A stretch of 64,000 nucleotides of DNA, from assembly GCA_937884755.1 (NCBI GenBank), contig CAKZYJ010000470.1, positions 1 to 64,000 of the forward strand. Reading direction: 5' to 3'. Position 1 is the first letter of the stretch, and every line of letters starts with the position of its first letter. Below the pieces are notes generated by a model. It searched no databases and was not told where the DNA came from. It worked only from the letters and a program-made list of their open reading frames with translations. Below are positions 1 to 64,000 of this stretch, in pieces. Both the position numbers and the translations under genes were made by a program. The DNA is from an uncultured Flammeovirgaceae bacterium. Lineage in GTDB: Bacteria; Bacteroidota; Bacteroidia; Cytophagales; Cyclobacteriaceae.

Positions 1-63
1 TTTAACGCTAGGTTTATACCGCAAATTCGGTCAACCTATTTCAGGCATAGACAATGAAATAAA

Positions 64-97
64 CTTGTAACCTGTAACTTTTTAACTTTTAACTATC
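64..97. repeat. Degenerate heptamer array (AACTNNN) at the 3' end of susD
   Basis: Five consecutive units starting at 62, 69, 76, 84 and 91 read AACTTGT, AACCTGT, AACTTTTT, AACTTTT and AACTATC, so the period is 7 with one 8. The array runs into the stop codon of the susD-like gene. The same AACTNNN consensus recurs at 38374-38429. I see nothing else in positions 1-88. Confidence 0.5.
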
Positions 98-1645
98 AGC
101 TTCGGCGGCTTCTCGGATTTGAGGTAAAATGTCTTGCTGCTCTAGCGGGTACGGCAAGTAACGGTCAGTGGCTGGGTCATAGCTTCGGCCGGCGTAGTTT
201 AGCTCGTCGGTTCGGTTGTAGCGGGTCAGGTCGTAGAAGCGAATTCCCCACTCGGTACTGAACTCAGCAAATTTTTCATCCAGTACATCGTCTATCGTTA
301 CTCCACTCAATGGAGCCATTCCCACCCTGGCCCGTACCGTGTTTACCGCTTCATCGGCAGTAATCGAGGAGCTGGTAGCCCCGTTCACTAAGGCTTCGGC
401 GTGCATCAGCAATATTTCTGAGTAGCGAATGACCTGGAAATTATTATTCTCGCCGTAGGTGAACCGACCGGGCGTAAGCTGGTCGGAAGGCAAGTAAAAC
501 TTACCACTCAGAAAGTTGTAACGAGGATGATTGTTGAATGTGTCGCTCGATTGGGTAGTGTTAGAAACCCAGTCGGGCAACGTGGCGTAGTTCGGGTCTG
601 ACTGAATTTCGGCAATCCCATCGGGCGTGAACAAGACAGTGGTTTCTAATCGTTCGCGCTCACCGCGGTCGAGCATAAATTTGATATACTTCACACTAGG
701 CTCGTAGAAGCCCCAGCCACCCCCGGCACCTTCCACCGCCGGAGTCCAGTCGGAGGGGCCGAAGAAGTTCCACAGGTAGCGAGTCCGGGTTCCGGATGCC
801 ATACCAAAATCTGAGTACTGCAACTCCAACAAGCTTTCGTCGCTCAGCTTACCGGGTATTTTGAACAGTTGGTAGTAGTCTTCCATGAGCGAGAAGGCAT
901 TAGCACCGATAATCTGGCTGGTAGCATCGGCCACCGCTTGGTAATCTTGTAGTTCCAGATGGGCCATCGCCTTTACTGCTAATGCCGTGTGTCGGGTTAT
1001 GCCGCCGGGTATGTCGGTTCGTTCGTTAGGCCGTACGTTGGGCAGTAGGGGAATGGCTTCATCCATCTGGGCTGATAGGTGCTGCATCGCCTCTTCAAAT
1101 GAGCTGAGCTCAATATCAAATAGGGCACTTGGTGCGGAGGATTCGGGGATTAATATACGCTCCCACAATCGGGCCAGTTGCAGCATCTCAAAGGCCCGCA
1201 TCACTTTAATTTCGGCAATGTACTGGTCAGCAGTGGCGGCATCGGCCCCGGCTTCCCGGTACCGTTCAATTTCTTCCATCGCCCCGTGCCAATACAAAAT
1301 ATCAGAATATAAGTTGAGCCAGGAATTATTGTACATCCAAAAAACACGATTGTACCGGAACTCATCTGTTTCAATCAGGGGCTCTTGGTCACCGGCGGCG
1401 TTCACATCATCGCCTCGTACCGAAATAATCGGAAAGGTCTCCCACTGTAAATTGTTCAGTTCGGCGTAGGAGCCGTAGAGCATCAGAATCATATTTTCCG
1501 ACTGGCTGTAGTCGGTATTATCTACGATGTCCTGATTTTGTAGGGGCTGATCTAGCTGCTCTTCACAAGCTACGGCCACGAAAAGAGCCAGTATTAGTGC
1601 TGGTAAGCGATAGATTTTCTTATAAAATTTCATGATACTATTCAT
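89..1645 (-). CDS. SusD/RagB-family outer-membrane nutrient-binding lipoprotein
   Basis: This is the surface lipoprotein that caps a SusC-type TonB transporter and helps capture a glycan or other large substrate. From the first ATG (1645) the product is about 518 residues, usual for the family. A hydrophobic signal ends in a lipobox-like VAVAC followed by EEQ, so the mature protein should be lipidated. A second ATG at 1633 is equally plausible; the upstream TTG is less likely. The helical body (WETFPIISVRGDDVN, an AEIKVMRAFEM-like segment) and the C-terminal block containing EILLMHAEALVNG, EFSTEWGIRFYDLTR and YLPYP are typical SusD features. The gene lies 12 bases after the SusC stop, so the two are surely co-transcribed. 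The substrate cannot be deduced from sequence. Confidence 0.93.
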   Translation of the reverse strand: MNSIMKFYKKIYRLPALILALFVAVACEEQLDQPLQNQDIVDNTDYSQSENMILMLYGSYAELNNLQWETFPIISVRGDDVNAAGDQEPLIETDEFRYNRVFWMYNNSWLNLYSDILYWHGAMEEIERYREAGADAATADQYIAEIKVMRAFEMLQLARLWERILIPESSAPSALFDIELSSFEEAMQHLSAQMDEAIPLLPNVRPNERTDIPGGITRHTALAVKAMAHLELQDYQAVADATSQIIGANAFSLMEDYYQLFKIPGKLSDESLLELQYSDFGMASGTRTRYLWNFFGPSDWTPAVEGAGGGWGFYEPSVKYIKFMLDRGERERLETTVLFTPDGIAEIQSDPNYATLPDWVSNTTQSSDTFNNHPRYNFLSGKFYLPSDQLTPGRFTYGENNNFQVIRYSEILLMHAEALVNGATSSSITADEAVNTVRARVGMAPLSGVTIDDVLDEKFAEFSTEWGIRFYDLTRYNRTDELNYAGRSYDPATDRYLPYPLEQQDILPQIREAAEADS

Positions 1646-1657
1646 TTGAGTCAATTG

Positions 1658-4600
1658 CTAAAGAGTAATGTTCAATCCAATGGTGTAAACAGCCGGAATG
1701 GGATACACTTGACGGTCAATGCCATCATCTACTTCTGGGTTGAAGCCATTGTAGTTGAAGACTGTTAGCGGCCGCTCGGCGGTCAGGGTCAGTCGGGTTT
1801 TGGGTAAGTTTTCACCGTACCAGTCTTGTTGGGAGAACAGGTACGATAAACGTACGTTCTGAATTCGGAAATAGGTGCCATCTTCTACAAAGTAATCGCT
1901 CATATTCTGGTTCCAGCCCTTTCGTAGTCCAGCTGCCGAGGGATAGCGGTTGGATGTACCCGGACCACGCCATAAGTTGTTAACCAGCTCGGCATCCAGG
2001 TTGGTATCGTTGGTAAAAATAATTTCTCCCCGTTTGCGGTTCAGAATTTGATGCCCGGATTGTCCCTGAAAGTTAGCAGTCAAGTTGAAATTCTTGTACG
2101 AAAGCCCAAAGTTGAAGCCGTAAGTTAGGTTAGGAAGATAAGACCCCAGCACCACGCGGTCATCGGCATCTACTACTCCATCGCCGTTCTGGTCGCGGAA
2201 GAAAAAATCGCCGGGTTCCAAACTGTTATCGGTGATAAACTCCTGGGTGTAGCCACTGCTGTTGATTTGGTCTTCATCTTGGAATACACCTACCACTTCG
2301 TAGCCGTAGAAAGCCTCAAAAGGTTCCCCTAAAATGGAGCGTTGTCGAAACTCTGCTGAGCCGTGGTTCAAACTTTCTGCTCCACCCAAACTCAGTACTT
2401 CGTTGTTTAGCGTAGCTAGGTTACCACCAATGCTGTAGGAGAACCCATTAAGAAAGTTATCGCTCCAGTTTAGGCTAAGCTCTAAGCCTTCGTTGCGGAT
2501 TTCGCCCCGGCTGCGTCGCTCGGTATCCCGAAATACCGGGGGGATGATGCCCACCGCCAGGTTCTCTGTATCCCGAATGAAATAGTCCGCCTCCAACGAT
2601 AGGCGCTCATTGAACAGACGGGAGGTAATTCCAACATTGATCTCTTCGGTCGTTTCCCAGCGTTCAATCAGGTCAAAGGTAGGGCGCAAGCGACGCCCGG
2701 TAACCAATACACCGTCAATGGCGGTAGTAGTTTCTTCCAAAGTGGGTGCTCCCACCGCCGGGCGGATGTTATCGTTACCCAGTTGTCCCCAACTTCCTCG
2801 TAGTTTGAGGAAATCGATGAAGTTAACGTTAAAGAAATTCTCTTCTGAGAGCACCCAGCCCGCTCCGAAGGTGAAGAAATCGCCCCACTGCTGCTGGAAC
2901 TTATTGTTACCATCGCGACGGTAAGTAGTATACAGCAGGTAACGGTCATCGTAGTTATAGGCTATCCGGCCAAAGAACGATTGAAAGAACAGTTGACCGT
3001 TAATCGTGCGGTTACCGAAAATATCCTCATTATCTCCGTCGGTACCCGTAGCATCGCCAATGTTGTCAACATTAAAGTTCAAAGCCCGGGATAGGTACCA
3101 CAGCTCTTCCTGGTCGCGACTCGGGTTAGGCGAAATATCTTCTCCTTCAACGAATAGAAGCTCAGCGTACTCACTGCGGTAGGAGTAGCCACCCACCACG
3201 GTTAGAAAATGATCACCGAAATTATTTTCGTAAGTCAGGAAGTTATCCCAAACCTGATCAAACGTCGCCAGATTATTACGTCGAATAGACGAAAGGAAAT
3301 CCTGTACCCCATCGGCGTAGGCAAAATTCACGTTCCTAGCGGTTCGTCCTTCTAGACTGTAGTTGTACGATGAGCGGAAGGAAAGTATGTTGGGTATAAT
3401 GTCAATTTCGCCGTAGATGTTTCCGTTCACCGTACCCGTTTGGTTGCGATCATCATTATACAACAGCGGGTAAAGTGGGCTCTGACTGTTTCGGTAGCCA
3501 ATGAGCTGAGCATTGGATAATTGATCCTCATTGGCCGTGTTCAATGGGTCGTAGGGCGGTAGGATGGGTACGGCAAAGTAGCTCCGGAACCAAGCCGCAT
3601 TATCGCCTACAAATTGCTGGGAGGTGCTTACGTTAAAGTTCCCACCTACCGTTAGCCAGTCCTTTACCTTGGAGTCGAGCTTGGTGCGGAAGTTGAGCCG
3701 GGTGAAGTCATTGCGGGCTGATTTCAACAATCCCTGTTGGTTAAAGTAGCTGGCACCGATGGAATAGCGGGTTTTGGCTCCGCCGCCGTTGAAGCTCAGC
3801 GTATGGTTCTGGATGCTAGCCGGTTCCATAATCTCTCGGTACCAATCGATGTTTACATTGGGTACATTGGGGTTGATACGGCTACGACCGAAGCGCTGCA
3901 TGGCATTATCCACAAAAGCAATGTCAGCATCCGAACCGGTCTCGTTCACGTAGCGCACGAACTGCTCAGAGTTAGCCATTTGCAGTACGTTCTGCGGGTT
4001 TTGGATGCCATAGTAGCCGTCGTACACGATTTCTGGAGCTTGCTCAAAGTCACCCGACTTGGTTTCAATCAGCACTACTCCGTTAGCCGCCCTCACTCCG
4101 TAAATAGCGGAAGCCGAGGCATCTTTCAGCACCGAAAGTGTCTCAATATCGTTGGGGTTAAGGAAGTCAATATTGTCGAAGAACATACCGTCTACCACGT
4201 ACAGCGGAGCGGCATCGCCTTCAAACGAACCAATACCCCGTACCCGTACTGTAGGCGAAGCACCCGGAGCCCCGCTGCTTACAATCTGTACCCCGGCTAC
4301 CCGTCCCTGAAGGGCTTGCATCGCTTGGGCGGTAGGGGTCTGCTGAATTTCTTCGGCATCTACCGTGGAAATTGCGGAAGTAAGATCTTTTTCTTCCAGG
4401 GTTCCGTACCCAACGACCACAATTTCGGAAAGAGAAGTGATGCTGGGAGCCAGAGCAACATCAATTACGGTCTGGTTTCCCACTCTAATCTCTTCAGTCT
4501 CGTAGCCTACCGAAGAAAACGCCAGCGTATCCTCGGGAGCCGCTTCAATGCGGTAGTTCCCATCCAGATCAGTCACCGTTCCGGTAGCAGTACCTTTAAG

Positions 4601-5188
4601 GATAACGTTGACTCCGGGCAGTGTACTATTGTCGGTTAAGTCGGTGACCGTACCGGTAACTACTACTAGTACACTACGGCGGGTTGCGTCCCAGCGAGTG
4701 AAACTTCGGGCTACAATGGGGGGGGACTCCTCGAGAGAAGATGCTTTCTTAACTGATTTTCGCTCTACTTTGGGTAGCTTAGACTGCTTCTGAAGAATGT
4801 AGTAATTCTCCTGAAACTGCCGAAACTGTAAACCCATCGGTTGAACAACCTGCCGCAAAGTACGCTCTAGCTCGTCTTTAGGTACGTTAAGCACCCGCTG
4901 AGCCTGTTGCACGTTTATTTTCTTGTCGTTTACCAGGTCGCTTTGGTAGGTGATTTTGATGTCGTGCTTTTTCTCCACCTCGAACAATACCTGCTTAAGG
5001 TCCTGAGAAGAACTCTGAGCTTGAGCGGGAGAAGCAGTTGCTGAAGCTGTCCAACGGGCAGCTAGCTCTTGCCCTTGGGCTATCGGCGTGAACACGGTCG
5101 GAGTGAATACACTCAAGGTTGTGAATAAAAGAAAAAGTAAAATGCTCAGCCTGGCTGACCGTCTTAGATAGGGTACTGATGTTCTCAT
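1658..5188 (-). CDS. SusC/RagA-family TonB-dependent receptor with STN signalling domain
   Basis: Outer-membrane transporter of 1176 residues. After a signal sequence there is an STN domain (about 62-133, DLKQVLFEVEKKHDIKITY onward), a carboxypeptidase-regulatory-like domain (about 165-250, GTVTDLTDNSTLPGVNV), the SusC hallmark SEIVVVGYG (about 254-262), a plug with VRVRGIGSF and PLYVVDG, and a 22-strand type barrel. The STN domain is the part that talks to FecR-type anti-sigma factors, and a fecR/sigma pair lies directly upstream. The inferred role is therefore substrate uptake plus transcriptional signalling. The ATG at 5188 is clear. The family assignment is certain; the substrate is unknown. 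Confidence 0.96.
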   Translation of the reverse strand: MRTSVPYLRRSARLSILLFLLFTTLSVFTPTVFTPIAQGQELAARWTASATASPAQAQSSSQDLKQVLFEVEKKHDIKITYQSDLVNDKKINVQQAQRVLNVPKDELERTLRQVVQPMGLQFRQFQENYYILQKQSKLPKVERKSVKKASSLEESPPIVARSFTRWDATRRSVLVVVTGTVTDLTDNSTLPGVNVILKGTATGTVTDLDGNYRIEAAPEDTLAFSSVGYETEEIRVGNQTVIDVALAPSITSLSEIVVVGYGTLEEKDLTSAISTVDAEEIQQTPTAQAMQALQGRVAGVQIVSSGAPGASPTVRVRGIGSFEGDAAPLYVVDGMFFDNIDFLNPNDIETLSVLKDASASAIYGVRAANGVVLIETKSGDFEQAPEIVYDGYYGIQNPQNVLQMANSEQFVRYVNETGSDADIAFVDNAMQRFGRSRINPNVPNVNIDWYREIMEPASIQNHTLSFNGGGAKTRYSIGASYFNQQGLLKSARNDFTRLNFRTKLDSKVKDWLTVGGNFNVSTSQQFVGDNAAWFRSYFAVPILPPYDPLNTANEDQLSNAQLIGYRNSQSPLYPLLYNDDRNQTGTVNGNIYGEIDIIPNILSFRSSYNYSLEGRTARNVNFAYADGVQDFLSSIRRNNLATFDQVWDNFLTYENNFGDHFLTVVGGYSYRSEYAELLFVEGEDISPNPSRDQEELWYLSRALNFNVDNIGDATGTDGDNEDIFGNRTINGQLFFQSFFGRIAYNYDDRYLLYTTYRRDGNNKFQQQWGDFFTFGAGWVLSEENFFNVNFIDFLKLRGSWGQLGNDNIRPAVGAPTLEETTTAIDGVLVTGRRLRPTFDLIERWETTEEINVGITSRLFNERLSLEADYFIRDTENLAVGIIPPVFRDTERRSRGEIRNEGLELSLNWSDNFLNGFSYSIGGNLATLNNEVLSLGGAESLNHGSAEFRQRSILGEPFEAFYGYEVVGVFQDEDQINSSGYTQEFITDNSLEPGDFFFRDQNGDGVVDADDRVVLGSYLPNLTYGFNFGLSYKNFNLTANFQGQSGHQILNRKRGEIIFTNDTNLDAELVNNLWRGPGTSNRYPSAAGLRKGWNQNMSDYFVEDGTYFRIQNVRLSYLFSQQDWYGENLPKTRLTLTAERPLTVFNYNGFNPEVDDGIDRQVYPIPAVYTIGLNITL

Positions 5189-5252
5189 AGCGTAATCATG
5201 GAGTTGTTAGGTTTCACTTGGTATAGCAGTTGTTTATAGGTAGAAATAAGGT

Positions 5253-6209
5253 TTACTCCCGGAGTTGTATTTGCCCGCCCTCGTCCCGAGCCTGAATTCC
5301 GAAAATTTCGCTTAACAGCGCCAGCAGAGTGTCAATATCATTGTTGGGTAGCGTACCAGTAAGCTTGAGTTGCCGGATGCTATCGCTCTGAATAATTACC
5401 GGTATGCCGTACAGATCCTCGATGGTTTGAGCGACTATCTCCAGCGGTGTTTCGTTGAAAACTAACTCATTATTTCGCCAGGCGGTAACCGGTGCAGTAG
5501 CTACTTTGGTGAGCGAAAAACTGAGATCTTTAGTAAGTATGGCCTGATCGCCGGGTTGCAGAATAACATCGGCGATTTCGCCCGGTGAATCTCCCAACGC
5601 ATTAAGTTTTACTTTACCAACATCCAGGGTTACCTGGGTAGTACCGCGCCTACTTTGTACATTAAACTCAGTTCCCAATACCTCCACGGTGAGGTTATCG
5701 GTGAAAACCGTAAACGATTGATCGTTGGCTAAATGCTGTACCGAAAAGTAAGCCTCTCCCTCCAGCCAGATTTTCCGGGGGGAATCAGCCTGCCACTGCC
5801 GGTTGTAGCGTACGGAAGAGTTACCGTTAAGCACCACAGTAGATTGATCGGGTAGCACGATAGTGCGAGTTTCGCCGAATCCGGCGGTCTGGATTACCGT
5901 ACTGTTTGCCCAAAAGTAGTAAACCAATACGGAGCTGATTAGTATCCCCGCCACGCTGGCGGCTATCTTCCAGGTGAGTACTGTCCGGCGGAGCGGTAAA
6001 CGAGCAGAAATTTGCTGATAGAGTGCTTCTGACTGTTGGGAAGATAGTGGCTGAGTGCCACGAAGCTCCTGCCAGATTTGCTGAATAACCTCTTCGTATT
6101 CTTTTGCTTCGGGGTGGGCTTGCAGATAATCGAGCAGTTCTTCTAACTCAGCCCGACTACACTGGCGAGCAAAGTACTTTTGGAGTAGCTGCTGCGGATT
6201 TTGAGACAT
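5253..6209 (-). CDS. FecR-family anti-sigma factor
   Basis: Inner-membrane sigma regulator of 318 residues. The N-terminal cytoplasmic region (1-75) is followed by one membrane helix (about 79-101, IAASVAGILISSVLVYYFW), a periplasmic FecR domain (about 108-210, with the TAGFGETRTIVLPDQSTVVLN-like signature) and a C-terminal DUF4974 domain (about 248-318, NETPLEIVAQTIEDLYGI). DUF4974 is the Bacteroidota-specific partner of the STN domain, matching the receptor encoded 64 bases downstream. By family knowledge it holds the cognate sigma factor until the receptor is occupied. Confidence 0.95.
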   Translation of the reverse strand: MSQNPQQLLQKYFARQCSRAELEELLDYLQAHPEAKEYEEVIQQIWQELRGTQPLSSQQSEALYQQISARLPLRRTVLTWKIAASVAGILISSVLVYYFWANSTVIQTAGFGETRTIVLPDQSTVVLNGNSSVRYNRQWQADSPRKIWLEGEAYFSVQHLANDQSFTVFTDNLTVEVLGTEFNVQSRRGTTQVTLDVGKVKLNALGDSPGEIADVILQPGDQAILTKDLSFSLTKVATAPVTAWRNNELVFNETPLEIVAQTIEDLYGIPVIIQSDSIRQLKLTGTLPNNDIDTLLALLSEIFGIQARDEGGQIQLRE

Positions 6210-6387
6210 AAATAGGTTTTATCTCTACTATCCGCTCAGTAAGCAAAAAGAAGATTAGCCGCTCTATTTTTCCATACTTTTTAAAATGAATAGCAGGTTA
6301 TTAGAATTTTTGTAGCAAAATACTCTGATGGTTTGAAATATTTTACTGAACTCGTTGGGGAGAAATTGGGAGCTTGGCCTACCTAAA

Positions 6388-6981
6388 TTAAAAAAACCGA
6401 GCGGCAAAGGCGAGCAGTAGCGCTAAGCTGAGGTCAGCGTGCCGTTTGAGATAGAGTTTAATGAATCGTAGAGCTTGGGCTAACTGCAAACGCACTGTTT
6501 GCGGGGTGATGCCCATATAAGCAGCAATCTCGCGAGTAGTCTTTCCTTGTTGCTGCGCCATCTCGTACACTAATTTACGTTTAGGGGGAAGCAGATCAAT
6601 GGCCTGTTGGGCAATGCTAGTATACTCAGCAAGTATCAGGTCCTGCTCTACCGTTGAGGCCGGAGGATTCATTTGTTGATATAAGTGTTCTCGCAAAGTT
6701 TTGTGCTGCGCTGCCTTTTGCAAAAACTTTAAGTTTTCGTTTTTGGCAATCTGGTAAAGGTAGGGCTCTAGCGGACGTTGAGGATCAATCTGAGTACGGT
6801 GCTGCCAAAGCTTAGTAAAAGTATTTTGTACTATCTCGAGTGCATCTTCCGGCGAATGAGTGAATTTTAGCGAGAAACCATAGATTTGCTGGTGATAGCG
6901 ATCATACACTACTCGGAAGGCGTCTTCTCGCCCTTTTTTCAGGCGATCGAGAACATTAAAAAAATTTTGATCACTACTCAT
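6388..6981 (-). CDS. ECF RNA polymerase sigma factor (FecI-like)
   Basis: Protein of 197 residues with sigma-70 region 2 (about 17-60, FRVVYDRYHQQIYGFSLKF and EIVQNTFTKLWQH) and region 4 (about 133-180, LPPKRKLVYEMAQQQGKTTREIA followed by an HTH). It is the first gene of a sigma-fecR-susC-susD unit, the standard arrangement for cell-surface signalling in this phylum. The 178-base gap before fecR may hold a separate promoter. The ATG at 6981 is the natural start. Confidence 0.94.
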   Translation of the reverse strand: MSSDQNFFNVLDRLKKGREDAFRVVYDRYHQQIYGFSLKFTHSPEDALEIVQNTFTKLWQHRTQIDPQRPLEPYLYQIAKNENLKFLQKAAQHKTLREHLYQQMNPPASTVEQDLILAEYTSIAQQAIDLLPPKRKLVYEMAQQQGKTTREIAAYMGITPQTVRLQLAQALRFIKLYLKRHADLSLALLLAFAARFF

Positions 6982-7469
6982 AGGCTTCCTCTACACTTTA
7001 AGCAATGATATAAATTTTACCAAAATCAAACAATTTTTTAAAATTATTTCAATTGAGGTTTCAGATATAACCTTGATTTTGGCATATAGTTTATTCAGGC
7101 AATCTCTTTCTGATTGACCATCGCCAACATTTCGTTATTGCCATTGATCTATAGATTTCAGTCTTAAAGGTAGTACGTATCATATATTTTGGTAACGTGA
7201 CCTAATCTAGTTCATATCTAATCGCTTCAGGTAAAACTCATGTTCTGATTAGCCCAACTAAACATTATCAAGCGTCTTTACCTAATAGAATCTGGGTTTA
7301 TTCCTTCCGGAATGGGAAATGCAAGGCAGTAGGTCGTATTACAGCCGTGCGGGCAAGAGCCGCTCGGATAAGCCTATAGATAGAAAGAGTGAGGCATAGC
7401 ACTAAAAACGAAAAAGCTAGTGCTTCGTATGCATATCTATTATCGCAGATTTAACTACATTTTCTACTT
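6982..7469. other. Long intergenic region between divergent sigma and AraC genes
   Basis: About 490 bases without a credible gene. It is AT-rich near the sigma start (7000-7080) and more mixed after 7300. It must contain the promoters of both the sigma-fecR-sus unit and the AraC gene. The only structure I can support is the inverted repeat at 7398-7424. The GC-richer part at 7330-7375 could fold, but it does not match a riboswitch I know. Confidence 0.4.
7398..7424. repeat. Inverted repeat upstream of the AraC-family gene
   Basis: AGCACTA at 7398-7404 is repeated as TAGTGCT at 7418-7424 with a 13-base A-rich spacer. It lies 46 bases before the AraC-type start. It could be an operator or a small hairpin in the leader; the sequence does not decide. 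Confidence 0.35.
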
Positions 7470-8384
7470 TTGAATCGCTCAGTTAAAACATATGATACTA
7501 GAAGTTTTAGGGAAAACTTTCTCAATCTGAACTCGGATGTTAGCAAGTTTTTTGAGAGGGGGGATCAGGATTTTTTCTGCCTGCGAATAGAAGATATTGT
7601 TTCTCACGCAAAGGTTCCGGTTCCGCCTTCGCGCGAAAAGTGTCATACTCTGATTCTGGTTCAGGAGGGTTACTACGATCTCAAGTTAGGTACGCAAGAA
7701 TATCGGGTAGAAAATGGGGACTTAATCATTCAGCAAGCGGGGGCGATCTTTTCTATAGACCGAATTAATCGTGAAACCAAAGGTTTTACCTGCCACTTTC
7801 ACCCCGATACGTTGATTGGCAAATCAGGCAACCCAGCTATCTTAGCCGATTTCGCTTTTCTGAATATATGGGCTGATTCACTAGTGCGGTTTGATGAAAA
7901 TAGGCTTCCGTTTGTTACGACCCTCTTCCGGCGGCTACAGCTAGAATATACGCGTAGCCAGAAACCAGATTTCGCTATTATCCACGCCTACCTGCTGGCT
8001 TTGTTGTCAGAAATAAAAGCTTTAACGGATGCTGATGCCAAGGAATCAAAAAACGCAGCTCATTACCTGGTTCAGCGATTTAAGAAATCAATTCATACGA
8101 GAGTAAAAGATAATTTGAGTGTGCGTGATTTTGCTGCTCAGCTTAATGTTAGTCCTAATCACCTCAATAAATGCACTAAGCAGATCACTGGCTACTCGGC
8201 TTCCAGACTAATTGACGATACTAAAATCATGGAAGCTAAATATCTGCTGTATCAGACTAACCTCACAGTTAGCGAAATAGCCAATGAATTAGGGTTTCTC
8301 GATCCTTCCTACTTTAGCCGATTCTTTAAAAAGAGTGCGGGAGTAACGCCGGTGGAATATCGGAAAATGATTGAAAAGTCCTAA
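7470..8384 (+). CDS. AraC-family transcriptional regulator
   Basis: Protein of 304 residues. The N-terminal part (about 45-165) is a cupin-like sensor (TLILVQEGYYDLKLG, VENGDLIIQQAG). The C-terminal about 100 residues carry the double AraC helix-turn-helix (SVRDFAAQLNVSPNHLNK, then VSEIANELGFLDPSYFSRFFKK). The only usable start is TTG at 7470: an in-frame stop lies just upstream and there is no early ATG. It precedes a same-strand run of small proteins (8452-9923) and may control them, which is inference. The ligand is unknown. Confidence 0.92.
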   Translation: MNRSVKTYDTRSFRENFLNLNSDVSKFFERGDQDFFCLRIEDIVSHAKVPVPPSREKCHTLILVQEGYYDLKLGTQEYRVENGDLIIQQAGAIFSIDRINRETKGFTCHFHPDTLIGKSGNPAILADFAFLNIWADSLVRFDENRLPFVTTLFRRLQLEYTRSQKPDFAIIHAYLLALLSEIKALTDADAKESKNAAHYLVQRFKKSIHTRVKDNLSVRDFAAQLNVSPNHLNKCTKQITGYSASRLIDDTKIMEAKYLLYQTNLTVSEIANELGFLDPSYFSRFFKKSAGVTPVEYRKMIEKS

Positions 8385-8451
8385 CAGTCGCACTATTTGT
8401 CCTAACCTGCTGATTGATTAGAATTGATCTTTGCTGGAGAATTTATCGCGT

Positions 8452-8916
8452 ATGTATCCAGCACTATTAACTATACACTCTTTATTCAGATGGCTAGTAT
8501 TGGTTTCTCTTTTGTTAGCAATTCTTCAGGCAGGAAGCGGGTATTTCAGAAATCGCTTATTCACCAGTACTGATAACAAAATCCGTCATTGGACCGCCAC
8601 CATAGCGCACATCCAGCTTATTATTGGAATCTTACTTTACATTAAAAGTCCCATCATTAGCTACTACTGGGCAAGTTCGGATAATTCAACGACTTCTTCC
8701 GATCCATCTTTCTTTGGATTATATCACTTTGGGTTTATGCTGTTGTCAATCATTATTCTAACCATTGGCTCGGCCAAAGCCAAACGAGAAAAGTCTGATA
8801 AGGCAAAGTTTAGAACGATGCTCGTTTGGTTTTCAGTCGCGTTACTGGTGATTCTGGTAGCAATTCCCTGGCCGTTTTCGCCCTGGGCTAATCGTCCCTA
8901 TATCCGAATATTTTAA
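8452..8916 (+). CDS. Four-helix integral membrane protein, conserved in Bacteroidota
   Basis: About 154 residues from the ATG at 8452, chosen over an upstream TTG at 8431; a GGAG lies about 13 bases before the ATG. Four hydrophobic segments are visible: HSLFRWLVLVSLLLAIL, an AHIQLIIGILLYI stretch, HFGFMLLSIIILTIG and the last before IPWPFSPWANRPY. The conserved RHWTATIAHIQ and C-terminal PWPFSPWANRP signatures recall a widespread uncharacterised membrane family, sometimes labelled cytochrome-b-like. Histidines in helices 1-3 are compatible with haem but prove nothing. The next gene starts 3 bases after its stop. Confidence 0.75.
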   Translation: MYPALLTIHSLFRWLVLVSLLLAILQAGSGYFRNRLFTSTDNKIRHWTATIAHIQLIIGILLYIKSPIISYYWASSDNSTTSSDPSFFGLYHFGFMLLSIIILTIGSAKAKREKSDKAKFRTMLVWFSVALLVILVAIPWPFSPWANRPYIRIF

Positions 8917-8919
8917 TCT

Positions 8920-9237
8920 ATGTCACTTCTTAGTTCAAACATTGGTCGACTTCGGCTCTTAGCAATTCTAGAGGGAGCAACTCTGCTGATATTAGTATTC
9001 GTAGCGGTTCCCCTGCGCCGCATCTTTGATTATCCAACAGTATCTCAGGTTGTAGGCCCCATTCATGGTATCCTGTTTTTATTATTTGTATTTAATACGT
9101 TAAGTATAGGAGTGGAGAAGAATTGGAAATTCAGCCAAACTACCTGGAAAGTGCTTTTGGCTTGCTTAGTACCATTTGGCACATTTTACGTAGATCGTAA
9201 AATCCTAAAACCCATTTACGAGAAGGAGAAGCTATGA
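8920..9237 (+). CDS. DUF3817-family membrane protein
   Basis: Protein of 105 residues with three predicted membrane helices (about 12-34, 42-64 and 76-96). The pattern IGRLRLLAILEGATLLILVFVAVPL, then GPIHGILFLLFV, then a short C-terminal tail with Lys/Glu is the DUF3817 pattern. Function is unknown. It begins 3 bases after the preceding stop and overlaps the next gene by ATGA, so it is translationally coupled to both. Confidence 0.8.
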   Translation: MSLLSSNIGRLRLLAILEGATLLILVFVAVPLRRIFDYPTVSQVVGPIHGILFLLFVFNTLSIGVEKNWKFSQTTWKVLLACLVPFGTFYVDRKILKPIYEKEKL

Positions 9238-9440
9238 AAGTATATGTTTTCAAAACATCGGTCAGTCATTCAGATCTTGATAGTGTAGAGAGAATAATAG
9301 ATACGCTTATTCCTCATACTCAGTGGAATTTTGATTTTGATGATTGTGATAATATCCTGAGGGTTGTAAGCAAGCGAGATATATCCGAAGTGGTATGTAC
9401 AGGATTAGCTAAGTTTGGCTACCTTTGCCAAGAGCTATAA
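9234..9440 (+). CDS. Small conserved hypothetical protein, ferredoxin-like fold suspected
   Basis: A 68-residue protein (MKVYVFKTSV start, then WNFDFDDCDNILRV). It overlaps the DUF3817 stop by ATGA at 9234-9237. The beta-alpha-beta-like layout and length resemble heavy-metal-associated domains, but the metal-binding CxxC is absent. The WNFDxxDCDxILR pattern seems common in small Bacteroidota proteins, from memory only. Function unknown. Confidence 0.65.
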   Translation: MKVYVFKTSVSHSDLDSVERIIDTLIPHTQWNFDFDDCDNILRVVSKRDISEVVCTGLAKFGYLCQEL

Positions 9441-9473
9441 TAATCTTGCGCTGTTTACTCTATTCCAAATGTT

Positions 9474-9923
9474 ATGCCCCACCTAGCCCAGCTGAATATT
9501 GGTAAGCTTCTTCATCCCATAGACCATCCAAAGATAAGCGAGTTCGTGGAGAGTATTGACCGGATTAACCGATTGGCAGAAAATAGTCCGGGTTTTGTCT
9601 GGCGGCTGAAAGATGAATCTGGCAACGCTACTGATTTTCATCCCTTTGGGAATCCGCTGATTATCGTGAATATGTCGGTTTGGGAGAGTGTCGAAGCGTT
9701 GAAGCAGTATGTTTACCGCTCCGATCACGTTAATATTATGCGTAAGCGCCACGAATGGTTTGAAAAGCACGATAAGCCATTTATGGTGCTCTGGTGGATT
9801 CCCGAAGGTCATTTGCCTACTGTGGAGGAAGCCAAGCAGCGTTTGGCACTTCTTCAAGAAAAGGGAGAGACAGCCGAAGCATTTACCTTTCGGAGGATAT
9901 TTGATCCGCCAATATTGACCTGA
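9474..9923 (+). CDS. DUF3291-family protein (dimeric alpha/beta-barrel type)
   Basis: Protein of 149 residues. Features typical of DUF3291 are AQLNIGKLLHPIDHP near the N-terminus, the ENSPGFVWRL motif, NMSVWESVEALKQYVYRSDH, and the C-terminal ALLQEKGETAEAFTFRR. The fold is expected to be that of antibiotic-biosynthesis-monooxygenase-like proteins, but no catalytic function is established. It is the last small gene of the 8452-9923 run, 14 bases before the sulfatase ATG. Confidence 0.85.
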   Translation: MPHLAQLNIGKLLHPIDHPKISEFVESIDRINRLAENSPGFVWRLKDESGNATDFHPFGNPLIIVNMSVWESVEALKQYVYRSDHVNIMRKRHEWFEKHDKPFMVLWWIPEGHLPTVEEAKQRLALLQEKGETAEAFTFRRIFDPPILT

Positions 9924-9937
9924 TTTACGCTTTGGCT

Positions 9938-11413
9938 ATGCGTTCTTGCTGCTACATTTTTCTTTTTATTTCTTTCGGGTTAATCTTAACTACTGCCAAA
10001 TCCCAAACTAGCTCTAATCCATCTTCTGACAAGCCCAACATTTTACTGATTCTGGTAGATGACCTGTCTTGGAGTGCAATCACTCCTTACGGAAACCAGT
10101 ATCAAGACATGCCGCATCTTACCCGTTTAGTTTCTGAAGGAATGAGGTTTACCGATGCCTACGTTACTCCTCAATGTACTCCAACCCGAGCTTCCTTACT
10201 TACCGGGCAGCACACGGCTCGTAACGAAATGTGGCACGTCATTCCTGGCTACGGCTATCCCTACGCTAAAATGAGGGAACCCACGTTCCGGCGGAACCTG
10301 CCCCGAGGCACTTATACGCTAGGCAAAGCATTGCAGGATCAGGGATACACTACCGCCCTGTTGGGAAAGTGGCATCTGACTGCTAACGACGATGGACATT
10401 ATCTTTATCTGTACGATCAGGGTAAAGCGTATTATGGTTTCGATTACGTAAACCCCCGGCAAAATCCGGAGAATTATGCGAATAGTGGGGATAAGGGAGT
10501 ACAGTTCCTGACGGACGAGGCTATTCAATTCATGGAGAGTTCGGTAGAGGATCAACAACCTTTCTTTGTTTACCTATCCCATCATAGTATTCACACCAAA
10601 GTATACGCTCCCGACTCGCTGGTAGCTCAGTACAAGTCACAAGGCTGGCCATTAGAAAAGCGGCAAATTGAGAAGGTGAGTTTTCCCAGCAATGCGGTTT
10701 ATCTGGCGGCTTTAAAGCATTTAGACAATTCGGTAGGACAACTACTATACGCTATTGAGCAATTAAGTATTGAAGAAAATACTGTGGTCATTTTTCTTTC
10801 CGATAATGGTGGAGATGATAGCCAGTTTGAAAATTATCCGCTACGCTACGGAAAAGGCTCGGCTTACGAAGGGGGTATTCGGGTTCCGTTGATTGTAAAA
10901 TATCCCAAGCTAATCAAGAGGGGAACTGCTTCCAATGAACCAGTACACGTGGTTGATATTTATCCCACGTTGCTAGATTTAGCGAGAGGCAAGGCAAAGG
11001 AAGATCATCCTTTAGATGGATTAAGTTTGCGTCCGCTGCTCACCCAACAGGGCAATCTCAACAGAGATGCGCTGTATTGGTATATGCCGCTGTATGATGC
11101 CCAGTGGGGAGCCACTCCTTCGGCGGTTATTCGGGAAGGGTCATATAAACTGATTCATTTTTTTGGCGATCATATCGATTTAGAGAATGGAGGTGCCTAC
11201 ATTACGGAAGCTAAAACTGTATTATACAACCTGGAAAAAGATATATCTGAAACTACCGATCTGTCGGGGGAGATGCCTGAGCGAGTTTCGGAAATGAAGG
11301 ACAAACTTCTACATTGGATTGATAAGATGGGAGCAGAACTGCCCACCCTAAATCCAGATTACAATCCTGATAGTGCGTTAGTCAGCAAACCCGGCGGACG
11401 CTTTAAGCTTTAG
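9938..11413 (+). CDS. Secreted type I sulfatase (formylglycine-dependent)
   Basis: About 491 residues from the ATG at 9938 (a TTG lies two codons upstream). A signal peptide is followed by NILLILVDDLSW (metal-binding Asp pair), the sulfatase signature QCTPTRASLLTG (CxPxR, the Cys near residue 80 becoming formylglycine), GKWHLT, HHSIHTKVYAP, FLSDNGGD and the C-terminal RPLL region. The product hydrolyses sulfate esters of a carbohydrate or arylsulfate in the periplasm. A sulfatase-maturating enzyme is needed and none is in the window. Genomic context does not name the substrate. Confidence 0.93.
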   Translation: MRSCCYIFLFISFGLILTTAKSQTSSNPSSDKPNILLILVDDLSWSAITPYGNQYQDMPHLTRLVSEGMRFTDAYVTPQCTPTRASLLTGQHTARNEMWHVIPGYGYPYAKMREPTFRRNLPRGTYTLGKALQDQGYTTALLGKWHLTANDDGHYLYLYDQGKAYYGFDYVNPRQNPENYANSGDKGVQFLTDEAIQFMESSVEDQQPFFVYLSHHSIHTKVYAPDSLVAQYKSQGWPLEKRQIEKVSFPSNAVYLAALKHLDNSVGQLLYAIEQLSIEENTVVIFLSDNGGDDSQFENYPLRYGKGSAYEGGIRVPLIVKYPKLIKRGTASNEPVHVVDIYPTLLDLARGKAKEDHPLDGLSLRPLLTQQGNLNRDALYWYMPLYDAQWGATPSAVIREGSYKLIHFFGDHIDLENGGAYITEAKTVLYNLEKDISETTDLSGEMPERVSEMKDKLLHWIDKMGAELPTLNPDYNPDSALVSKPGGRFKL

Positions 11414-11591
11414 AATATTCAACATACACATTGGGGCTGCGAAAGCGTGAGTGGATGTATAATAATCTACCCCGAGCTGCCACCTCTTACATCGGCCATG
11501 AATTTTTCTAATACTAAGTAGTAAAAAATACCAAGCTTTTTATCGGTAGAAAAATGGTTGAAAGACCTAGCTTTGCTCAAAACGAGGTACT

Positions 11592-12665
11592 ATGGTTGAT
11601 GTAAAGCATTTGAAATTAATTGTTGAGATTGATCGGCTAGGATCGCTCAGTCGAGCGTCAAAGGAATTAAATTTAACCCAATCTGCTCTAAGTCATCAGC
11701 TAAAAAATCTGGAAGAATATCTAGGAATTAGCGTTTTTCATCGGGTAGGAAATCAGCTATTATTTACTGAAGCTGGTAAGGAATTGCGGGATAAAGCCAA
11801 ACACATGATGACTGAGTTTGAAGCTCTCGAGTTAAAAATACAAGAGATCAAAGCAAGCCAGCTTAAGCGGTATGTGCATGGGTACAGCCAGCAAGAAGCC
11901 CAGCGGCTAGCTGATCAGGCCAGTACCGTGGCCGAGTACTTACACTATGATTCAATCTGGGAAGAAGAATCTAGAATATTAGAAGTTGGCTGTGGAGTGG
12001 GGGCTCAGACCGAGATCATTGCTCAAGCAAATCCTAAATCACAGTTTGTCTCCATTGATATCTCGGCGAACTCCCTAGAGATTGCTCGGGCAAAAATTGA
12101 AGAACAGCAGATTCAGAACGTTGAATTTCGGTTGCAGGATGCCAGAAAAATGAGCAAAGAAAAAGACGGGCTTTTTGATCATGTCTTTATCTGTTTTCTT
12201 TTGGAGCACTTAAGTACACCGGTTGAGCTACTGAAGGCTTTAAAGCATTTAATTAAGCCTGGGGGAACGATTACCGTTATTGAAGGTGATCATGGCTCAA
12301 CATTCTTTCATCCGGATAACGCGTTTGCTCAAAAGGTGGTTAGCGCCCAAGTTGCGTTGCAGCGAAAGCGAGGGGGAAATGCCAACATCGGTAGAGCGTT
12401 ATATCCTTTCCTGAACGAAGCTGGCTACAAAAATATAGCGGTAAGCCCCAGACAGATATACGTAGACGGTTCTAAGCCAAAATTAGTAGAAGGGTTTATT
12501 AAGAATACATTTACGGCGATGATTCAGGGCATGTCAGAGGGTATTCTTTCCGAAGGGGTGCTTACCAAGTCCGACTTACAAGAAGGCATTCGGGGACTGC
12601 TAAGAACCGCGGAAAGTGACGGGGTTTTTAGCTACACTTTTTTTAAAGCCCGGGCGATAGTTTAA
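11592..12665 (+). CDS. LysR-type HTH domain fused to a SAM-dependent methyltransferase
   Basis: Protein of 357 residues. Residues 4-62 are a LysR-type winged HTH (LKLIVEIDRLGSLSRASKEL, LTQSALSHQLKNLEEYLG, VFHRVGNQLLFTEAG). Residues 63-92 look like the LysR dimerisation helix. From about residue 94 (YVHGYSQQEAQRLADQAST) a complete class I methyltransferase begins, with motif I ILEVGCGVGAQT (129-140), an acidic strand end FVSIDIS, HVFICFLLEHL, and PGGTITVIEGDHGS. The usual LysR effector-binding domain is missing and the methyltransferase stands in its place. A stretch like 94-110 is, as I recall, the N-terminus of free-standing methyltransferases of this family, so the junction is sharp. GAGG lies 6-9 bases before the ATG. 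Substrate and regulon are unknown. Confidence 0.9.
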   Translation: MVDVKHLKLIVEIDRLGSLSRASKELNLTQSALSHQLKNLEEYLGISVFHRVGNQLLFTEAGKELRDKAKHMMTEFEALELKIQEIKASQLKRYVHGYSQQEAQRLADQASTVAEYLHYDSIWEEESRILEVGCGVGAQTEIIAQANPKSQFVSIDISANSLEIARAKIEEQQIQNVEFRLQDARKMSKEKDGLFDHVFICFLLEHLSTPVELLKALKHLIKPGGTITVIEGDHGSTFFHPDNAFAQKVVSAQVALQRKRGGNANIGRALYPFLNEAGYKNIAVSPRQIYVDGSKPKLVEGFIKNTFTAMIQGMSEGILSEGVLTKSDLQEGIRGLLRTAESDGVFSYTFFKARAIV

Positions 12666-12786
12666 GTAGAAAGTATGCGTCTACCCTAACTGCTGAAGTT
12701 GATACTGCAAGCAAACCTATTAATTTTACTGGTAGTAAAAATATCTATCTTGTTGATCCAATAGAAACAGTCTAATTTAACGTACT

Positions 12787-14253
12787 ATGCCAAGGGTAAG
12801 ACGCATCGTCTGGGCATCAATTTGTATTATTGGTTGCTTGGTAGCACTGCATCCGGTGCAGGCTCAGGAAAAATATCGGGTGGTGATTATGACCGATATG
12901 ACCCACGATGATGGTAACTCACTGATTCGCTATCTGTACTATTCTCACCTCTTTGATACGGAAGCCATTATTATCACCAACCAACTTCCTGACTTCTACC
13001 ACGACGACCCGGAGCCCTGGAACAAGGGGCAGCGCATACTCAATGCTTATCAACAAGAATACGAACAGCTATCCCAACATCAGGAAGACTACCCTACTTA
13101 CCAAGAACTATCGGATGTTACTCATCGCGGGCGAGGGGCCTTACCCATTATCTGGTTAACCAACGAAAAGAAATTCAGTGGCCCTATTGGCGACCGCCAT
13201 ATGGAAAGTGAGTGGGGCGATATCCACTTTACCGATTGGATTGGGGAAGGAGAGAACCCGAATGGCGAGTCTAAAGATTCACCGGGAAGTGAATATTTGC
13301 AGAAGGTTTTTGAGAAGGAAGATGACCGACCTATTTACGTAGAAATGTGGGGTGGGCCGATCACTTTTATTCAGGCGCTCTACCGTTACCGTCAGCGGCA
13401 GGGAGAGGAAAAATTTCAGCAACTGCTGGATAAACTACACATCTACGGCATCCTCCTTCAGGATATTACTTTCGACTATTTAGTGGATCTGGACAAAGTA
13501 AAAGCGCTGGACTGTACCCGCTTTGGAACTACTCAGTCTACCTACGATGGCGAGCGAGTACAACCTCGTTGGCTGTTGCACGACGGTGGTCATTTTTGGC
13601 AGTACTGTTGCCCTCGCCAGCCTAACGTAAAACCTACTTTGCCGGAAGAAGTAAATGGTCATGGGCCAATGTCGGAACTGTACGATAACGGGGGTGAAGG
13701 CGATACCCCCTCCTTTCTGTATCTGATTAGCGCTGCCTTAGGATTAAATGATCCCCAGCAGCCCGAGCAAGGGAGTTGGGGGGGCTTGTTTCAACCCATG
13801 GGCGAGCAGTTTCCCGAAGGCTACTACCACACCTGCGGGGTAGATGTTTACCAACTGATGCGCTGGAAAGAAGCCGTGCAGAATAGCTTTATGAACCGGC
13901 TGGACTACTCCCTGAAGGATGCTAAAGCAGTGAATCATGAACCGCAGCCAGTGGTAAATAGTGATCAGACTAATCAGATTATCCGGATGGCGGTGAAACC
14001 AGGTGAGGAAGTTTTGTTAGATGCTTCTGCTTCTACTGACCCTGATGGAGATAAGTTAAGCTACTCATGGTTTTATTATCCCGAGGCCAGTAGTTATACG
14101 GGAAATTTTTCTCTAAAAAGTACGGATAAACCGATACAGCAGCTAATCGTACCGCAGGACATTCAAGGACTGGATTTACATATTATTCTGGAAGTGAAGG
14201 ATTCAGGATTACCCTCTTTGAGCGCCTATCGCAGGGTAGTACTGCATAAGTAA
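12787..14253 (+). CDS. Secreted DUF1593 protein (nucleoside-hydrolase-like)
   Basis: Protein of 488 residues with a signal peptide (cleavage near VQAQ). The main domain (about 30-385) matches DUF1593 / Sde182-type proteins: VVIMTDMTHDDGNSLIRYL at the start (Asp-rich, as in nucleoside hydrolase metal sites), then VEMWGGPITFIQALYR and SFLYLISAALGLNDP. The C-terminal about 100 residues (LLDASASTDPDGDKLSYSW) form a PKD/Ig-like beta domain. The family was first noted as a cellulose-binding protein of Saccharophagus; its reaction is not established to my knowledge. It is likely periplasmic or extracellular. Confidence 0.88.
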   Translation: MPRVRRIVWASICIIGCLVALHPVQAQEKYRVVIMTDMTHDDGNSLIRYLYYSHLFDTEAIIITNQLPDFYHDDPEPWNKGQRILNAYQQEYEQLSQHQEDYPTYQELSDVTHRGRGALPIIWLTNEKKFSGPIGDRHMESEWGDIHFTDWIGEGENPNGESKDSPGSEYLQKVFEKEDDRPIYVEMWGGPITFIQALYRYRQRQGEEKFQQLLDKLHIYGILLQDITFDYLVDLDKVKALDCTRFGTTQSTYDGERVQPRWLLHDGGHFWQYCCPRQPNVKPTLPEEVNGHGPMSELYDNGGEGDTPSFLYLISAALGLNDPQQPEQGSWGGLFQPMGEQFPEGYYHTCGVDVYQLMRWKEAVQNSFMNRLDYSLKDAKAVNHEPQPVVNSDQTNQIIRMAVKPGEEVLLDASASTDPDGDKLSYSWFYYPEASSYTGNFSLKSTDKPIQQLIVPQDIQGLDLHIILEVKDSGLPSLSAYRRVVLHK

Positions 14254-14306
14254 GTAGAGAAACTAGTCCGCAGGTAACTCCTTCAGCAATATACCGGTAA
14301 ACCTAT

Positions 14307-14314
14307 TACCTTTG
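14307..14314 (+). promoter_or_regulatory. Candidate Bacteroidota -7 element
   Basis: TACCTTTG fits the TAnnTTTG consensus of the Bacteroidota housekeeping sigma factor and lies 22 bases before the ATG at 14337. No clear -33 TTG is visible at the usual distance, so this is tentative. Confidence 0.35.
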
Positions 14315-14336
14315 CGTCAACTAAGATTTTGCTGAT

Positions 14337-16043
14337 ATGATCCGATCTCGCGCTCAGGAATCCCGTGCTGCTATTGAGAAGTTATACATCACCATGCGGC
14401 ATCTGTTTATCCGGGGAAGCTATAAGCCGCTGGGGGTTTCCGGAGAATCGCTTATTCAGGCTTTGCACGTTCTTCAACCCGAAATCTACGGCTTGATTCT
14501 GGACCCCGAACGGGTAGAACTAAACGGCTTACTGTACGTACTGGATCGTCTGCCACGGGGTATTGAAGAGTGCCGTTATGTAAAACTCATTTCTCGTGAG
14601 GGCTACGAACATTCCAGTTTCGAAAATATTATTCCGGCCAAGCGGAGGCGGAACTGCTACCGGGTAGATGAATTACAGATGTACGTAGAAATGACGCGGG
14701 GCCGCAGCGATATCTACGATATTCTGACTCATTTGACATTCCTTTACAATGAAGCCGAGAAAATTCGTCGTAACGCGCTGGACCATAAAGGGAGGGAAAC
14801 CCCGGATTGGGTGAGGCTTCGGGAGCTGGTAGAGCAGGAGGCTCGGGAAGAAGATTGCGATTTGGAAGCAGCCTACTCTTACCTATCCAATGTACTCAGC
14901 CGTACTTACGAAGAAACCCGGCAGGCCTACCAGCAGTTTGCGGTAGACCCCACTCGTCACAGCCTTTTCCATATAGTCTACTATCTAGGAAAACTATCCA
15001 TAGAGGAGGCCCAAGGAAAGGGTGACCGTGAGATTAAATTTTCTAACACCCTACGTGAGCGGATAGGCCACCACGTATACGGCGAACTTTGGGCGAATAA
15101 TATTAAATCTATTCTGGAAGAAAAGAGACTGATTACCCGTCCGGTACATATCATCAGTGCTAATCTGCACAGTTTCGTCAACATTGTCTATGGCTACCAT
15201 GCGCTGGGAAGGTCGAGTTACGCAGAGATTGAGAAGCTGGCAGTAGAGATTAGTCAACAAAAGAAAACCCAACTTTTTAAGAAAATCCATGATTTTGCCT
15301 TGCAGCACGGCCTTACCGAAGTAGTTGATCAATCGGGTACCAATATCTCCATTCAGATTGTTGATACCGCCCAGTTACCTGGTGACTCTGTAGCTCCTGA
15401 TATTCCCAAACTCTCTGAGGATGAGGGGCAATCTCCCGTTTTGCTAATTATGGATTATGCTTTTGGCGAGCAGGCCTACGAGTGCATGGACGAATTATTG
15501 AAACCCTACGACGAGGAGAACGGTAGCTATCCGCTCAAAATAGAGTCCATCTCCATTATGGGTAAAGCCGGAATTTTGGAAGGAAACAAGGGCGACATTA
15601 TGATTCCTACGGCCCATGTGTTTGAAGGTACTGCCGATAACTATCCTTTAGACAACCAACTAGATGCCGATGCACTACGAGGTCACGGGTTGGAAGTATG
15701 TGTGGGGCCGATGATCACTGTACTGGGAACATCCTTGCAGAACAAAGATGTGCTCCGCTATTTTCTGAAATCCTCCTGGCAAGCTATTGGGTTAGAAATG
15801 GAAGGAGCTCATTACCAAAAAGCCATTCAGGCGGCAGCCAAAATCCGGAATAGTATTAACCCTAATGTTAAACTTCGGTACGCTTACTACGCCTCAGATA
15901 ATCCATTGGAAACCGGTAGCACCCTCGCCTCGGGCAGCTTAGGTCTAGAAGGAGTAAAACCTACCTATTTGATTGCTTTTAACATTCTCCGGCAAATTTT
16001 TTCAGCAAAAAAAGTGGAGCGGTTAGAAAGAGTTAATTCTTAG
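14337..16043 (+). CDS. DUF6909-like protein with nucleoside-phosphorylase-like C-terminal domain
   Basis: Cytosolic protein of 568 residues with no signal peptide. The N-terminal about 300 residues are mostly helical (AIEKLYITMRHLFIRGSYKP, VDELQMYVEMTRGRSDIYDI). I believe this is the family called DUF6909, from memory. The C-terminal part (about 375-558) has the layout of the PNP/MTAN superfamily: a first strand VLLIMDYAFGEQA, IMGKAGILEGNKGDIMIP, and the hallmark AIGLEMEGAHYQKA near residue 490, where MEG normally contacts the ribose. It may bind or cleave a nucleoside-like molecule; that is inference. It is followed after 153 bases by the TAG-split gene. Confidence 0.7.
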   Translation: MIRSRAQESRAAIEKLYITMRHLFIRGSYKPLGVSGESLIQALHVLQPEIYGLILDPERVELNGLLYVLDRLPRGIEECRYVKLISREGYEHSSFENIIPAKRRRNCYRVDELQMYVEMTRGRSDIYDILTHLTFLYNEAEKIRRNALDHKGRETPDWVRLRELVEQEAREEDCDLEAAYSYLSNVLSRTYEETRQAYQQFAVDPTRHSLFHIVYYLGKLSIEEAQGKGDREIKFSNTLRERIGHHVYGELWANNIKSILEEKRLITRPVHIISANLHSFVNIVYGYHALGRSSYAEIEKLAVEISQQKKTQLFKKIHDFALQHGLTEVVDQSGTNISIQIVDTAQLPGDSVAPDIPKLSEDEGQSPVLLIMDYAFGEQAYECMDELLKPYDEENGSYPLKIESISIMGKAGILEGNKGDIMIPTAHVFEGTADNYPLDNQLDADALRGHGLEVCVGPMITVLGTSLQNKDVLRYFLKSSWQAIGLEMEGAHYQKAIQAAAKIRNSINPNVKLRYAYYASDNPLETGSTLASGSLGLEGVKPTYLIAFNILRQIFSAKKVERLERVNS

Positions 16044-16196
16044 TTTAAGTATATTTTTAGAACTGAGCTCTCTGTAATAAAAAGCTAGTAATAGTTATAA
16101 AAAATCGCAAATTTATGAGTTTAAGCACTATTTAGGCTAGCTTTTAAGAACGTCTTTTCGTATATTATTGTTCTTATTATAAGAATATTTACGACT

Positions 16197-16520
16197 ATGA
16201 AAGACGTTTCAAATCCCATTACAGAAATGGATGAACAGGAGTATGAGCAGTGGCAGCGCTCAATTCCGGCCCAGGTATTTCTGAACTATTTCTATGCGCT
16301 TAAACAACACATTACCGTTGCCGCGGAAGCGTATAATCTGAATAAAATAAATAATTTTCAGCAGTTAGAAGTTACGCTTACTGATAATGAAAAGGAATCA
16401 CTGAAGCGACATCTACTGAATAGCTGGAATACTGAATACACCATTCGGCAGACCGCTGCTTTGGGCGATATTGACTATCAGCAACACGCGCTCTACTGGA
16501 CATTCCCGAATGCCTTCTAG
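16197..16520 (+). CDS. Hypothetical protein, N-terminal part of a gene split by an in-frame TAG
   Basis: 107 residues from ATG 16197 to TAG 16518-16520. No family recognised; the segment is helical and acidic (EMDEQEYEQWQRSIPAQVF, VTLTDNEKESLKRH) with no signal or membrane segment. The reading frame continues open immediately after the TAG for another 226 codons (through 17201). The two parts together would make a protein of about 334 residues. Either a point nonsense mutation has inactivated the gene or the short form is the real product. Confidence 0.55.
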   Translation: MKDVSNPITEMDEQEYEQWQRSIPAQVFLNYFYALKQHITVAAEAYNLNKINNFQQLEVTLTDNEKESLKRHLLNSWNTEYTIRQTAALGDIDYQQHALYWTFPNAF

Positions 16521-16538
16521 AGTGTTGAGGAATGTTTA

Positions 16539-17201
16539 TTGGCATTGCGACTTGGTCAGCAGAATTGTTACCGTACCCGCGCCCGAGTTCTTCCGGAAGC
16601 TGGTCGGCTGGTGAAGCAAAAGTTCTATCCTGCGCCCTTATCATTTTACGCTTTCGGTGGGGCTCATCATCCTTCAATCTATGGGTTACCCAACGGTCGG
16701 TGGTCTAAACCGGCTTTAACATTAGCCCAAGATGAGCGGGAATCTCAGAGCCAGTTACGGCAGTTTTTGCGCACCACGCACCGACAGCGATCACAGCAGG
16801 TAAGAACCCGTGTGCAGAGTAATCCGCAAATTGCCTTGCGTAGTGAGCGCAGTGGTGACATACTCCGACGGTTTACCCGCGAACATTGGCAGAAGTTAGC
16901 CTGGCGAACTGGCTACACTACGGTGTTTCACTTACTACAAAGGTTAGTCGTCTCGGCTTCCAATCGGGAAATAGAGCGTTTCGTAGTTGCTGACATCGAT
17001 ACTCAGTTATTTCACGAGTCTTTACTCGAAGTGATTAGCTATATCAACTTTGTGCACGAAGCCTACGTAGCGCAGGCGGTTGGCCTGGAAACCTACGAAC
17101 ATTGGTTGGCTGACCTTCCGGTTTACCTTCAGCGTAGCTTCCTCACCAAGCGTTATAGAGTCCATATTTCACCGGTGCTTACGCAGGAAACCGCCGCTTG
17201 A
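16539..17201 (+). CDS. Hypothetical protein, C-terminal part of the TAG-split gene
   Basis: About 220 residues, same frame as 16197-16520 and separated from it only by the TAG and six sense codons. It contains no methionine at all, and its best nominal start is a TTG at 16539, so independent translation is doubtful. The sequence is basic and helical (Arg/Gln-rich middle, QLRQFLRTTHRQRSQQVRTR). The last about 90 residues are more hydrophobic (TVFHLLQRLVVSAS, LLEVISYINFVHEAYVAQA). No domain recognised. It is most simply the tail of the upstream gene. Confidence 0.55.
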   Translation: MALRLGQQNCYRTRARVLPEAGRLVKQKFYPAPLSFYAFGGAHHPSIYGLPNGRWSKPALTLAQDERESQSQLRQFLRTTHRQRSQQVRTRVQSNPQIALRSERSGDILRRFTREHWQKLAWRTGYTTVFHLLQRLVVSASNREIERFVVADIDTQLFHESLLEVISYINFVHEAYVAQAVGLETYEHWLADLPVYLQRSFLTKRYRVHISPVLTQETAA

Positions 17202-17319
17202 TAAGTCCCTTCGGGAGTGAGGTGTATTGGTTTTTTTGTTCTGCTGAAGAAGATTATACTCAAACAGTTAATAATAGAAAAAGTTGTATTTTCAGCGTTG
17301 GAAGTTATTTATTGTACCT

Positions 17320-20300
17320 ATGAGAAAAAATAGTAGACCATTTAATCCAAAATCATTTCAACTTTTATGTATATCGGCACTTTCATTCCTGATAGTGCTC
17401 AGCGGTTGTAAGAGCGAGGAACCGGTAGACCTGCGAATTAAGCAATTACCGCCGGAGCAAGTAGCGGAATTAACTAAGTCTATTGAAGCTTCGGTAAGTC
17501 CAGAGTTGGCTGAAGGACTTACCCTAAGTCTGTGGGCGATAGATTCGCTGGTAAACGATCCTATTGCCATTGACATCGATAATCAGGGTAGGGTTTATTA
17601 TACCCGCACCGCACGAGGATTAAACTCAGAATTTGATATTCGGGCGCATCAAGATTGGGAGATTCAATCTATCCAATTACAGCACGTAGATGATCGTAAG
17701 GAGTTTCTGCGTAAAACCCTATCGCCGGAGAATAGCAGTCAAAACGAGTGGCTGGAAGATTTAAACGAAGATGGTTCTCACGACTGGATGGATCTTACCT
17801 TGGAAAAAGAAAAAATATACCGGGTAGAAGATGCTTCAGGCGATGGTCTGGCCGATCGTGCCCAATTGGTGATTGAAGACTTCAATCGCGAATTCGATGA
17901 TGTACTTGGTGCGGTGTTGGTAGAGGGTGATGATCTCTACGCCGGAGTTGCTCCCGATTTGTGGAGGATCATAGATGAAAACGGCGACGGCATTGCCGAT
18001 GAAAAAACCTCTATCTCGCACGGTTACGGGGTACACGTTGGCTTTGGTGGTCACGGAATGTCCGGCCTGGAAATGGGACCTGATGGCCGTATTTACTGGG
18101 GCATTGGCGACATTGGTTTCCACGGAACCGACTCTGACGGAAAAGAGTGGAAGTACCCCAACCGTGGAGTGCTGGTGCGGGCCAATCCCGACGGTAGTGA
18201 CTTTGAAGTGTTCGCCATGGGTCTTCGTAATACCCACGAATTCACCTTTGATAAGTACGGAAATATTATCGGGCAGGATAATGATGGCGATCATCGGGGT
18301 GAGAGCGAACGGTTGGTATATATCGTAAACGGTTCGGATACTGGTTGGCGCATTAACTGGCAGTTTGGTAAGTACAAAGATCCCAAGAATAACGAATACA
18401 AAGTATGGATGGATGAGGGGATGTACAAACCCCGGTTTGAAGGACAAGCCGCTTACATTACGCCCTGTATCATCAACTACGTGAATGGCCCTACCGGCTT
18501 TCTTTACAATCCCGGTACAGCTCTGGGACCAAAGTGGAAAGACTATTTCTTTGTGGCTAGTTTCGTAGGGAATCCGTCACGTTCCGGTATTCACGCTTTT
18601 AAGCTCAATCCTGAGGGCGCGAGTTTCAAATTAGGCGAAACCGAACAAATCATGGGTGGAGTGTTAGCTACGGGAATGGATTTTGGCCCGGATGGAGCCA
18701 TGTACATGGGTGACTGGATTGATGGCTGGATTCCTAAGAACGAAGGCCGAATCTGGAAACTGGATGCCCCTAGTGGCACTGACTGGCCGGAGCGTAAGCA
18801 GACCCAAACTTTATTAGCGGAAGATTTTACCGAGCGAGACGATAATGCTTTGGGCGAACTATTGAAGAACCTCGACATGCGGGTGCGGCAGAAAGCTCAA
18901 TTTGAATTGGCGAAGCGAGGTGAAGATGGTGCCGAGGTGTTTCGGCAGATGGTAGCTCAAACCGAGCACCAATTAGCTCGGGTGCATAGCATCTGGGGGC
19001 TAAGTCAGCTAGCCCGGCAGGAAGAAACCTACGCGGAAAGCCTGATGCCTCTGCTAAAGGATGCCGACCCGGAAATTCGGGCCCAAGCGGCTAAGTGGCT
19101 GGGCGATACTCGTTATGCATCAGCCGCCGAGGCCTTAGTACCAATGTTGAAGGATGGTTATTCCCGCGCCCGCTTCTTTGCCGCCGAAGCTCTAGGGCGT
19201 ATTGCCTACGAACCGGCTGTTCAACCTCTGATCGACCTGCTGGAAGCCAACAACGATGAAGATGCGTACCTGCGTCATGCCGCAAGTCTGGCTTTAGCCC
19301 GGATTGGTAAAACTGAGCCAGTCGTAGCACTGTCGAGTCACCCTTCTCGGGCGGTGCGAATTGGAGCCGTTGTCGCGCTTCGCCGTATGGAAGAACCAGG
19401 GATAGCTAAGTTCTTAGATGATGAAGATGAGTATATCGTGACGGAAGCCGCTCGGGCTATCAACGATGATTACTCCATTGAAGATGCTCTTCCAGCATTG
19501 GGTGATGTCTTAAAAGATAGCCGGTTTACCAACGAAGCCTTGGTGCGACGAGCTATTAATGCAAACCTACGGGTTGGTAGCGATGAAGCTTTACAAAACT
19601 TATTAGATTTTGCTTTAGGTCAAAGCAATCCAGAAGCGCTTAGAGCCGAAGCAGTGGCTGCCTTAGGAACCTGGGCTGAACCTTCAGTTTTGGATCGGGT
19701 AGACGGTCGTTATCGGGGTGAAATAAAGCGTGACCCCGCGAAAATTCAAGATGCTGCTTCTCAACCGCTTATCCGATTGACATCTCAATCTGCACCCGTC
19801 GTGCGATTAGAAGCTACGAAAGCCATTGGACGGTTAGGCTTTTCCAAAGGAGCACCTCAATTGCTGGCTGGACTGAAGACTGATGGGAATCCCGAAGTAC
19901 GGGCCGAAGCACTGAAGGCATTGGTTGCGCTGGATTATGATCAAATAGGTAATGCAGTGGAGATCGCACTAGCAGATAAAGAAAAGAGTGTGAGGGTAGT
20001 TGGTTTGGATTTAATGAAGCAAATGGATATTTCTCAGGATTTGATGGTATCATTACTGACGGAGGTAATCGATACGAAAACGGCCGAAGAAAAGCAGGCG
20101 GCAATGTTGACCCTCGGAACACTTCCCGTTGAGCAAACCAAAAATACCTTTGAAAATTTACTGACTAAATTAGAAGATGGTGGCCTTCCTCCTGAGGTCC
20201 ATCTAGAATTGACGGAAGCTATCGATAGTACTAAGGCCGAAGATCTGATTGCCCGATTGGAGAAAATCCAGGCTAACTCAACCGATGCTGAATCAGCGTT

Positions 20301-20766
20301 ATATTTGGATTGCCTATACGGCGGAGATCCCGAGCAGGGTGCAAGGCTAGTTTTCCGTCACTCCACTGCTCAGTGTATGAAGTGTCACGCCTACGATGAC
20401 TACGGAGGAAATGCTGGACCACGCTTGAACGGAATCGCTGATAAGCTCACGAGAGAACAAATTCTGGAAGCATTGATTAACCCAAGTGCACGTATTGCGC
20501 CGGGCTATGGAGTGGTTACGCTGGAGCTAGAAGATGGCAAAACCGTTAGTGGTATCTTGCAAGAAGAAAACGATACTGAGGTCGTACTGAAAGTAGGAAA
20601 TCAACCCGAAAGTGTGATTGAAAAGTCACAGATTGTGAAGCGTACTTCGGCTCCTTCCAGTATGCCCAATATGACGAACTATCTGACCAAAAAAGAGATA
20701 CGAAATATTGTGAGCTTTTTAAGTACCCTACACGGTGATGAAATGCAGGCTAGTGCCGCCGAATAG
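17320..20766 (+). CDS. Lipoprotein dehydrogenase: beta-propeller, HEAT repeats and c-type cytochrome
   Basis: About 1148 residues from ATG 17320 (preferred over a TTG at 17284). A signal sequence with lipobox SGC puts the lipid Cys at residue 30. Residues about 55-490 form a propeller-like domain of the membrane-bound dehydrogenase type known from Planctomycetes and Verrucomicrobia (GHGMSGLEMGPDGRIYWGIG, GLRNTHEFTFDKYGNI, GPDGAMYMGDWIDGW). Residues about 510-990 are HEAT-like repeats (MLKDADPEIRAQAAKWLGD and many similar units). The end (about 1010-1145) is a cytochrome-c-like domain with the haem site CMKCH at about 1019-1023. It probably oxidises a sugar or alcohol in the periplasm and passes electrons to its own haem. 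Substrate unknown. Confidence 0.88.
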   Translation: MRKNSRPFNPKSFQLLCISALSFLIVLSGCKSEEPVDLRIKQLPPEQVAELTKSIEASVSPELAEGLTLSLWAIDSLVNDPIAIDIDNQGRVYYTRTARGLNSEFDIRAHQDWEIQSIQLQHVDDRKEFLRKTLSPENSSQNEWLEDLNEDGSHDWMDLTLEKEKIYRVEDASGDGLADRAQLVIEDFNREFDDVLGAVLVEGDDLYAGVAPDLWRIIDENGDGIADEKTSISHGYGVHVGFGGHGMSGLEMGPDGRIYWGIGDIGFHGTDSDGKEWKYPNRGVLVRANPDGSDFEVFAMGLRNTHEFTFDKYGNIIGQDNDGDHRGESERLVYIVNGSDTGWRINWQFGKYKDPKNNEYKVWMDEGMYKPRFEGQAAYITPCIINYVNGPTGFLYNPGTALGPKWKDYFFVASFVGNPSRSGIHAFKLNPEGASFKLGETEQIMGGVLATGMDFGPDGAMYMGDWIDGWIPKNEGRIWKLDAPSGTDWPERKQTQTLLAEDFTERDDNALGELLKNLDMRVRQKAQFELAKRGEDGAEVFRQMVAQTEHQLARVHSIWGLSQLARQEETYAESLMPLLKDADPEIRAQAAKWLGDTRYASAAEALVPMLKDGYSRARFFAAEALGRIAYEPAVQPLIDLLEANNDEDAYLRHAASLALARIGKTEPVVALSSHPSRAVRIGAVVALRRMEEPGIAKFLDDEDEYIVTEAARAINDDYSIEDALPALGDVLKDSRFTNEALVRRAINANLRVGSDEALQNLLDFALGQSNPEALRAEAVAALGTWAEPSVLDRVDGRYRGEIKRDPAKIQDAASQPLIRLTSQSAPVVRLEATKAIGRLGFSKGAPQLLAGLKTDGNPEVRAEALKALVALDYDQIGNAVEIALADKEKSVRVVGLDLMKQMDISQDLMVSLLTEVIDTKTAEEKQAAMLTLGTLPVEQTKNTFENLLTKLEDGGLPPEVHLELTEAIDSTKAEDLIARLEKIQANSTDAESALYLDCLYGGDPEQGARLVFRHSTAQCMKCHAYDDYGGNAGPRLNGIADKLTREQILEALINPSARIAPGYGVVTLELEDGKTVSGILQEENDTEVVLKVGNQPESVIEKSQIVKRTSAPSSMPNMTNYLTKKEIRNIVSFLSTLHGDEMQASAAE

Positions 20767-20790
20767 ATTGAGAAATTGCTAATTAAAATA

Positions 20791-20831
20791 AGGCAACCGG
20801 AGGACGTTTTACTTGCTTTTTCCGGTTGCCT
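20791..20831 (+). terminator. Perfect 11-bp hairpin after the dehydrogenase gene
   Basis: AGGCAACCGGA (20791-20801) pairs with TCCGGTTGCCT (20821-20831) around a 19-base T-rich loop, 24 bases after the stop codon. There is no long T-run after the stem, so it may act as a terminator or as an mRNA 3' end stabiliser. Confidence 0.6.
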
Positions 20832-21001
20832 AAGTATTTATAACGTTCAAATTCATACTTCAGATATACGAATAGTTCCTGTTTTTGCCTAATTAGTTGG
20901 GAAAGAGACAAATCTTCGAAACTGTTGCCAAAGTGGACAATGTTTTTATGAACCCAGAGTTATAAAAGCGCATCATTCACTAACCACAAAAAAACAGGAG
21001 T

Positions 21002-21559
21002 ATGAACGCTTATATCCAATGGTCTACCCGACCATCCATTCTAACATTATTTAGTTTTGTCTGCTTATTTTTGGTTACCGCTTGTCAGGAAGATGAAGAA
21101 GTGGTAGAAGAGATTGAGCCTCGGGAAGTTGGATATCCTGGAGTAGAAGAAGAACTCTGGGTGTACTTTGAGCGCTTCGAGGAGGAAGCATTCAACCGAG
21201 GGCTCAATATAAACCTACGAACCGCAAATATTACCGCCCAAGTTCAAGAAATTGATGAAAATCGCGTATTAGGCCGGTGCAACTTTGCCTTTCACCGGTT
21301 CGGTGCTAATCGGGTAACCATTGATGAAGCCTTCTGGAACCGAAGTAGTGACCGCGGGCGAGAATTTGTGGTTTTTCACGAACTGGGACATTGCTACCTG
21401 AACCGGGGGCACCGAGAAGCTAGCGATAATCGCGGAACTTGCCTGAGTATTATGCGTAGTGGAACCGAGTTTTGCCGAGACAACTACTCACAGTTCACGC
21501 GAACTCGCTATCTGGATGAACTATTCGACACCCAATTTGCCAATGATATTTTTCAGTAG
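21002..21559 (+). CDS. Putative zinc metallopeptidase lipoprotein
   Basis: 185 residues. A signal sequence ends in VTAC (lipid Cys 28) and is followed by an acidic linker. The centre holds FHELGHCYLNRGH: HExxH at 126-130 plus a third His at 137. This is one residue further than the HExxHxxGxxH spacing of metzincins. A Met in SIMRSG follows about 16 residues later, resembling a Met-turn. It is probably a small periplasmic or surface zincin; the exact family is not recognised. It is monocistronic between two hairpins. Confidence 0.72.
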   Translation: MNAYIQWSTRPSILTLFSFVCLFLVTACQEDEEVVEEIEPREVGYPGVEEELWVYFERFEEEAFNRGLNINLRTANITAQVQEIDENRVLGRCNFAFHRFGANRVTIDEAFWNRSSDRGREFVVFHELGHCYLNRGHREASDNRGTCLSIMRSGTEFCRDNYSQFTRTRYLDELFDTQFANDIFQ

Positions 21560-21600
21560 GCTATTAACAACCCTGGTTTCCACTATTAACTATTGGATAA

Positions 21601-21628
21601 GGCTGCAAAGTTATGTTATTTTGCAGCC
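21601..21628. terminator. Hairpin between the metallopeptidase and the 70-aa membrane protein
   Basis: GGCTGCAAA (21601-21609) pairs with TTTGCAGCC (21620-21628), loop of 10. It lies 42 bases after the metallopeptidase stop and 20 bases before the next ATG. It could equally be a leader hairpin of the next gene. Confidence 0.5.
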
Positions 21629-21647
21629 TCACTAAACCTCTTGTAAT

Positions 21648-21860
21648 ATGAGAATGGCCGGTATTGTTATGGCAGTTGTTGGCTTTGTAGCAATAGTTCT
21701 TTCTGGACTCTCTTTAATGGAAGAAGCTAGTCTAGATCGTTTCCCTCCCATGTTTGGCAATAGCTGGATTGTGATTATGGCGTTATTTTGGTTCTTCGCT
21801 GGTGTCTCTCTAGTGATTGCCTACGGTAAGGAAGATAAATCATCAGGAGGCCGGGCATAA
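21648..21860 (+). CDS. Small two-helix membrane protein
   Basis: 70 residues with two hydrophobic helices (about 4-22, AGIVMAVVGFVAIVLSGLSL, and 40-59, SWIVIMALFWFFAGVSLVIA) and a short charged tail. No family or function recognised. It converges with the ketolase gene: its stop codon abuts the ketolase stop with no gap. Confidence 0.6.
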   Translation: MRMAGIVMAVVGFVAIVLSGLSLMEEASLDRFPPMFGNSWIVIMALFWFFAGVSLVIAYGKEDKSSGGRA

Positions 21861-22562
21861 TCAACTTTTTGCCTCTAATTCTAAAGCCTCTTTTTCTTTG
21901 TACAGCTTCCACCAGGGTACGCCGGGAGCGTTATGATGCTCGTAGTGGTAGCCAAAGAAGTAACAGCTTATGAAGGCCCAGGCATGATTCTTTCGCTGGC
22001 TGCGCGATTGGTGCTTATTGTTATGCTCACCGCGATGGGGCAGATAGGTGCCGAAATAAAACAATTGCAAGGTAGAGAGTAGCGAAGGAATAATGTAAAA
22101 CAGAATTACATTAGGCTTGGGGAAAAATCGGATTAATATTTCATAGGTGATTGCCATCAATAAAATTTGCCAAATACTAACGTATTCCCGGGCAAATTTG
22201 ATATACCAGGGAATAAAGCTACCACTGTGATAATCAGGATCTTTGTCGGTAGCTACGAAGCGGTGGTGCTGATGATGCTTGGGAAATAGCTTACGGTAAG
22301 AATTATAAGCAAACAGCGTGGCGGCAATTGTACCTAATGTGTTGTTCCAGATCTTGTTTTTTGCCACGCTACCGTGCATGGCATCGTGGGCGGTAATAAA
22401 CAAGCCAGTGTATAAATGAGCTTGCAGCAGCATCAAGGCATAGGTAAGTGGACTAGAAAAGTCTACTGTGAAATTCGTCAGTAGCCAACCTAGCGACAAA
22501 AACCACAGGGAGATGATGGTGAGGGCAATCCAGATTCCCTTTTCCTGATACCAAGGTTTCAT
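21861..22562 (-). CDS. crtW: Beta-carotene 4-ketolase (CrtW type)
   Basis: About 233 residues from ATG 22562 (a TTG start 9 bases upstream is not needed). It belongs to the membrane fatty-acid-hydroxylase/desaturase superfamily and adds the 4-keto group to a beta-ionone ring. CrtW signatures are visible: LFITAHDAMHGSV, a HHQHH cluster followed by TDKDPDYHSG, FGTYLPHRGEH, and FGYHYEHHNAPGVPWWKL. The His boxes would bind two iron atoms. It is the last gene of the sigma-crtI-crtB-ispH-crtW operon, 24 bases after ispH. Confidence 0.9.
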   Translation of the reverse strand: MKPWYQEKGIWIALTIISLWFLSLGWLLTNFTVDFSSPLTYALMLLQAHLYTGLFITAHDAMHGSVAKNKIWNNTLGTIAATLFAYNSYRKLFPKHHQHHRFVATDKDPDYHSGSFIPWYIKFAREYVSIWQILLMAITYEILIRFFPKPNVILFYIIPSLLSTLQLFYFGTYLPHRGEHNNKHQSRSQRKNHAWAFISCYFFGYHYEHHNAPGVPWWKLYKEKEALELEAKS

Positions 22563-22586
22563 GTTAAGCAAAGAGTATATACTGCC

Positions 22587-23432
22587 CTAAAGTTCCAGTA
22601 AAGCATCTCGCACTTCCTCCATCAGCCACATTGGAGTAGAGGTGGCACCACAGATGCCTACTGTATCTTGGGAGGAAAACCAGGTAGTATCAATCTCTTC
22701 TTTTTGGGAGATAAAATAAGTGTTGGGATTCTGGTTTTTACAGACCTGATACAGCACTTTACCGTTAGATGATTTAGTGCCTGATACAAACATGATCTTA
22801 TCAAATTGTCCGGCAAAGTCTCGTAACTCTTTGTCTCGATTAGACACCTGACGGCAGATCGTATCATTGGCATTCACGGCGATGCCTGACTGTTCCAGAA
22901 TATCCTTTATCTCGTAAAACTTATCAGTACTCTTGGTCGTCTGGCTGTAGAGCGTCATGTTTCGTGGAACTTCATCTAGGTTGAGTTCGTCAATGCTCTG
23001 AAACACTACGGCCTCTTGATTGGTCTGCCCCAGTAGGCCTTCTACCTCGGCATGACCGTGCTTACCGTAGATGTATATTTTCTCGTCTTTATCGTACGAG
23101 TTCTTGATACGGTTCTGTAACTTAAGCACTACCGGGCAAGAAGCGTCAATCAATTGAAGGTCGTTTTCGGCTGCCATGCGATAGGTACTGGGAGGCTCGC
23201 CGTGAGCACGTATCAGCACTTTCTCGTTTCTCAATTGACTTAGTAACTCGTGGTCAATAATGCGCAAGCCTTTTCTTTCCAGGCGGCGTACCTCCTCATC
23301 GTTATGAACGATATCCCCTAGACAGTAAAGGTAACCGTCTTCGTTCAAAATATCTTCGGCCATTTCTATGGCATAAACCACCCCGAAGCAGAAACCCGAG
23401 TTTTGGTCGATAGCGACATTTAGTTGAAGCAT
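22587..23432 (-). CDS. ispH: 4-hydroxy-3-methylbut-2-enyl diphosphate reductase (IspH)
   Basis: 281 residues from ATG 23432. A longer reading starting at 23498 would overlap crtB and is rejected. It is the last enzyme of the MEP pathway, making IPP and DMAPP. The three cluster-ligand cysteines are present at 15 (SGFCFG), 99 (DASCPV) and 193 (TICRQ). The substrate-binding histidines are present in RAHGEPP and YGKHGHAEVEG, and the C-terminal GATSTPMWLMEEV is typical. It sits 28 bases after crtB inside the carotenoid operon, which ties precursor supply to pigment synthesis. Confidence 0.95.
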   Translation of the reverse strand: MLQLNVAIDQNSGFCFGVVYAIEMAEDILNEDGYLYCLGDIVHNDEEVRRLERKGLRIIDHELLSQLRNEKVLIRAHGEPPSTYRMAAENDLQLIDASCPVVLKLQNRIKNSYDKDEKIYIYGKHGHAEVEGLLGQTNQEAVVFQSIDELNLDEVPRNMTLYSQTTKSTDKFYEIKDILEQSGIAVNANDTICRQVSNRDKELRDFAGQFDKIMFVSGTKSSNGKVLYQVCKNQNPNTYFISQKEEIDTTWFSSQDTVGICGATSTPMWLMEEVRDALLEL

Positions 23433-23460
23433 GGTGGTTGAATTTGTAGTTAAAAAATTT

Positions 23461-24294
23461 CTAGAGATAATTAAAGCGATGCCGGAAATAGGTGCCAACT
23501 AGCAGGGCAATCTTCCGGTTATCAGGTATTCGTATGCGCTCCTGAGCAATTCTGGCTGCCGAACACTGTTTTATCTTTTTAAATAGATTTAGGTAGTACA
23601 CGTATGCCAGATAAACTCCGAGCTTGGCTCCGGTAGGCAAGCGGATAATTCCCTGGTAGGCATCATCAAAATCAGCTTGGATATCATCTTCAATTTTTTG
23701 TTTGGCATCTTGGGTAAAATCTGAGAAGTCTACGTTAGGGAAGTAGATTCGCCCTCGTTCGTAATAATCACTCTTAATGTCGCGCAGAAAATTAACCTTC
23801 TGAAAGGCGGCACCCAGTTTCTTAGCCGGTTCTTCCAATGATTGGTACAATTTATCATCACCCTCGCAGAATACCCGTAAACACATTAGACCAACCACTT
23901 CAGCCGAGCCGTAAATATACTCATGGTACAAAGGATCGTCGTAGGTTTGTTGGTCTAGGTCCATCCGCATGCTTTTCAAGAAAGCAGAAATTAGCTCCCG
24001 CTGAATGTGATACTCATTTACCACACTTTGGAAGGAGTGCAGAACTGGATTAAGACTGATTTTCTCTTCAATAGCTTGATAGGTATCTTGCTCAAAGCGA
24101 TCTAGCAGCGTGGTCTTGTCATGATCGTGAAAGGTATCAACAATTTCATCAGCATAGCGAACGAACCCGTAGATAGCATAGATGGGGTAATGAAATCTAG
24201 TGTGTAGAGTTTTAATGCCTAGCGTAAAAGAAGTGCTGTAGTGCTGGGTAATAAGTTTGCTACACTTAAAGGTAGTTGTATCAAAAAGATCCAT
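23461..24294 (-). CDS. crtB: Phytoene synthase
   Basis: 277 residues, usual bacterial length. It condenses two geranylgeranyl diphosphates to phytoene. The two Asp-rich sites are YADEIVD (about residues 47-53) and the FLRDIKSDYYERGRIYFP block (around 145-160). Other family features are YAIYGFVRYADE and the SAEVVGLMCL segment. It follows crtI by 33 bases. Confidence 0.95.
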   Translation of the reverse strand: MDLFDTTTFKCSKLITQHYSTSFTLGIKTLHTRFHYPIYAIYGFVRYADEIVDTFHDHDKTTLLDRFEQDTYQAIEEKISLNPVLHSFQSVVNEYHIQRELISAFLKSMRMDLDQQTYDDPLYHEYIYGSAEVVGLMCLRVFCEGDDKLYQSLEEPAKKLGAAFQKVNFLRDIKSDYYERGRIYFPNVDFSDFTQDAKQKIEDDIQADFDDAYQGIIRLPTGAKLGVYLAYVYYLNLFKKIKQCSAARIAQERIRIPDNRKIALLVGTYFRHRFNYL

Positions 24295-24327
24295 AAACGA
24301 GTGAGCGATGATTTTAAATTTTTTAGC

Positions 24328-25800
24328 CTAGCTATATTCCTTTTCAATTTCAGCCGCTACGACCTTTCCTGAAATCAATGAAGGAGGTACTCCAGGTCCA
24401 GGAACGGTCAACTGTCCCGTGTAATATAAGTTTTTTACCTTGCTATTTTTTAGGCTAGGTTTTAAAATGGCGGTTTGCATTAGGGTATTGGCTAAACCGT
24501 AGGCATTTCCCTTAAACGCATTGTAGTCTTGTATGAAGTCTCGATGCGCGTAACTTCGTTTATAAACAACAGAGTCTCTGATAGTTTGACCAGTAAGTGA
24601 TTCTAACCGGTTCATAATCAGCTCGTAGTAATGCTCTCTAATATCCTCGGTATCTTCCAGATCAGGAGCAACTGGTACTAGAATGAACACATTTTCGTAC
24701 CCTTCCGGAGCTACGGACGGGTCAGTTTTAGAGGTAACCGAAACATAAAAAAGAGGGTTCCCGGGCCACTGAGGGTTTTCGTATATTGCCTCCGCGTGTG
24801 GTGTAAAGTCCTCGTCAAAAAACAAATTATGGTGGTTCAGATTGTCTAACCGCTTGTTTACTCCTAAATAGAACAACAGAGAAGAAGGAGCCATAGCCCG
24901 TCGGTCCCAATAGGTATCACTGTAGTTACGGAAGGAAGGAGGCAGTAATTGAGTTTCTACGTGATGATAATCGGCACTGCCCACTACCACATCGGCAGCG
25001 TATTCAGACTGGTCGGTTATCACTTCTTTAATCTGGTTGCTAGCAAAGCCAAATGAATTTACATTGTGTCCAAACTCGAATTTGACTCCTTTCTCTTGGG
25101 CTAGCTGATACATGCCCTCTACAATTTTGTGCATACCGCCCATTGGGTACCAGGTTCCCAATTGAATATCAGCATAATTCATCAGGCTATATAGAGCGGG
25201 TGTATTTTGGGGAAGTGCTCCCAAAAGGAGAATGGGGAATTCCATGATCCGAATGATTTGATCATTCGTGAAAAAAGAGCGAATGTGCTTATGAAAAGAT
25301 TTGAACACGTCCATTCGGAGAATGTCGTAGAGGAGGCGAACACTGACAAACTCAGTAAGCGAACGACTAGGCTTATAAACTAGTTGGTTCATACCTACCT
25401 CATACTTGTAAGCAGCCTGCTCCAAAAATCTGTCCAACATCTGACTGCTTCCGGTCTCCAGACCTTCAAAAAGTTGCTTGAGTTGACCTAGAGAAGCAGG
25501 TAGATCTACAAATTGATCTTCGCCAAAAATAACACTGTAGGAAGGGTCTAAACGGATTAGATTGTAGTAATCAGAGGTTTTTTTGCCAAAGGAGGCAAAG
25601 TAACGATCAAAAACGTCAGGCATCCAGTACCAGCTGGGACCCATATCAAAAGTAAAACCTTGTTCTTGGAATGTCCGGGCTCTACCACCCGGAATATCGT
25701 GTTTTTCTAGAACTTTTACGTCAAATCCAGCATCGGCTAAAAAAGTAGCGGCAGAAAGCCCCGAGAAGCCAGCGCCAATGACAACAACTTGCTTGGGCAT
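24328..25800 (-). CDS. crtI: Phytoene desaturase (CrtI)
   Basis: 490 residues. The N-terminal dinucleotide site VVVIGAGFSGLSAATFLADAG, followed by EKHDIPGGRARTF and FDMGPSWYWMPDVF, is diagnostic of CrtI-type FAD desaturases. The C-terminal signature NLYYTGQLTVPGPGVPPSLISG is also complete. It converts phytoene to lycopene. Its ATG overlaps the sigma-factor stop by one base (TAATG at 25799-25802 read on minus), so translation is coupled. Confidence 0.96.
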   Translation of the reverse strand: MPKQVVVIGAGFSGLSAATFLADAGFDVKVLEKHDIPGGRARTFQEQGFTFDMGPSWYWMPDVFDRYFASFGKKTSDYYNLIRLDPSYSVIFGEDQFVDLPASLGQLKQLFEGLETGSSQMLDRFLEQAAYKYEVGMNQLVYKPSRSLTEFVSVRLLYDILRMDVFKSFHKHIRSFFTNDQIIRIMEFPILLLGALPQNTPALYSLMNYADIQLGTWYPMGGMHKIVEGMYQLAQEKGVKFEFGHNVNSFGFASNQIKEVITDQSEYAADVVVGSADYHHVETQLLPPSFRNYSDTYWDRRAMAPSSLLFYLGVNKRLDNLNHHNLFFDEDFTPHAEAIYENPQWPGNPLFYVSVTSKTDPSVAPEGYENVFILVPVAPDLEDTEDIREHYYELIMNRLESLTGQTIRDSVVYKRSYAHRDFIQDYNAFKGNAYGLANTLMQTAILKPSLKNSKVKNLYYTGQLTVPGPGVPPSLISGKVVAAEIEKEYS

Positions 25801-26312
25801 TAATCTTTCACTGAATAATTCTTAAGTACTGATTTTAATTCTTTGCGAGCAATGTGGATGCGATTCTTCACAGTACCAATGGGAATGTTAAGCCGGTCAG
25901 CAATTTCGTGGTACTTAAATCCTCGGTAATGCATCATGAAGGGCGTCTTGTAGGCATCATCCAATTTGGCAATAGCTTTAGTAATATCTTTCATTGTAAA
26001 GCTAGAGTACGCCAAGTTTTCGGTAATATTGCTAGTGCTGTTAATGTAATGAAGATTATCGGTGGTGTCGATAAACGTGTTTCGGCGCACCATACGCTGG
26101 TAGTTGGTGATGAATGTATTCTTCATGATAGTGTATAACCAAGCTTTCAGGTTGGTACCATCGGTAAATTTATCCCGATTTGTGAAAGCCTTGAGTATGG
26201 TTTCCTGAAGCAAATCGTTTGCCTCTTCCATATCCTTGGTCAACTTAAGGGCAAAAGGCTTGAGTGATTTAGACATCTTGTCTAGTGAATAACTGAATTC
26301 TAGTGCTGTCAT
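25800..26312 (-). CDS. ECF sigma factor of the carotenoid operon
   Basis: 170 residues from ATG 26312. An upstream TTG-type extension of 31 residues runs through poly-A/T DNA and is rejected. Region 2 (about 15-60: SLKPFALKLTKDMEEANDLL, QETILKAFTNRDKF) and region 4 (about 115-165: AYKTPFMMHYRGFKYHEIADRL, IPIGTVKNRIHIARKEL) are clear. It heads crtI-crtB-ispH-crtW and is coupled to crtI by TAATG. Light-induced carotenogenesis in other bacteria uses ECF factors (CarQ in Myxococcus), but no anti-sigma gene is visible here. Confidence 0.93.
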   Translation of the reverse strand: MTALEFSYSLDKMSKSLKPFALKLTKDMEEANDLLQETILKAFTNRDKFTDGTNLKAWLYTIMKNTFITNYQRMVRRNTFIDTTDNLHYINSTSNITENLAYSSFTMKDITKAIAKLDDAYKTPFMMHYRGFKYHEIADRLNIPIGTVKNRIHIARKELKSVLKNYSVKD

Positions 26313-26352
26313 AAGGGTAACCTTTTGGTTTGTTAAAAAAATTGGATAAATA

Positions 26353-26405
26353 GTTAAACAAGTATATGAAAAAATGTTTAGAATTTTAAAAAAAAAGTTA
26401 AACAA
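26353..26405. promoter_or_regulatory. Candidate operator: three GTTAAACA-type half-sites at 22-bp steps
   Basis: GTTAAACAA (26353-26361), TGTTTA in the opposite orientation (26375-26380) and GTTAAACAA (26397-26405) have centres exactly 22 bases apart. A further TGTTTAA lies at 26448-26454. They sit 40-142 bases upstream of the sigma ATG in the 420-base non-coding gap between sigma and merR, where the operon promoter must be. MerR-type CarH/CarA proteins bind arrays of half-sites, so these are plausible targets of the neighbouring regulator. The rest of the gap (26455-26732) is very AT-rich with no gene I trust. Confidence 0.45.
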
Positions 26406-26732
26406 AAAAGAAAAAAAACTTTAACTCACTAAAAAAGTAACGATGTATGTTTAAATAAGGGTAAAAGTTTGCACTAATCAGAGAGATGTAAAAATAAAGC
26501 TTTGTTCACCTTCCTTGGATTGTAAGTTATACAAAATATTTAATAAAAAGCAATCGTGGGCACAGAATAAGTCGTAGTGAAAAAGACAAAAGTTGTGAGC
26601 ACAAAAAAAAATCAGCCACGATCAGTAGTTCACTGTGATCGATTATACGAAAGACAAACAGGTTTGTTTAATTTTGCTTAGTGTAAGCTGCTACAAACCG
26701 GCCTGGTTTAAGAAAAAAAAGAATGAGTGGTA

Positions 26733-27632
26733 CTACAGCGTTTTCTCTAGGGTATTCTCCTCAACAAAAGAGATAAAATGCTCAATGCGAGTGAAGATAT
26801 GGGTATTTTCCGAGGTATTAACATCTTGGCCAATCACCTGATAGCCGCTTAGAAGAATCTCCGCGTTAGGAAAGTTACTGGCTAACTGATCTACGTAGTC
26901 TTGTATCTCGTGCGCAGGAGGACTGGTGGTAATAATTGTCAGGATGTAATCTGGCTGGTGGATGTTATAGATTGACTTCAAATCCTCGAACGGTAGATTC
27001 TGGCCAAAATAAACCACTTTCTGATGACGAGCCTTAATTAGATAACAAATAAATAGCAGTGTGATTTCGTGCAATTCGCCCGCAGGAAGGTAAAGTAAGT
27101 ACTTATTAGAGTTCTCCTGAGTATTTACGTATTGGCCGTCAATGGCTACGATAAGTTTTTGGCGGATAAGATTAGAGATGAAATGTTCTTGAGCAGGATT
27201 AATAGCGCCGGTTTGCCACAGTACTCCTATTTTTGAAAGAAATGGATACACCACGTTAATCATGGTGCTTTCAAACCCCAATTTTAATATGTTGGTGGCC
27301 ATAATCTTCTCGAATCGGTCTTCATCCAAATCAACCATCGCTAAAATTAGTGCGTTTATTTGATCGGGGTAGCGCAGATTTTTTTCGGTTAGTCTCAAAA
27401 CTTCATCTCGCATTGTCCCCCGGTCCATCTTAGCGATCTTAGATATTTTGTGGCCGTTATCTTTCAATAGAGCAATGTTCAGCACTAGCTTAAGGTCTTC
27501 ATCGTCGTAATATCGAATGTTCGTGTCGGTTCGCTTCGGAAGAATGAATTTATAACGTTGCTCCCAGATACGGAGTGTGTGGGCTTTAATTCCTGAAAGT
27601 TGCTCAATGTCTTTAATTGAATAGTGGCTCAC
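26733..27632 (-). CDS. MerR-family regulator with cobalamin-binding domain (CarH/LitR-like)
   Basis: 299 residues, GTG start. An N-terminal MerR HTH (4-70: YSIKDIEQLSGIKAHTLRIWEQRY) is followed by a helical cap and a B12-binding Rossmann domain (about 165-290). The cap carries W139-x9-E149-H150 (LWQTGAINPAQEH), the motif that packs on adenosylcobalamin in light-sensing CarH. The lower ligand His is present (H178 in GELHEIT), but the DxHxxG consensus reads ExHxxT. By analogy it represses carotenoid genes in the dark and releases them in light. It is encoded after crtZ (46-base gap) and upstream of the sigma-crt operon. Confidence 0.92.
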   Translation of the reverse strand: MSHYSIKDIEQLSGIKAHTLRIWEQRYKFILPKRTDTNIRYYDDEDLKLVLNIALLKDNGHKISKIAKMDRGTMRDEVLRLTEKNLRYPDQINALILAMVDLDEDRFEKIMATNILKLGFESTMINVVYPFLSKIGVLWQTGAINPAQEHFISNLIRQKLIVAIDGQYVNTQENSNKYLLYLPAGELHEITLLFICYLIKARHQKVVYFGQNLPFEDLKSIYNIHQPDYILTIITTSPPAHEIQDYVDQLASNFPNAEILLSGYQVIGQDVNTSENTHIFTRIEHFISFVEENTLEKTL

Positions 27633-27678
27633 GGTCGGTTGAATAAAGGGTGTATAAAATTAGGCGAATATTTATTAC

Positions 27679-28116
27679 TTACTGTTTTCTAAAATAACGG
27701 CGAGGTACCAAGAGCAATCCGAATGAAACTGAATCATCTCGCTGATCTGACTTATGATGAGCACGATGAGCCCGGGCTATTCCATCCAAATAATGGTTCG
27801 AAGGGCGTTTCAATTTTTTCATCCTACGGTGAATAAGAATATCGTGGAGTATGAAATAAACAAAACCATATAACGTAATTCCTAGGCCAATCCAGAATCG
27901 ATAGTCAAAATTCTCTAGTCCCAGAACAATCAGCACTACTGCAATACTTCCGAAAAACAGAGAAAAAACATCGTTTAATTCAAAATAACCGTGTTGTTTT
28001 TGGTGATGAGTCTTATGAATGGACCATAGTGCTCCATGCATAACATACTTATGAAATGCCCATGAGAAGATCTCCATTCCTAAAAAGCCAACAAGAGTCA
28101 GTGCTATTGCAAGCAT
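27679..28116 (-). CDS. crtZ: Beta-carotene 3-hydroxylase (CrtZ)
   Basis: 145 residues, four membrane helices. The histidine clusters of the fatty-acid hydroxylase superfamily are all present: HKYVMHG, HKTHHQKQHG, HDILIHRR and ARAHRAHH. It adds the 3-hydroxyl to a beta-ring. It lies between cruF (47-base gap) and merR (46-base gap). An imperfect TTAACC/GGTTAA repeat at 28132-28150 and an ATTAAACAA at 28163-28171 precede it and resemble the half-sites near the sigma gene. Confidence 0.94.
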   Translation of the reverse strand: MLAIALTLVGFLGMEIFSWAFHKYVMHGALWSIHKTHHQKQHGYFELNDVFSLFFGSIAVVLIVLGLENFDYRFWIGLGITLYGFVYFILHDILIHRRMKKLKRPSNHYLDGIARAHRAHHKSDQRDDSVSFGLLLVPRRYFRKQ

Positions 28117-28163
28117 AAGAGGTTTATTTTGTTAACCTTTTTAGGGTTAAAAAGTTCACAAGA

Positions 28164-28883
28164 TTAAACAATACTCCCCAAAATCACAAAAAATAATACT
28201 TGCGCGAATAGTAGGTAAGGGGCCAGCGGGTTCTTTTTAGCAAAAGGTAAATACACAAAAAATAGCTGTAATACGAAGGCTACTCCAAACCACCCCCAGT
28301 AATTTTGAGTGGGAATATTTTCATTTTCCCAGGTCCAGAAATCAAAGAACACAGCTACCGGCTCAATGAAAAAGTCTAGCGCAACCATTAGTAAAGCCCC
28401 GATGAGGCCCCTTAATACACCTGGGAGAGGTATTTTATGACACAAAATGCCGAAGGAGTAAGAGAGAATAAACCAATTAATACCGATCACTAAAGGAACA
28501 TCCCATAGCTTGTAACCGAGCGTGCTGCCGTACTGATAGGAGCCGAAAATAACTTTGGTTTGAACTCCTATTACTTCTATTAGGAACCCAACTATGAAGC
28601 AGATTATCGCAAATAAATAAAACGAGAAATTACGAGGGAACTGGAAAATGACTAGCAAAACCGCTGAAATCAACAAATTAGCTGGTGTGGCTAACAGAAA
28701 GTAAGGGCGGGTAAGCGGCCAAGCCAAACCAATAATTCCTGCGGTATGGGTTAGTAGTAGAAAGCCAGCAGCGTAGCTAATGGCAATGGATGAGTGGGAA
28801 ACAGATTGGCTTGCGGAAGTAAACGACCGGTTCACTGAATTAGTAAATAAAAAGTAATGCTTTATCGTAGTAATTGCTGGCAA
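28164..28883 (-). CDS. cruF: Carotenoid biosynthesis membrane protein, DUF422/CruF family
   Basis: About 239 residues from a TTG at 28883; a GTG at 28835 is an alternative start, and there is no early ATG. Six to seven hydrophobic helices. The segment GFLIEVIGVQTKVIFGSYQYG, followed by LGYKLWDVPLVIGINWFILSY, is the DUF422 signature. Known members are carotenoid 1,2-hydratases acting on the open end of carotenoids. In flexixanthin-making Cytophagia a CruF works with CrtZ and CrtW on monocyclic carotenoids. It lacks the PxE motif of CrtYcd-type lycopene cyclases. Hydratase function is inference from family and neighbours. Confidence 0.75.
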   Translation of the reverse strand: MPAITTIKHYFLFTNSVNRSFTSASQSVSHSSIAISYAAGFLLLTHTAGIIGLAWPLTRPYFLLATPANLLISAVLLVIFQFPRNFSFYLFAIICFIVGFLIEVIGVQTKVIFGSYQYGSTLGYKLWDVPLVIGINWFILSYSFGILCHKIPLPGVLRGLIGALLMVALDFFIEPVAVFFDFWTWENENIPTQNYWGWFGVAFVLQLFFVYLPFAKKNPLAPYLLFAQVLFFVILGSIV

Positions 28884-28936
28884 ATTAAGTCAAAAGCAAC
28901 TAATCTGGTTCAGAAAAAACGATGGAGACCCAAAAA

Positions 28937-28958
28937 AAGCATGGCGAAAACCATGCTT
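28937..28958 (-). terminator. Intrinsic terminator of lipA
   Basis: On the minus strand AAGCATGG, a 6-base loop and CCATGCTT are followed by a run of T (plus-strand A-run 28932-28938). It lies 20 bases after the lipA stop and 54 bases before the cruF start, and separates the two units. Confidence 0.85.
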
Positions 28959-28977
28959 CTTAGAATTTTTTAGCCGT

Positions 28978-29859
28978 TTATACGTGAACATGGCGCTCAG
29001 CGTGATAGGAGGAACGAACCAAAGGTCCGGACTCTACATACTTCAGTCCTCGTTTTAGTCCCTCTTCCTTGAAATGCTCAAACTTATCGGGGTGTACGAA
29101 TTCAGCAACCTCTATATGCATTTTAGTAGGTTGTAAGTATTGCCCTAAGGTCAGAATGTCCAAGCCATGTTCAACTAAATCATCCATCACCTTATAAACC
29201 TCGTCGTCCGTTTCCCCTAAGCCTAACATTACTCCCGACTTAGTTCGCATGCCGGCTTCCTTGGTCAGCTTAGTCTGTTCCAGACTCCGGTGATATTTAG
29301 CCTGAGGGCGAACCCGGCGATAAAGCCTTTCAACGGTTTCCATATTATGCGAAACCACTTCTTGGCCAGGCTCAATCATGCGGTACAGGGCATTCCAATT
29401 GCCCTTAACATCCGGAATCAGAGTTTCAATGGTAGTAGTGGGCGAAAGTTCTTTCACCGACTTTACGGTTTGGTACCATATTTCGGCACCACGATCTTTT
29501 AGCTCATCCCGGTTTACTGAGGTAATCACGGCATGTTTTACCTCCATCAGTTTAATGGCTTCGGCAACCCGACGGGGTTCATCGGTATCGTATTCTGGTG
29601 GGCGTCCGGTCGCTACTGCACAAAACGTACAGCTACGGGTGCAAACATTGCCCAATATCATAAAGGTGGCCGTACCAGCTCCCCAGCACTCACCCATATT
29701 CGGGCAATTGCCACTTTCGCAAATAGTGTGAAGTTTATGTTGATCTACGAGTTTACGAACTCGCGCATATTCTTTTCCGACCGGCAGCTTTACCCGTAGC
29801 CAATTAGGTTTACGAGTACGTTGGGTAGCACCTTCGGAAATTACGGGTAACTCAATCAT
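28978..29859 (-). CDS. lipA: Lipoyl synthase
   Basis: 293 residues. Radical-SAM enzyme that inserts two sulfurs into octanoyl groups on lipoate-dependent enzymes. Both iron-sulfur motifs are intact: the auxiliary cluster C47-C52-C58 ([12 protein letters not shown]) and the radical-SAM C73-x3-C77-x2-C80 (CTRSCTFC). The C-terminal RSSYHAE contains the conserved Ser ligand. It is a single gene flanked by two minus-strand terminators. Confidence 0.97.
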
Positions 29860-29893
29860 AGGAAGAAATAATTCTAAAGTACAGCAAAAAAAC

Positions 29894-29919
29894 AGGGGAA
29901 TGTAGTAATTAATTCCCCT
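29894..29919 (-). terminator. Intrinsic terminator after the 247-aa barrel-like protein
   Basis: AGGGGAAT (29894-29901) pairs with ATTCCCCT (29912-29919). On the minus strand the stem is followed by a T-rich run (plus-strand A-run just before 29893). It begins 27 bases after the stop codon of the 29946-30689 gene. Confidence 0.8.
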
Positions 29920-29945
29920 AATAATGTTGGTGTAAATTCCAAAGC

Positions 29946-30689
29946 TTACTTGCGCCCGCCGTAGAAAAGCATGATGAAGGCTGAAGGAAATATCTGTCGG
30001 TTATGGGCACCGGCTACTAGTTCAATTTCCTCGGTAAAGGCCTCTAACTGAAAACCGGCTTCAAACCCAGTAACATCGTTTTTAAAGGTTCCAAACTCAA
30101 AGGCTAACGACGCTTTTACGTTCAGTCCAGGCCTTATTTGCGATTCGCCTATGCCCCGAAGGAAGGGACCGGAACCAACAATGCGGCTGGTTTCAGGATA
30201 TAGCTCGGGGTCGTAGGGTACAGTAATAACTCGGTTATTATTGAAAGCGTATTGGATGTAGTAGGGCATCACAATTCCAAGAGTAGGCCCACCAGCCAGA
30301 ATAGCATTTACCTGCACACCCTGCTGAGGGGCTTTTTTGAATAGAACCCATTCTCGCCCATACTGAGGTCGTACTGAAAACAAATAGTTGGTTTTCCCTA
30401 GCAAAAAGGTATTGCCGCTCACCCGCGATACTCTTCTTAATTCTTTAGGATGCTTAACATTTACTATTTCAATACCAAACGATTGAAACTGATTGTCACC
30501 TACTAATTTGCTGAATTTGCCCGCCAAACCGGCAATCAATCCTGAATTAGTATTTTTGCTGATACCCCAGATAAATTCACGGGTGTAGTCGTATGCACCT
30601 TGCTCCTGGGCCAATCCCACTTGAGAAAAACCCAACAGGCAACAAAAAAGTATGAAGCTTAGGGTATTTTTGGTAAATTTCCTTCTCAT
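29946..30689 (-). CDS. Secreted, probably outer-membrane beta-barrel protein of unknown function
   Basis: 247 residues with a signal peptide (cleavage near GLAQ). The rest alternates hydrophobic and polar residues ([44 protein letters not shown]) and ends with a strand [13 protein letters not shown], the usual look of a small outer-membrane barrel. No named family recognised. Monocistronic, divergent from the OsmC gene with a 56-base spacer. Confidence 0.65.
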
Positions 30690-30745
30690 CTGCCAAAACG
30701 TAGAGTTATTATATAAATGTACAAAGTAAAAATAATCAATTTAGT

Positions 30746-31150
30746 ATGTCTCACATAAAATCTTCGTACCTGGGCGAACTTCGAACCGAAGATATTCACA
30801 TAAAATCATCGAACCGCATTATCACTGATGCCCCTACCGACAATCACGGTAAAGGTGAAGCGTTTTCACCTACTGATTTAGTTTGCGCTGCTCTTAGTAG
30901 CTGTATGATGACGATTATGGGCATTCGGGCTCGCAAACACAATATTGAACTGGAGGGTTTGCAGGCTAATGTTACCAAATATATGTCATCTAATCCGAGG
31001 CAAATCTCCAAAATTAGCGTTCAATTTAGCTTAGAGAGTACAAATGCTACTCCCGACCAAATACAAATGTTAAAGGATGCCGCATTAAGTTGTCCAGTTG
31101 CTCTTAGTGTTAACCCATCGATTGAGCAAGATGTTTCTTTCGGCTTCTGA
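30746..31150 (+). CDS. OsmC/Ohr-family peroxide-detoxifying protein
   Basis: 134 residues. The two redox cysteines are placed as in the family: C53 in ALSSCMMTIMG and C116 in ALSCPVALS. The FSPTDLVCAALSSC block is the OsmC signature. It should reduce organic hydroperoxides with a dithiol partner. It converges on a bacilliredoxin-like gene with only 3 bases between stops. Confidence 0.88.
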   Translation: MSHIKSSYLGELRTEDIHIKSSNRIITDAPTDNHGKGEAFSPTDLVCAALSSCMMTIMGIRARKHNIELEGLQANVTKYMSSNPRQISKISVQFSLESTNATPDQIQMLKDAALSCPVALSVNPSIEQDVSFGF

Positions 31151-31153
31151 TTG

Positions 31154-31516
31154 TCAGGAAGCCGACGAGTTGGAGAGTACTTGAAGCTTATCGCGAAGTG
31201 AGGAATAGGAAATCATCATATGCGAGGCGTCGTACACACACTTTCCTTCTGAAATAAGTAACACTTGCGGGGATTCGTGACGAATTCCGAAGGTATCGGC
31301 AACTGATTGGGAAACCTGTCGGAAGCTAATCAAATCGAGAAAATAAAAATCAGCCGCCTGCATCTCTGCTGGCTGCCACGACCGCTCCAATCGGCTAAGA
31401 ACTACGCTACTAATACCGCAGCGAGTACTGTGCTTGTAAATAATGACCGGACGTTGGTTAGAATTACCTTTTATTTCGTCTACCTGTTCGATGGTGGTCA
31501 GTGGTGTAAAATTCAT
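31154..31516 (-). CDS. ytxJ: Bacilliredoxin-like protein (YtxJ/BrxC family)
   Basis: 120 residues, thioredoxin fold with a single active-site Cys (C33 in YKHSTRCGISS). The family (monothiol bacilliredoxin, Bacillus YtxJ) removes bacillithiol from proteins. QVSQSVADTFGIRHESPQVLL is the typical second half. It starts 4 bases after the stop of the repeat protein, so it is the third gene of a three-gene minus unit (33203 to 31154). Confidence 0.82.
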   Translation of the reverse strand: MNFTPLTTIEQVDEIKGNSNQRPVIIYKHSTRCGISSVVLSRLERSWQPAEMQAADFYFLDLISFRQVSQSVADTFGIRHESPQVLLISEGKCVYDASHMMISYSSLRDKLQVLSNSSAS

Positions 31517-31520
31517 AGGC

Positions 31521-32939
31521 TTAGTAATACCAAATATCTGCTTCCTTCTTGTCGTATCTTGGCTTACGGGTATTTTCCTTCAAATGTTTGGGTTGGTCTT
31601 TGGATTTAAAAATATGCGATAGCCAGATGCGACGTTTACGGTGCTTCTCTTTTTTCTCATAGGAGTTTTTTTGGCGGCCAGCCAGATAGTCTACACTGGG
31701 GTGCATATCTTTCCCTCGCTTCGCTCGTCTGATTTCTCCGTTATACTCGTGTACCTGGCGGGCTAGCTTCTGGTAGTAGCGTGATTTAGCGCGTTGCGTA
31801 GGTACTCGCAGGTAACCCCGGTGCTGATGTACGTATTTGGAATAGTTCTCTTCCACCTTCTTTTGCTGAAAACGATGGGGTACCTTATATTCACCCACGT
31901 TCATCTGTTTGCGGTCGGCTTTTTTATATTGGCGTTCTTTACTATAAAATATACCTACTCTTTGCTTTCCACTGAACCCCGAAACCTCATGAGAGGATTT
32001 TTCCAAGGCTTTGTTTTTCTTTCGCTGAAGGCGCTGGTTGGTAAAAATACGGTCAGCCAGTGGTAAGTGCGATCGATCACGACCCTCTTCGGCCGCGGGG
32101 GCCTTTCTTCCTTCAGTCACTGGAATCTTCCCGGATGGTGAAATAGTTACAGGGCGTTTATAATTATCCTTTACTTTACCAGAGCGGGTAATTGAAGGGG
32201 GGAGCCGGTAGCGATCCTTTACCACTCCTGAGGGCGAAAGGGTAGGGGGGCGGCGATAATTATCTCGGATTTTTCCTGATCTACTAAGAGTTTTAGGGCG
32301 CTGATAACGGTCTTTCACTACTCCTGAGGGCGAAAGAGTAGGCGGTCGCTGGTAACTCTTGCTGACTTTACCCGATTTGGAAACCGTGCTGGGTTTTCGG
32401 TAATTATCTTTGACGATTCCAGGACGAGAAATAGTGGCTGGTCGCTGGTAAGCGTTTCGAACCTTCCCGGCGCTGGTTTTCGTTTTTGGCTGCTGGTAGT
32501 TAGAACGGACCCGGCCCCCGGATGATTTGGTTTTAGGAGCCTGATACGGCTGGCTACCACCGAAGTTATTCTTCTTAGTCCTAGGTGCTTGGTAGGGCTG
32601 ACTACCCCCAAAATTACCCTTTTTGGTACGAGGTGCTTGATAGGGTTGGCTACCGCCAAAATTACTCTTTTTCGTGCGGGGAGGTTCATAAGGCTGACTA
32701 CCGCCAAAGCTGCTTTTTTGGGTACGGGGCGATTTGCGCTTGTCTTTCACCTGTTTGGCGTTCCGCCTCGCTTTAGGTACCCTTACTTTCTTCTTCTTTT
32801 TAGGGACTTTTACCGTCGGTAGCGTGCTTTTTTTGCTCTGTGCCTGAGTAGTAGAGGCAGACCCTAGCCATAGTACCATCAACATTAAAATGAGGCAAAT
32901 TAGTGGGACTACCGTACTTTTATTATTTTTCCCTACCAT
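31521..32939 (-). CDS. Secreted, strongly basic protein built of tandem 16-residue repeats
   Basis: 472 residues. A signal peptide (cleavage near TQAQ) is followed by a Lys/Arg-rich stretch. About 13 tandem repeats of 16 residues span residues 76-279. The first four read like NFGGSQPYQAPRTKK, and the rest like SGKVKDNYRRPPTLS; both share a Tyr, a Pro three residues later and a Thr. The C-terminal about 170 residues are basic, without repeats, rich in Tyr and Lys. No domain recognised. It is likely periplasmic or cell-surface; the charge suggests binding to a polyanion such as surface polysaccharide or DNA (inference). It is co-transcribed with the small lipoprotein upstream and the bacilliredoxin downstream. 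Confidence 0.75.
   Translation of the reverse strand: MVGKNNKSTVVPLICLILMLMVLWLGSASTTQAQSKKSTLPTVKVPKKKKKVRVPKARRNAKQVKDKRKSPRTQKSSFGGSQPYEPPRTKKSNFGGSQPYQAPRTKKGNFGGSQPYQAPRTKKNNFGGSQPYQAPKTKSSGGRVRSNYQQPKTKTSAGKVRNAYQRPATISRPGIVKDNYRKPSTVSKSGKVSKSYQRPPTLSPSGVVKDRYQRPKTLSRSGKIRDNYRRPPTLSPSGVVKDRYRLPPSITRSGKVKDNYKRPVTISPSGKIPVTEGRKAPAAEEGRDRSHLPLADRIFTNQRLQRKKNKALEKSSHEVSGFSGKQRVGIFYSKERQYKKADRKQMNVGEYKVPHRFQQKKVEENYSKYVHQHRGYLRVPTQRAKSRYYQKLARQVHEYNGEIRRAKRGKDMHPSVDYLAGRQKNSYEKKEKHRKRRIWLSHIFKSKDQPKHLKENTRKPRYDKKEADIWYY
32103..32714 (-). repeat. 48-bp tandem repeat encoding the 16-residue units
   Basis: Coding minisatellite of about 12.75 units of 48 bases within the 31521-32939 gene. Units 1-4 (about 32523-32714) are near identical to one another. 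Units 5-13 are more diverged and alternate between a PSGVVKDRY and an RSGKIRDNY version, suggesting two-unit duplications. Lengths of exactly 48 keep the frame. Confidence 0.8.
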
Positions 32940-32975
32940 AAGGTACTTACCGCAGGTTACTACTTGGTAACTAAA

Positions 32976-33203
32976 TTACTTCTTGATTCGGCCTTTTCGG
33001 TCGTATTTAAGCCGATTGCCATTAGCCGAGAATAAACCCTCCTTTTTTTGAGAAGATGATATCTTAGGGCAAGGCATTACTGTACTCCGGCACGAACCTA
33101 GTCCAATACAGCAAATTAACGCGATTAGAGACAGTTTCTTACTTAAAAAGAATAATGAAAATGTTAATCTACGTTGATTCATTCTTCTTTCTATCTTTCT
33201 CAT
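32976..33203 (-). CDS. Small lipoprotein of unknown function
   Basis: 75 residues from ATG 33203, or 68 from the ATG at 33182. The hydrophobic segment LSLIALICCIGLGSC gives a lipobox with Cys 38. The mature part is only about 38 residues and ends in a conserved-looking basic tail (RLKYDRKGRIKK). It starts the unit with the repeat protein (36-base gap). It is divergent from the ECF sigma gene at 33389. Confidence 0.6.
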   Translation of the reverse strand: MRKIERRMNQRRLTFSLFFLSKKLSLIALICCIGLGSCRSTVMPCPKISSSQKKEGLFSANGNRLKYDRKGRIKK

Positions 33204-33388
33204 CTGCCAGCCACAGTTTATTCTTATAGAATAGTTTAAAGATAAAAGCTGGGGTAGGCTTAGTGAAACATATTTTCGGCCATTATTACACTGATAGAAA
33301 AAGCAGCGAATTTGCCGAATTTAAGAGTAATTAAAAAAATTGTTTCAGCATTGTAATGAAACGTAAGGACACTCGTCTAGTAGGTGTA

Positions 33389-33898
33389 ATGAACATAAAA
33401 GCATTCAAAAGCAACGTTTTTCCAGTTCAGGCCAAACTGTATCGGTTTGCGAAAACCATGCTTCAGGATGAGGAAGAGGCAGAAGACGCGGTGCAGGAAG
33501 CACTGTTAAAACTTTGGCTGAATCGTCAGAACCTCACTAGTTACAAAAGTATTGAAGCACTGGCTATGGTGGTGACGAAAAACCTGTGTCTGGATAAACT
33601 CAAATCCAGCCATCACCAAAAAGTAGTGCCATTAAACACCGGTATTGATTCTACGGATACAACCACACCCTACAAGAAAACTGAACTGGCGAATACTGCT
33701 GAAATTCTCCGGCAACTCATGGGACGGTTACCTGAGCAACAGCGGTTAGTCATTCATCTTAGAGATGTAGAAGAGTACTCTTACGAGGAAATTGAACAGA
33801 TTACTGGCATGTACATCAATAACATTCGGGTCACCTTATCTCGGGCCCGCCGCAGCGTACGCGAGATGTACACAAAACTAAACGCCTATGGAAGCTAA
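33389..33898 (+). CDS. ECF sigma factor
   Basis: 169 residues from ATG 33389 (MNIKAFKSNVFPV); an ATG at 33356 would add 11 residues. Region 2 (about 5-55: AKLYRFAKTMLQDEEEAEDAVQ) and region 4 (about 110-160: LPEQQRLVIHLRDVEEYSYEEI, then NIRVTLSRARRSVREM) are complete. It overlaps the next gene by 11 bases. The operon order sigma, membrane regulator, DUF4097, DUF4097 suggests an envelope-responsive module. Confidence 0.93.
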   Translation: MNIKAFKSNVFPVQAKLYRFAKTMLQDEEEAEDAVQEALLKLWLNRQNLTSYKSIEALAMVVTKNLCLDKLKSSHHQKVVPLNTGIDSTDTTTPYKKTELANTAEILRQLMGRLPEQQRLVIHLRDVEEYSYEEIEQITGMYINNIRVTLSRARRSVREMYTKLNAYGS

Positions 33899-34658
33899 AG
33901 AAATTAGAAAACTGCTGGAGCAATACTACGAGGGCAATACGACGCTCGTAGAGGAGAAACAGTTATATACGTATTTTTCCCAAACTGAAGTGCCCGCCGA
34001 TCTGTGGGCTGATCGTGACCAGTTTCTTGCTTTTGCTGATTTACGTGCTACTAAACCCAGTACTGCAATAGGCTACGATAACTTTTTTCAAAAAATCGAT
34101 GCTCAGGAAGACTCGGAAGAGCGGCGTAGGTCCAGGATACAACTTTGGGGAGGACGTATTGCGGCTAGCATCACCTTAGCCCTGCTAGGATTTTTGGGAG
34201 GCATTTGGTACGGACAGGAAAAAACCTCCGATGAAGTAGTTGCCCTCCGCGAAGAATTTCAGGATATGCGCCAGACGATGCTGCTGAACCAGATGCAACA
34301 GGCTTCGGCTAGCGAAAGGATACAAGCCATTCAGGCCAGCCAACTCTCTGATAAAGACAATCAGGCGGTGAGTGAGGCTTTATTGCTGACCGTGGCCTCC
34401 GATCCCAATGTAAATGTACGATTAGCTGCTATTGAAGCCCTAAATACCCACGCTGAACAGAGTACGGTTCGCATTGCTCTGGCCCAGACCTTAAGCGGCC
34501 AAGATCATCCGCTAGTGCAAATCGCAATCATCAATCAACTAGTGAATTGGGGTGAGAGGGAAGCGGTACCCGAGTTGCAGCGTCTGGTGCAAAGCGACCA
34601 GGTAGAGGAAGTTGTAAAACAACAGGCTGAGATAGGTATCAATCAATTATTACTATAG
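33888..34658 (+). CDS. Single-pass membrane protein with HEAT repeats, probable anti-sigma factor
   Basis: 256 residues. N-terminal cytoplasmic region (1-88, KLLEQYYEGNTTLVEEKQLYTYF, resembling the N-terminus of Bacteroidota anti-sigma factors), one membrane helix (91-108, IAASITLALLGFLGGIWYG), a coiled-coil-like stretch (about 112-140), then HEAT-like helices to the end (SDPNVNVRLAAIEALNTHAE). No HxxxCxxC zinc motif. It overlaps the sigma gene and is therefore likely to be its regulator. The HEAT part would lie in the periplasm if the N-terminus is inside, a natural sensor position. Confidence 0.78.
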   Translation: MEAKEIRKLLEQYYEGNTTLVEEKQLYTYFSQTEVPADLWADRDQFLAFADLRATKPSTAIGYDNFFQKIDAQEDSEERRRSRIQLWGGRIAASITLALLGFLGGIWYGQEKTSDEVVALREEFQDMRQTMLLNQMQQASASERIQAIQASQLSDKDNQAVSEALLLTVASDPNVNVRLAAIEALNTHAEQSTVRIALAQTLSGQDHPLVQIAIINQLVNWGEREAVPELQRLVQSDQVEEVVKQQAEIGINQLLL

Positions 34659-34693
34659 ACAACATTAACCCAATATTTTATCTAAACATTATC

Positions 34694-35464
34694 ATGAAAA
34701 CTTTATCAGGAATCATTCTATTTTTCTTAGCCACCACCGGGGTCTTCTCGCAGGAGTACCGAGCTCCGATGAACGCCAACAAAATCCGGCTAATACTTCA
34801 CAATACCGAGATTAGTATTGAGGGGCACGATAGCAACGAATTGGTCATTAACGCTTCGGGCTACAAAGCCCCTCCCGAAAGAGCTGATGGGCTACGTCCT
34901 TTGTATAGTGGCGGAACTGATAACTCTGGTATCGGACTATCGATCAACGAAGAAAACGGCCAGCTTACCGTTCTAAAAGTGGGGCGAAACGATGTGGACT
35001 ATGACTTCAATATTCCCAAAAACGCCACGGTGGTTATTGAGGAAGTGAACTACGCGGGCGGTGATATCGATATGAAAAACCTGGCCGGTGAAATAGAGGT
35101 GAAGACCACTAACTCGGACGTCAAGATGGAGGATGTGAGCGGCCCTATTGTAGCCAATAGTGTTAGCGGCGACATTGATGTTGTCTTTACTACGGTCAAC
35201 CAACAGAAACCAACCTCTATCACTATTGTTAGCGGCGATGTGGATATTACCCTGCCGGGGCAAACTCCGGCTAATCTCAAGCTTGGTTCCGTTAGTGGGG
35301 AGGTGTATACTAACTTTGATATTCAAATGGAAGGTAATGAAAATGAGAAAGATATGATTCGGATGAGTATGGGAAGGCCCATTGAGGGGACTATCAACAA
35401 TGGTGGGGTAGATATGCGAGTTAAAACGGTCAGTGGGAATATTTACCTACGCAAGAGCGAATAA
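34694..35464 (+). CDS. Secreted DUF4097-type beta-helix protein
   Basis: 256 residues with a signal peptide (VFSQ). From about residue 80 the sequence shows the repeating short strands of DUF4097 (VSGDIDVVFTTV, VSGDVDITLPG, VSGEVYTNFDIQ), each with a Ser-Gly-(Asp/Glu) turn, and ends in VSGNIYLRKSE. The family is thought to be an adhesin-like or envelope-structural domain, with no known reaction. It is the third gene of the sigma operon, 35 bases after the regulator. Confidence 0.82.
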   Translation: MKTLSGIILFFLATTGVFSQEYRAPMNANKIRLILHNTEISIEGHDSNELVINASGYKAPPERADGLRPLYSGGTDNSGIGLSINEENGQLTVLKVGRNDVDYDFNIPKNATVVIEEVNYAGGDIDMKNLAGEIEVKTTNSDVKMEDVSGPIVANSVSGDIDVVFTTVNQQKPTSITIVSGDVDITLPGQTPANLKLGSVSGEVYTNFDIQMEGNENEKDMIRMSMGRPIEGTINNGGVDMRVKTVSGNIYLRKSE

Positions 35465-35468
35465 TATC

Positions 35469-36152
35469 ATGAAACCGTTAGCGATTTTTTTATTATTAGC
35501 AGTTGTGCAGAATACTTGGGCGCAACGCGTTGAGGAAAAAACAATTGACTGGCGAAAAGGACAGGAAGTTCGGCTAGATTTCAAATATGCTCAGGAAATT
35601 CAGATTAAAACCTGGGATAAATCTGAAGTATCAGTACGGGTGAGCGTAACCATTAACAATAACACGCTCAACGATGCCTGGAGTATGACTACCGAAACTT
35701 CCGGGGATCAAATCCAGGTCACTTCAGATTTTGATCAGGCTAATGGACATTTTCGGGGAGATTGCAACGGTAGTAACTATCACTCGGACGGTAACAGCTT
35801 TTGCAGTCTGATCGTCTATGACATATACGTTCCCGAAGCTGCTCCATTACACGTAGAAACATTAGCGGGCGATATTACCATTGAAGGAACGAGTGCGGCG
35901 GTTTACGCCAAATCGCTGAGCGGCTTCGTAGATGCCGACTGGCCAGCTCAGCAGGGTGCGGATGTAACTATGAAATCAATCACCGGTGAAGTTTACACTA
36001 ACTTGGATTTAGTCATAGATGAATCCGAACGGGAGCGGCACCGCCGAAGCCCGGTAGGTTGGGAGATTGAAGCCACCGTAGCTGGAGGAGGCAAAAAGGT
36101 GGAACTGGAATCGATTAGCAACGATGTGTATTTCCGCAAGGCGGGGTCTTAA
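35469..36152 (+). CDS. Second secreted DUF4097-like protein
   Basis: About 227 residues from ATG 35469; an earlier start at 35433 lies inside the preceding gene and lacks a signal peptide at its N-terminus. Signal peptide ends near TWAQ. Repeated strands (LAGDITIEGTSAAVYAKSLSG, ITGEVYTNLDLV) and the terminal SISNDVYFRKAG match the preceding protein, so the two are tandem duplicates that have diverged. Four bases separate it from the previous stop. A decayed copy of this C-terminus seems to lie at about 37520-37710. Confidence 0.78.
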   Translation: MKPLAIFLLLAVVQNTWAQRVEEKTIDWRKGQEVRLDFKYAQEIQIKTWDKSEVSVRVSVTINNNTLNDAWSMTTETSGDQIQVTSDFDQANGHFRGDCNGSNYHSDGNSFCSLIVYDIYVPEAAPLHVETLAGDITIEGTSAAVYAKSLSGFVDADWPAQQGADVTMKSITGEVYTNLDLVIDESERERHRRSPVGWEIEATVAGGGKKVELESISNDVYFRKAGS

Positions 36153-36186
36153 TGAGCGATTTCCTCAGAATTGACTAAAACAGGAA

Positions 36187-37434
36187 TTAGTTTGATCTCC
36201 CTTGCAGAATATCCTCTACCTCTTCAGCATCAGGATTTACTGCTAGTATCTTTCCAGCGGGGTCAATTAAAAAGACACCACCTCCTGAAAAGGGGATGTT
36301 GTATTTCAACCATACTGCATCTCGATCATCCAATTCAACTAAATTAGTCCAGGGAAATTTTTCCCGCTCAAGGGCTTTTAGCAGATTTTTTTGATCTTTA
36401 AATTCTCGAGCTACTCCAACAATGGTGAAATTATCGTCCTTGTATTTTTCGTAGATGGGAACCATTGTTCTGCTTTTTTTGATGCAGGGACCACACCAAG
36501 AAGCCCATAAATCAAGTAGCACATACTTTTCATCCATCAGCGTTGAAACCTTTACCAAGTTACCATCCAGGTCTTGAGCTTCAAAATCAATATACTCGCC
36601 ACCAACTTGAATGGCCTGATGACTTTCCAGCATCTGTCCGACTTTAGCAGTGTAAGGATGTCGTGGCATCGCTTTCGCCAGGCTATGGTAGGCGCGTCTG
36701 AGCTTATATTCCTCAATCGGAATTCGGCCGATTTTGGTAACATTCTGAAACAAAAGAAAGTAACTCATAGGAGAAGGATTTGACTCAATATACTGTTGTC
36801 TGAAATTGTAGAGTTCTTCATAAATTGAATCCAACTGCAGAGCCAGTACTTTAGCTTGATCAGATTTGTCGGAGTGATCTGACCGCAGATCGCGCAATTT
36901 TTTGGAGAGAGCCGGTTTTCCCGTATCATCTGCATTCTCTAAGGCTTGTAAGAGAACCTGAGCAGTGTCGCTGTAGAATTTTCCGTCCTCTTCAAGTTTG
37001 TCTAGTTGTTGATAGATCAAATCTTGGTCAGGATCAAGTATGCTATTAGCCATCTTGTGAAAGTCATAGTACTCTTCAGTAAGCGGACTACCTTCAAAGG
37101 TATTTTCTTCGTATCTCTCCTCAGGGTACAGGGTCATTTTTATTTTCCCAGAAACTGGAAAGAAAATAACCCTGTCATATTCGTCGTTAAATACCAATTG
37201 ATATGCTTCCTGATGATCATACTCAAACTGGTGCTCAAATTTGCCGTCTACAATCGGAATTACCATCGGCTCTCTTCGTAAATCCTCGGTTTCTTTAGCA
37301 AATAAGAGTTGTTTACTGTCGCGGTCAATAACTTCCCCGATGATGGTGCACCGATAGGGTTGGTTTTGACCAAAACAGTTAAACTCTAAAAATGTCAGCC
37401 AGACTAAAGCAGAGAATGCTAAGAATGTCTTCAT
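36187..37434 (-). CDS. TlpA-like thioredoxin-domain protein, periplasmic
   Basis: 415 residues with a signal peptide. The N-terminal half (about 25-130) resembles the DUF4369 domain that precedes many Bacteroidota thiol-disulfide proteins. A helical spacer follows, then a thioredoxin/AhpC-like domain (about 280-410) with the active site WCGPC (C314, C317). It is likely a periplasmic disulfide reductase or a cytochrome-maturation-type protein. Convergent with the DUF4097 operon, so not part of it. Confidence 0.86.
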   Translation of the reverse strand: MKTFLAFSALVWLTFLEFNCFGQNQPYRCTIIGEVIDRDSKQLLFAKETEDLRREPMVIPIVDGKFEHQFEYDHQEAYQLVFNDEYDRVIFFPVSGKIKMTLYPEERYEENTFEGSPLTEEYYDFHKMANSILDPDQDLIYQQLDKLEEDGKFYSDTAQVLLQALENADDTGKPALSKKLRDLRSDHSDKSDQAKVLALQLDSIYEELYNFRQQYIESNPSPMSYFLLFQNVTKIGRIPIEEYKLRRAYHSLAKAMPRHPYTAKVGQMLESHQAIQVGGEYIDFEAQDLDGNLVKVSTLMDEKYVLLDLWASWCGPCIKKSRTMVPIYEKYKDDNFTIVGVAREFKDQKNLLKALEREKFPWTNLVELDDRDAVWLKYNIPFSGGGVFLIDPAGKILAVNPDAEEVEDILQGRSN

Positions 37435-37519
37435 GATAGATTAGACTGAGATGAAGAGTAGAATAATTTAAGATAGGAAAAAAAATGAAGATTGGCTACC
37501 TCTAAAATTCTCGCTCTTG

Positions 37520-37710
37520 GTTAAAGAGAACGATGTGCATTTCCGGAAAGCAAGCCCACGACGGAGGGGGCAATACCTGGCGAATAAGAATGGTATATTC
37601 CGATAATTCAATTGGGTTAAGCAATCAAGAATAGCCGTAGCTTGTATAACAACGACGTGTATTCCTACTACGGATACGATTCGTACTTAAGCACTCGAGA
37701 AACACTTTAA
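37520..37710 (+). pseudogene. Decayed fragments resembling DUF4097 C-termini
   Basis: At 37525-37553 the DNA closely matches 36117-36145, the end of the second DUF4097 gene: the core AACGATGTG-ATTTCCG is shared apart from one base, and it would read ENDVHFRKAS against SNDVYFRKAG. At about 37644-37710 a second short piece reads LYNNDVYSYYGYDSYL and then stops. Stops upstream break both. This looks like remnants of one or two extra paralogues. It is the only content I can support in the 37435-37734 gap. Confidence 0.4.
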
Positions 37711-37734
37711 AGAATTATCGAGTAAATATGATTT

Positions 37735-37766
37735 AAAAAGCGCTAACCGGTTGGCTAGCGCTTTTT
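37735..37766 (-). terminator. Terminator of msrA
   Basis: AAAAAGCGCTA (37735-37745) and TAGCGCTTTTT (37756-37766) form an 11-bp stem with a 10-base loop, 4 bases after the msrA stop. Both ends are A/T-run flanked, so it can work in both directions. Confidence 0.85.
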
Positions 37767-37770
37767 TCTT

Positions 37771-38304
37771 TTATGCAGATTTCAGTTTGTTGCTAAATAC
37801 CTGCTTGAATTTGTCTACTTTCGGGCGAATAACAAATGAGCAGTAACCCTGCTCAGGGTTATTCTTGTAGTAATTCTGATGATAGTCCTCGGCGGGATAA
37901 AAGGTTTCCGAAGGACTGATCTCAGTGACAATCGGGCCTGCAAAAGCGCCGGACTCATCTAGTTTCTGCTTGTATTCTTCCGTTAGCTTTTTCTGCTCTT
38001 CATCGTGGTAATACACCACCGAACGATACTGGGTGCCTACATCGGCTCCTTGCCGATTGAGGGTAGTTGGGTCGTGGGTTTTCCAGAAAATTTCTAACAA
38101 CTCATCGTATCTTATCACTTCCGGATCGTAGGTAATCTGTACTACTTCGGCGTGGCCAGTTCGTCCGCTACATACTTCCCGATAGGTGGGGTTGGAAATC
38201 TTACCACCGGTGTAGCCTGAAACTACTGACTGCACTCCCATCACGTCCTGAAATACCGCTTCGGTGCACCAAAAGCAGCCCGATCCAAATGTTGCTTGTT
38301 TCAT
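37771..38304 (-). CDS. msrA: Peptide methionine-S-sulfoxide reductase
   Basis: 177 residues from ATG 38304 (a TTG start 18 bases upstream is not needed). Catalytic Cys 10 sits in GSGCFWCTEAVFQ. GVQSVVSGYTGG, YREVCSGRTGHAEVVQITYDP and the C-terminal EDYHQNYYKNNPEQGYC are full family signatures. It repairs oxidised methionine in proteins. Confidence 0.97.
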   Translation of the reverse strand: MKQATFGSGCFWCTEAVFQDVMGVQSVVSGYTGGKISNPTYREVCSGRTGHAEVVQITYDPEVIRYDELLEIFWKTHDPTTLNRQGADVGTQYRSVVYYHDEEQKKLTEEYKQKLDESGAFAGPIVTEISPSETFYPAEDYHQNYYKNNPEQGYCSFVIRPKVDKFKQVFSNKLKSA

Positions 38305-38373
38305 ATTTATTTTATTGTTCAATAGCTCAATTGTTAAATTCCTAGTTGTTTTTAGTCCACAGTCTCGTACATC

Positions 38374-38429
38374 AACTCTGACTTAAAAACTCTGAACTCA
38401 TAACTCCGAACTTTTATCCTCCAACTTTT
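38374..38429. repeat. Heptamer-period tandem repeat (AACTNNN) next to the peroxiredoxin stop
   Basis: The units AACTCTG, ACTTAAA, AACTCTG, AACTCAT, AACTCCG, AACTTTT, ATCCTCC and AACTTTT follow one another from 38374 to 38429 with an exact period of 7. They can also be read as four 14-base units. The array ends on the stop codon of the peroxiredoxin gene. The same consensus appears at 62-97. Confidence 0.6.
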
Positions 38430-39063
38430 ACTTGTTCGGTTGCGGAGTAGTGCGTAGGTAAGGCTTAATTTTTTTGTGTCCTTTAGGAAAACGTTCGGGT
38501 ATTTCTTCATCCGGAATGGCCGGAGCAATCACTACATCTTCGCCTTCTTTCCAGTCAGCCGGAGTAGCTACACTATAGTTAGCAGTAAGTTGTAGTGAGT
38601 CAATTACCCGCAGAATCTCATTGAAGTTTCTGCCCGTTGAAGCCGGATAGGTCAGCATTAGCTTAATTTTTTTGTCGGGACTAACGATATACACTGACCG
38701 TACCGTCATGCTATCCGACGCATTAGGGTGCATCATTCCGTAAAGTTCGGCCACCTTACGTTCTGGATCGGCAATAATCGGAAAATTTACGGTGGTGTTT
38801 TGGGTTTCGTTAATATCGTTGATCCAACCCTTGTGAGAGTCCAGGTCATCTACACTAAGCGCCATCACTTTGGTGTTGCGCTGGGCAAATTCGTCTTTCA
38901 GTTGGGCAGTTCGTCCTAATTCGGTTGTACAAACCGGGGTATAATCCGCCGGATGGGAAAAAAGTACTCCCCAGCCGTCGCCTAGGTATTCGTAAAAATC
39001 AATTTCACCTTCGCTAGTTTGTGCCTGAAAGTTAGGAGCAGTATCCCCAAGTCGTAATTCCAT
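38428..39063 (-). CDS. 1-Cys peroxiredoxin (Prx6 type)
   Basis: 211 residues, the size of Prx6-type rather than 2-Cys enzymes. Peroxidatic Cys 45 sits in HPADYTPVCTTELG. The C-terminal half (ADPERKVAELYGMMHP, VYIVSPDKKIKLMLTYPASTGRN, then DWKEGEDVVIAPA) is the Prx6 pattern. It reduces peroxides with an external thiol. It lies upstream of msrA on the same strand, and the two may share a stress role. Confidence 0.95.
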   Translation of the reverse strand: MELRLGDTAPNFQAQTSEGEIDFYEYLGDGWGVLFSHPADYTPVCTTELGRTAQLKDEFAQRNTKVMALSVDDLDSHKGWINDINETQNTTVNFPIIADPERKVAELYGMMHPNASDSMTVRSVYIVSPDKKIKLMLTYPASTGRNFNEILRVIDSLQLTANYSVATPADWKEGEDVVIAPAIPDEEIPERFPKGHKKIKPYLRTTPQPNK

Positions 39064-39134
39064 GGTATGTGTGCAGTTAAAAGGTTAAGGTTATTTATTC
39101 GTAAGTATGCTTACGGGATTCTTTTTTTCAAGTT

Positions 39135-39312
39135 TAGGGCGTGTTGACATTTAATCTGAACGACGATTTTGGCACCATTTTCACTCACTCTGCGTTGCTT
39201 TCGGCCGCAAATGCTTAGGCCCCCGTGGCGCGGCATCGCCCTTCTCAAGCGCCTTAATTGGGCAAAAATAGCTCTCAAAATTATTCATTATCTCAAATAT
39301 CAACACGCCCTA
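39135..39312. mobile_element. MITE-like element, 178 bp with 18-bp terminal inverted repeats
   Basis: The left end TAGGGCGTGTTGACATTT (39135-39152) and the right end, reverse-complemented, TAGGGCGTGTTGATATTT (39295-39312) match at 17 of 18 positions. The outer TA on each side may be a target duplication. Inner sequences near both ends also partly pair. No transposase is encoded; one minus-strand frame in the middle is open for about 25 codons and could be a transposase relic. It fills most of the gap between the peroxiredoxin and the NlpE/META lipoprotein. Confidence 0.75.
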
Positions 39313-39361
39313 GCCAATTCCTCACGAGAATACTAATCGGTAACCAGCCGAATAGATACCC

Positions 39362-40141
39362 CTAATCTACAGATTCCAGCAGGTCAGCTTGGAAGACTGC
39401 TAGCACGTTTTGGTGCTTATCCAGAAGTTGTAAGTTGTTGTTCAACAAGTAGTTGGTAGTTGCTGACAATGCTTTCGTGAATTTGTTCTCAATGCTATCA
39501 TCAGGGCAAGCCATTCTGGTACTAGCTGCATCGGAAAAGGTAATGCTGTTTTCTCCAGCCAATTCATAAGTGCCTATCAGGTTATTGCATCCTCCGTTAC
39601 CGGAAAATCTCATTGTACTTCCATCCATCTTCAAAAAAGCGCCTCGGCCGGCAGTAGCACTTAGGTCAATAGCTTGACCATCAATTTCTTGCAACTTCCA
39701 ATAAGTGTCGATTAGGGTAGCTGAGGTTTTTTGCAATTGGTAGAGCTCGGCCAAGTCACCAGTAATGCGGTTGCCAGCCTGGTCTAATTGAAATAGAATA
39801 TTTTCTCCAACCAAATATTGCGCCGGGTGACTTCCCGCTAAATCATCAAGTTGTATCTGACTACCTTCTTTATTCCAACTAAAGGTCCCCTGCTGCATAA
39901 AGGTAGTATCTGATTTACCTTCGTAGCGAGTGCGCATAGTGTAGGTCTGGTCTGAGGCCAATTGAATGACAGTTTTAATACCGGCACAATCGGCACAAGG
40001 TAGTTTGCCAGTATACGTACCATCCCAATCTACAGCGTTCCGGCTGTTATCGCTAGTGGACTTTTCCGATGAAGTTTGTTTTTCACTGCCGCAGGAAGCG
40101 AAAACAAATAGAAGAAGCAGGGTGTAGGTAGCGTGTTTCAT
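39362..40141 (-). CDS. Lipoprotein with NlpE-like and META domains
   Basis: 259 residues from ATG 40141; a longer reading to 40240 lacks a sensible N-terminus. Lipobox FASC gives lipid Cys 17. The first half (about 40-135) is NlpE-like (WDGTYTGKLPCADCAGIKT, MQQGTFSWNKEGSQIQL, including the CxxC). The second half (about 148-255) is a META/HslJ-like domain (TYWKLQEIDGQ, FSGNGGCNNLIGTYEL, TRMAC). Both domains occur in envelope-stress lipoproteins. The fused form is common in Bacteroidota. Confidence 0.88.
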   Translation of the reverse strand: MKHATYTLLLLFVFASCGSEKQTSSEKSTSDNSRNAVDWDGTYTGKLPCADCAGIKTVIQLASDQTYTMRTRYEGKSDTTFMQQGTFSWNKEGSQIQLDDLAGSHPAQYLVGENILFQLDQAGNRITGDLAELYQLQKTSATLIDTYWKLQEIDGQAIDLSATAGRGAFLKMDGSTMRFSGNGGCNNLIGTYELAGENSITFSDAASTRMACPDDSIENKFTKALSATTNYLLNNNLQLLDKHQNVLAVFQADLLESVD

Positions 40142-40426
40142 AACGTTAATAAGCGGATAAATAACGATGACTAATTTACGCGATGAAGTATATGAAATCA
40201 AGACTAATAGAAACGTTACGTGCGTGAGTTTTATCATCAACTTTAGTCAAGGAAAGAAAGCATTTGCCCTAAAGTGGGGAATTATTCCCCAATGTGTTTA
40301 CCCACTACTCATCACAGCACTTCTTCTTAGAATAATTATACGCTTAATTATCTGATATACAAATAGTTACTTGCAGGTAAACTGTGGTACGATTCTTTGT
40401 AAGGTTTAGATATAAAACTGTCAATT

Positions 40427-40804
40427 ATGAAGAAGATACTTGCCATTGTCGCTATAAGTCTAATGTCTTGGAGTGTTGTTCAGGCCCAAGACGAAATGTG
40501 GTTCGAGGAGATGCAGGAGAACCAGGAAATGTTCATTCATGAATCGAACGATGAACCGGCCGAAATCCTGGAAATGGAATTACCCGATGAGGTACTTTAT
40601 GCTTTAGACCAAGGCGAATATCAGCATTTAACCATTACCCGAGCCCGAATTCTTAACAAGCGCGATCAACGTCGTTTGCAGCTTGCTAATAGTGTTACTT
40701 CTTCTATTGTCATGTATGAGCTTCTGCTCGAAGACGAGAACAGCGCGGTTACGCTCTACTACACTGAAGACGGTGAACTTCTCAACGCTGTACAAAGCGT
40801 ATAA
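40427..40804 (+). CDS. Small secreted acidic protein of unknown function
   Basis: 125 residues with a signal peptide (cleavage near VQAQ). The mature part is acidic (EMQENQEMF, ILEMELPDEVLYAL) with a beta-rich end (IVMYELLLEDENSAVTLYYTEDGELLNAV). It resembles PepSY-like or DUF2874-like secreted proteins in outline but no family can be assigned. Stands alone, 71 bases before the hydrolase gene. Confidence 0.6.
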   Translation: MKKILAIVAISLMSWSVVQAQDEMWFEEMQENQEMFIHESNDEPAEILEMELPDEVLYALDQGEYQHLTITRARILNKRDQRRLQLANSVTSSIVMYELLLEDENSAVTLYYTEDGELLNAVQSV

Positions 40805-40840
40805 ATCTTAACGTTCATAGGTGGGTTAGGCAAAATCTTT

Positions 40841-40848
40841 TATTTTTG
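40841..40848 (+). promoter_or_regulatory. Candidate Bacteroidota -7 element
   Basis: TATTTTTG fits TAnnTTTG and lies 26 bases before the ATG of the S9-like hydrolase gene. A weak -33 region may be TTAGG near 40826. Confidence 0.4.
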
Positions 40849-40874
40849 CCCCCAAAAAGCGCCTAGCCTTTCCT

Positions 40875-41966
40875 ATGAAACGATTCATCTTACTTCTCCT
40901 TTCTTTCTCCTTCCAGTGGTCTTATTTGCTTTTTGCTCAGTCTGAGCAAGTTAATAGTGATCAGTCAGTACAGATTCAGGAATTACAAGAGACCGTTGAT
41001 AACCTAAGATACTCCTTCAACCGAATTTCTAAAGCGGTGGATGATCTGGCCTGGCAAAACGAAGTGGGCAACTACGCTTTTATCGATAAAGTCACCCTTA
41101 CCGGTCCGCCCCCTCGGGTGATTGAGAATCCTACTGGACAGGGAGCTAACAATCCGGTTCGCTTTAGTGCCTACGTTTTCATTCCTTCCAACCTGGATTT
41201 TGGCAAAAAGTATCCGTTGCTGGTGCTGCCCCACGGAGGCGTACACAGTAATTTTAACACGTTTTATCGTCACATTATTCGGGAGCTTATGGCCCAACAG
41301 TATGTAGTGGTAGCTCCGGAATACCGGGGAAGTACCGGCTACGGGAAAGGTTTCTACGAACTGATTGACTACGGTGGGAGGGAAGTGGAAGATACCTACG
41401 CCTGCCGGGATTATATGCTAGAAAATTACGATTTTGTAGATCAGAATCGGGTCGGTATTCTGGGTTGGAGCCACGGAGGATTAATTACCTTACATAATAT
41501 TTTTGATCACCCTAAAGCCTACAAAGTAGCCTACGCCGGAGTGCCGGTGAGTGATCTGATTGCTCGTATGGGCTATAAAACTCAGCGCTACCGTGATCTT
41601 TATTCTGCCGACTATCACATTGGTAAATCAGCCTACGAGGATGTGGAAGAGTATCGCAAACGCTCTCCCGCCTGGAACGCTCATAAGCTAGCTACCCCAC
41701 TGCTTATCCACACCAATACCAACGATGGTGATGTGAATGTATTTGAAGTAGAGCATCTGATTAAGGCACTCAAAGCGGAAGATAAGGATTTTGAGTACGA
41801 AATCTACGAAGACATTCCAGGAGGGCATTCTTTTGACCGTATTGATACCCAAACAGCTAAGGAAGTACGGGTAAAGGTTTATCAGCATTTGGCGAAGTAT
41901 CTTAATCCTAATCAACCGATTCGGTCGGTAAAAGAATTACATCAAGCTAGCTATCTGCCTCGCTAG
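40875..41966 (+). CDS. Secreted S9-type (prolyl-oligopeptidase-like) alpha/beta hydrolase
   Basis: 363 residues with a signal peptide (LLFAQ) and a short coiled-coil-like segment (about 28-60). The catalytic domain follows: LLVLPHGGVHSNF (oxyanion), nucleophile S199 in GWSHGG, acid D284 or D286 in NTNDGDVNV, and H318 in GGHSFDR. The RGSTGYGKGFYE motif is typical of S9 peptidases, but the beta-propeller that gates those enzymes is missing. It is probably a periplasmic peptidase or esterase. The stop overlaps the next gene by TAGTG. Confidence 0.88.
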   Translation: MKRFILLLLSFSFQWSYLLFAQSEQVNSDQSVQIQELQETVDNLRYSFNRISKAVDDLAWQNEVGNYAFIDKVTLTGPPPRVIENPTGQGANNPVRFSAYVFIPSNLDFGKKYPLLVLPHGGVHSNFNTFYRHIIRELMAQQYVVVAPEYRGSTGYGKGFYELIDYGGREVEDTYACRDYMLENYDFVDQNRVGILGWSHGGLITLHNIFDHPKAYKVAYAGVPVSDLIARMGYKTQRYRDLYSADYHIGKSAYEDVEEYRKRSPAWNAHKLATPLLIHTNTNDGDVNVFEVEHLIKALKAEDKDFEYEIYEDIPGGHSFDRIDTQTAKEVRVKVYQHLAKYLNPNQPIRSVKELHQASYLPR

Positions 41967-42718
41967 TGGATGCCTGGGATATACTGTTAGTACTGGGAGC
42001 TGGTTTCGCCGCTGGATTCATCAATACCGTAGCCGGAGGCGGATCACTTATTAGCTTACCCATTCTGATCTTTTTGGGATTACCTCCCGCCGTAGCGAAT
42101 GCCTCCAATCGCATTGCGATCTTCTCTCAGAATATTTTTGGAGTATTAGGTTTTAGAAGCAAAGGGGTAACCGTCTGGCCGTTTAGCCTGTGGCTGGGAC
42201 TATCAGCCTTGGTTGGGGCAGTGATTGGGGCTAAAATAGCGGTTGATATTCCCGAAGATTTATTCAATAAGCTGCTGGCCATTATCATGATTGTAGTACT
42301 AGCGTTTATCGTTAAGAATTCTAGAACAAAGAAGGGAGCAGAAATCGTGGAGCGAATGGGGCAAAAGCATCAGCTGATCAGTGTAGGTCTTTTTTTCTTC
42401 GTTGGTATTTGGGGTGGCTTCATTCAGGCCGGAGTAGGTTTCCTCATTATTATGGTACTTACTTCAGTCAACCGGCTCTCGCTGGTGAAGACGAATAGCG
42501 TAAAAGTACTCGTGGTATTAATCTACACCACCGCGGCGTTACTGGTGTTTATTTTGGAAGGAAAGATCAATTGGCTTTACGGTGGGGTGCTAGCCGTCGG
42601 AAATTCTTCTGGCGCGTGGATTGCCAGTCGGTGGTCGGTAGAGAAAGGCGACCGCTGGGTGCAGGCTATTCTGGTGGTAGCAGTAGTGGGGATGGCGATT
42701 AAGCTTTGGTTTTTTTAG
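41966..42718 (+). CDS. TauE/SafE-family membrane transporter
   Basis: 250 residues, about eight membrane helices, GTG start overlapping the preceding TAG. Family signatures are AGFINTVAGGGSLISLPIL near the N-terminus and the second-half repeat WGGFIQAGVGFLIIMVLTSV. It is a predicted anion (sulfite or sulfoacetate-like) exporter. The tight coupling with the hydrolase suggests joint function, but the substrate is unknown. Confidence 0.9.
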   Translation: MDAWDILLVLGAGFAAGFINTVAGGGSLISLPILIFLGLPPAVANASNRIAIFSQNIFGVLGFRSKGVTVWPFSLWLGLSALVGAVIGAKIAVDIPEDLFNKLLAIIMIVVLAFIVKNSRTKKGAEIVERMGQKHQLISVGLFFFVGIWGGFIQAGVGFLIIMVLTSVNRLSLVKTNSVKVLVVLIYTTAALLVFILEGKINWLYGGVLAVGNSSGAWIASRWSVEKGDRWVQAILVVAVVGMAIKLWFF

Positions 42719-42745
42719 CGAAACCGAAAGTAAAGAATAAATAAA

Positions 42746-42782
42746 GCTGAGAAGGAGGCAATGCTAAATCCTCCTTCTCAGC
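42746..42782. terminator. Bidirectional terminator between TauE and subtilase genes
   Basis: GCTGAGAAGGAGG (42746-42758) pairs perfectly with CCTCCTTCTCAGC (42770-42782) around an 11-base loop. It sits between two converging stops (42718 and 42790). T-runs are weak. Confidence 0.8.
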
Positions 42783-42789
42783 AAAGCAA

Positions 42790-45700
42790 TTATTCTGTTC
42801 TCAGTCGGACAGTGGTGGTTTTACCCTGATTAGTGGTAATTTTCAGGAAGAAAAGTCTAGATGGTCCGATCTGAGGCAGATAAGGAGTTATATCGACTTC
42901 CAGTCTGTCTAAGTCGCGAACCCGCGAACTTGTCAATTGCCTACCCAGATTATCAATCAATGTATAATGTGCTATCACATCTGACTGATCTTCCGTGCGA
43001 ACTAACAATGTTTTTGCTACTGGGTTGGGATACACCCGGAAGGTAGCTGCTTCTGCCACTGATGTAGTATCTGCGTTAGTCGAATTGATAACGGCAAATG
43101 CAACCTCCAGTGGTGTCCCTGGCACACCTTTCAACTGATCGGCACTGTAAGGAGTAGCTTCTAGTACATAATTCCCAGTATCTAAATCCAGCGGCTGGTA
43201 ATTGAAATCATCGGACGTACCCAGTACATAAGGGGCAGCGTCATCGATCTTAACCCGCTCACCGTTGAGCATGAAACCTACACTTTCAATCATATTGGAG
43301 TTAACCACTGCCTCAATATTGAAAGGTGGAAGGGTACTGATGTCTAGCACATCGCCACTGACAATTTCGCCGATAGGCTCGTCATTTTCGGCATCGATGA
43401 GCAGAAACTGTACAACTGCCAAATTTAGATCCAGACGAATCTGTATTGATAACGAAGTTCCGGCAGCTCCTAGCCCATCTTCACGAGAGAAAGGGGTAGC
43501 CGTAATCTGGTTCACTCCGGTGGGGAAGTTATCGGTGTCGTCATCATCTAGTAAAAGATACGGATCATCGTTATCCCGATTTACAATCTCTCCGTTTACG
43601 CTGAACTCTACACTGCCTACTGATGGATCATTGACTACCGCCCGAATGTTGATGGGAGGGAGAAGTTCTAACGGCAGTACTGCTCCGTCGCCCAGCTCAC
43701 CCAAGTCCTGTACGGTAGTAGCGTTAATCAACACCAAAGCCGTTACAGCTAATTCATCAACTACGGTGAAACTAACTGTAAGTGAATCACCCGATTCACC
43801 ACCTCTACGATTTTCACTAAAAGGCACCACCGTTAGGGTATAATTTCCAGGCTCAAACGGGTAGACATTGTAGTTTCCTCTAGGATTATCTCCCTCCAGT
43901 GCATAGGGGGTGAAATTCTCGGTTTGCACAGGTTCACCGTTGAGAATGAATTGTACGCTACCGTCAAAATTTTCAAACTCAGGTATAGCTTCAATAGTAA
44001 GTTGGGGTGTAGTACGAAGGTTGATTTCGTCGCCGTTTTCAAGAGGGCGAATGGGTTGATCAGCCTCAGCATCTATTAATAATAATTGAGCAATTGGGAA
44101 GCGGGTTACCGTAAAACTGACCGTTAATCCTATTCCCTCTTCTCCTTCACCGCGCAAATTGGTATACGGGGTAGCGGTTAGCGTATAATCTCCGGAAGCT
44201 AATGCTTCTCCGTTATAATCTCCCTGTCTATCACCGAATAAGGCATAAGGGGTAAAGCTTTCGGTTTGCTCTTGGGTAGTGGGGCCGTCTAAGGCGAAAA
44301 TAACGCTTCCAACAGTGCCATCTCCTTCAATCACATCCGCCCGGATGTTAATCTGACCGCCTTCAATCTGAGAGAGTTCGACGCGATCTCCAAGTGGACC
44401 GATTTCTTCATCAGTGGTAGCATTGATTAGCGTAAATGAAACAACCGAAGGTAGACTAAATACCGAAGCCACCGCTTTCTGGGCGTTCACATAGCCAAAG
44501 CCCGTTTTAACATCATAACCTTCATCAAAACCTGCGGTAAACGGATCGTCTAGGTCAGTGGCGGTTTCGCCTAATATTTCGGTAATCTCATCTGGAGCTA
44601 GGTATTCGCCAGCGGCTTCATTCATGAGTGCGGCAACGGCGGCCACGTGGGGAGCCGAGGCGGAGGTTCCGGTAAATTGAGGAAACTCATCTGGCTCGGT
44701 AGTGCCCGGTACTTCAAATCCGATGAATAAGCCCGGAATAAAGAAAGTAGTATTACCGGCATCGGGGCCAGTTACATCAGGATTGACACGCATTTCTGGT
44801 TCAATCCGGCTTCCTTCAATATTAAACAGAATAGGGTTGCCACCCGCTGATGAAAAGTCGTTTACTTGTGGTAGCGGAAAAATGTCAGGAAAGTACAGCG
44901 GATTGCGAAAGAAAAACGATGCGCCAATGGAGTTAACCTGGCTGCCATTAGAGTGCCCTACTACTGTAGGAGAGTTAGTCTCGTATTCCCAGTCACCATC
45001 GTCAAAGCTAATATACTTGACAATATTTGGATCGGGTTGATTAGGATCTTCTACGTACTTACCAATCAGTAATTGAATGGTATTACTTGAGGAATCAGAT
45101 AAAAACTGATAAACAGGAACCTCTACCGCATCACCGTCAATATTGTTAAAATAAGAAGATGCTTCGTACACGATAGTTCTGGTATCTTCCTGAAGAGCAA
45201 CAAACACATCGAGGTCTGATTGGGCACCCGGACATCCTTCACACACCGAAGCAAAGGGTTCATCCCACTGAACTGAGGCACGGAAGAGCTGTAAGCCTTC
45301 ATTAAAAGTAATTTCTTGATAGATATCTACCCCCGGCCCCGGATCAAAATCGTGGAAGATGTAGGGTGAAGGAAATATAAGAGTAGTATCGGGAGTAGGT
45401 ATTTCCACGGGTAGTATTACCGTATCGGCAGTAGGGCGAAAAGGGCTTTCGTAGGAGTCGCGGCCACTGTTGCCTGCTGAAGAAAAGTAGGATGCCCCGC
45501 GGTTAGCAACAATATCGGTAGCTTGGGTAATAACGCCATCCTGAAAAAATGGCTCGGCAAAGTAAAATATATCATCCACGATAATATTAGAACCTGCATC
45601 GGCTAGATCAACAATTCCTTGGGCAAAATTTGCCTGTCCACCAAAGGCCGTATGAAAGGCTAAGTCAGCGGCTGGAGCTACATCATGAATGATCTCTATC

Positions 45701-46401
45701 ATAGCCCGCCCCTCATCGATACCGGCGCCGTCCGGCAAATCTTCCAGTACTTCAACGGGGTGAAGATAACCGTTGGGGTTGCCATCACCCGGTATGTCAC
45801 CGCTCGCGATTCCACCCGGTGCGCCCCCTAGTGAATTATAGCTATCGGATAGTACGCCAATCTTATTGTCTCGGCCAACAACTTTGAACTGGCTGCGTGC
45901 CTGGTCTGAAAACATGGCTTGATCGCCCTGAGAGGTGGTAGCTCCGATGTTAGTTTTCATCATGCTAGGCCGAACGAAACGAAGCATAGATACCTCATTT
46001 AGCTTTTCTATAGAATCTATCGGAAACCAACCCGACACCATACCTCCGAAGGCAGCACCGTTCTGAAGACCGAGAGACTCCAATCGGCTTAAGAGGGCTT
46101 GGGTATCGTCAACGGCAGTAGCTTCAATAAGTACTCTTCCGTTCACGATCATCATATTCTGAACCAGGCTTCTGCCCGGCTGAAAAGAATGAACATCGTT
46201 CGGAGAGCCTATACGGGCATTCTGAGAGGTATCTAATGTAGAAGATGGTTTAGTGTCAACCTGCTCGGGTAAGTCAAGCAATCTAAGGTCTACTTTGCTC
46301 AAATACTGAGATTTATCTTGAGCTTGGGCGAGCAAACTAATGTTTAGTAGCAAACAAAAGAGACCAAGCCGATGTAAGTGGTAAAAATTCAAGTGTTTCA
46401 T
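42790..46401 (-). CDS. Large subtilase-like secreted protein with T9SS sorting tail
   Basis: 1203 residues from ATG 46401; the 42 extra upstream residues lack a sensible signal. After a signal peptide comes an S8-like domain (about 175-640) with Asp 186 (KIGVLSDSYN), Ser 580 (FTGTSASAPHVAAVAAL) and the oxyanion Asn in SSAGNSG. The position of the catalytic His reads Glu 230 (GIDEGRAMIEIIHDVAP, normally HGT). Four similar beta domains of about 110 residues follow (each with xxLINATTxxEIG or LLIDAENDEPIG and an F/Y-xTPYS segment). The end is a type A T9SS sorting domain (FRVYPNPVAKTLLV). It is exported across the outer membrane. Confidence 0.88.
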   Translation of the reverse strand: MKHLNFYHLHRLGLFCLLLNISLLAQAQDKSQYLSKVDLRLLDLPEQVDTKPSSTLDTSQNARIGSPNDVHSFQPGRSLVQNMMIVNGRVLIEATAVDDTQALLSRLESLGLQNGAAFGGMVSGWFPIDSIEKLNEVSMLRFVRPSMMKTNIGATTSQGDQAMFSDQARSQFKVVGRDNKIGVLSDSYNSLGGAPGGIASGDIPGDGNPNGYLHPVEVLEDLPDGAGIDEGRAMIEIIHDVAPAADLAFHTAFGGQANFAQGIVDLADAGSNIIVDDIFYFAEPFFQDGVITQATDIVANRGASYFSSAGNSGRDSYESPFRPTADTVILPVEIPTPDTTLIFPSPYIFHDFDPGPGVDIYQEITFNEGLQLFRASVQWDEPFASVCEGCPGAQSDLDVFVALQEDTRTIVYEASSYFNNIDGDAVEVPVYQFLSDSSSNTIQLLIGKYVEDPNQPDPNIVKYISFDDGDWEYETNSPTVVGHSNGSQVNSIGASFFFRNPLYFPDIFPLPQVNDFSSAGGNPILFNIEGSRIEPEMRVNPDVTGPDAGNTTFFIPGLFIGFEVPGTTEPDEFPQFTGTSASAPHVAAVAALMNEAAGEYLAPDEITEILGETATDLDDPFTAGFDEGYDVKTGFGYVNAQKAVASVFSLPSVVSFTLINATTDEEIGPLGDRVELSQIEGGQINIRADVIEGDGTVGSVIFALDGPTTQEQTESFTPYALFGDRQGDYNGEALASGDYTLTATPYTNLRGEGEEGIGLTVSFTVTRFPIAQLLLIDAEADQPIRPLENGDEINLRTTPQLTIEAIPEFENFDGSVQFILNGEPVQTENFTPYALEGDNPRGNYNVYPFEPGNYTLTVVPFSENRRGGESGDSLTVSFTVVDELAVTALVLINATTVQDLGELGDGAVLPLELLPPINIRAVVNDPSVGSVEFSVNGEIVNRDNDDPYLLLDDDDTDNFPTGVNQITATPFSREDGLGAAGTSLSIQIRLDLNLAVVQFLLIDAENDEPIGEIVSGDVLDISTLPPFNIEAVVNSNMIESVGFMLNGERVKIDDAAPYVLGTSDDFNYQPLDLDTGNYVLEATPYSADQLKGVPGTPLEVAFAVINSTNADTTSVAEAATFRVYPNPVAKTLLVRTEDQSDVIAHYTLIDNLGRQLTSSRVRDLDRLEVDITPYLPQIGPSRLFFLKITTNQGKTTTVRLRTE

Positions 46402-46697
46402 AGCTAAGGTAAAGTTGGTGGATAGATAAAATTGTTGACATATCTTTGAAGCTGCGAGTGCAATGTGAAAAATAAAATGCTGGATAATGTTTATAAATAT
46501 TCTACTATTAACTATAAAAATATTCAATCACTTTTGTAGGATAAAGAAAATTAAATGTGGTTTCAATATATTATTTTATTCGGCTAAATAAGCATTTTCT
46601 TACAGTTAAATCTGGAGAAAAGTGATAATTCCGACTAACAATAACTTCATTGATTAGTTCTAATTATTGGATAATTAGGCTAAAAGCTGGCGTATAC

Positions 46698-47429
46698 TTA
46701 CCGTACTTCTTCGTAAAATCTTTTTAGCCAATGTGGAGAAACGCGAAGAGACCAAAGAATACAAACCCCTATCCAAATAATATGAGCCTTAAAATGTCCC
46801 CATTGTGATAATCTTCTATCTGACGAAATGACAGTCCGCCTTATCTGTTTGATGCTCCCTAAACGGTTCATTCTCAAACAAATATCAGCTTCCTCCATAA
46901 TTGGTAAATTTGGATCGAAACCTCCACAGCTAAGAAAGTCTGTGCGACGGCAAAACATCACCTGATCACCAAATAGCAGTCTTAGCCCTTTAAAAAGAAA
47001 ACGATAGGGTTGGTATATCAATGGTGCCCAGTATGTTTTTAGATAATTCAGTGAAGTGGGCAGCCAGCGAATTTGCTGACCTTTCATTAAGGAGATAAAT
47101 CCACCCAAAGCAACCTTCTCGTTTGCCAGAGTTTTTCTAATTTGAGTGATTAAGTCTTCAGGTACCAGTGTGTCAGCGTGCAAAAAACAAAGGTAGTATC
47201 CTTGGGCCATTTGCGCCCCCAGATTCATTTGTAGAGATCGTCGGGCTATGGTTGAGGTTAGAACCGTTACTGGGAAGTTTTGCGCCACCTGTCGGGTACG
47301 GTCACTACTAGAACCATCTACTACAATAATTTCATAGGCTAATGGGTTAAGTGACGTTAATGGGACAAGAGTCTGCGATAGATAGCGTGCTTCGTTGTAG
47401 GTAGGAATGATAATGCTGACCTCAGTCAT
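46698..47429 (-). CDS. Family 2 glycosyltransferase (TIGR04283-like)
   Basis: About 243 residues from ATG 47429. GT2 fold: SIIIPTYNEARYL, EIIVVDGSSSDRT, an IARRSLQMNLGAQMAQG motif, and FLHADTLVP (DxD-like metal site). These, and the GGFDPNLPIMEEADICLRM block, fit the TIGR04283 group, sometimes found near arsenosugar genes; that link is not seen here. Donor and acceptor unknown. Confidence 0.86.
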   Translation of the reverse strand: MTEVSIIIPTYNEARYLSQTLVPLTSLNPLAYEIIVVDGSSSDRTRQVAQNFPVTVLTSTIARRSLQMNLGAQMAQGYYLCFLHADTLVPEDLITQIRKTLANEKVALGGFISLMKGQQIRWLPTSLNYLKTYWAPLIYQPYRFLFKGLRLLFGDQVMFCRRTDFLSCGGFDPNLPIMEEADICLRMNRLGSIKQIRRTVISSDRRLSQWGHFKAHIIWIGVCILWSLRVSPHWLKRFYEEVR

Positions 47430-47671
47430 TTTCAAGTAGTTACTATGCAGGTAGTAGTTTGTATGTTAAACTCCAAGATAGGAGCTCTCTATTAACTGTC
47501 AGATAAAGTAACTATGGGAGCTGAGTTGTGTTCTAGTAGAAGTATATTAATGTCAGTTACTGACTGTCATCAAGCTATTCATAAGCTTATTCCGACTAGG
47601 TCTCGCTACTGTATTTTAAATAAAAAACTTTTAGGCAGGCAATCGGTAAGGCTAACGGTAGTTTATAAAAC

Positions 47672-48727
47672 TTAACGAATTATCAACTGTTGCCTCTTCT
47701 GAGTTCCATCTAAGAGTGTCAGAACGGCAATATAGGTACCAGGTTCTACTTGGTTTGGAATAGTTATTTCTCGGGTACTGGAGCCAATTAGTTCTGACAT
47801 AACTACGTGTCCGATCAGATTTACCACCTGTAGCTGGGTAGCAGCACCACTGATTGAAAAGTAACGATCAATAACTGGATTTGGATAAATGTGAGCGTTT
47901 ATCAGCGTATTGAATTGTACGCTAACTGTCTTATGGTATTCGTATGAACCATCAAAATCAGTAGCTTTTAGACGATAATAATTTACTCCTAGCAAAGGGC
48001 TGCGATCTACAAATTCGTAGTCGCTCGGCGAGGTGCTGAAACCATTTCCCTGAAGAGTACCAACAGCCACAAAGTTTAAGTCAGTACCGGCCCGTTCTAC
48101 GGTAAAGAAATCAAAATTCTCTTCCATAGCAGTGGTCCACATCAACTGTATGGTTTGAGTAGAAGGGATTGTAGTAAAAGAGAGAAGTTCTACTGGTAAA
48201 GTGCCAGTGCCAAGTGCACTATATAGATCAGGATTGTCAGCTTGAAGATCACTCTGAGTATTAGGACTTCCAAGGCCTCCACCTGATGCTGTCCCGTAAA
48301 CATACACTCCATCATCGGGTGCAACATTACTACCGTGAGCAACATCAAGATCACCCATAAACACAACTAAACCATTTGCAGTAATGTTTCCTCCATTGTT
48401 CGCTACAGTGTTACCCTCTACGATAAGTAGTCCGTTTGCTCCAACTACGAAATTATTCACATTTATTGTCAAATCACCAGTTATCCACAATGTGTCATTC
48501 AGCGTAAACTGAGTACCGTTATTAATCGTAAGATTACCATCTCTAGTAATATAGCCATTAACGGTAATCGGAGTATGATATCCTCCGGTAGCACTCGGCG
48601 CGGAACCACCTATCCAAGAACTGTTGTCCGACCAATCACCAATATAATTATTTTTAGAAGTATTTTGAGCTGTTGCTGTAGTTGTTACAATAGAAACTAG
48701 CGCAAAGAGAGCCAAAAGCTTTTTCAT
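47672..48727 (-). CDS. Secreted protein with T9SS sorting tail
   Basis: 351 residues from ATG 48727 (an ATG at 48739 adds four residues). Signal peptide near TATAQ. Residues about 30-150 are short Asn/Gly-rich strands (LTINNGTQFTLNDTLWITGD), consistent with a small right-handed beta-helix. Residues 180-270 form a fibronectin-like module (LPVELLSFTTIPSTQTIQL, YYRLKATDFDGSYEY). The last about 75 residues are the T9SS sorting domain (INAHIYPNPVIDRYFSI to the end). Function unknown; probably a surface protein. Confidence 0.83.
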   Translation of the reverse strand: MKKLLALFALVSIVTTTATAQNTSKNNYIGDWSDNSSWIGGSAPSATGGYHTPITVNGYITRDGNLTINNGTQFTLNDTLWITGDLTINVNNFVVGANGLLIVEGNTVANNGGNITANGLVVFMGDLDVAHGSNVAPDDGVYVYGTASGGGLGSPNTQSDLQADNPDLYSALGTGTLPVELLSFTTIPSTQTIQLMWTTAMEENFDFFTVERAGTDLNFVAVGTLQGNGFSTSPSDYEFVDRSPLLGVNYYRLKATDFDGSYEYHKTVSVQFNTLINAHIYPNPVIDRYFSISGAATQLQVVNLIGHVVMSELIGSSTREITIPNQVEPGTYIAVLTLLDGTQKRQQLIIR

Positions 48728-48960
48728 AATTAGTAACATAAGTAATCAACGCCCTACATTACAATTACTGTGCCTCATGCTATTATATTTATATTTATTT
48801 AATAAAATATAGTGTTTTTTAGAGAATAACGCGTTTTAAATCGATTGAGACTAGGTTATTGAATAGTGCCTAAAACCAGAAGATCTTCCTTTGTCTTTTC
48901 ATGATTCCCAATTCAGGACAATTTTCTAAATCAGGAGATGGAACTTTAAGTTTGGAAGAG

Positions 48961-50511
48961 CTATCTGTTTCGGCCGTATTGTTCGTGGCTAGCTACCCAA
49001 TCCAGGGAAGTAATTGCTGCCGCTAGGGAGATTTCTCCAGCAGCTACCACTCCGGCTACAATCTCAGCAAATTTCTGTACCTGCCCCTGACCGTAGCAAT
49101 CCATCAATTCCAGACATTCTCGTTGCGTGGCCAGACTGGTGCCTCCGCCGTAGGTAGCCACAATGAGTGAGGGTAGAGTAAGGCAGGCGTAAAAATCCCC
49201 TTCGGTAGTCAGTTCAGTAAAAAGTTGTACTGCCGATGATTCGGCTACATTAGCAACATCCTGACCGGTGGCAATGAATAATGCAGCTAAGGCATTAGCG
49301 GCATGAGGGCTGTTACTACTAGCTCCGGCCGCAAACGAACCCAGGTTCGCAATTCCACCAAAATGCTGTAACTGTACTGGGGTCACCCCCATCTGCTGCT
49401 TAAGAATTTCTTTCGGAATAGTTATTTCTGCCGTCACTCGTTTCCCTCGTCCAAGAAGGGTATTAATTTGAGAGTACTTTTTATCGGTAGCCATGTTGCT
49501 TTCCAAATAGAAGTGCTGTACATCTGGATACCGATCCAGTATCCATTGGCAAACTTCAAACGTAGCCTTGCTTACCATATTCTGACCAGCAGCATCGCCT
49601 GTACTGTAAATGAATCGTAGGTATACAAACTTAGCTATCGTGTAGCGCTCAACTCTCTTTAGACGTAGATGAGAAGAAGTAGACTGAGCTACATGCCGGA
49701 GAAATTCGGTTTGTTCGGTGATCCAGCGAGCAAACTGTCGGGCGTGGCGTGCATCAGGTAATTCAAACACTGGGGCTCGTTGCATACCGTCGTCTACGAC
49801 GGTGCAGGTAATCCCACCACAAGAATTAAATAACTTAATACCTCGGTTGTAGGAGGCTACCAGCGATCCCTCGGTAGTTGCCAACGGCATCAGGAATTCG
49901 CCCTGGGCGTGTTCACCTTTAATCTGTATCGGTCCGGCCAAACCGATAGGAACCTGCGCCACACCGGTAAAGTGTTCGCAATTATTTGCTACTTGTTGTG
50001 GATTGAAAGAGTACTGGGTGACGTGCTGTAGCTGGGTCTTAGAAAAATCTTGTGCGAACTGTTGACGTTGGTTAATAACTTCCGGAAGATAATCATTGGT
50101 AGAATCGCGAGGAATCTTGTTTCTCTTGACGGGTGGAGCTAAAGACTCGCCCAATTGATCTCCTACGGAAAATGTAAGTCGGCCGAAGGGTTTGGTTTTA
50201 ATATCAAAACTTAGCTGATGGTCACCTGTTGGTAATGATTCACTGACGATCAGAATTCGGAAGGTATGCCCCAGGGGAAAATCAAGGGGAGAAGAAGCGG
50301 TAATCTGATGGGCTAATAACTGAGCATCTTGATCAACAATAGTAATACTTTCCAGTGAGACCGGCGTATCGTTTACGGTAATCTGGCGGATAAGAATAAG
50401 GGAGGCGGAGGTGAGCCGGTTTTTAATTGCAAAGCTAAAACCAAAAGGCTCATTGCGAAGACTCCCTATTGTATAGAGATTTTTCAGTAGCGAAGTAGGA
50501 ATGAAGTTCAT
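48961..50511 (-). CDS. Hydroxymethylglutaryl-CoA reductase with an N-terminal beta-rich domain
   Basis: 516 residues. The catalytic part (about 150-516) has the four key residues of HMG-CoA reductases: E214 (TTEGSLVASYNRG), K344 (ATDKKYSQIN), D428 (TGQDVANVAESS) and H509 (ASHEQYG). The cofactor site reads GDAAGQNM instead of the class I GDAMGMNM. It would reduce HMG-CoA to mevalonate. The first about 125 residues (LYTIGSLRNEPFGFSFAIKN, PLDFPLGHTF, GRLTFSVGD) are beta-rich and not part of the standard enzyme. They recall the domain of C-glycoside deglycosidase beta subunits (DUF6379), which is tentative. No other mevalonate gene is nearby. Confidence 0.9.
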   Translation of the reverse strand: MNFIPTSLLKNLYTIGSLRNEPFGFSFAIKNRLTSASLILIRQITVNDTPVSLESITIVDQDAQLLAHQITASSPLDFPLGHTFRILIVSESLPTGDHQLSFDIKTKPFGRLTFSVGDQLGESLAPPVKRNKIPRDSTNDYLPEVINQRQQFAQDFSKTQLQHVTQYSFNPQQVANNCEHFTGVAQVPIGLAGPIQIKGEHAQGEFLMPLATTEGSLVASYNRGIKLFNSCGGITCTVVDDGMQRAPVFELPDARHARQFARWITEQTEFLRHVAQSTSSHLRLKRVERYTIAKFVYLRFIYSTGDAAGQNMVSKATFEVCQWILDRYPDVQHFYLESNMATDKKYSQINTLLGRGKRVTAEITIPKEILKQQMGVTPVQLQHFGGIANLGSFAAGASSNSPHAANALAALFIATGQDVANVAESSAVQLFTELTTEGDFYACLTLPSLIVATYGGGTSLATQRECLELMDCYGQGQVQKFAEIVAGVVAAGEISLAAAITSLDWVASHEQYGRNR

Positions 50512-50595
50512 AGCCGGAAGATTCGGGAAAGTAGTACCAACATATCGGAGGGATAGGCAAAATTGTTTTAATTTGAGGGTTAATATCTCAATTTT

Positions 50596-51651
50596 ATGAA
50601 ACGAGCCCTTGCCTGGATAGTCAGTGTAATTGCCATTCTATCTTTAGTCGTAATACTTGGTCCCCAGCCTGACCACGGGAACCTCAACGGTGAGTTACCA
50701 ACTGTCTCCGCTAACTTAGCTTCGCTGGAAGAGCAGATTAATCAGGCTGAATCGAATAACCCATTAGTAAAAGAAGATAATCAGGCTCGTATTGTGTGGG
50801 CTAACGATAGTCTAAAGCAGAAAACTCCGTATAGTATCGTCTACCTGCATGGATTTGGAGCGAGCCAGGGCGAAGGTGCACCAGTGCATACTACATTGGC
50901 TAAACGCTACGGTTTCAATTTATACTTATCCCGCTTAAAGGAGCAAGGTATTGAGTCTGATAGTGCGTTTAAGAGTATGACGGCTGCGAATTTATTGGCC
51001 TCAGCCAAGGAGGCAGTGGCTATTGGAAAAGAGTTGGGTGAGAGGGTAATTGTGATGGGGACATCCACTGGCGGCGCATTAGCACTGTTTATTGCTTCTC
51101 AAAACCCTGACCTGGCGGGGCTTGTCTTATATTCCCCGATTATTGCTCCACAGGATGAAAATCTATATTTACTCAATCGCCCATGGGGAATGCAACTGAT
51201 GGAGACGATGACTGGTGATGACCATGTAATCGAGGAGCGGGAAGGACTTACCCGGCAGTATTGGTCGAGAATATATTACATTGAAGGTTACGCTGCACTG
51301 GCCGGACTGGTAGAAGAAACTATGACCGAAGAAACCTTCCAGCAGATAAAGTGTCCGGTATTTTTAGGGTACTATTACAAGAATGAAGAAGAACAGGATG
51401 ATGTGGTATCGGTTCCGGCCATGCGAACTATGTTTGAGCAACTGGGCACTCCCGATGCCCTAAAACGTCAAGTGGCCTTTCCGGAAGCCGGTAATCATGT
51501 AATTGCCTCTTACATTCGATCTAATGACTGGGAAGGGGTACTGAATGAAACGGATAAGTATCTACAGGAAATGATGAATCTACAGCCCCTAGATGATACT
51601 GTTCTCAGTGAAACCCTAGCTGCTGAAGCTTACCAGATTCCGGTTCAGTAA
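50596..51651 (+). CDS. Membrane-anchored alpha/beta hydrolase
   Basis: 351 residues with an N-terminal hydrophobic anchor or signal (about 4-22). Oxyanion region IVYLHGFGASQGEGAP, nucleophile S157 (GTSTGG), and a C-terminal His in PEAGNHVIAS. The shape is that of a serine esterase/lipase of unknown specificity. It is divergent from the HMG-CoA reductase gene (84-base spacer). No function assigned. Confidence 0.82.
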   Translation: MKRALAWIVSVIAILSLVVILGPQPDHGNLNGELPTVSANLASLEEQINQAESNNPLVKEDNQARIVWANDSLKQKTPYSIVYLHGFGASQGEGAPVHTTLAKRYGFNLYLSRLKEQGIESDSAFKSMTAANLLASAKEAVAIGKELGERVIVMGTSTGGALALFIASQNPDLAGLVLYSPIIAPQDENLYLLNRPWGMQLMETMTGDDHVIEEREGLTRQYWSRIYYIEGYAALAGLVEETMTEETFQQIKCPVFLGYYYKNEEEQDDVVSVPAMRTMFEQLGTPDALKRQVAFPEAGNHVIASYIRSNDWEGVLNETDKYLQEMMNLQPLDDTVLSETLAAEAYQIPVQ

Positions 51652-51858
51652 ACTTTTTTAAAACTTTACTTTAAAAATACACTTTACTAGATGTGAGCTT
51701 TTCATTACGTCTTCCCAAACGATGTATATCGTACGCATCACATTAACCTAGGAAATAAAAAATCCCACTTCCCAATGTTAACTTTTTGTTAAGAAATAAG
51801 AGAAGTGGTTAACAATTATATAAATAACCAATCCTGAGCAAAATAGGTATTGGTGTTG

Positions 51859-51866
51859 TAGCTTTG
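51859..51866 (+). promoter_or_regulatory. Candidate Bacteroidota -7 element of the TonB receptor gene
   Basis: TAGCTTTG matches TAnnTTTG, 31 bases before the ATG. The preceding 190 bases are AT-rich and contain GTTAAC-like motifs (around 51778 and 51809) whose role is unknown. Confidence 0.45.
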
Positions 51867-51897
51867 CGCACAAATTTTTTCACAAACCAATCTATCT

Positions 51898-54800
51898 ATG
51901 AAGAGTAATTTACTTATTTCTTTTGCCTTAAGCACATTTATTCTGGCTTTTTCAGTATTATCTGCCTTTGGGCAAGGTTCAACCACGGCTGGAATGAACG
52001 GAGTGGTGCTAGATGAGAATGGTGAGGGCCTCCCCGGTGCTACAGTGTTAGCCGTACATCAACCTACTGGCAGTGAGTACGGTACTGTAACCAATACTGC
52101 CGGACGATTTACCTTGGCCAATATGAACGTAGGCGGCCCCTACCAAGTAACTGTATCTTTTATCGGTTACGAAACTTTTGGGGAAGGCAATATTTTTCTT
52201 CAACTGGGACAACGCTATCAACTAAATGCTCAGTTGAGAGATCAGACGACTGAATTAGCGGAAATAGAGATTCTGGCTAGTCAATACGATGTGATTGATG
52301 GTAACCGAACCGGAGCCCAAACGGTAGTGAGTACCGAGCAGATTGAGTCTCAGCCTACGGTTACTCGTTCTATCGGTGACTTTGTTCGCTTAACCCCTCA
52401 AGCCAGAATTGATGAAGGCGGCGACGGTTACTCAATTTCCATTGCCGGAGTGAATAATCGCCTGAACGCCATTTACATTGACGGAGCCGTAAATAACGAT
52501 GTTTTCGGACTGGCAGGTAGTGGTACTAACGGCGGACAATCAGGGGTATCGCCCATTAGTATTGATGCTATTGAGCAGTTTCAGGTTTCGGTAGCTCCAT
52601 TCGATGTACGTCAGTCGGGTTTTGCCGGGGGGGCGATTAATGCAGTAACCCGTAGTGGTTCTAACGAGTTTGAAGGCTCTGCTTACTACTTTTGGCAAAA
52701 TGAGAATCTGGCAGGGGATATTCCCGGTCCCATAGATGAGGGTGAAGAGCGAGAACCTCTAGCTCCCTTCACTGCCCGGCAGTACGGATTCCGATTGGGC
52801 GGACCGCTCGTAAAAAACAAGTTATTCTTCTTTGTGAATACTGAGCTTCAGCGGGATGAAACCCCACAGCCATTTCTCTTTTCTCGCTATCAGGGAGATG
52901 CCACCGAAGCAGATTTAAACCAACTCGAAGGAGTCCTTCGTAACCAATTTGGCTACGATCCGGGTCCGTTTAATGATAATGCAGCCTTCTTGGAAAGTGA
53001 AAAGGTGCTGGTTCGTCTAGACTGGAACATTAATCGCAATCATAAGATGACACTGCGCCACTCTTACGTTAATGCTGAGAATTTGGAAGCAGTGCAGTCG
53101 GGTCCCCAAAGTATTCAGTACTTGAACAGTTCCGAGTTCTTTCCTAGCAGAACTAATTCTTCGGCTTTAGAATTGAAGAGTAATTTTAGCGCCAATACTT
53201 CCAATAGCCTGATTGTGGGCTATACCCGTGTTCGCGATGATCGTGACCCGTTTGGGCAGGATTTTCCTTTCGTAGAGATTGACGATGGTGACGGAAACAT
53301 TGAGTTTGGAAGTGAGCAGTTTTCCACCGCTAACCAGTTAGATCAGGATATTATCACCATCACTGATAACTTTGAGTGGTACAAGGGGCGCCACACCATC
53401 ACTTTTGGAACCCATAACGAGTTCTACTCAGTATATAATCTGTTTATCCGCCAGAACTATGGATACTATCAGTACGATAGTTTGCAGCAATTTCTGCTAG
53501 ACGTTCAGGAGCCTAATAGTGATTTTGGGGCTACGCAGTATGACCGCAGCTACTCGTTAGTTGATGATATTACCGGTGATGGATCAGCTGCTGCGGCCGA
53601 GTTTGGTGGTATGCAGTTAGGATTCTACGTGCAGGACGAATTTCAGGTCACTAACAATTTAAGGTTGACCGGTGGTTTACGGATTGATATTCCGATTTTT
53701 ACGGATGATACTCCGACTAACACTACCTTCAATAATGATGTAATTCCGGATATTGAGGCATTAGGGTATGACCTTCAGGGAGCTCAGACTGGAACATTCG
53801 TTGATCCTCAGTTGATGTTCGCTCCCCGATTAGGATTTAACTGGGATGTAGGCGGCAAAGGAACTACTCAGGTACGCGGTGGAGTTGGTATCTTCAACAG
53901 CCGCATTCCGCTAGTATGGCCGGGTGGTGCCTATAATAATAACGGTGCAACCGTTGGGGGTGACCGTGTATTCCGATTTGATCGTGACGGCAACCTAGCG
54001 AACGTAATAAAGTTCAATCCGGATGCCTTTGATCAACCCCGTAACGTAGCTCCTGGTAGCGGCGAGCAGTCCGGGCAGATTGACCTTTTTGCCAAAGACT
54101 TCAGGTTTCCGCAGGTAGGCAAAATTAACCTGGCCATCGATCAGCAGCTTCCAGGAGGAATTTTCGCTACCGTAGAAGGTCTATATACTGGCTTTATCAA
54201 TAACATCTATTACCAGAACTTTAATATTCGTCCATCTACTGAGCAGGCAGAAGGTGCTGATGATCGCTTATTGTATAATCGTTTCAATCCGGTAAACGGC
54301 GATTACACTGGTATCTACTTAGCTAGTAACACTGACAAGGGATATACTTATAACGTTACGGCCCAAATCCAGAAGCCTTTCCGAAGCGGACTGAACTTCT
54401 CACTGGCCTACTCTTACACCGATGCTCAGACCATTTACGACGGAACATCTTCGCAGAACTCGTCGCAGTGGCGCGGTCTGAATACCGTGAACGGCCGTAA
54501 CATCTTTAATGATATAGCACGTTCCGACTTTGCCTCTGGTTCACGAGTAATTGGTTCCGTTTCGTTCCGAAAAGAATACCTCGGTTTCATGGGCACTCAG
54601 ATTACACTATTCTACGAAGGACAATCCGGTGAACCTTATTCCTATATCATTGGCCATCAGGATAATTACACCAATGAGGATTCTCGGGAGCGTTCGCTGT
54701 TCTACGTCCCGGCCAATCAGAGTGATCTATTATTTGGTGAGTTGGTAGAGAATGCCGATGGCGACGAAGAACTGTTGATTTATCCGGAGGCCGAGCAGCA

Positions 54801-55224
54801 GTCTACTTACCAGGAGTTAAGTGGGTTTATTGATAGTGATGAGTACCTAAGTGGCCGCCGTGGCGATTACACCGAACGTAATCAGAGCCGAGTACCATGG
54901 AGCAATATTTTTGACCTGAAAATACTTCAGGATTTCTACGTAGAGGTAGGCGAAGGGAAACGAAATACTATTCAGCTTTCACTTGATATTTTCAACGTTG
55001 GTAATATGCTGAACCCGGAATGGGGCTTAATTTATGATGCTCCTAGCTTTGGACAGTACGAGTTAGTACAGTTTGAAGGCTTCCAGGATGGAACTACTCG
55101 ACCGGTGTTTAGCTTCAATGGGGTAGATGATAACGAACCTTGGCAGGGTAGCTTGAGAGATACCGGTTTACGAAGCTCTCGTTGGAGAATGCAGCTAGGG
55201 GTACGTTATATCTTCGGAAATTGA
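51898..55224 (+). CDS. Oar-like TonB-dependent receptor
   Basis: 1108 residues. Signal peptide (AFGQ), a carboxypeptidase-regulatory-like domain (about 30-105, GVVLDENGEGLPGATVLAV, FIGYETF), a plug (about 120-260, including GDFVRLTPQARIDEGG and VAPFDVRQSGFAGGAINAVTRSG) and a large barrel. The plug resembles Oar-type receptors rather than SusC: there is no STN domain and no adjacent SusD. It probably imports a large or uncommon nutrient. A hairpin follows the gene. The next two plus-strand genes encode phosphoesterases. Confidence 0.93.
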   Translation: MKSNLLISFALSTFILAFSVLSAFGQGSTTAGMNGVVLDENGEGLPGATVLAVHQPTGSEYGTVTNTAGRFTLANMNVGGPYQVTVSFIGYETFGEGNIFLQLGQRYQLNAQLRDQTTELAEIEILASQYDVIDGNRTGAQTVVSTEQIESQPTVTRSIGDFVRLTPQARIDEGGDGYSISIAGVNNRLNAIYIDGAVNNDVFGLAGSGTNGGQSGVSPISIDAIEQFQVSVAPFDVRQSGFAGGAINAVTRSGSNEFEGSAYYFWQNENLAGDIPGPIDEGEEREPLAPFTARQYGFRLGGPLVKNKLFFFVNTELQRDETPQPFLFSRYQGDATEADLNQLEGVLRNQFGYDPGPFNDNAAFLESEKVLVRLDWNINRNHKMTLRHSYVNAENLEAVQSGPQSIQYLNSSEFFPSRTNSSALELKSNFSANTSNSLIVGYTRVRDDRDPFGQDFPFVEIDDGDGNIEFGSEQFSTANQLDQDIITITDNFEWYKGRHTITFGTHNEFYSVYNLFIRQNYGYYQYDSLQQFLLDVQEPNSDFGATQYDRSYSLVDDITGDGSAAAAEFGGMQLGFYVQDEFQVTNNLRLTGGLRIDIPIFTDDTPTNTTFNNDVIPDIEALGYDLQGAQTGTFVDPQLMFAPRLGFNWDVGGKGTTQVRGGVGIFNSRIPLVWPGGAYNNNGATVGGDRVFRFDRDGNLANVIKFNPDAFDQPRNVAPGSGEQSGQIDLFAKDFRFPQVGKINLAIDQQLPGGIFATVEGLYTGFINNIYYQNFNIRPSTEQAEGADDRLLYNRFNPVNGDYTGIYLASNTDKGYTYNVTAQIQKPFRSGLNFSLAYSYTDAQTIYDGTSSQNSSQWRGLNTVNGRNIFNDIARSDFASGSRVIGSVSFRKEYLGFMGTQITLFYEGQSGEPYSYIIGHQDNYTNEDSRERSLFYVPANQSDLLFGELVENADGDEELLIYPEAEQQSTYQELSGFIDSDEYLSGRRGDYTERNQSRVPWSNIFDLKILQDFYVEVGEGKRNTIQLSLDIFNVGNMLNPEWGLIYDAPSFGQYELVQFEGFQDGTTRPVFSFNGVDDNEPWQGSLRDTGLRSSRWRMQLGVRYIFGN

Positions 55225-55269
55225 TCTCGACATTATTCTTGATACTTAATAATAGTTTAATACCGAAAG

Positions 55270-55288
55270 GAGGCTTGTAAGAAGCCTC
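55270..55288 (+). terminator. Terminator after the TonB receptor gene
   Basis: GAGGCTT (55270-55276) and AAGCCTC (55282-55288) around a 5-base loop, then a T-rich run (TTTTCTATTTTT). It begins 46 bases after the stop. Confidence 0.75.
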
Positions 55289-55293
55289 TTTTC

Positions 55294-55301
55294 TATTTTT
55301 G
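55294..55301 (+). promoter_or_regulatory. Candidate Bacteroidota -7 element of the calcineurin-like gene
   Basis: TATTTTTG matches TAnnTTTG. Transcription starting 6-8 bases later would begin after the ATG at 55306, which supports translation from the ATG at 55366. The element overlaps the T-run of the preceding terminator. Confidence 0.45.
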
Positions 55302-55365
55302 CTTTATGCTTTTGCTACAAAAGGCTATCTTTTTTTACTTCACCTATTGCAATCTAAATCAACCT

Positions 55366-56973
55366 ATGAGAAAGATAACATTTTTACTGCTAATCTGCGT
55401 CTTATCCACTTACAGTCAGGCACAGCAAACCGTTACCGGGCGAGTATATGAAGACCAAAACACGAATGGTAAGAAAGAGCGACGTGAACCGGGTGTGGCC
55501 GGAGTGCCTGTTTCTAATGGTAAGGCGGTGGTGCTGACCGATGAAGATGGTCGCTACGAACTGCCCATCGATAATGATGAAATCATTTTTGTGATCAAGC
55601 CCAGCGGTTACGAGCTTCCAGTCAACGCACTGAACCTACCTCAATTTTACTATATTCATAAGCCGGGTGGTTCTCCTGAGCTGGATTTTTCCGGGGTAAC
55701 CCCCACTGGAAAGCTACCTAAGTCGGTAGACTTTACGCTATTACCTACGGAAGAACAGGAGAGCTTCACGGGCCTGTTTTTTGGCGATCCTCAGCCTTAC
55801 GACCTGGACGAGGTTGGCTACTTTGACCGAGCGGTGGTAGAAGAAGTAGCGGGCATTCAAAATGTACCCTTTGGTTTGAGCCTGGGCGACTTGGTGGGCG
55901 ATAACCTGGATTTATTCCAGCCCTACAACGAGGCCATTAGTCGGGTAGGAATTCCCTGGTGGAACGTGTACGGCAACCACGATATGAACTTTGATGTGGA
56001 GGTAGACACTCTGGCTGATGAAACCTTTGAGGCCACCTATGGCCCAGCCAATTATGCCTTTAACTACGGAAAAGTACACTTCGTGGTGCTGGATAATGTG
56101 ATGTACCCCGACCCCCGCGACGGTAAAGGCTACTGGGGTGGTTTTCGGGAGGATATGTTTACTTTTTTAGAAAATGACCTCAAGCACGTCCCCAAGGATC
56201 ATCTGGTTGTTGTTTCTTTTCACATTCCCATTTACGAACCAGAGGGCAATGATACGTTTATTGATGAAGATCGGGACCGTTTATTCAGCATCCTGAGTGA
56301 TTTTCCGCATACGCTTTCACTTTCGGCCCATACTCATATCCAACAGCATCATTTCTTCACTGAGGAAGACGGCTGGATGGGAACAGGCGATCACCACCAC
56401 TACAACGTGGGTACTACTTCTGGCGACTGGTATTCTGGTAAGCTGGATGAAAATGGCATCCCGATGTCTACCATGCGCGACGGAACGCCTAAGGGATACG
56501 CCTTCATTACCTTCAACGGCAATGAGTACACCATAGATTACAAAGTAGTAGGTGAAGAGGGGGACTATCGTATGCGAATCTTTACTCCTAAAGTGGTTCC
56601 CCACAATCAGCGCACGTCGGCGGGTATTTACGTAAACTTTTTCCAGGGCTCCGAAAAGGCTAGTCTGCGCTACCGGGTGGACGGTAGAGATTGGGAGAAT
56701 ATGAACTACACTGTGGCACTAGACCCGGCTTTTCAAGGTATGCTGCACGAGTGGGATTATACCGAGGAATTGATGCCGGGCCGACGCCCCTCCAATGCCG
56801 TTCCTTCGCGTCATCTCTGGCAAGCCCGTATTCCGAATGATTTGGAACTGGGTGAACATACTGTAGAGGTAGAAGCCACTGATATGTTCGGTCGCACATT
56901 TACCCAGACCAGCACCTATCGTATTGCCGAGCCCAAGCCCATTGAGACTGCTTCAACTGGTTCTGAGGAATGA
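55366..56973 (+). CDS. Secreted calcineurin-like phosphoesterase with N-terminal SdrD-like domain
   Basis: About 535 residues from ATG 55366. Signal peptide (YSQA). A Cna/SdrD-B-like domain (about 20-110, GRVYEDQNTNGKKERREPGV) precedes the metallophosphatase domain (about 130-370). Its metal motifs are visible: GDPQPYD, LGDLVGD, YGNHDMN, VSFHIP and SAHTHIQ. A C-terminal beta domain (about 400-530) matches the calcineurin C-terminal domain. Likely a periplasmic phosphomonoesterase or phosphodiesterase. Downstream of a TonB receptor and upstream of a PhoD-like enzyme. Confidence 0.92.
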   Translation: MRKITFLLLICVLSTYSQAQQTVTGRVYEDQNTNGKKERREPGVAGVPVSNGKAVVLTDEDGRYELPIDNDEIIFVIKPSGYELPVNALNLPQFYYIHKPGGSPELDFSGVTPTGKLPKSVDFTLLPTEEQESFTGLFFGDPQPYDLDEVGYFDRAVVEEVAGIQNVPFGLSLGDLVGDNLDLFQPYNEAISRVGIPWWNVYGNHDMNFDVEVDTLADETFEATYGPANYAFNYGKVHFVVLDNVMYPDPRDGKGYWGGFREDMFTFLENDLKHVPKDHLVVVSFHIPIYEPEGNDTFIDEDRDRLFSILSDFPHTLSLSAHTHIQQHHFFTEEDGWMGTGDHHHYNVGTTSGDWYSGKLDENGIPMSTMRDGTPKGYAFITFNGNEYTIDYKVVGEEGDYRMRIFTPKVVPHNQRTSAGIYVNFFQGSEKASLRYRVDGRDWENMNYTVALDPAFQGMLHEWDYTEELMPGRRPSNAVPSRHLWQARIPNDLELGEHTVEVEATDMFGRTFTQTSTYRIAEPKPIETASTGSEE

Positions 56974-57000
56974 CATTCATTTTTTTCACTATTGATTCCG

Positions 57001-57031
57001 GGAAAGAGACCTAATTTAGCGTCTCTTTTCC
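57001..57031 (+). terminator. Terminator after the calcineurin-like gene
   Basis: GGAAAGAGAC (57001-57010) pairs with GTCTCTTTTCC (57021-57031) with one bulge and a 10-base loop. It starts 28 bases after the stop. A TATACTTG (57033-57040) directly after it may be the next gene's -7 element. Confidence 0.7.
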
Positions 57032-57044
57032 TTATACTTGGCCT

Positions 57045-58103
57045 ATGCGAAAATTAAGCTTATTCCTGTTATCCAGCGCTATTCTTTTGGGCTGTAAAAC
57101 CAGTTCTCAGAAGCAATCAATTGCGGCAAAAAACCAAGCCGTTCCGGTAGACACTACCCAAACACTTACGACCATTGCGTTTGGTTCCTGCAATAAAACG
57201 ACTGAACCCCAGCCGCTATGGACAGAGATTATACAGCAAAAACCTGATTTATGGGTTTGGTTGGGCGATAATATCTACGGTGATACGTCCAATATGGACG
57301 CTATGCGTGAGGAGTACGAGCGACAGCTACAACAACCGGAGTATCAAAGAGTGATAACTCAGGTTCCCGTGGTAGGTATCTGGGATGACCATGATTACGG
57401 CATTAACGATGGGGGAAAAAACTTTGCTCAGAAAGCCCCTAGCCGCGATCTGATGCTGGAGTTTCTGAACGTAGACAAAAACCTTCCAGTGTGGAATAGG
57501 GAAGGGGGCTACCAGGCGTACACCTTTGGTCCGGCTGAGCAGCAGGTAAAAGTGATTTTGCTAGACACCCGCTACTTCCGCGATACTTTGGTAAAGTCAA
57601 ATACCGAGGATAGGCGGTACGAGCTTAACTTGGAGGGCGACTTGCTAGGAAACGAGCAGTGGAATTGGCTGCAAAACGAGCTTCAATCCAGTGAAGCCCA
57701 AATTAATATCATCGGCAGTAGTATTCAGGTCATTGCCGAAGATCATGGCTTTGAAAAGTGGGCCAACTTCCCGCAGTCGCGCCAACGCCTACTTGATTTG
57801 ATTGCCGAATCGGAAGCCCAAGGAGTAGTGTTACTCAGCGGCGACCGCCATATTGGGGAGATTTCCCAGTTGGAGTTAGCAGACGTACCATATCCGCTGC
57901 TGGATATTACCTCCAGCGGACTCACCCATGTGTACGAAGAAGCCGATGAAGAGAACCGTCACCGCATCAGCAACCTGGTGGCTTCCCTCAACTACGGCCT
58001 TATCCAAATTGACTGGCAGCAGCAACCCCCGCAGGTAACCTATCAAATCAAAGGCGAAAACGGGGCAACCTACGCTTCGGAAACAGTTTCTTATAGCAGG
58101 TAG
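57045..58103 (+). CDS. PhoD-like alkaline phosphatase/phosphodiesterase lipoprotein
   Basis: 352 residues. Lipobox LLGC gives lipid Cys 17. Family motifs are IAFGSCNK, WVWLGDNIYGDT, GIWDDHDYGINDGG, LLDTRYFRD, LLSGDRHIGEIS and the terminal SSGLTH. PhoD-family enzymes hydrolyse phosphodiesters and phosphomonoesters with Fe3+ and Ca2+ sites. It follows the calcineurin-like gene, and together they suggest organic phosphate use. Confidence 0.93.
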   Translation: MRKLSLFLLSSAILLGCKTSSQKQSIAAKNQAVPVDTTQTLTTIAFGSCNKTTEPQPLWTEIIQQKPDLWVWLGDNIYGDTSNMDAMREEYERQLQQPEYQRVITQVPVVGIWDDHDYGINDGGKNFAQKAPSRDLMLEFLNVDKNLPVWNREGGYQAYTFGPAEQQVKVILLDTRYFRDTLVKSNTEDRRYELNLEGDLLGNEQWNWLQNELQSSEAQINIIGSSIQVIAEDHGFEKWANFPQSRQRLLDLIAESEAQGVVLLSGDRHIGEISQLELADVPYPLLDITSSGLTHVYEEADEENRHRISNLVASLNYGLIQIDWQQQPPQVTYQIKGENGATYASETVSYSR

Positions 58104-58289
58104 AGGGTGCAGGGTGAAAGGGACAGGGATGTACACTCACATGAGATTGGAGTGAAGAGTTATTCTTTGATCTTTTTCTCTCAATTTCAACCAAACTTTT
58201 TGCCTAGCACTTTTGTCTTCCACTCCAACAAATGACCGCTCGCTACTCTGTGTACCCCGCACCCTTCACCCCATACCCTGATCCTCCCT
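58103..58289. repeat. Inverted heptamer-period arrays between PhoD and AddB genes
   Basis: Left array (58103-58129) has GGG every 6-8 bases (AGGGTGC, AGGGTGA, then AAGGGAC and AGGGATG). Right array (58255-58289) is exactly 7-periodic: CCCCGCA, CCCTTCA, CCCCATA, CCCTGAT, CCTCCCT. The right array reverse-complemented contains GGGTGAA and GGGTGCG, similar to the left, so the two are inverted relatives. The DNA between them (58130-58254) has no gene I can support. Confidence 0.45.
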
Positions 58290-58353
58290 CCTCGCGAATT
58301 CCTCCGGGGGCTATCAGGTAAAATTGGGGCTAAAGTACTACCTTCGGTTGTCT

Positions 58354-61296
58354 ATGGCTACCTTTTTAGAAGAAGTAAGTGCTACCATTCTGGCGAAACA
58401 TGCTGCTGACCTAGAACGGTTAACAGTGGTGTTTCCTAACCGCCGGGCGGGAATGTTCTTCCAACAAAGTCTGGCCCAGCAGGTACAGCAAACGGGTTGG
58501 GCACCCCGAATTATTACTTTTGAAGATCTGGTAGCCGAACTATCCGGGTTACGTACTCCCGATCATCTGACGCTGCTCTTTCAACTCTACCAGGTCTTCA
58601 TCAAAAAGAGTGGCAGTAACGAAACCTTCGACCACTTCTACTTCTGGGGCGATCTGCTGCTGCGCGACTTTGACGAGATTGATAAGGCATTGGTAAAAAC
58701 CCGTGACTTGTTTGCTAACCTCAAAGATCTGAAGGAGCTGGATGCCAACTATGATTATCTTACTGAAGACCAGCGAACTGCGATTACCCGCTTTTGGCGA
58801 AACTTCCAGCACGGACAGTCTACCGATTCTAAAGATCAGTTTTTGCGGTTCTGGGTGATTTTGCAGCGGGTGTACGATGCATTTGTGGCTTTTCTCCGCA
58901 GTAAAGGTTGGGCTTACGAGGGGCTAATGCTACGGCAGATTGCCGAGCAGATTGATACGCGTTTACTCGATCATTCATTTCATAAAGTTGTATTTATAGG
59001 GTTACACGCTTTGGCACCTGCCGAAGAGAAACTGGTACGTTGGTTTATAGAAAACGAGCAATCGGATATTTATTGGGATACGGATGCTTACTACGTGAAT
59101 CATCCGCAGCATGAAGCCGGCACTTTCTTTCGTCGCTACCGCCGCCATCCTGTATGGAGAGATACGCTACCGGAACCTCTTCCTCAGCACTACCGTAGTG
59201 GTCATACCCGAAGCATCCGAGCAGTGGGCGCAACGCTGCACGTAGGGCAGGCTAAATATGCAGGAAGCCTGCTTAAACAAATGTGCCTGCGACCGGATTT
59301 TGTACCGGAGAAGACCGTGGTGGTGCTGCCGGATGAGAATCTGTTGTTTCCGCTGCTGCACTCGCTGCCTCTCCAGATTAAAAAGGTAAACGTAACGATG
59401 GGCTACCCAGTACGCAGCACCGCGCTGTATAGCCTGATTGAACTTCTGCTGACCTTGCAGGAAGAGAAGAGGTATAACGAAACTACCGAGCACTACGAGT
59501 ACCATCATACGCGGGTGTTAGCATTACTTCGGCATCCTTATTTACTACATCTGTACCCTGGTCATAACCAGGACCTGACTCGGGAGATTGAAAAGCGTAA
59601 TCAGGTGTATGTGAGTACCCGGCAGCTTAAAGACCATCCGCTCTACGAAGTAGTCTTTCATCCGGTTACTGAAGCCCAAGCTACTTTTGATTACCTGACT
59701 GAGCTACTGCTACGAATTCATCAGGGGGCTGAGGAGCAAGCAGTGGAAGGCGAACAATTAACCGTGCCCTTGCTGGAGCAGGAGTTGGTATATCAATTGT
59801 ACTTACAGGTGAACCGGTTAAAAGCCCTAGCGCAAGAGCATAAGTTCACCATGACCGCCCAGTTGTTTGTGCGTATTTTCCGGCAGATGATGAGCGGCCT
59901 GCGCTTGCCGTTTACCGGCGAACCGGTACGCGGTTTACAGGTGATGGGTGTGCTAGAAACTCGTAATCTGGACTTCGATAACGTAATAATTCTGTCATTT
60001 AATGAGGGAGTGTACCCTAAATCAGAAGCGGTGAATACTTTTATTCCGGGTAACTTGCGGCGAGGCTTTGGACTACCGACGGTAGATGAGCAAGATGCGC
60101 TCTACGCTTACACCTTTTACCGGCTACTGCACCGAGCCAAGCAGGTACACCTGCTCTACAATACCGAAGATGGGGTAAACCAGCCCGGGGAGATGAGCCG
60201 CTTTTTGTACCAGTTAATTTACGAATCGGATGCCCAAGACGATGGTTCCTTTCAGTTTCCTGACCAGCGGGGGGATTTCACAGTTACCCGCGATATACTT
60301 AGCACCCCGGTGCAGACCATACCGGCTCGGCCCATTACTATTGAAAAGAATGCGGATGTGCTCGCCCGATTACATCGCTATACCCGTTTGCCTGACCGAC
60401 CACCACAGCGCAGTCTTACTCCCTCGGCCTTGAACACCTACTTGGATTGCCGCCTGAAGTTTTATTACAAGTACGTGGTAGATCTGAAGGAGCCTGAAGT
60501 GGTACAGGAAGAAGTAGATCCGGCAGTGTTCGGTAATTTGCTGCATCGAGCTATGGAAGTGGTCTATCAGGATTTCTCCGAAGAGAAGCAAACCCTTACC
60601 CCCGAAATAGTAAAGCAATTGAAGGAGGAAAAACTTGCTCCAGCGGTGCGGGAGGCCTTCCGAGAGCACTACGGGCAGGTGCCGGAGCCAGAGTTTAAGC
60701 TAGAGGGACGCAACGTAATTGCACACGATATTGTACTCAAGATGGCCCGGCGCATACTGGAAATGGATGCCGACTATGCTCCGTTCACGATTGTTAGCTT
60801 AGAGCGGGAAGGTGGTCGCGGCTACTTCTGGGAAACAACAGTAGAGACCGAAGACGGTACCCCAACCACTGTTAGCCTACGCGGCATTATTGACCGTATT
60901 GATCGTAAAGATGGTACCGTACGGGTGCTGGACTACAAAACCGGGCGAGACGAAAAGCGAGCGGCTAGTATTACCTCATTGTTTGACCGGGACGATAAGC
61001 AGCGCAACAAAGCCGCCTTTCAAGCGCTGTTCTACGCCTTACTCTACCAGCAAAATGCCGATGCTGGACGCATTGTGCCCGGCCTCATTAACGCCAAAGA
61101 CCTCTTCGCCACCGACTTTGACTCTCGCATCCGCATTGACAAAGATACGGTAAACGATTACGCCCCCCGGGACAAAGAATTCCAACAAGAACTACACAAA
61201 CTCCTCAGCGAGCTATTTAACCTCACCACTGCCTTTGATCAAACCACCGATCTCCGCAAATGCTCTCTCTGCCCTTACGCTAAGCTATGTTATTGA
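58354..61296 (+). CDS. AddB-like nuclease with [4Fe-4S] cluster and PD-(D/E)XK domain
   Basis: 980 residues from ATG 58354. An N-terminal helicase-like part (TVVFPNRRAGMFFQQSL; later GLQVMGVLETRNLDFDNVIILSFNEG, a UvrD-like motif) is followed by the C-terminal nuclease. Cluster cysteines are C699 (YLDCRLKFYYKYV) and C970, C973, C979 (CSLCPYAKLC), the same C-x2-C-x5-C spacing as in AddB. Nuclease motifs GNLLHRAME, RGIIDRID and VLDYKTG are present. By family it forms a heterodimer with an AddA helicase-nuclease for double-strand break resection. No AddA is in this window. Confidence 0.9.
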   Translation: MATFLEEVSATILAKHAADLERLTVVFPNRRAGMFFQQSLAQQVQQTGWAPRIITFEDLVAELSGLRTPDHLTLLFQLYQVFIKKSGSNETFDHFYFWGDLLLRDFDEIDKALVKTRDLFANLKDLKELDANYDYLTEDQRTAITRFWRNFQHGQSTDSKDQFLRFWVILQRVYDAFVAFLRSKGWAYEGLMLRQIAEQIDTRLLDHSFHKVVFIGLHALAPAEEKLVRWFIENEQSDIYWDTDAYYVNHPQHEAGTFFRRYRRHPVWRDTLPEPLPQHYRSGHTRSIRAVGATLHVGQAKYAGSLLKQMCLRPDFVPEKTVVVLPDENLLFPLLHSLPLQIKKVNVTMGYPVRSTALYSLIELLLTLQEEKRYNETTEHYEYHHTRVLALLRHPYLLHLYPGHNQDLTREIEKRNQVYVSTRQLKDHPLYEVVFHPVTEAQATFDYLTELLLRIHQGAEEQAVEGEQLTVPLLEQELVYQLYLQVNRLKALAQEHKFTMTAQLFVRIFRQMMSGLRLPFTGEPVRGLQVMGVLETRNLDFDNVIILSFNEGVYPKSEAVNTFIPGNLRRGFGLPTVDEQDALYAYTFYRLLHRAKQVHLLYNTEDGVNQPGEMSRFLYQLIYESDAQDDGSFQFPDQRGDFTVTRDILSTPVQTIPARPITIEKNADVLARLHRYTRLPDRPPQRSLTPSALNTYLDCRLKFYYKYVVDLKEPEVVQEEVDPAVFGNLLHRAMEVVYQDFSEEKQTLTPEIVKQLKEEKLAPAVREAFREHYGQVPEPEFKLEGRNVIAHDIVLKMARRILEMDADYAPFTIVSLEREGGRGYFWETTVETEDGTPTTVSLRGIIDRIDRKDGTVRVLDYKTGRDEKRAASITSLFDRDDKQRNKAAFQALFYALLYQQNADAGRIVPGLINAKDLFATDFDSRIRIDKDTVNDYAPRDKEFQQELHKLLSELFNLTTAFDQTTDLRKCSLCPYAKLCY

Positions 61297-61340
61297 ATTA
61301 GATCAAGTATTGTAAACAGATCGATTAAAACTCTTGGATT

Positions 61341-63695
61341 TTACTTATTCTCTAGGAGGCTTTTGGCTACATTTAAGTTGTTTTCGAGCCGATGCGTATG
61401 CAACCAACCGTGAATGTCTTCTGACTCTAATAGATTTTCATATGTTTGTATTGCTTCAATTAAGTAAGGTGTTCTTTTCCCACCTCCAGTTTGTCTCCCC
61501 AACTCTAAATAAGCATCGGCTATATTTCCCATAGTCATAGCCCATTGATGTGGAAAATCACTCTTAGTTCGAATGGATAGAGCTTTCTTTAAAGTTTTGG
61601 TTGACTGAAGCAGATGCATTAGTCGTTGATCATTATCTGCTCGAATACCAAGAGCGAAATAAGCATTTCCTAAATTGTTGTTTGTCTGAGCCCATTGTTG
61701 TGGTAGCTGATCCTGAGTAAATATTTCCAAAGCCTTTTGATATGCTTGTGTTGCTTGACTTAAAAAATTCAAGCCGACTTCGCTAGCGATACAAATACCT
61801 AAATTACGTAAAGTCATTCCCAAATTATTTTGAGTCATAGCCCAACGTTGCGGTAGTTTATCATAAGTAAACACTTCTAATGCATTGTTAAGTGCTTCCT
61901 TAGAACGAGAAAAGTAAATTATCGCTTGTTCACCATTACTACGAGAACCCATCTCCCTGAAGACGAGTCCCAGGTTGTTCTTGGTTTCCGCCCATAATTG
62001 AGGGAATTCGGATTTGGTTCTTACTTGTAGAGATTTCTCTAGAGCTTCAATCGCCAGTTCAAAGTAATGAAAACCTTCTTCATTACTAAAGCGAATTCCT
62101 AGGTTGCTTAATACTGCTCCTAAATTACTTTGTGTTAAAGCCCAGTCCTGCGGAAGTTGATCCTTAGTTCGTATTTTAAGTGAATTCTCGAAAGCCTTTC
62201 TAGCCACTCTTAGATATGCTATACCTCGAGTTTTCTCAGTCCGAATACCTAAGTCATGTTGAACTAACCCAAAATTATTTTCAGCATTCGCCCAATCTTC
62301 CATAACTTTCTGTTGGCTAAATTCTTCCGCAGCGGACTTAAAAGCCCTCTCAGATCTGTACAGATATAACAATGACTCCGAACTGCTAATCCTTATTCCC
62401 AATTCTCGTAAGATAGTTCCCAGAGTGTTTTGTGATTGCGCCCATAGCAGAGGATGTTCTTCGCGAGTTCTTACTTGTAGGGCATTGATCAAATTTTTTT
62501 CGGCTTGCTTTAAATAAGTTACTCCCTCGGGCCCATCTACACGAATTCCTAAATCACTCAAAACTAGACCCAAATTAGTTTGAGACATAGCCCAATCAAG
62601 AGAAAATTTTCCATTGGAAAATTCCAAAGATGCACATACATATGCATCTTTCGCCAATCTTAAGTTTTTGATACTAGACTCGCCATCTATACGGATACCT
62701 AATTCACGATAGACGTTTCCTAATTCATTTTGTACCAAAGCATAATTATATGAGTGGCTTTTTAAACTAAAAACTGTCAAAATTTGTAAATATTCTTTGA
62801 CAATTTGCTTGAGTAAAACAATAGCTTTTCCGCCAGCTATCCTTTTTCCTATCTCTGTGCTAGTAATTCCTATGGATAATTTAATCTCAGCCCATTGGTT
62901 CGAAAAATTAGATTCAGACACCAATTTTTCAGCTTCTCGAAAACGCAGAAGAGCAGAGTCGAATTGATAAGCAGAAAAGAAAGCTTGTCCAGCATTTTTC
63001 CAGTTTTCATATGCAGATAGTCGTTTTTTATTGGCAGCTTTTTCTATGTCCTTCAATACTACTTCATCTTCTTTTGCGGCCCGTTCGAAGTTCCAGGCAG
63101 CTTCGGTAAAATTCTCTTGATAAAAAGCAGCTAATCCTTTCTTACGATAGTCCGTACTGTTCTTTGCTTCGTCAGCCCATTCACTAAAAGCAGTCTTTAC
63201 TTGCTCTGCCTCAAACCCGTATTTTTCTGCCCATTTTGCTAAAAAACGAGTGAAGTCAATAGCTTTTTGTTCGTTCAGAGATATTTGCTTAGTGATTTCA
63301 TCAGAAAGTTGAGCTACAAGTTTTTCAATTCGTTCATGAGTCCACAAGGCCATTGAGCCGTGGGGCACAATAATTACATCTACAGTATGTACGCTTTGGT
63401 ATTTATGATTAGGTAAATCCCAAATACCATCTAGTGGATGGTTAATAACCCAACCATCCTTTGCTACTCGCAAAATAACTTGCTCACCGTCAATATAGTC
63501 ATTATGAAGCCGAATATTGAATTCACCAGCCTCATCAGTATAATCGTCATTATCTCCATTAATACTAATCTTTGTTTGGGGTACTGGTTCTCGGTTATCC
63601 GTAAGCAAGTGACCGCTTAATGTAATTGTTTGGGATGACACCATAGTGCTGTTAACAAGACCTAAAGTAAGAGAGGCTATAAAAAGGTAATTCAT
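61341..63695 (-). CDS. Secreted TPR protein with 50-residue repeats
   Basis: 784 residues. Signal peptide (VSSQ), a carboxypeptidase-regulatory-like domain (about 25-105, LSGHLLTDNREPVPQTKISING), a helical linker with FEAEQVKTAFSEWADEA, then about ten TPR-like units of exactly 50 residues. Each has the form WAxTQNNLGxxLxxLGIR, then G, then an AL-x-VRT segment. This TPR type is common in proteins next to caspase-like or NACHT/STAND genes, but here the N-terminus is periplasmic. ATG 63695 overlaps the stop of the next upstream gene by ATGA, so the two are coupled. Confidence 0.82.
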   Translation of the reverse strand: MNYLFIASLTLGLVNSTMVSSQTITLSGHLLTDNREPVPQTKISINGDNDDYTDEAGEFNIRLHNDYIDGEQVILRVAKDGWVINHPLDGIWDLPNHKYQSVHTVDVIIVPHGSMALWTHERIEKLVAQLSDEITKQISLNEQKAIDFTRFLAKWAEKYGFEAEQVKTAFSEWADEAKNSTDYRKKGLAAFYQENFTEAAWNFERAAKEDEVVLKDIEKAANKKRLSAYENWKNAGQAFFSAYQFDSALLRFREAEKLVSESNFSNQWAEIKLSIGITSTEIGKRIAGGKAIVLLKQIVKEYLQILTVFSLKSHSYNYALVQNELGNVYRELGIRIDGESSIKNLRLAKDAYVCASLEFSNGKFSLDWAMSQTNLGLVLSDLGIRVDGPEGVTYLKQAEKNLINALQVRTREEHPLLWAQSQNTLGTILRELGIRISSSESLLYLYRSERAFKSAAEEFSQQKVMEDWANAENNFGLVQHDLGIRTEKTRGIAYLRVARKAFENSLKIRTKDQLPQDWALTQSNLGAVLSNLGIRFSNEEGFHYFELAIEALEKSLQVRTKSEFPQLWAETKNNLGLVFREMGSRSNGEQAIIYFSRSKEALNNALEVFTYDKLPQRWAMTQNNLGMTLRNLGICIASEVGLNFLSQATQAYQKALEIFTQDQLPQQWAQTNNNLGNAYFALGIRADNDQRLMHLLQSTKTLKKALSIRTKSDFPHQWAMTMGNIADAYLELGRQTGGGKRTPYLIEAIQTYENLLESEDIHGWLHTHRLENNLNVAKSLLENK

Positions 63696-64000
63696 TTAGA
63701 AAAAGATGTATTTTCTTTCTTAGGGAGTGGTTCCATTTTGATTGGAATAGGACCAGGCAAAGGATAGTACTTATCGGCGGGTTTATATCCGTCTGCCAAT
63801 ACATACACTCTCACCTTTTCACCTACTTGCCCGGGGACATTGTTAAAAATAAATCCGCCATTGCTAGTAGTTGTAAATGTTGTATCTGGCAAAAGGTCTA
63901 ATCTTACATTAGCACCAGCAATAGGCTTATTATCCATAGTAGATACTAAGCCTTTTACAGTGAGATTCTTATTTCCTTCATTTGCAAACTCCTCGCGAAT
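63692..64000 (-). CDS. C-terminal part of a protein ending in a carboxypeptidase-regulatory-like domain (truncated by the window)
   Basis: The frame is open from the window edge to the stop at 63692, at least 102 codons. Its last about 90 residues form a regulatory-like beta domain (LTVKGLVSTMDNKPIAGANVRL, then FTTTSNGGFIFNNVPGQVGEKV) with a Pro-rich end. An ATG at 63937 is internal and unlikely to be the real start, because the beta domain begins before it. The main part of the protein lies beyond 64000 and cannot be identified. The ATGA overlap couples it to the TPR gene. Confidence 0.7.
   Translation of the reverse strand: MREEFANEGNKNLTVKGLVSTMDNKPIAGANVRLDLLPDTTFTTTSNGGFIFNNVPGQVGEKVRVYVLADGYKPADKYYPLPGPIPIKMEPLPKKENTSFSK

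Follow-up and report, generated by a model that had tools for sequence, protein, structure and literature searches.

We identified a protein in which a LysR-type winged helix is joined to a SAM methyltransferase in a single intact open reading frame. The gene lies in a 64,000-nucleotide stretch of DNA, the whole of which is referred to here as the window. The fusion is almost certainly real, and paired MetR-type boxes with a near-constant phasing, newly seen here, stand at the promoters of the fusion genes. We propose that the protein is a self-contained, autoregulated SAM methyltransferase, whose LysR domain would control its own promoter and whose methyltransferase domain would act as the sensor, a reading to which we give somewhat better than even credit. 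Put in evolutionary terms, a LysR lineage may have replaced its ligand-binding domain with a catalytically active SAM methyltransferase that reads its cofactor or substrate and switches its own gene through a two-box operator; this fuller statement stands, in our judgement, at about even. No description of a LysR-methyltransferase protein was found in the open-access literature, in agreement with the first-pass annotation of this DNA, which knew of no described example.

The N-terminal part of the protein matched the Pfam model HTH_1 (PF00126) with an E-value of 4.5e-18 and 65.4 bits, against a cut-off of 26.6, and the boundaries that the first-pass annotation had given to the LysR winged helix (residues 4-62) were right. 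Further along the chain, Pfam methyltransferase models, of the general and small-molecule type, matched residues 126-239 above their cut-offs (E 8e-21), and a free methyltransferase from Methanosarcina mazei (PDB 3mgg_A) aligned with residues 91-353 with an E-value of 7.5e-80. The effector domain of LysR regulators (PF03466, LysR_substrate) had no Pfam match in the fusion protein, which bears out the earlier claim that the methyltransferase stands in its place. An AlphaFold2 model consists of a winged helix at residues 4-58, one long helix at residues 60-94 and a Rossmann methyltransferase; it was built from a 5-sequence alignment and has a mean pLDDT of 68 and a pTM of 0.54, with low confidence at residues 86-94. 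Its top structural match was 3mgg with both Foldseek and VIA-align. A dimerisation-like helix had been claimed at residues 63-92, and a methyltransferase with an intact SAM motif I from residue 94; the predicted helix, the 3mgg alignment and the invariant motif I agree with these claims. The features are collected in Table 1.

Table 1. Features of the fusion gene and its upstream region (positions in the window)
Feature	Position	Strand	Basis
LysR HTH-methyltransferase fusion gene, 357 aa	11592..12665	+	ORF; kept in 14 species
LysR winged helix, HTH_1, residues 5-63	11604..11780	+	Pfam; invariant recognition helix
Linker/dimerisation-type helix, residues 60-94	11769..11873	+	predicted model
Class I SAM methyltransferase, 3mgg family, residues 91-353	11862..12650	+	PDB alignment and structure matches
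SAM motif I LEVGCGVGAQT, residues 130-140	11979..12011	+	invariant residues
EGDHGS motif, residues 231-236, family-specific	12282..12299	+	invariant residues
Box 1 TGAATTTTTCTAA (T-N11-A), upstream half of predicted operator	11499..11511	+	motif search
Box 2 GTAAAAAATACCA, 22 bp downstream of box 1	11521..11533	+	degenerate in window, clear in relatives
-7 promoter element TAGCTTTG (Bacteroidota TANNTTTG), 69 bp from box 1	11568..11575	+	distance scoring

The same junction was found in 13 other species, making 14 Bacteroidota species whose proteins are 52-90% identical to that of the window. Two of these species belong to the window genus (90 and 86% identity) and three to other genera of the window family (53-58%), where 6 of the 196 genomes searched carry the fusion. 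The remaining eight (52-67%) are from genomes whose titles name Saprospiraceae or Lewinella, or that were drawn from their family: seven from the 150 genomes searched there, and one from a match in GTDB. Further class- and phylum-wide genome samples yielded no additional fusions. The searches covered Bacteroidota genomes, plasmid, phage and viral records, and one GTDB scan for close relatives. Because 14 species have a common junction, a frameshift or an assembly join, which the first-pass annotation had named as a possible refutation, is ruled out; the homologue count that it had called for thus came out in favour of the two-domain architecture.

Both parts of the protein are under purifying selection, since dN/dS among the three species of the window genus was low in each: the winged helix gave 0.05-0.14 and the methyltransferase 0.07-0.10. 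The recognition-helix residues S31, A32, L33, S34, H35, Q36, L37 and K38 are invariant in all 14 fusions. When the 14 fused proteins were compared with 7 free methyltransferases, 63 methyltransferase residues were invariant and all were intact, including L130, E131, C134, G135, V136, G137, Q139 and T140 of motif I and E231, G232, D233, H234 and S236 of the EGDHGS motif. The residues of the methyltransferase pocket are identical between fused and free forms. In the linker (residues 64-93) the helix is retained but 0 of 30 residues are invariant. Judging from these residues, the methyltransferase domain is very probably catalytically active. One genome of Saprospiraceae (G983, loci L073 and L077) has a fused copy (58%) and a free copy (54%) of the methyltransferase, with promoter boxes only at the fused gene.

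The presence of a DNA-binding domain and a methyltransferase in one chain could mean that the enzyme is recruited to DNA in order to methylate the DNA itself or a DNA-bound partner, as the first-pass annotation had offered as one of two possibilities. We found no specific support for it and regard it as barely credible: no target-recognition domain or motif of DNA methylases was found in the fusion protein, the matching Pfam models are those of general and small-molecule methyltransferases, and the nearest relatives are free proteins that have the same invariant catalytic residues. Like the fusion, 3mgg and the free bacterial relatives, which the first-pass annotation had rightly said to exist, align end to end with residues 91-353 and have motif I and the EGDHGS region intact; unlike the fusion, they are devoid of any DNA-binding part. 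The PDB entry of 3mgg assigns it no function.

The fused winged helices form one clade in a phylogenetic tree (support 97/98), which groups with MetR-like full-length LysR proteins encoded in those genomes (86/76). Those MetR-like proteins score best or second best against the NCBIfam MetR model, although below its equivalog cut-off. The fused winged helix is 33-34% identical to annotated metR genes, and its best match among solved LysR structures is MetR (5fo5). On this evidence the fused winged helix derives from MetR-like LysR regulators. The fusion itself is not a MetR by the equivalog model, which matched the fusions over the winged-helix part only, with 45-63 bits against a cut-off of 382. 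It shares with MetR the lineage of the winged helix and the same 13-15 bp box, TGAA-N5-TTCA, but has a methyltransferase instead of the homocysteine-binding effector domain, and its apparent target is its own gene, whereas the targets of MetR are metE and metH. As in LysR regulators generally, there are an HTH_1 domain, a predicted long linker helix and T-N11-A boxes at its own promoter (weak in the window), but there is no C-terminal PF03466 effector domain; we therefore regard the fusion as a variant and not as an ordinary member of the LysR family.

A winged helix ahead of a SAM methyltransferase is also the layout of the O-methyltransferases Rv2258c, RdmB and DnrK (Methyltransf_2 family, PF00891), in which the N-terminal domain is used for dimerisation. 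All three are among the whole-length structural matches of our model, and by analogy the winged helix of the fusion could be a dimerisation or scaffold domain only, one that does not bind DNA. However, the N-terminal domain of these enzymes is not LysR-like and is placed differently (rmsd near 15 A), and no dimerisation-domain model was among the Pfam matches of the fusion, whose N-terminus is a true LysR HTH_1 well above the cut-off with an invariant recognition helix. The relationship to MetR-like DNA-binding proteins and the phased MetR-type boxes of the promoters, described below, also argue against a purely structural role, which we hold to be quite improbable. By its domain assignments the fusion is not a Methyltransf_2-type enzyme with a dimerisation winged helix.

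Once a copy cut at a contig end is set aside, the fused proteins fall together in the methyltransferase tree, on one side of a branch whose support is modest (78/71), and one fusion event is the simplest reading. The copy set aside is that of G396, which had appeared to be a free one nested among the fusions and was omitted from a second tree. The window genus is placed among the Saprospiraceae copies, which suggests horizontal transfer of the fusion gene. A viral or mobile origin was rejected, as no relative was found in viral contigs; the best matches in phage records were MetR winged helices, and the best plasmid matches were free or other methyltransferases. In one genome (G473, L048:9031-11124) a full-length MetR-like LysR gene lies directly 5' of the fusion on the same strand, perhaps as a relic of the acquisition of the winged helix.

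A similar solution has likely arisen independently on a plasmid of Streptomyces sp. NBC_00053, where a PadR-methyltransferase protein (WP_266501534.1) has, like the fusion, a helix-turn-helix and a class I methyltransferase and is of similar length. Unlike the fusion, its helix-turn-helix is of the PadR type and its methyltransferase is of another lineage (26% identity). The gene (L189:596-1633) is annotated only as a methyltransferase, and similar matches occur on several other Streptomyces plasmids.

The fusion gene of the window is flanked upstream by a sulfatase gene (PF00884) and downstream by a gene of PF07632 (Sde182 nucleoside-hydrolase-like), which we take to be the DUF1593 gene of the first-pass annotation; the flanking genes reported there were thus both found. 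Neither the fusions nor the free methyltransferases have neighbouring genes in common beyond close relatives. The sulfatase and the nucleoside-hydrolase-like gene are therefore incidental and uninformative on function, an inference of function from neighbours was rejected, and the fusion gene seems to travel and work alone. Elsewhere in the window, positions 16197-17201 hold open reading frames of 107 and 220 amino acids, where two species of the same genus (L045 and L046) have a single one of 333-335 amino acids; the split is a frameshift, a pseudogene or an assembly error near 16520-16540.

A de novo motif search, run on ten non-redundant regions upstream of the fusion genes, turned up a common 13-mer, TKAA-N5-TTCA, with a motif score of 144.5 against 115 +/- 4 (maximum 125.5) in 40 shuffled sets. 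Two such boxes at exactly 22 bp gave a summed score of 139, against 102 +/- 2.7 in shuffles, and the maximum over any box spacing in 300 shuffles was 113. Box 1 is 68-69 bp upstream of the -7 element TANNTTTG (71 in L048), with a distance score of 72 against a control maximum of 57 in 500 shuffles; matches to the -7 element are imperfect in L047, L073 and L075. From the start codon, by contrast, box 1 is a variable 85 to 106 bp away. Joint promoter scores were 15-21 for the fused genes; the free methyltransferase genes reached 11-15 and control regions 10-15. The data on which the boxes were scored had also contributed to the consensus, though the shuffles were scored identically. The boxes of the window are the weakest of the 14, agreeing with the consensus at 11 of 16 positions, which alone would not be significant, and box 2 is hardly recognisable there without the relatives. 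Saprospiraceae copies that are fairly close to one another already differ to saturation, or nearly so, at synonymous sites, and recent descent therefore does not explain upstream DNA shared there. The published MetR consensus is TGAA-N5-TTCA, extended ATGAA-N5-TTCAT (PMC3353975, PMC13393422, PMC4239095). The fusion box is a LysR-type T-N11-A box equal to this consensus.

Boxes stand in front of each fusion copy, and the enzyme therefore probably controls its own production. It could be argued that the boxes are read by a separate full-length MetR-like LysR protein, so that the fusion gene would be a target and the fused winged helix would have another role. All four genomes of the window family that were examined contain a MetR-like LysR, and one such gene adjoins a similar double box. 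In three genomes (G983, G849 and G941; metagenome assemblies of unstated completeness) the fusion and its boxes are present, but no MetR-like full-length LysR was found among the HTH_1 proteins, so the fusion is most likely the reader of the boxes there. The free methyltransferase genes, moreover, have no such boxes. We give little credit to a separate reader, and consider that the fusion protein very probably binds its own promoter.

A search of the 14 genomes for the complete operator gave four matches at one mismatch, all of them promoters of fusion genes, and one further match at two mismatches, beside a MetR-like LysR gene. A wider regulon was rejected: with up to three mismatches there were 34 matches against 16 for a reversed-pattern control, 5 of the 34 being own promoters, and matches to the single-box pattern outside the own promoter look like background, and only in one pair of close relatives do they recur at a shared gene. 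In two closely related Saprospiraceae species (L083 and L104), orthologous genes for a TonB-type receptor are preceded, at about 20 bp, by a TTAATTCTTTTCA box, which possibly marks a second target or is due to chance. G403 (L150:4976-5055) has a comparable pair of T-N11-A boxes, together with a -7-like element, in the interval that separates a MetR-like LysR gene from a divergent gene for a small aspartyl-protease-like protein. Further target genes are not apparent, and the enzyme would therefore mainly set its own level.

Enzymes that are also transcription factors are known as trigger enzymes; BirA and PutA have the two functions in one chain, and the enzyme part reads the metabolite state. 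The fusion, known here from its sequence, resembles them in having an enzyme and a DNA-binding domain in one chain, but is built on a LysR chassis with a SAM methyltransferase. In the mechanism that we propose, the linker helix would dimerise the protein and a pair of dimers would occupy the two boxes, whose distance of 22 bp, two helical turns, is compatible with a LysR tetramer that binds and bends DNA. The methyltransferase domain would replace the usual periplasmic-binding-protein-like sensor, and SAM, SAH or a methyl-acceptor in the enzyme domain would alter how far apart the DNA-binding heads stand and thereby switch transcription. The signal is probably SAM, SAH or the substrate bound by the enzyme domain. 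Both boxes are situated upstream of the core promoter without overlapping it, which suggests activation, not repression. The one-component regulator of the first-pass annotation thus gained a candidate operator, the double T-N11-A boxes, and a MetR-like source for its winged helix, whereas the recruited enzyme offered beside it gained no specific support.

The winged helix might also act on its own promoter simply as feedback on the amount of enzyme, with the methyltransferase sensing nothing for regulation. An operator found only at its own gene and a linker without invariant residues would both fit such ligand-blind autoregulation. However, a full enzyme pocket has been kept in cis with the winged helix across 14 species, which fits coupling better, and regulation by LysR proteins generally relies on ligand-driven changes in the C-terminal domain. 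We consider ligand-blind autoregulation rather unlikely and incline to the view that transcription is under ligand control.

LysR proteins make up one of the largest regulator groups in bacteria, and as a rule their sensor domain has a single fold. If our reading is true, the DNA-binding part and the tetramer switch of LysR would be so modular that an enzyme of unrelated fold could drive them. The fusion offers a tractable test case, in which a single gene has a single promoter and a single predicted operator and the cofactor class is known. It may also help to find the function of the widespread 3mgg methyltransferase family, because whatever conditions switch the promoter would be a pointer to the substrate.
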